This document shows positions 1 to 6,766 of a stretch of 6,766 bases of DNA, in pieces. The translations under genes and the position numbers were made by a program. Positions within the stretch are counted from its first letter, which is position 1. Each line of letters begins with the position of its first letter. Under the pieces are notes generated by a model that saw nothing but the letters and a program-made list of their open reading frames with translations, made no database searches and was not told where the DNA came from. Source of the stretch: Marinagarivorans sp. UBA5870. Lineage in GTDB: Bacteria > Pseudomonadota > Gammaproteobacteria > Pseudomonadales > Cellvibrionaceae. The stretch covers positions 2,994 through 9,759 of the forward strand of contig DJFO01000259.1 of the NCBI GenBank assembly GCA_002432555.1, in the 5' to 3' direction.

Positions 1-794
1 TGCGGTACCCGGTGGTCGGTTGTTATGGGGATATAACCGGAGTAGTAGACGCGCTTGAGTTTTTGTTTCTGATAGAGATTGTCCGCGAGCTGCAGTATTT
101 GATGATCGCTCTCTGGCGTTGCCCCAACGATCAGCTGCGTGCTTTGTCCAGCCGGCAAAAACAGTGGGTCTTTGCGGCGTTTGCGCTCTTGATAATTCTC
201 CTTTTCTCCACGCAGGTAATTCATCGGGTTGATAATGTCCGGATAATTCTTTTCCGGCGCCACCTTTTGCAGGCTCTGCTCAGAGGGAATTTCGATATTC
301 ACGCTCAGCCGGTCGGCATAGAGGCCGGCCTCGTGCAATAACTCCGGGCTGGCTCCGGGAATCGCCTTCAGGTGGATATAGCCGTTGAAATTATGCGTCT
401 GGCGCAGAGTGCGCGCCACCCGCACCAGCCGCTCCATGGTGTAATCCGCGCTTTTGAAAATGCCGGATGAGAGAAACAGTCCCTCGATATAATTGCGCCT
501 ATAGAAGTTGATGGTGAGATCCACCACTTCCTCCACCGTAAACGCCGCCCGACGCACGTCGTTGCTGCGCCGGCTGACGCAATAGGCGCAGTCGAAAATG
601 CAGTGATTGGTGAACAGGACCTTCAGCAGCGAAACGCAGCGGCCGTCTTCCGTGTAGCTGTGGCATATGCCCACGCCTTCCGCATTACCCAGTCCCTTAT
701 TGACATTGGCTCGCTTGCTGCCGCTGGAAGAGCAAGAGGCGTCGTATTTGGCCGCGTCGGCAAGGATGGAAAGCTTTTGGAGAATCTTTGTCAT
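1..794 (-). CDS. Putative DNA modification/repair radical SAM protein (UDG-linked family), C-terminus cut by window edge
   Basis: Reading the minus strand from ATG at 794 gives 264 open codons to the left edge without a stop. The protein starts MTKILQKLSILADAAKYDAS, followed by a CSSSGS stretch, then GICHSYTEDGRCVSLLKVL. Residues 65-72 are CIFDCAYC, the CX3CX2C motif that binds the radical SAM 4Fe-4S cluster. Further blocks (FYRRNYIEGLFLSSGI, TMERLVRVARTLR, GYIHLKAIPGASPELL, PAGQSTQLIVGA, RVYYSGYIPI) match what I know of the TIGR03916 family, 'putative DNA modification/repair radical SAM protein', distantly related to spore photoproduct lyase. Family members are roughly 400 residues, so about a third is missing. 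They are typically encoded beside a uracil-DNA glycosylase-like protein, which would lie left of this window. The reaction is not established. The start is supported by family N-termini and by the LexA box just upstream; no strong ribosome binding site is visible. Cytosolic; family assignment is firm, the repair role is inferred. Confidence 0.92.
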   Translation of the reverse strand, partial: MTKILQKLSILADAAKYDASCSSSGSKRANVNKGLGNAEGVGICHSYTEDGRCVSLLKVLFTNHCIFDCAYCVSRRSNDVRRAAFTVEEVVDLTINFYRRNYIEGLFLSSGIFKSADYTMERLVRVARTLRQTHNFNGYIHLKAIPGASPELLHEAGLYADRLSVNIEIPSEQSLQKVAPEKNYPDIINPMNYLRGEKENYQERKRRKDPLFLPAGQSTQLIVGATPESDHQILQLADNLYQKQKLKRVYYSGYIPITTDHRVP

Positions 795-806
795 ATCTTT
801 GGTGCT

Positions 807-826
807 GGCTGTTTTTATATACAGTA
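807..826 (-). promoter_or_regulatory. LexA (SOS) box upstream of the radical SAM gene
   Basis: Read on the minus strand, 809-824 is CTGTATATAAAAACAG, flanked by TA on its 5' side. It fits the gammaproteobacterial LexA operator CTG-N10-CAG, with an AT-rich core and the favoured CTGT...ACAG arms. It ends 12 bp before the ATG at 794, a normal place for an operator that blocks transcription. The gene is therefore probably repressed by LexA and induced by DNA damage. Confidence 0.82.
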
Positions 827-848
827 TCAAGATACGGCAGGAAGTCAA
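821..848 (-). promoter_or_regulatory. Candidate sigma-70 promoter for the radical SAM gene
   Basis: On the minus strand a TTGACT hexamer (843-848) is followed after 16 bp by TACTGT (821-826), which forms the outer edge of the LexA box. A -10 element inside a LexA operator is the usual arrangement at SOS promoters. An alternative -35, TTGATA at 825-830, has no convincing -10 at the right distance. The leader would be only about 20 nt. Confidence 0.45.
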
Positions 849-908
849 ATTTGGATTTACGACGGTTGGCAAAGACAAGGCGATAACGCTGCCGCGGGCC
901 GTCTCAGG

Positions 909-951
909 TCCTCTCCCCCCTTTCCCCGCGAGCGGGAGAGGAGGGAGAGGA
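909..951. repeat. 43-bp imperfect palindrome (REP-like hairpin)
   Basis: TCCTCTCCC at 909-917 pairs perfectly with GGGAGAGGA at 943-951. Inside, TCCC (923-926) pairs with GGGA (934-937) around a GC-rich apex. The C-run arm and G-run arm look like the dispersed extragenic palindromes common in proteobacterial genomes. It lies in the gap between the GH9 enzyme and the radical SAM gene, past the terminator-like hairpin. Only one copy is in the window, so its repeated nature is an inference. Confidence 0.55.
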
Positions 952-981
952 CAGAAAGCGCTACTCAGATATGGGTAGCGC
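951..981 (-). terminator. Candidate Rho-independent terminator after the GH9 gene
   Basis: GCGCTAC (958-964) and GTAGCGC (975-981) form a 7-bp stem with a 10-nt loop. Read on the minus strand the stem is followed by TTTCTGT, a short imperfect T tract. It starts 28 nt past the TGA of the GH9 gene. The stem is short and the T tract weak; the palindrome at 909-951 right behind it may help. Confidence 0.4.
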
Positions 982-1008
982 CGCTAACTCCTATGGATCG
1001 CGCTTGCG

Positions 1009-4000
1009 TCACCGGGTATTCCCAAACCCAATCGATCCCGAGCAATGCAGCCACTCGCTCATGGCACCGCCGCCACAGCGGAAATTGCTCCACACGCCGG
1101 TATTATCGCTTTGGGCTTCGGCCTGACGGGTTTGCCCATTGACGACTATATAATCTACCTGCACATCGCGGCCGGTGGCGTCGTTGGTAAAGGCGACCCG
1201 CAGGGTGCCGTTTAACTCCGTCGTAGCGCTATAAGTGGCCATTGTGGTGGTGGGCGTCCAGGTTTGCACAGTGGTGCCCGCCACTTGCAGGCTGACCGAC
1301 TCGGTTCCCGCCGTGCCGCGCATGCGCACTTGGATCGTATTCAGCGCCGCCCCGCCCGATGACGAGCTGCTGCTCGACGAACTCGAAGTTGAGCTGGAGG
1401 AACTGGTCGACGAGGAACTGGAAGAACTGGAAGAACTGGAAGAACTGGAAGAGCTGCTCGAAGACGAACTGCTCGAAGTGCTCACACCACCGCAGCCCAC
1501 AATACCCCCACAGGGATCCGCAGCTCCCTCAACCAAATACATGTTGTCCATATATACATCGTTCAGATTGCCCCCGACATTCATGACCAACCGCGCATTC
1601 GTGAGAGACGTATGCATGGGGAAGGTGTGGACAAACCGCTTCATCTGCGTGGTGAGCGCCTGGCCGGTGCCGATCTGGGAGAAATCTTCCCAGGGCGACA
1701 CCGCACGCTCAACTTTAATTTCCGCGGTGCGCCCGGCGGGCGCGCGCGCATCAAAAGCCAAGGTATAAGTTTTACCGCTGGTTAAACCTATGCCCGACTG
1801 TCTCGGTTGTATATCCCAGGGGTTGCTGCCGCCGTTGGTGATATTCACAAAAAATTGCCCGTCCACCACGCTGCAAGTCGCCGACCCGGCGTTGACCGTG
1901 CACTGCCATCCGCTGGTGCCGCCGGCGAAATTGCCGTTGGTAATAAGGTTCTTTGGGCTCTGTAGAGTGGTGGTCACGGCATTGGCGGTGACATGACTCG
2001 AAGTGCCAACGCTGTTGAAGGCCTCGACCCAAAAATAGTAGCGGGTGCCGGCGGCAAGGCCGGTGGCGGTAAATCCCGTGGTATCCGCGGGCAGGGTAGT
2101 CAGAGCAGTGGCGGGCTTGGTGCTCGTAGTTGAACGATAAATGCTAAAACCCTGCTCTGCGCGCGTGCCACTGGAATTATCCGTCCAGCCCAAATGTATG
2201 CTCGAGGCGTTAGTTGCCTGCGCGCTCAGATTACTCGGCGCAAGTGGTGGACTCAGTGAGCCACCGCCGGCTCCCAGTGGGTCGAGCGCCAAAATGGCCG
2301 GCGCCACTTCGGTCGTGAAATAGGCCACGGGCACCAGGGCCGCGTTTGCATCTATGGAGATTTCGCGGGACGCCCAGCCGGTTCCCGTGCGCGCAAACAT
2401 TTTTAAACCGGGTAGGGAATTGAATGCCGGCATGGCGGAATCGTCGGCATTGGTCCAATTGTTGGGGCCGAGCACGAGTTTTCCCGGCCATGTGTTGGCG
2501 CTGTCGGCCGAATCGTGCGTGCGTTCAACGGCATTTTCAAATTTGGCCGTATAACCGTTTGCCGTGTACATCGTCAGATTCATGGCGTTGATGCCGGAAA
2601 TATGGTCCAGCACCTGGATGGCGCCACGCGCATAAGCCGCGGCAGCCGCGTTTGCGCCGGCGGCTTTTTCAATTTCCGCCGCCGCCATCAAAATGCGCGC
2701 GTCGTTTAAAGCCATCCGGTGCGATCCCCAGCGAACATTATTATCCGCGCTGTCCTGATCACCGCTGTCCCAATGATTGGAGGAGGGGTCCCAGGTTACG
2801 CCTGGGTACCCCAGCGCCTGATTGGAGCGGATTTCATTCGCCTTGGCGATAATATTGTTTTTCAAACTGCTCAGATTCAGGCTGTGCAGGGACTGGTTAC
2901 TCAGCAGGGAAAGGTTGGCCTCCATCACCACGGCTCCCCACCAAAAAGACGAAGCCTCGTTAAAGCGCGGGTGGCCGATGATCTGCGCCGACAGTGCGGC
3001 GGCGTCCGCGCCTATTCCCAATTTTAGGGCGGCGAGATAATTTTCGACGAGAGCCGCGTACTCGTCGTCCTGAGTGTTGTTGATGTCGGTAACGCAGTTA
3101 TCTCGGAAGGACTTCGGGTGGCGAAAAATACTGTAATTATCGTTGTCCGGGTACATGCCGCCCTCGCCGCCAAAAGCTTCCGCCTGATTGCACACCAGGG
3201 ATTCACTGCGCGCATTGTTCAGGGCGGTTTTGGCTCGCTGGTAAACCGCGCTTGCGGTGCTGGTTGTGCCGTAAACCTGATGCAGTCGCGCCATGCCTGC
3301 CAGCGCCCGCGCAGTGGCGAAAGTCGCTTTAGTCTCTGGTTCCGCCACGCAGGTACCGCTGGTGTGCGGCGCGCAGGCCGCCCAAGTGGAATTGACCACT
3401 GTGTGGAATTTGGGAATTGCCAGTTTTCCCCCGTGCGCCAGCACGTGATTGAATTGTTCCGTCAATACCGTCAGCTGCTGATAAACCGTGCGAGCGCCGG
3501 TAAAGCGGGTGCTGTAGTAGGTGTTGATGGCCGGATAAGTTTCCAGCACGTTGATTAGTGCCCAAGCGGCCTCCGCCGTATTGACGGGGTAGGCGCCGTT
3601 GTCACCGGCATCCCGCACGTAATTAAAACTTATAGCGAGGCCGGTCTGCCAATTGTTCTTGGTATTGCGAAAAGTGGCTGAGGTTTCGTGGTCTCTGAAG
3701 TAATCAAAAAACTCGTATTTTATATTCCCGTAAGGATCGCTGCCGATATCGAACGGGGCCGACTGATCCGTGCCCACCACTAAACGCAGGTTGGTGCCTT
3801 CCTCAACGCAGGCGGAAAAATCGATTTGATAGAAGCTGTCGCCGGAGCTTCGATCGTTGGCGACGTAAGTATCTTCGACACCGCTGCAGGCCGTTCCGGC
3901 AACCGACCAGCTGATAGGGCCGGTATTGCTGCCCAAGTAGAGAGCCAGTTTGTTTGCCTGCGGCAAGTAACCGGCGTAATTGAGGCGAAATTTACTGCTC

Positions 4001-4092
4001 ATTTGGCTGCCGTTGTCCACCGCCTGGGCGTCGGCAAACGGAAGTGATAAAACGCAGCTGATGAGGATTAGATCAATCGGACGAGTTGACAC
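1009..4092 (-). CDS. Secreted modular glycoside hydrolase family 9 enzyme (probable endoglucanase) with FnIII, CBM4/9-like and CBM60-like modules
   Basis: This 1027-residue protein probably cleaves beta-1,4-glucan outside the cell. Residues 1-24 look like a signal peptide (hydrophobic ILISCVLSLPFA, cleavage near ADAQA). Residues 34-115 resemble the CelD_N Ig-like domain preceding many GH9 catalytic domains. The GH9 domain spans about 125-600: DAGDNGAY at 161-168 carries the paired Asp residues (D161, D164; base and water-binding), and REISIDANAALV at 576-587 carries the expected acid, E577. An FnIII domain covers 617-709 and a CBM4/9-like domain 714-856 (NLITNGNF...GTSGWQC). A 42-residue Ser/Thr linker (871-912) leads to a CBM60-like module at 917-1022 (FTNDATGRDVQVDYIVVNG, EWLHCSGSIGFG), a family of calcium-dependent xylan/galactan/cellulose binders. 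The start is GTG with AGGAGGT five bases upstream. The usual GH9 PHHR signature is not evident, so substrate may differ from plain cellulose. Signal peptide strength is moderate. Confidence 0.88.
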   Translation of the reverse strand: MSTRPIDLILISCVLSLPFADAQAVDNGSQMSSKFRLNYAGYLPQANKLALYLGSNTGPISWSVAGTACSGVEDTYVANDRSSGDSFYQIDFSACVEEGTNLRLVVGTDQSAPFDIGSDPYGNIKYEFFDYFRDHETSATFRNTKNNWQTGLAISFNYVRDAGDNGAYPVNTAEAAWALINVLETYPAINTYYSTRFTGARTVYQQLTVLTEQFNHVLAHGGKLAIPKFHTVVNSTWAACAPHTSGTCVAEPETKATFATARALAGMARLHQVYGTTSTASAVYQRAKTALNNARSESLVCNQAEAFGGEGGMYPDNDNYSIFRHPKSFRDNCVTDINNTQDDEYAALVENYLAALKLGIGADAAALSAQIIGHPRFNEASSFWWGAVVMEANLSLLSNQSLHSLNLSSLKNNIIAKANEIRSNQALGYPGVTWDPSSNHWDSGDQDSADNNVRWGSHRMALNDARILMAAAEIEKAAGANAAAAAYARGAIQVLDHISGINAMNLTMYTANGYTAKFENAVERTHDSADSANTWPGKLVLGPNNWTNADDSAMPAFNSLPGLKMFARTGTGWASREISIDANAALVPVAYFTTEVAPAILALDPLGAGGGSLSPPLAPSNLSAQATNASSIHLGWTDNSSGTRAEQGFSIYRSTTSTKPATALTTLPADTTGFTATGLAAGTRYYFWVEAFNSVGTSSHVTANAVTTTLQSPKNLITNGNFAGGTSGWQCTVNAGSATCSVVDGQFFVNITNGGSNPWDIQPRQSGIGLTSGKTYTLAFDARAPAGRTAEIKVERAVSPWEDFSQIGTGQALTTQMKRFVHTFPMHTSLTNARLVMNVGGNLNDVYMDNMYLVEGAADPCGGIVGCGGVSTSSSSSSSSSSSSSSSSSSSSSSSTSSSSSTSSSSSSSSSSGGAALNTIQVRMRGTAGTESVSLQVAGTTVQTWTPTTTMATYSATTELNGTLRVAFTNDATGRDVQVDYIVVNGQTRQAEAQSDNTGVWSNFRCGGGAMSEWLHCSGSIGFGNTR
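1357..1482 (-). repeat. Poly-serine linker coding tract with 9-bp tandem repeats
   Basis: This tract encodes residues 871-912 of the GH9 enzyme, all Ser except three Thr. The core, 1412-1456, is five copies of a 9-bp unit (GAAGAACTG on the plus strand, with single-base variants in the first and last). On the coding strand this alternates AGT, TCT and TCC serine codons. Flanking serine codons are more mixed (TCG, AGC), so the central array looks recently expanded. Poly-Ser linkers joining catalytic and binding modules are typical of Cellvibrio and Saccharophagus secreted enzymes. Confidence 0.9.
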
Positions 4093-4097
4093 AATGT

Positions 4098-4104
4098 ACC
4101 TCCT
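4098..4104 (-). promoter_or_regulatory. Strong Shine-Dalgarno that fixes the GTG start of the GH9 enzyme
   Basis: The minus strand reads AGGAGGT, then ACATT, then GTG. This near-full complement to the 16S rRNA tail with 5-nt spacing selects the GTG at 4092 over any other start, and places the hydrophobic signal-peptide core near residues 8-20. Confidence 0.85.
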
Positions 4105-4152
4105 AGGTCACCCATATAGTTAGTGGAATGCGGGTTGGGATGGAGCTCTTGA

Positions 4153-4158
4153 AGTATA
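4153..4158 (-). promoter_or_regulatory. Weak candidate -10 element for the GH9 gene
   Basis: TATACT on the minus strand lies about 60 bp before the GTG start, with AT-rich sequence (TAAATAAAA) just upstream but no recognisable -35. A competing candidate is TACAAT at 4196-4201, with TTGTGA at 4217-4222 and a short 15-bp spacer. If neither is real, the promoter lies further upstream or needs an activator. Confidence 0.25.
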
Positions 4159-4223
4159 GACGCCAGTTTTATTTAGGAATGAAGACGCCGCGCGGATTGT
4201 AACACTGCGGCGTGCGTCACAAA

Positions 4224-4254
4224 ACGACAGCCGTGGGACGGTCGTTAGTTTTTT
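4224..4254 (+). terminator. Terminator-like hairpin with T tract, no recognised gene before it
   Basis: ACGAC (4224-4228) pairs with GTCGT (4241-4245), with CGT/ACG pairing inside around a GGG loop. The plus strand continues TTAG and then six T (4249-4254). It has the form of an intrinsic terminator, though the stem is interrupted. No plus-strand gene precedes it, so it would end an antisense transcript from the GH9 leader. On the minus strand the same hairpin is followed by TTTG and would sit in the GH9 leader if its promoter is further upstream. Confidence 0.3.
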
Positions 4255-4327
4255 GTTGGGGTCTTCACTGGTTCGTCGCCCCCTGCCTGCGGCGAGTGGC
4301 TCGCTGCATGCAAAGAGAGCACAAATC

Positions 4328-4339
4328 ACCAGGCCTGGT
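4328..4339. repeat. 12-bp perfect palindrome
   Basis: ACCAGGCCTGGT is perfectly self-complementary with no spacer. It lies about 235 bp upstream of the GH9 start in non-coding DNA. It could be an operator half or simply chance; no second copy was seen in the window. Confidence 0.35.
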
Positions 4340-4444
4340 TGCAGTCGAGATCTGGTACTGACGGGCCGGTATTTTTAGGGTAATGCAATAATTAAAATTT
4401 TTACGCTGAGTTACAATTTGATAACAGGCAAAGGCGTGAGTTTG

Positions 4445-4504
4445 TTCTTCGGGAGGACAGGAAAGTCCCGGATTCCATTATTGCCAGGATGCGGCAGGGG
4501 GAAA
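4445..4504 (+). ncRNA. Stretch resembling the 5' core of bacterial RNase P RNA (partial or degenerate)
   Basis: Compared from memory with Escherichia coli rnpB, the order of short matches is the same: CTTCGGG, then AGGAAAGTCC followed by CGG and TCCAT, then TGCCAGG, CG, and a G run ending GGGGGAAA. In RNase P RNA the GGAAAGUCC element is the conserved helix P4 / CR-I region. The gap between the second and third matches is 13 nt here against about 18 in E. coli. The partner 3' element (ACAGAA followed by GGCUUA) was not found downstream; CAGAACACTGACGGCTC at 4623-4639 is only vaguely similar. It is therefore at most a fragment or decayed copy, and chance similarity is possible. Confidence 0.25.
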
Positions 4505-4825
4505 TGAACAATTTAATTTTAATGGTTATGGAATTTCTGATCGGTAGGCTCGCCTAAAAATAGCACTAGCGAAAAGTAGGACTTTCTCGATACGTACGCG
4601 CAGAAGATTCTGCATCAAAAGCTCAGAACACTGACGGCTCGATTTCTGGGATCGCCGGTCCATGAACACCTGGCACCCATCGACTAGCGGTAAACCTGAA
4701 AGACAACCAGAGCGCAGCACGTCGAATCCGCAAGTAAGCGTTAAGTCAGCTATCGCCGCAATCTAGAGGGCTAACGCGCTTAGACTTTCTTCCCTAGAAA
4801 TCCTCAGGGTGCTCTGATTTCAGCA

Positions 4826-5133
4826 ATGGGAACTTATACGAATGCCTCCGGAACCTACGCGCTGATAGATTTGAATAACCGGCTGTGCTTGGATGTAGCT
4901 TAGGCGACAACCAACGCCCGACGGATTTACAGCGGTGGTGGTGCAATGGGGATCCAGCTCAGCAATGGCAGTTGACTTGTTCAAGTTCGTCAACAGATGG
5001 GCTGCTTATTCTTCGGCGCAATAAGGAGTCTTTTCACCAGGCAAATTCACTCGCGTCATCTATGGCGAAGGAGTGTTATCTGGCCCGCAAATTTATGCTT
5101 GAACTATGCTTACCTGGAGATGATGCGCCTTAG
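4826..5133 (+). pseudogene. Frameshifted remnant of a ricin-type beta-trefoil (CBM13-like) lectin domain
   Basis: From ATG at 4826 one frame reads MGTYTNASGTYALIDLNNR and then LCLDVA before a TAG at 4901-4903. The neighbouring frame continues LGDNQRPTDLQRWWCNGD and then PAQQWQLT (about 4900-4977). Together these give the hallmark order of a ricin B repeat: GTY..., CLDV, then W.CNG....QQWQLT. So one domain is split by a shift of one base near 4892-4903. A third frame then reads FKFVNRWAAYSS (4980 on), which resembles the start of the next trefoil repeat, suggesting a second shift. The second frame stops at 5131-5133 after sequence with no recognisable domain. Such domains normally bind sugars as add-on modules of secreted hydrolases; no catalytic domain is visible upstream, so this is a stranded fragment. 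A sequencing error could explain one shift but hardly the missing remainder. Confidence 0.65.
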
Positions 5134-5175
5134 CAGTATCGCTCCCTTCAAAGAAGCAAAGGTTAATCAGCATTG

Positions 5176-6766
5176 ATGTATCGCAAGTGCTCGGCAACGC
5201 CGCCCCCTGTCAGCGACTGCCCGGCGAGTAAATACTTTTTGCCAAGGGGATGGACCGGGCCTCTGGCATCATTGCACCGGTTTTCCAGGGCAGTACTCGG
5301 CTCGGCGTCCGGCTGGCGCACCTGCGCACTCATTGGGTTGTTCTGGTTGATGTCTGGCCCTGCCATAGGCACCGCACAGACCCAGAGCGCGGCCAATGTG
5401 CAACAGCTGCTGGAGAATATGCGTTTTCAGCGCTTATTGACCGGGGAGGATGACAGCCAAAAGGGTGGCATCGGTGTGGTGTTTTCCATAACGCAGGATG
5501 CCACTGGCTTTCTCTGGTTTGGTGGTGATTCCGGACTCGCCCGGTACGATGCCCATACCTTCAAGTTTTATAAGGCCGACGCCAAAAATCCTCGCGCACT
5601 CGCGAGCACTTGGGTCAGGGACATGCGGGTCGATCGTGACGGCGTACTTTGGTTGGCCACCGACGGCGGTCTCAGCCGATATAACCCCGAAACCGACGAC
5701 TTCACTACAGTGCAAGCTAAGGGCGATGCGGACCTGCATTTGCTGTCGGATCTGGTGACCGCGCTGGCGGTGGACAGCCACAACAACCTTTATATTGGCA
5801 CCGGCGACGGGCTTACTGTCTTCAACCCTCAACGCAGCGCTGCACACCATTATATCGGCGATGCCAATCGTCCCGACGGTCTAGGGGCGGGCGGCGTCTC
5901 GGCCCTGTTTGTGGATGCCGAGGACCACCTGTGGATCGGCACAGCCGGCGGCGGCCTCAGCCGGTTGGAACCCGCTACACAAACATTTCAAAACTGGCGG
6001 AATGATCCCGCCGACCCCAGCTCCCTCGTGCACAATTTTGTTGACCGCATCAGCCAGGACAACAAAGGCCGAATCTGGATTGCCACGCGCGGGTATGGTC
6101 TGGCGCGACTATTGGAAGACGGCCGCGGTTTTAAAACTTACCGCCACGATCAGGGTAACCCGAGCACGATCGGCAGTGACATTGTCAGCGACATCCACTT
6201 GGATCGGCGCGGTAACCTCTGGATTGCGACTGACCATGGCGGTCTGGCGCTTTATCACGAGGGCAGCGACGCGTTCTTTCACGTGCGTCACCACGTCTAC
6301 GATCGGACCACCCTTCACACCGATCAGCTCCGCCGGATCTATGAAGACCGCGACGGCAACCTATGGCTGGGCGGAGTACCTACCGGCGTCAGTTTCTATG
6401 ACGTCGCCAAGGACCGATTCCGCACTCTGACCCATCAGCCTGATAATCCCAACAGCCTCGACCACAATGGGGTGCTATCGCTGCTGCAGGACCGGGAAGG
6501 ACTTATTTGGATCGGAACAGAAAGGGGCCTGAACGCCTACAACCGACACACCAGGCAGTTCACCCGCTACCAACCCAACCCCAAAGATCCCGATAGTTTG
6601 CGCTTCGGCGCGATCACTGCGCTGACGGAAGACAGTGACGGCGCATTGTGGGTAGGCAGCTGGTCTGGCGGCCTGCACCGGTTTGATAAACGCACTGGCA
6701 AATTTAAGAACTACTTCCCCGACCCCGCCAACCCAAACAGTCTCGTGGGCGCGCACATATGGAACA
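5176..6766 (+). CDS. Periplasmic two-component-regulator propeller sensor, N-terminal part (output domain off the window)
   Basis: The frame is open from ATG at 5176 (in-frame TAA at 5164) to the right edge, 530 codons. A hydrophobic segment at residues 50-67 (ALIGLFWLMSGPAIGTA, then QTQSA) looks like a signal peptide or anchor. From residue 103 there are at least nine repeats of the Reg_prop type, each with a core like QD..G.LWIGT..GL.RYN: DATGFLWFGGDSGL, DRDGVLWLATDGGL, SHNNLYIGTGDGL, AEDHLWIGTAGGGL, NKGRIWIATRGYGL, DRRGNLWIATDHGGL, DRDGNLWLGGVPTGV, DREGLIWIGTERGL and DSDGALWVGSWSGGL. Linkers of the type 'DPANPNSL' between blades are also typical. Complete proteins usually have about 14 blades in two propellers, a Y_Y_Y domain, a membrane helix and a GGDEF or histidine-kinase output; which one applies cannot be seen. 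The start is uncertain: ATG 5176 gives a 67-residue leader, while TTG 5272 would give a normal 35-residue one, but neither has a good ribosome binding site. Confidence 0.88.
   Translation, partial: MYRKCSATPPPVSDCPASKYFLPRGWTGPLASLHRFSRAVLGSASGWRTCALIGLFWLMSGPAIGTAQTQSAANVQQLLENMRFQRLLTGEDDSQKGGIGVVFSITQDATGFLWFGGDSGLARYDAHTFKFYKADAKNPRALASTWVRDMRVDRDGVLWLATDGGLSRYNPETDDFTTVQAKGDADLHLLSDLVTALAVDSHNNLYIGTGDGLTVFNPQRSAAHHYIGDANRPDGLGAGGVSALFVDAEDHLWIGTAGGGLSRLEPATQTFQNWRNDPADPSSLVHNFVDRISQDNKGRIWIATRGYGLARLLEDGRGFKTYRHDQGNPSTIGSDIVSDIHLDRRGNLWIATDHGGLALYHEGSDAFFHVRHHVYDRTTLHTDQLRRIYEDRDGNLWLGGVPTGVSFYDVAKDRFRTLTHQPDNPNSLDHNGVLSLLQDREGLIWIGTERGLNAYNRHTRQFTRYQPNPKDPDSLRFGAITALTEDSDGALWVGSWSGGLHRFDKRTGKFKNYFPDPANPNSLVGAHIWN

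Follow-up and report, generated by a model that had tools for sequence, protein, structure and literature searches.

A putative LexA operator precedes a TIGR03916 radical SAM gene in a gammaproteobacterial contig and in most of its LexA-bearing relatives

The window, that is, the whole stretch of 6,766 nucleotides analysed here, begins with a radical SAM gene of the TIGR03916 family on the minus strand. A palindrome of the LexA type and a possible promoter lie directly in front of its start codon:

3..794, minus strand: TIGR03916 radical SAM gene, first 264 codons, cut by the window edge (449 bits against a cut-off of 343.5)
809..824, minus strand: predicted LexA-type operator with a CTGT-N8-ACAG core, CTGTATATAAAAACAG on the gene strand (pattern, matrix score of 24.1, conservation)
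821..848, minus strand: possible promoter, TTGACT (848-843), 16 bp and TACTGT (826-821), with 8 of 12 matches

The plus-strand letters at 809-824 are CTGTTTTTATATACAG, and the gene strand, read from 824 to 809, matches CTGT-N8-ACAG perfectly, confirming the CTGT...ACAG box that an earlier note on this DNA had placed before the gene. The note had set the box 12 bp from the ATG. With the start codon at 794-792, we measured 14 bp to the 16-bp core, and 12 bp is obtained only if a 20-bp operator is assumed. It had also described a plausible -10 element overlapped by the box; the overlap is there, since the candidate TACTGT (826-821) runs into the operator, but the promoter as a whole stays at 8 matches, and a stricter scan requiring 9 of 12 detected no promoter. 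Promoter-like pairs overlap the box in 45 of 55 upstream regions, a count that lacks a control and was set aside as evidence. Assigning the box to some other gene was considered and rejected: upstream, the neighbouring gene is encoded on the same strand and stops at 1009. The ORFs at 603-1142 and 667-978, which run in the opposite direction, extend into the radical SAM gene and were not accepted as genes.

Judged by the bare pattern, the box is weakly surprising: when one mismatch is allowed, the window has three hits where 1.82 are expected, and as many occur in 50 of 200 shuffles. Scoring was then based on a matrix of 54 distinct boxes from the lexA promoters of relatives, for which the radical SAM gene was not used. 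The site at 809-824 scores 24.1, equal to the best training box and 15 points ahead of the runner-up in the window (8.6). The second perfect pattern match, at 5929-5944 within a gene, scores 3.1, and the best score in 300 Markov-random windows was 14.9.

Relatives came from overlapping sets, in which the TIGR03916 gene occurred in 38 of the 390 genomes in an order sampled around Halopseudomonas, in 10 of 21 genomes of one genus (Cellvibrio or near it, taken from the names), 29 of 144 genomes of that genus's family and 11 of 369 genomes of the class (family-model search). Besides the window, the sample comprised 74 genomes represented by one gene each, including the MAG loci L055 and L069; ten repeat loci (L081-L083, L096, L115, L117, L124, L151, L158 and L159) were excluded. 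LexA (TIGR00498) was detected above its cut-off in 60 of the 74 genomes, one of which has an unreadable upstream region (a run of N). With the threshold set at 14.8, close to the 5% point of the training-box scores, a box was present before the gene in 53 of the 59 readable LexA-bearing relatives, with a perfect core in 43, and its distance to the start, as placed by alignment, was 8 to 40 bp in 45 of the 53. No good site was found in the remaining six (L130, L149, L152, L153, L155 and L157); L130 has a one-mismatch box 175 bp upstream, and in L153 the lexA promoter carries the palindrome TTAGTAGTAATACTACTAA in place of the usual box. For comparison, the box of lexA itself, within 250 bp, is perfect in 40 of the 60 LexA-bearing genomes, has one mismatch in 17 and is neither in 3 (41, 17 and 3 of 61 promoter loci, the one lexA of G429 being counted twice among the loci). 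The scan of orthologue upstream regions suggested in the earlier note, run here in gammaproteobacteria, thus leaves its proposal of LexA control standing, and the comparison with relatives supports that proposal strongly at the level of sequence.

The window's own lineage follows the same trend, as 11 of its 13 relatives have a site scoring at least 14.8, nine of them with a perfect core; the exceptions are L149, which scores 9.6, and L147, which is unreadable. The nearest relative, L122, has a box with one mismatch and a TTGACT-16-TACTGT layout identical to that of the window, and the three genomes nearest by tree path (G518, G400 and G404) all encode LexA. In L121 (G395), from the same genus, the gene belongs to a distant, different lineage, 62% identical to the window's, and its box is perfect. 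The sister genomes L148 and L149 of the window's lineage have kept the right arm of the box and differ at two positions in the left arm, L148 scoring 17.5.

None of 13 genomes without LexA above the cut-off (G003 and G332 have a weaker match) has the box, the best score among them being 8.4. The association between LexA and the box gives a Fisher p of 3.8e-10, or 1.5e-9 without L069, values that are too good given the relatedness of the genomes. Eleven of the LexA-less genomes cluster in one clade, together with a MAG titled Moraxella. The 13 make up a single clade in a tree of gammaproteobacteria only and occupy three places, one of them that of L069, once Bacteroidota are added, and the contrast therefore depends on few independent events. 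G409 has a perfect box, yet LexA was not found there. In the 13 LexA-less genomes, the best matches to a UmuDAb-type palindrome carry 3 to 5 mismatches, and this candidate was rejected; the same genomes have no perfect CTAA-N5-TTAG and a perfect GGA-N5-TCC solely before L069. This last locus, on a contig labelled Saccharospirillaceae, is a Flavobacteriaceae-like copy. Its position among Flavobacteriaceae in the tree, together with the GGA-N5-TCC upstream, makes it probable that the contig is misbinned. The lack of LexA in Acinetobacter is stated in the abstract of PMC7273328.

A palindrome in this position could also be an AT-rich inverted repeat that arose by chance, or belong to a general promoter element that has no LexA function, considering that the bare pattern is not rare in the window and that a -10-like hexamer lies inside it. 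A score of 24.1 is, however, out of reach of the 300 random windows, and the perfect cores of 43 of the 59 relatives compare with 0-0.15% in shuffled upstream regions and 0.17-0.45% in other segments of the same loci. Moreover, conservation is confined to the box, which holds 1.28 bits per position in 49 thinned upstream regions against 0.05 and 0.04 in the flanks, and the box is missing where LexA is missing. Its recurrence in front of this gene across relatives makes a chance origin untenable, and we rejected the chance repeat on matrix score and conservation; as a whole, this alternative is highly improbable. In its core, AT-rich middle, proximity to the start codon and fit to the lexA-promoter matrix, the box resembles known gammaproteobacterial LexA operators, from which it differs in the gene behind it, one for which the E. 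coli control genome gave no match. Among 14 control genomes, the TIGR03916 gene was present in two, Caulobacter and a Bacteroides.

Copies of the gene in other bacterial groups are preceded by other motifs. Among 158 plasmid records with a copy, nine were examined upstream, and a perfect GAAC-N7-GAAC was found just upstream in all six alphaproteobacterial copies (0 of 575 control segments) and a perfect CTGT-N8-ACAG in all three betaproteobacterial ones. The Bacteroidota sample consisted of the 77 loci closest to the query, with several genera repeated; here a perfect CTAA-N5-TTAG occurs in 29 of 77 upstream regions (control 0.34%), GGA-N5-TCC in 9 (control 2.8%) and CTGT-N8-ACAG in none (control 0.14%). 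As the gammaproteobacterial and betaproteobacterial, alphaproteobacterial and Bacteroidota copies each have their own motif, the gene appears coupled to LexA by three or more dissimilar motifs, which links this enzyme family to DNA damage. Among viral sequences, 12 stretches matched a pattern, and none of the 12 encodes a relative.

Taken with the conservation in relatives, these data point with high confidence to 809-824 being a LexA operator through which the radical SAM gene would be repressed, and induced by damage along with its downstream partner. LexA bound at this site would repress the gene, probably by covering the -10 region; upon DNA damage, activated RecA would promote the self-cleavage of LexA, and the gene would be switched on. 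A TIGR03915/DUF4130 gene is expected just downstream and would very probably be switched on together with it. LexA binding and induction are predictions here, as are the presence of LexA and of the partner in the source genome. The gene thus probably belongs to the emergency response to DNA damage, which would narrow its candidate substrates to lesions or replication errors that occur during SOS. The earlier note regarded LexA control as a sign of lesion repair; this is a step that we infer, since mutagenesis and cell-cycle control are also among the functions of SOS genes.

The full-length copy P0001 (411 residues, 649 bits against the cut-off of 343.5) carries the CxxxCxxC motif as C65, C69 and C72, all conserved without exception in 27 Bacteroidota and gammaproteobacterial sequences. 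Beside it, the N-terminal cysteines C21, C44 and C53 of P0001 are also invariant in the 27 sequences and might possibly form a second metal site. A TIGR03915 partner adjoins the gene in the relatives L084, L001, L086 and L156, and in L122 the adjoining partner is matched by DUF4130; the window ends inside the gene, before the partner. The earlier note had spoken of a glycosylase partner, but tests in three relatives from the window's lineage identified the partner as TIGR03915/DUF4130 and found no UDG domain in it.

The same note's specific likeness to spore photoproduct lyase gained no support from our searches: none of the 16 NCBIfam matches with E up to 10 is an SplB family, a PDB sequence search returned one weak HydG match, and the best 50 fold matches of each of two tables, headed by lipoyl synthase and HydE, do not include SplB. 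A distant link to SplB is possible. The enzyme could be an SplB-like lyase that directly reverses a UV photoproduct under SOS control, as splB is elsewhere. The radical SAM core is compatible with this, SplB-like radical SAM photolyases adjoin DUF4130 in the accessible part of PMC3765255, and splB (COG1533) is predicted to be under LexA in alphaproteobacteria and betaproteobacteria in that of PMC3323433. Control of a radical SAM protein by LexA is thus common to both cases, but the families differ, and in the same part of PMC3323433 SOS control of splB was not seen in gammaproteobacteria. Considering the family and fold matches, we find an SplB-like activity distinctly unlikely, with the caveat that fold alone neither proves nor excludes a substrate.

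Under another alternative, LexA does control the gene, but its product, rather than repairing lesions, makes or installs a DNA modification or has a part in SOS mutagenesis. The NCBIfam name reads 'modification/repair'. In the accessible sections of PMC3765255, DUF4130 is a predicted mutagenesis-related enzyme, linked to SplB-like radical SAM proteins and glycosylases, with a guess at thymine modification, and those of PMC8565304 suggest a glycosylase system for ribonucleotides left by error-prone polymerases. SOS control is compatible with repair as well, and we hold a role in modification or mutagenesis to be the less likely option, though one of some weight. For the repair reading, less certain steps are that the enzyme may bind DNA through its C-terminal helix-hairpin-helix motif, that a SAM-derived radical may change or reverse an altered base, and that the DUF4130 protein, which in certain other lineages is fused to a UdgX domain that binds uracil, may act at the same site.

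A tree of 66 sequences falls into two halves, one with alphaproteobacterial, betaproteobacterial and 14 gammaproteobacterial copies, the other with 27 Bacteroidota copies, the window's lineage and the LexA-less type. Within Bacteroidota, the window's lineage groups with two Bacteroidia MAGs, one of them from Saprospiraceae (97/91), and a single gammaproteobacterial clade is rejected (p-AU 3e-26). The simplest reading of this tree is a gene transfer from Bacteroidota to gammaproteobacteria followed by a change of operator, the direction being one that we infer, given the midpoint root. The window's gene was thus probably acquired from Bacteroidota and afterwards placed under the host LexA, which makes it a probable example of horizontal transfer with later capture by the regulator of the new host. 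Counting against a neat version of this transfer, the nearest Bacteroidota sequences, L002 and L046, have no perfect CTAA-N5-TTAG. A perfect copy of this motif is absent from six sequences of the window's lineage. It is conceivable, if somewhat short of an even chance, that the radical SAM/DUF4130 pair constitutes a separate, damage-induced pathway of DNA base repair, passing between phyla and adopting the LexA motif of each host, with copies in LexA-less genomes going without the motif. If so, its repeated rewiring would imply that the pair depends on damage-timed expression for its function.

We take COG4277 to be the TIGR03916 family. SOS control of this gene pair is already published for three other groups: in the accessible part of PMC8565304, the COG1573-COG4277 pair is SOS-controlled in Verrucomicrobia and Alphaproteobacteria, with evidence in Bacteroidetes, and gammaproteobacteria are not mentioned for the operon. 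Both systems have a LexA-type site before the pair; in the published operon, however, the partner belongs to the UDG superfamily, whereas the window has the CTGT-N8-ACAG motif and the tested relatives have the DUF4130 partner. In a literature search from which subscription papers mostly fell outside, LexA control of the TIGR03916 family in gammaproteobacteria or betaproteobacteria was not found. As far as the literature was searched, the extension to these two groups and the rewiring of the operator are therefore new. Laboratory-friendly relatives exist in which the family can be tested.

Elsewhere in the window, the minus-strand gene at 1009-4092 encodes a large protein of the secreted type that matches CelD_N, fn3, CBM4_9 and CBM60 and contains a long poly-serine linker; at roughly residues 110-615, Pfam searches up to E 1 gave no GH9 catalytic-domain match. 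At about 4819-4971 on the plus strand, a frame with an inner stop contains the stretch CxxGDxQxxxxLQRWWCNGDPAQQWQ, which resembles a carbohydrate-binding lectin module that may have decayed. The plus-strand region 5173-6766, cut by the window end, encodes the N-terminal part of a protein in which Reg_prop repeats (two-component regulator propeller) are numerous.
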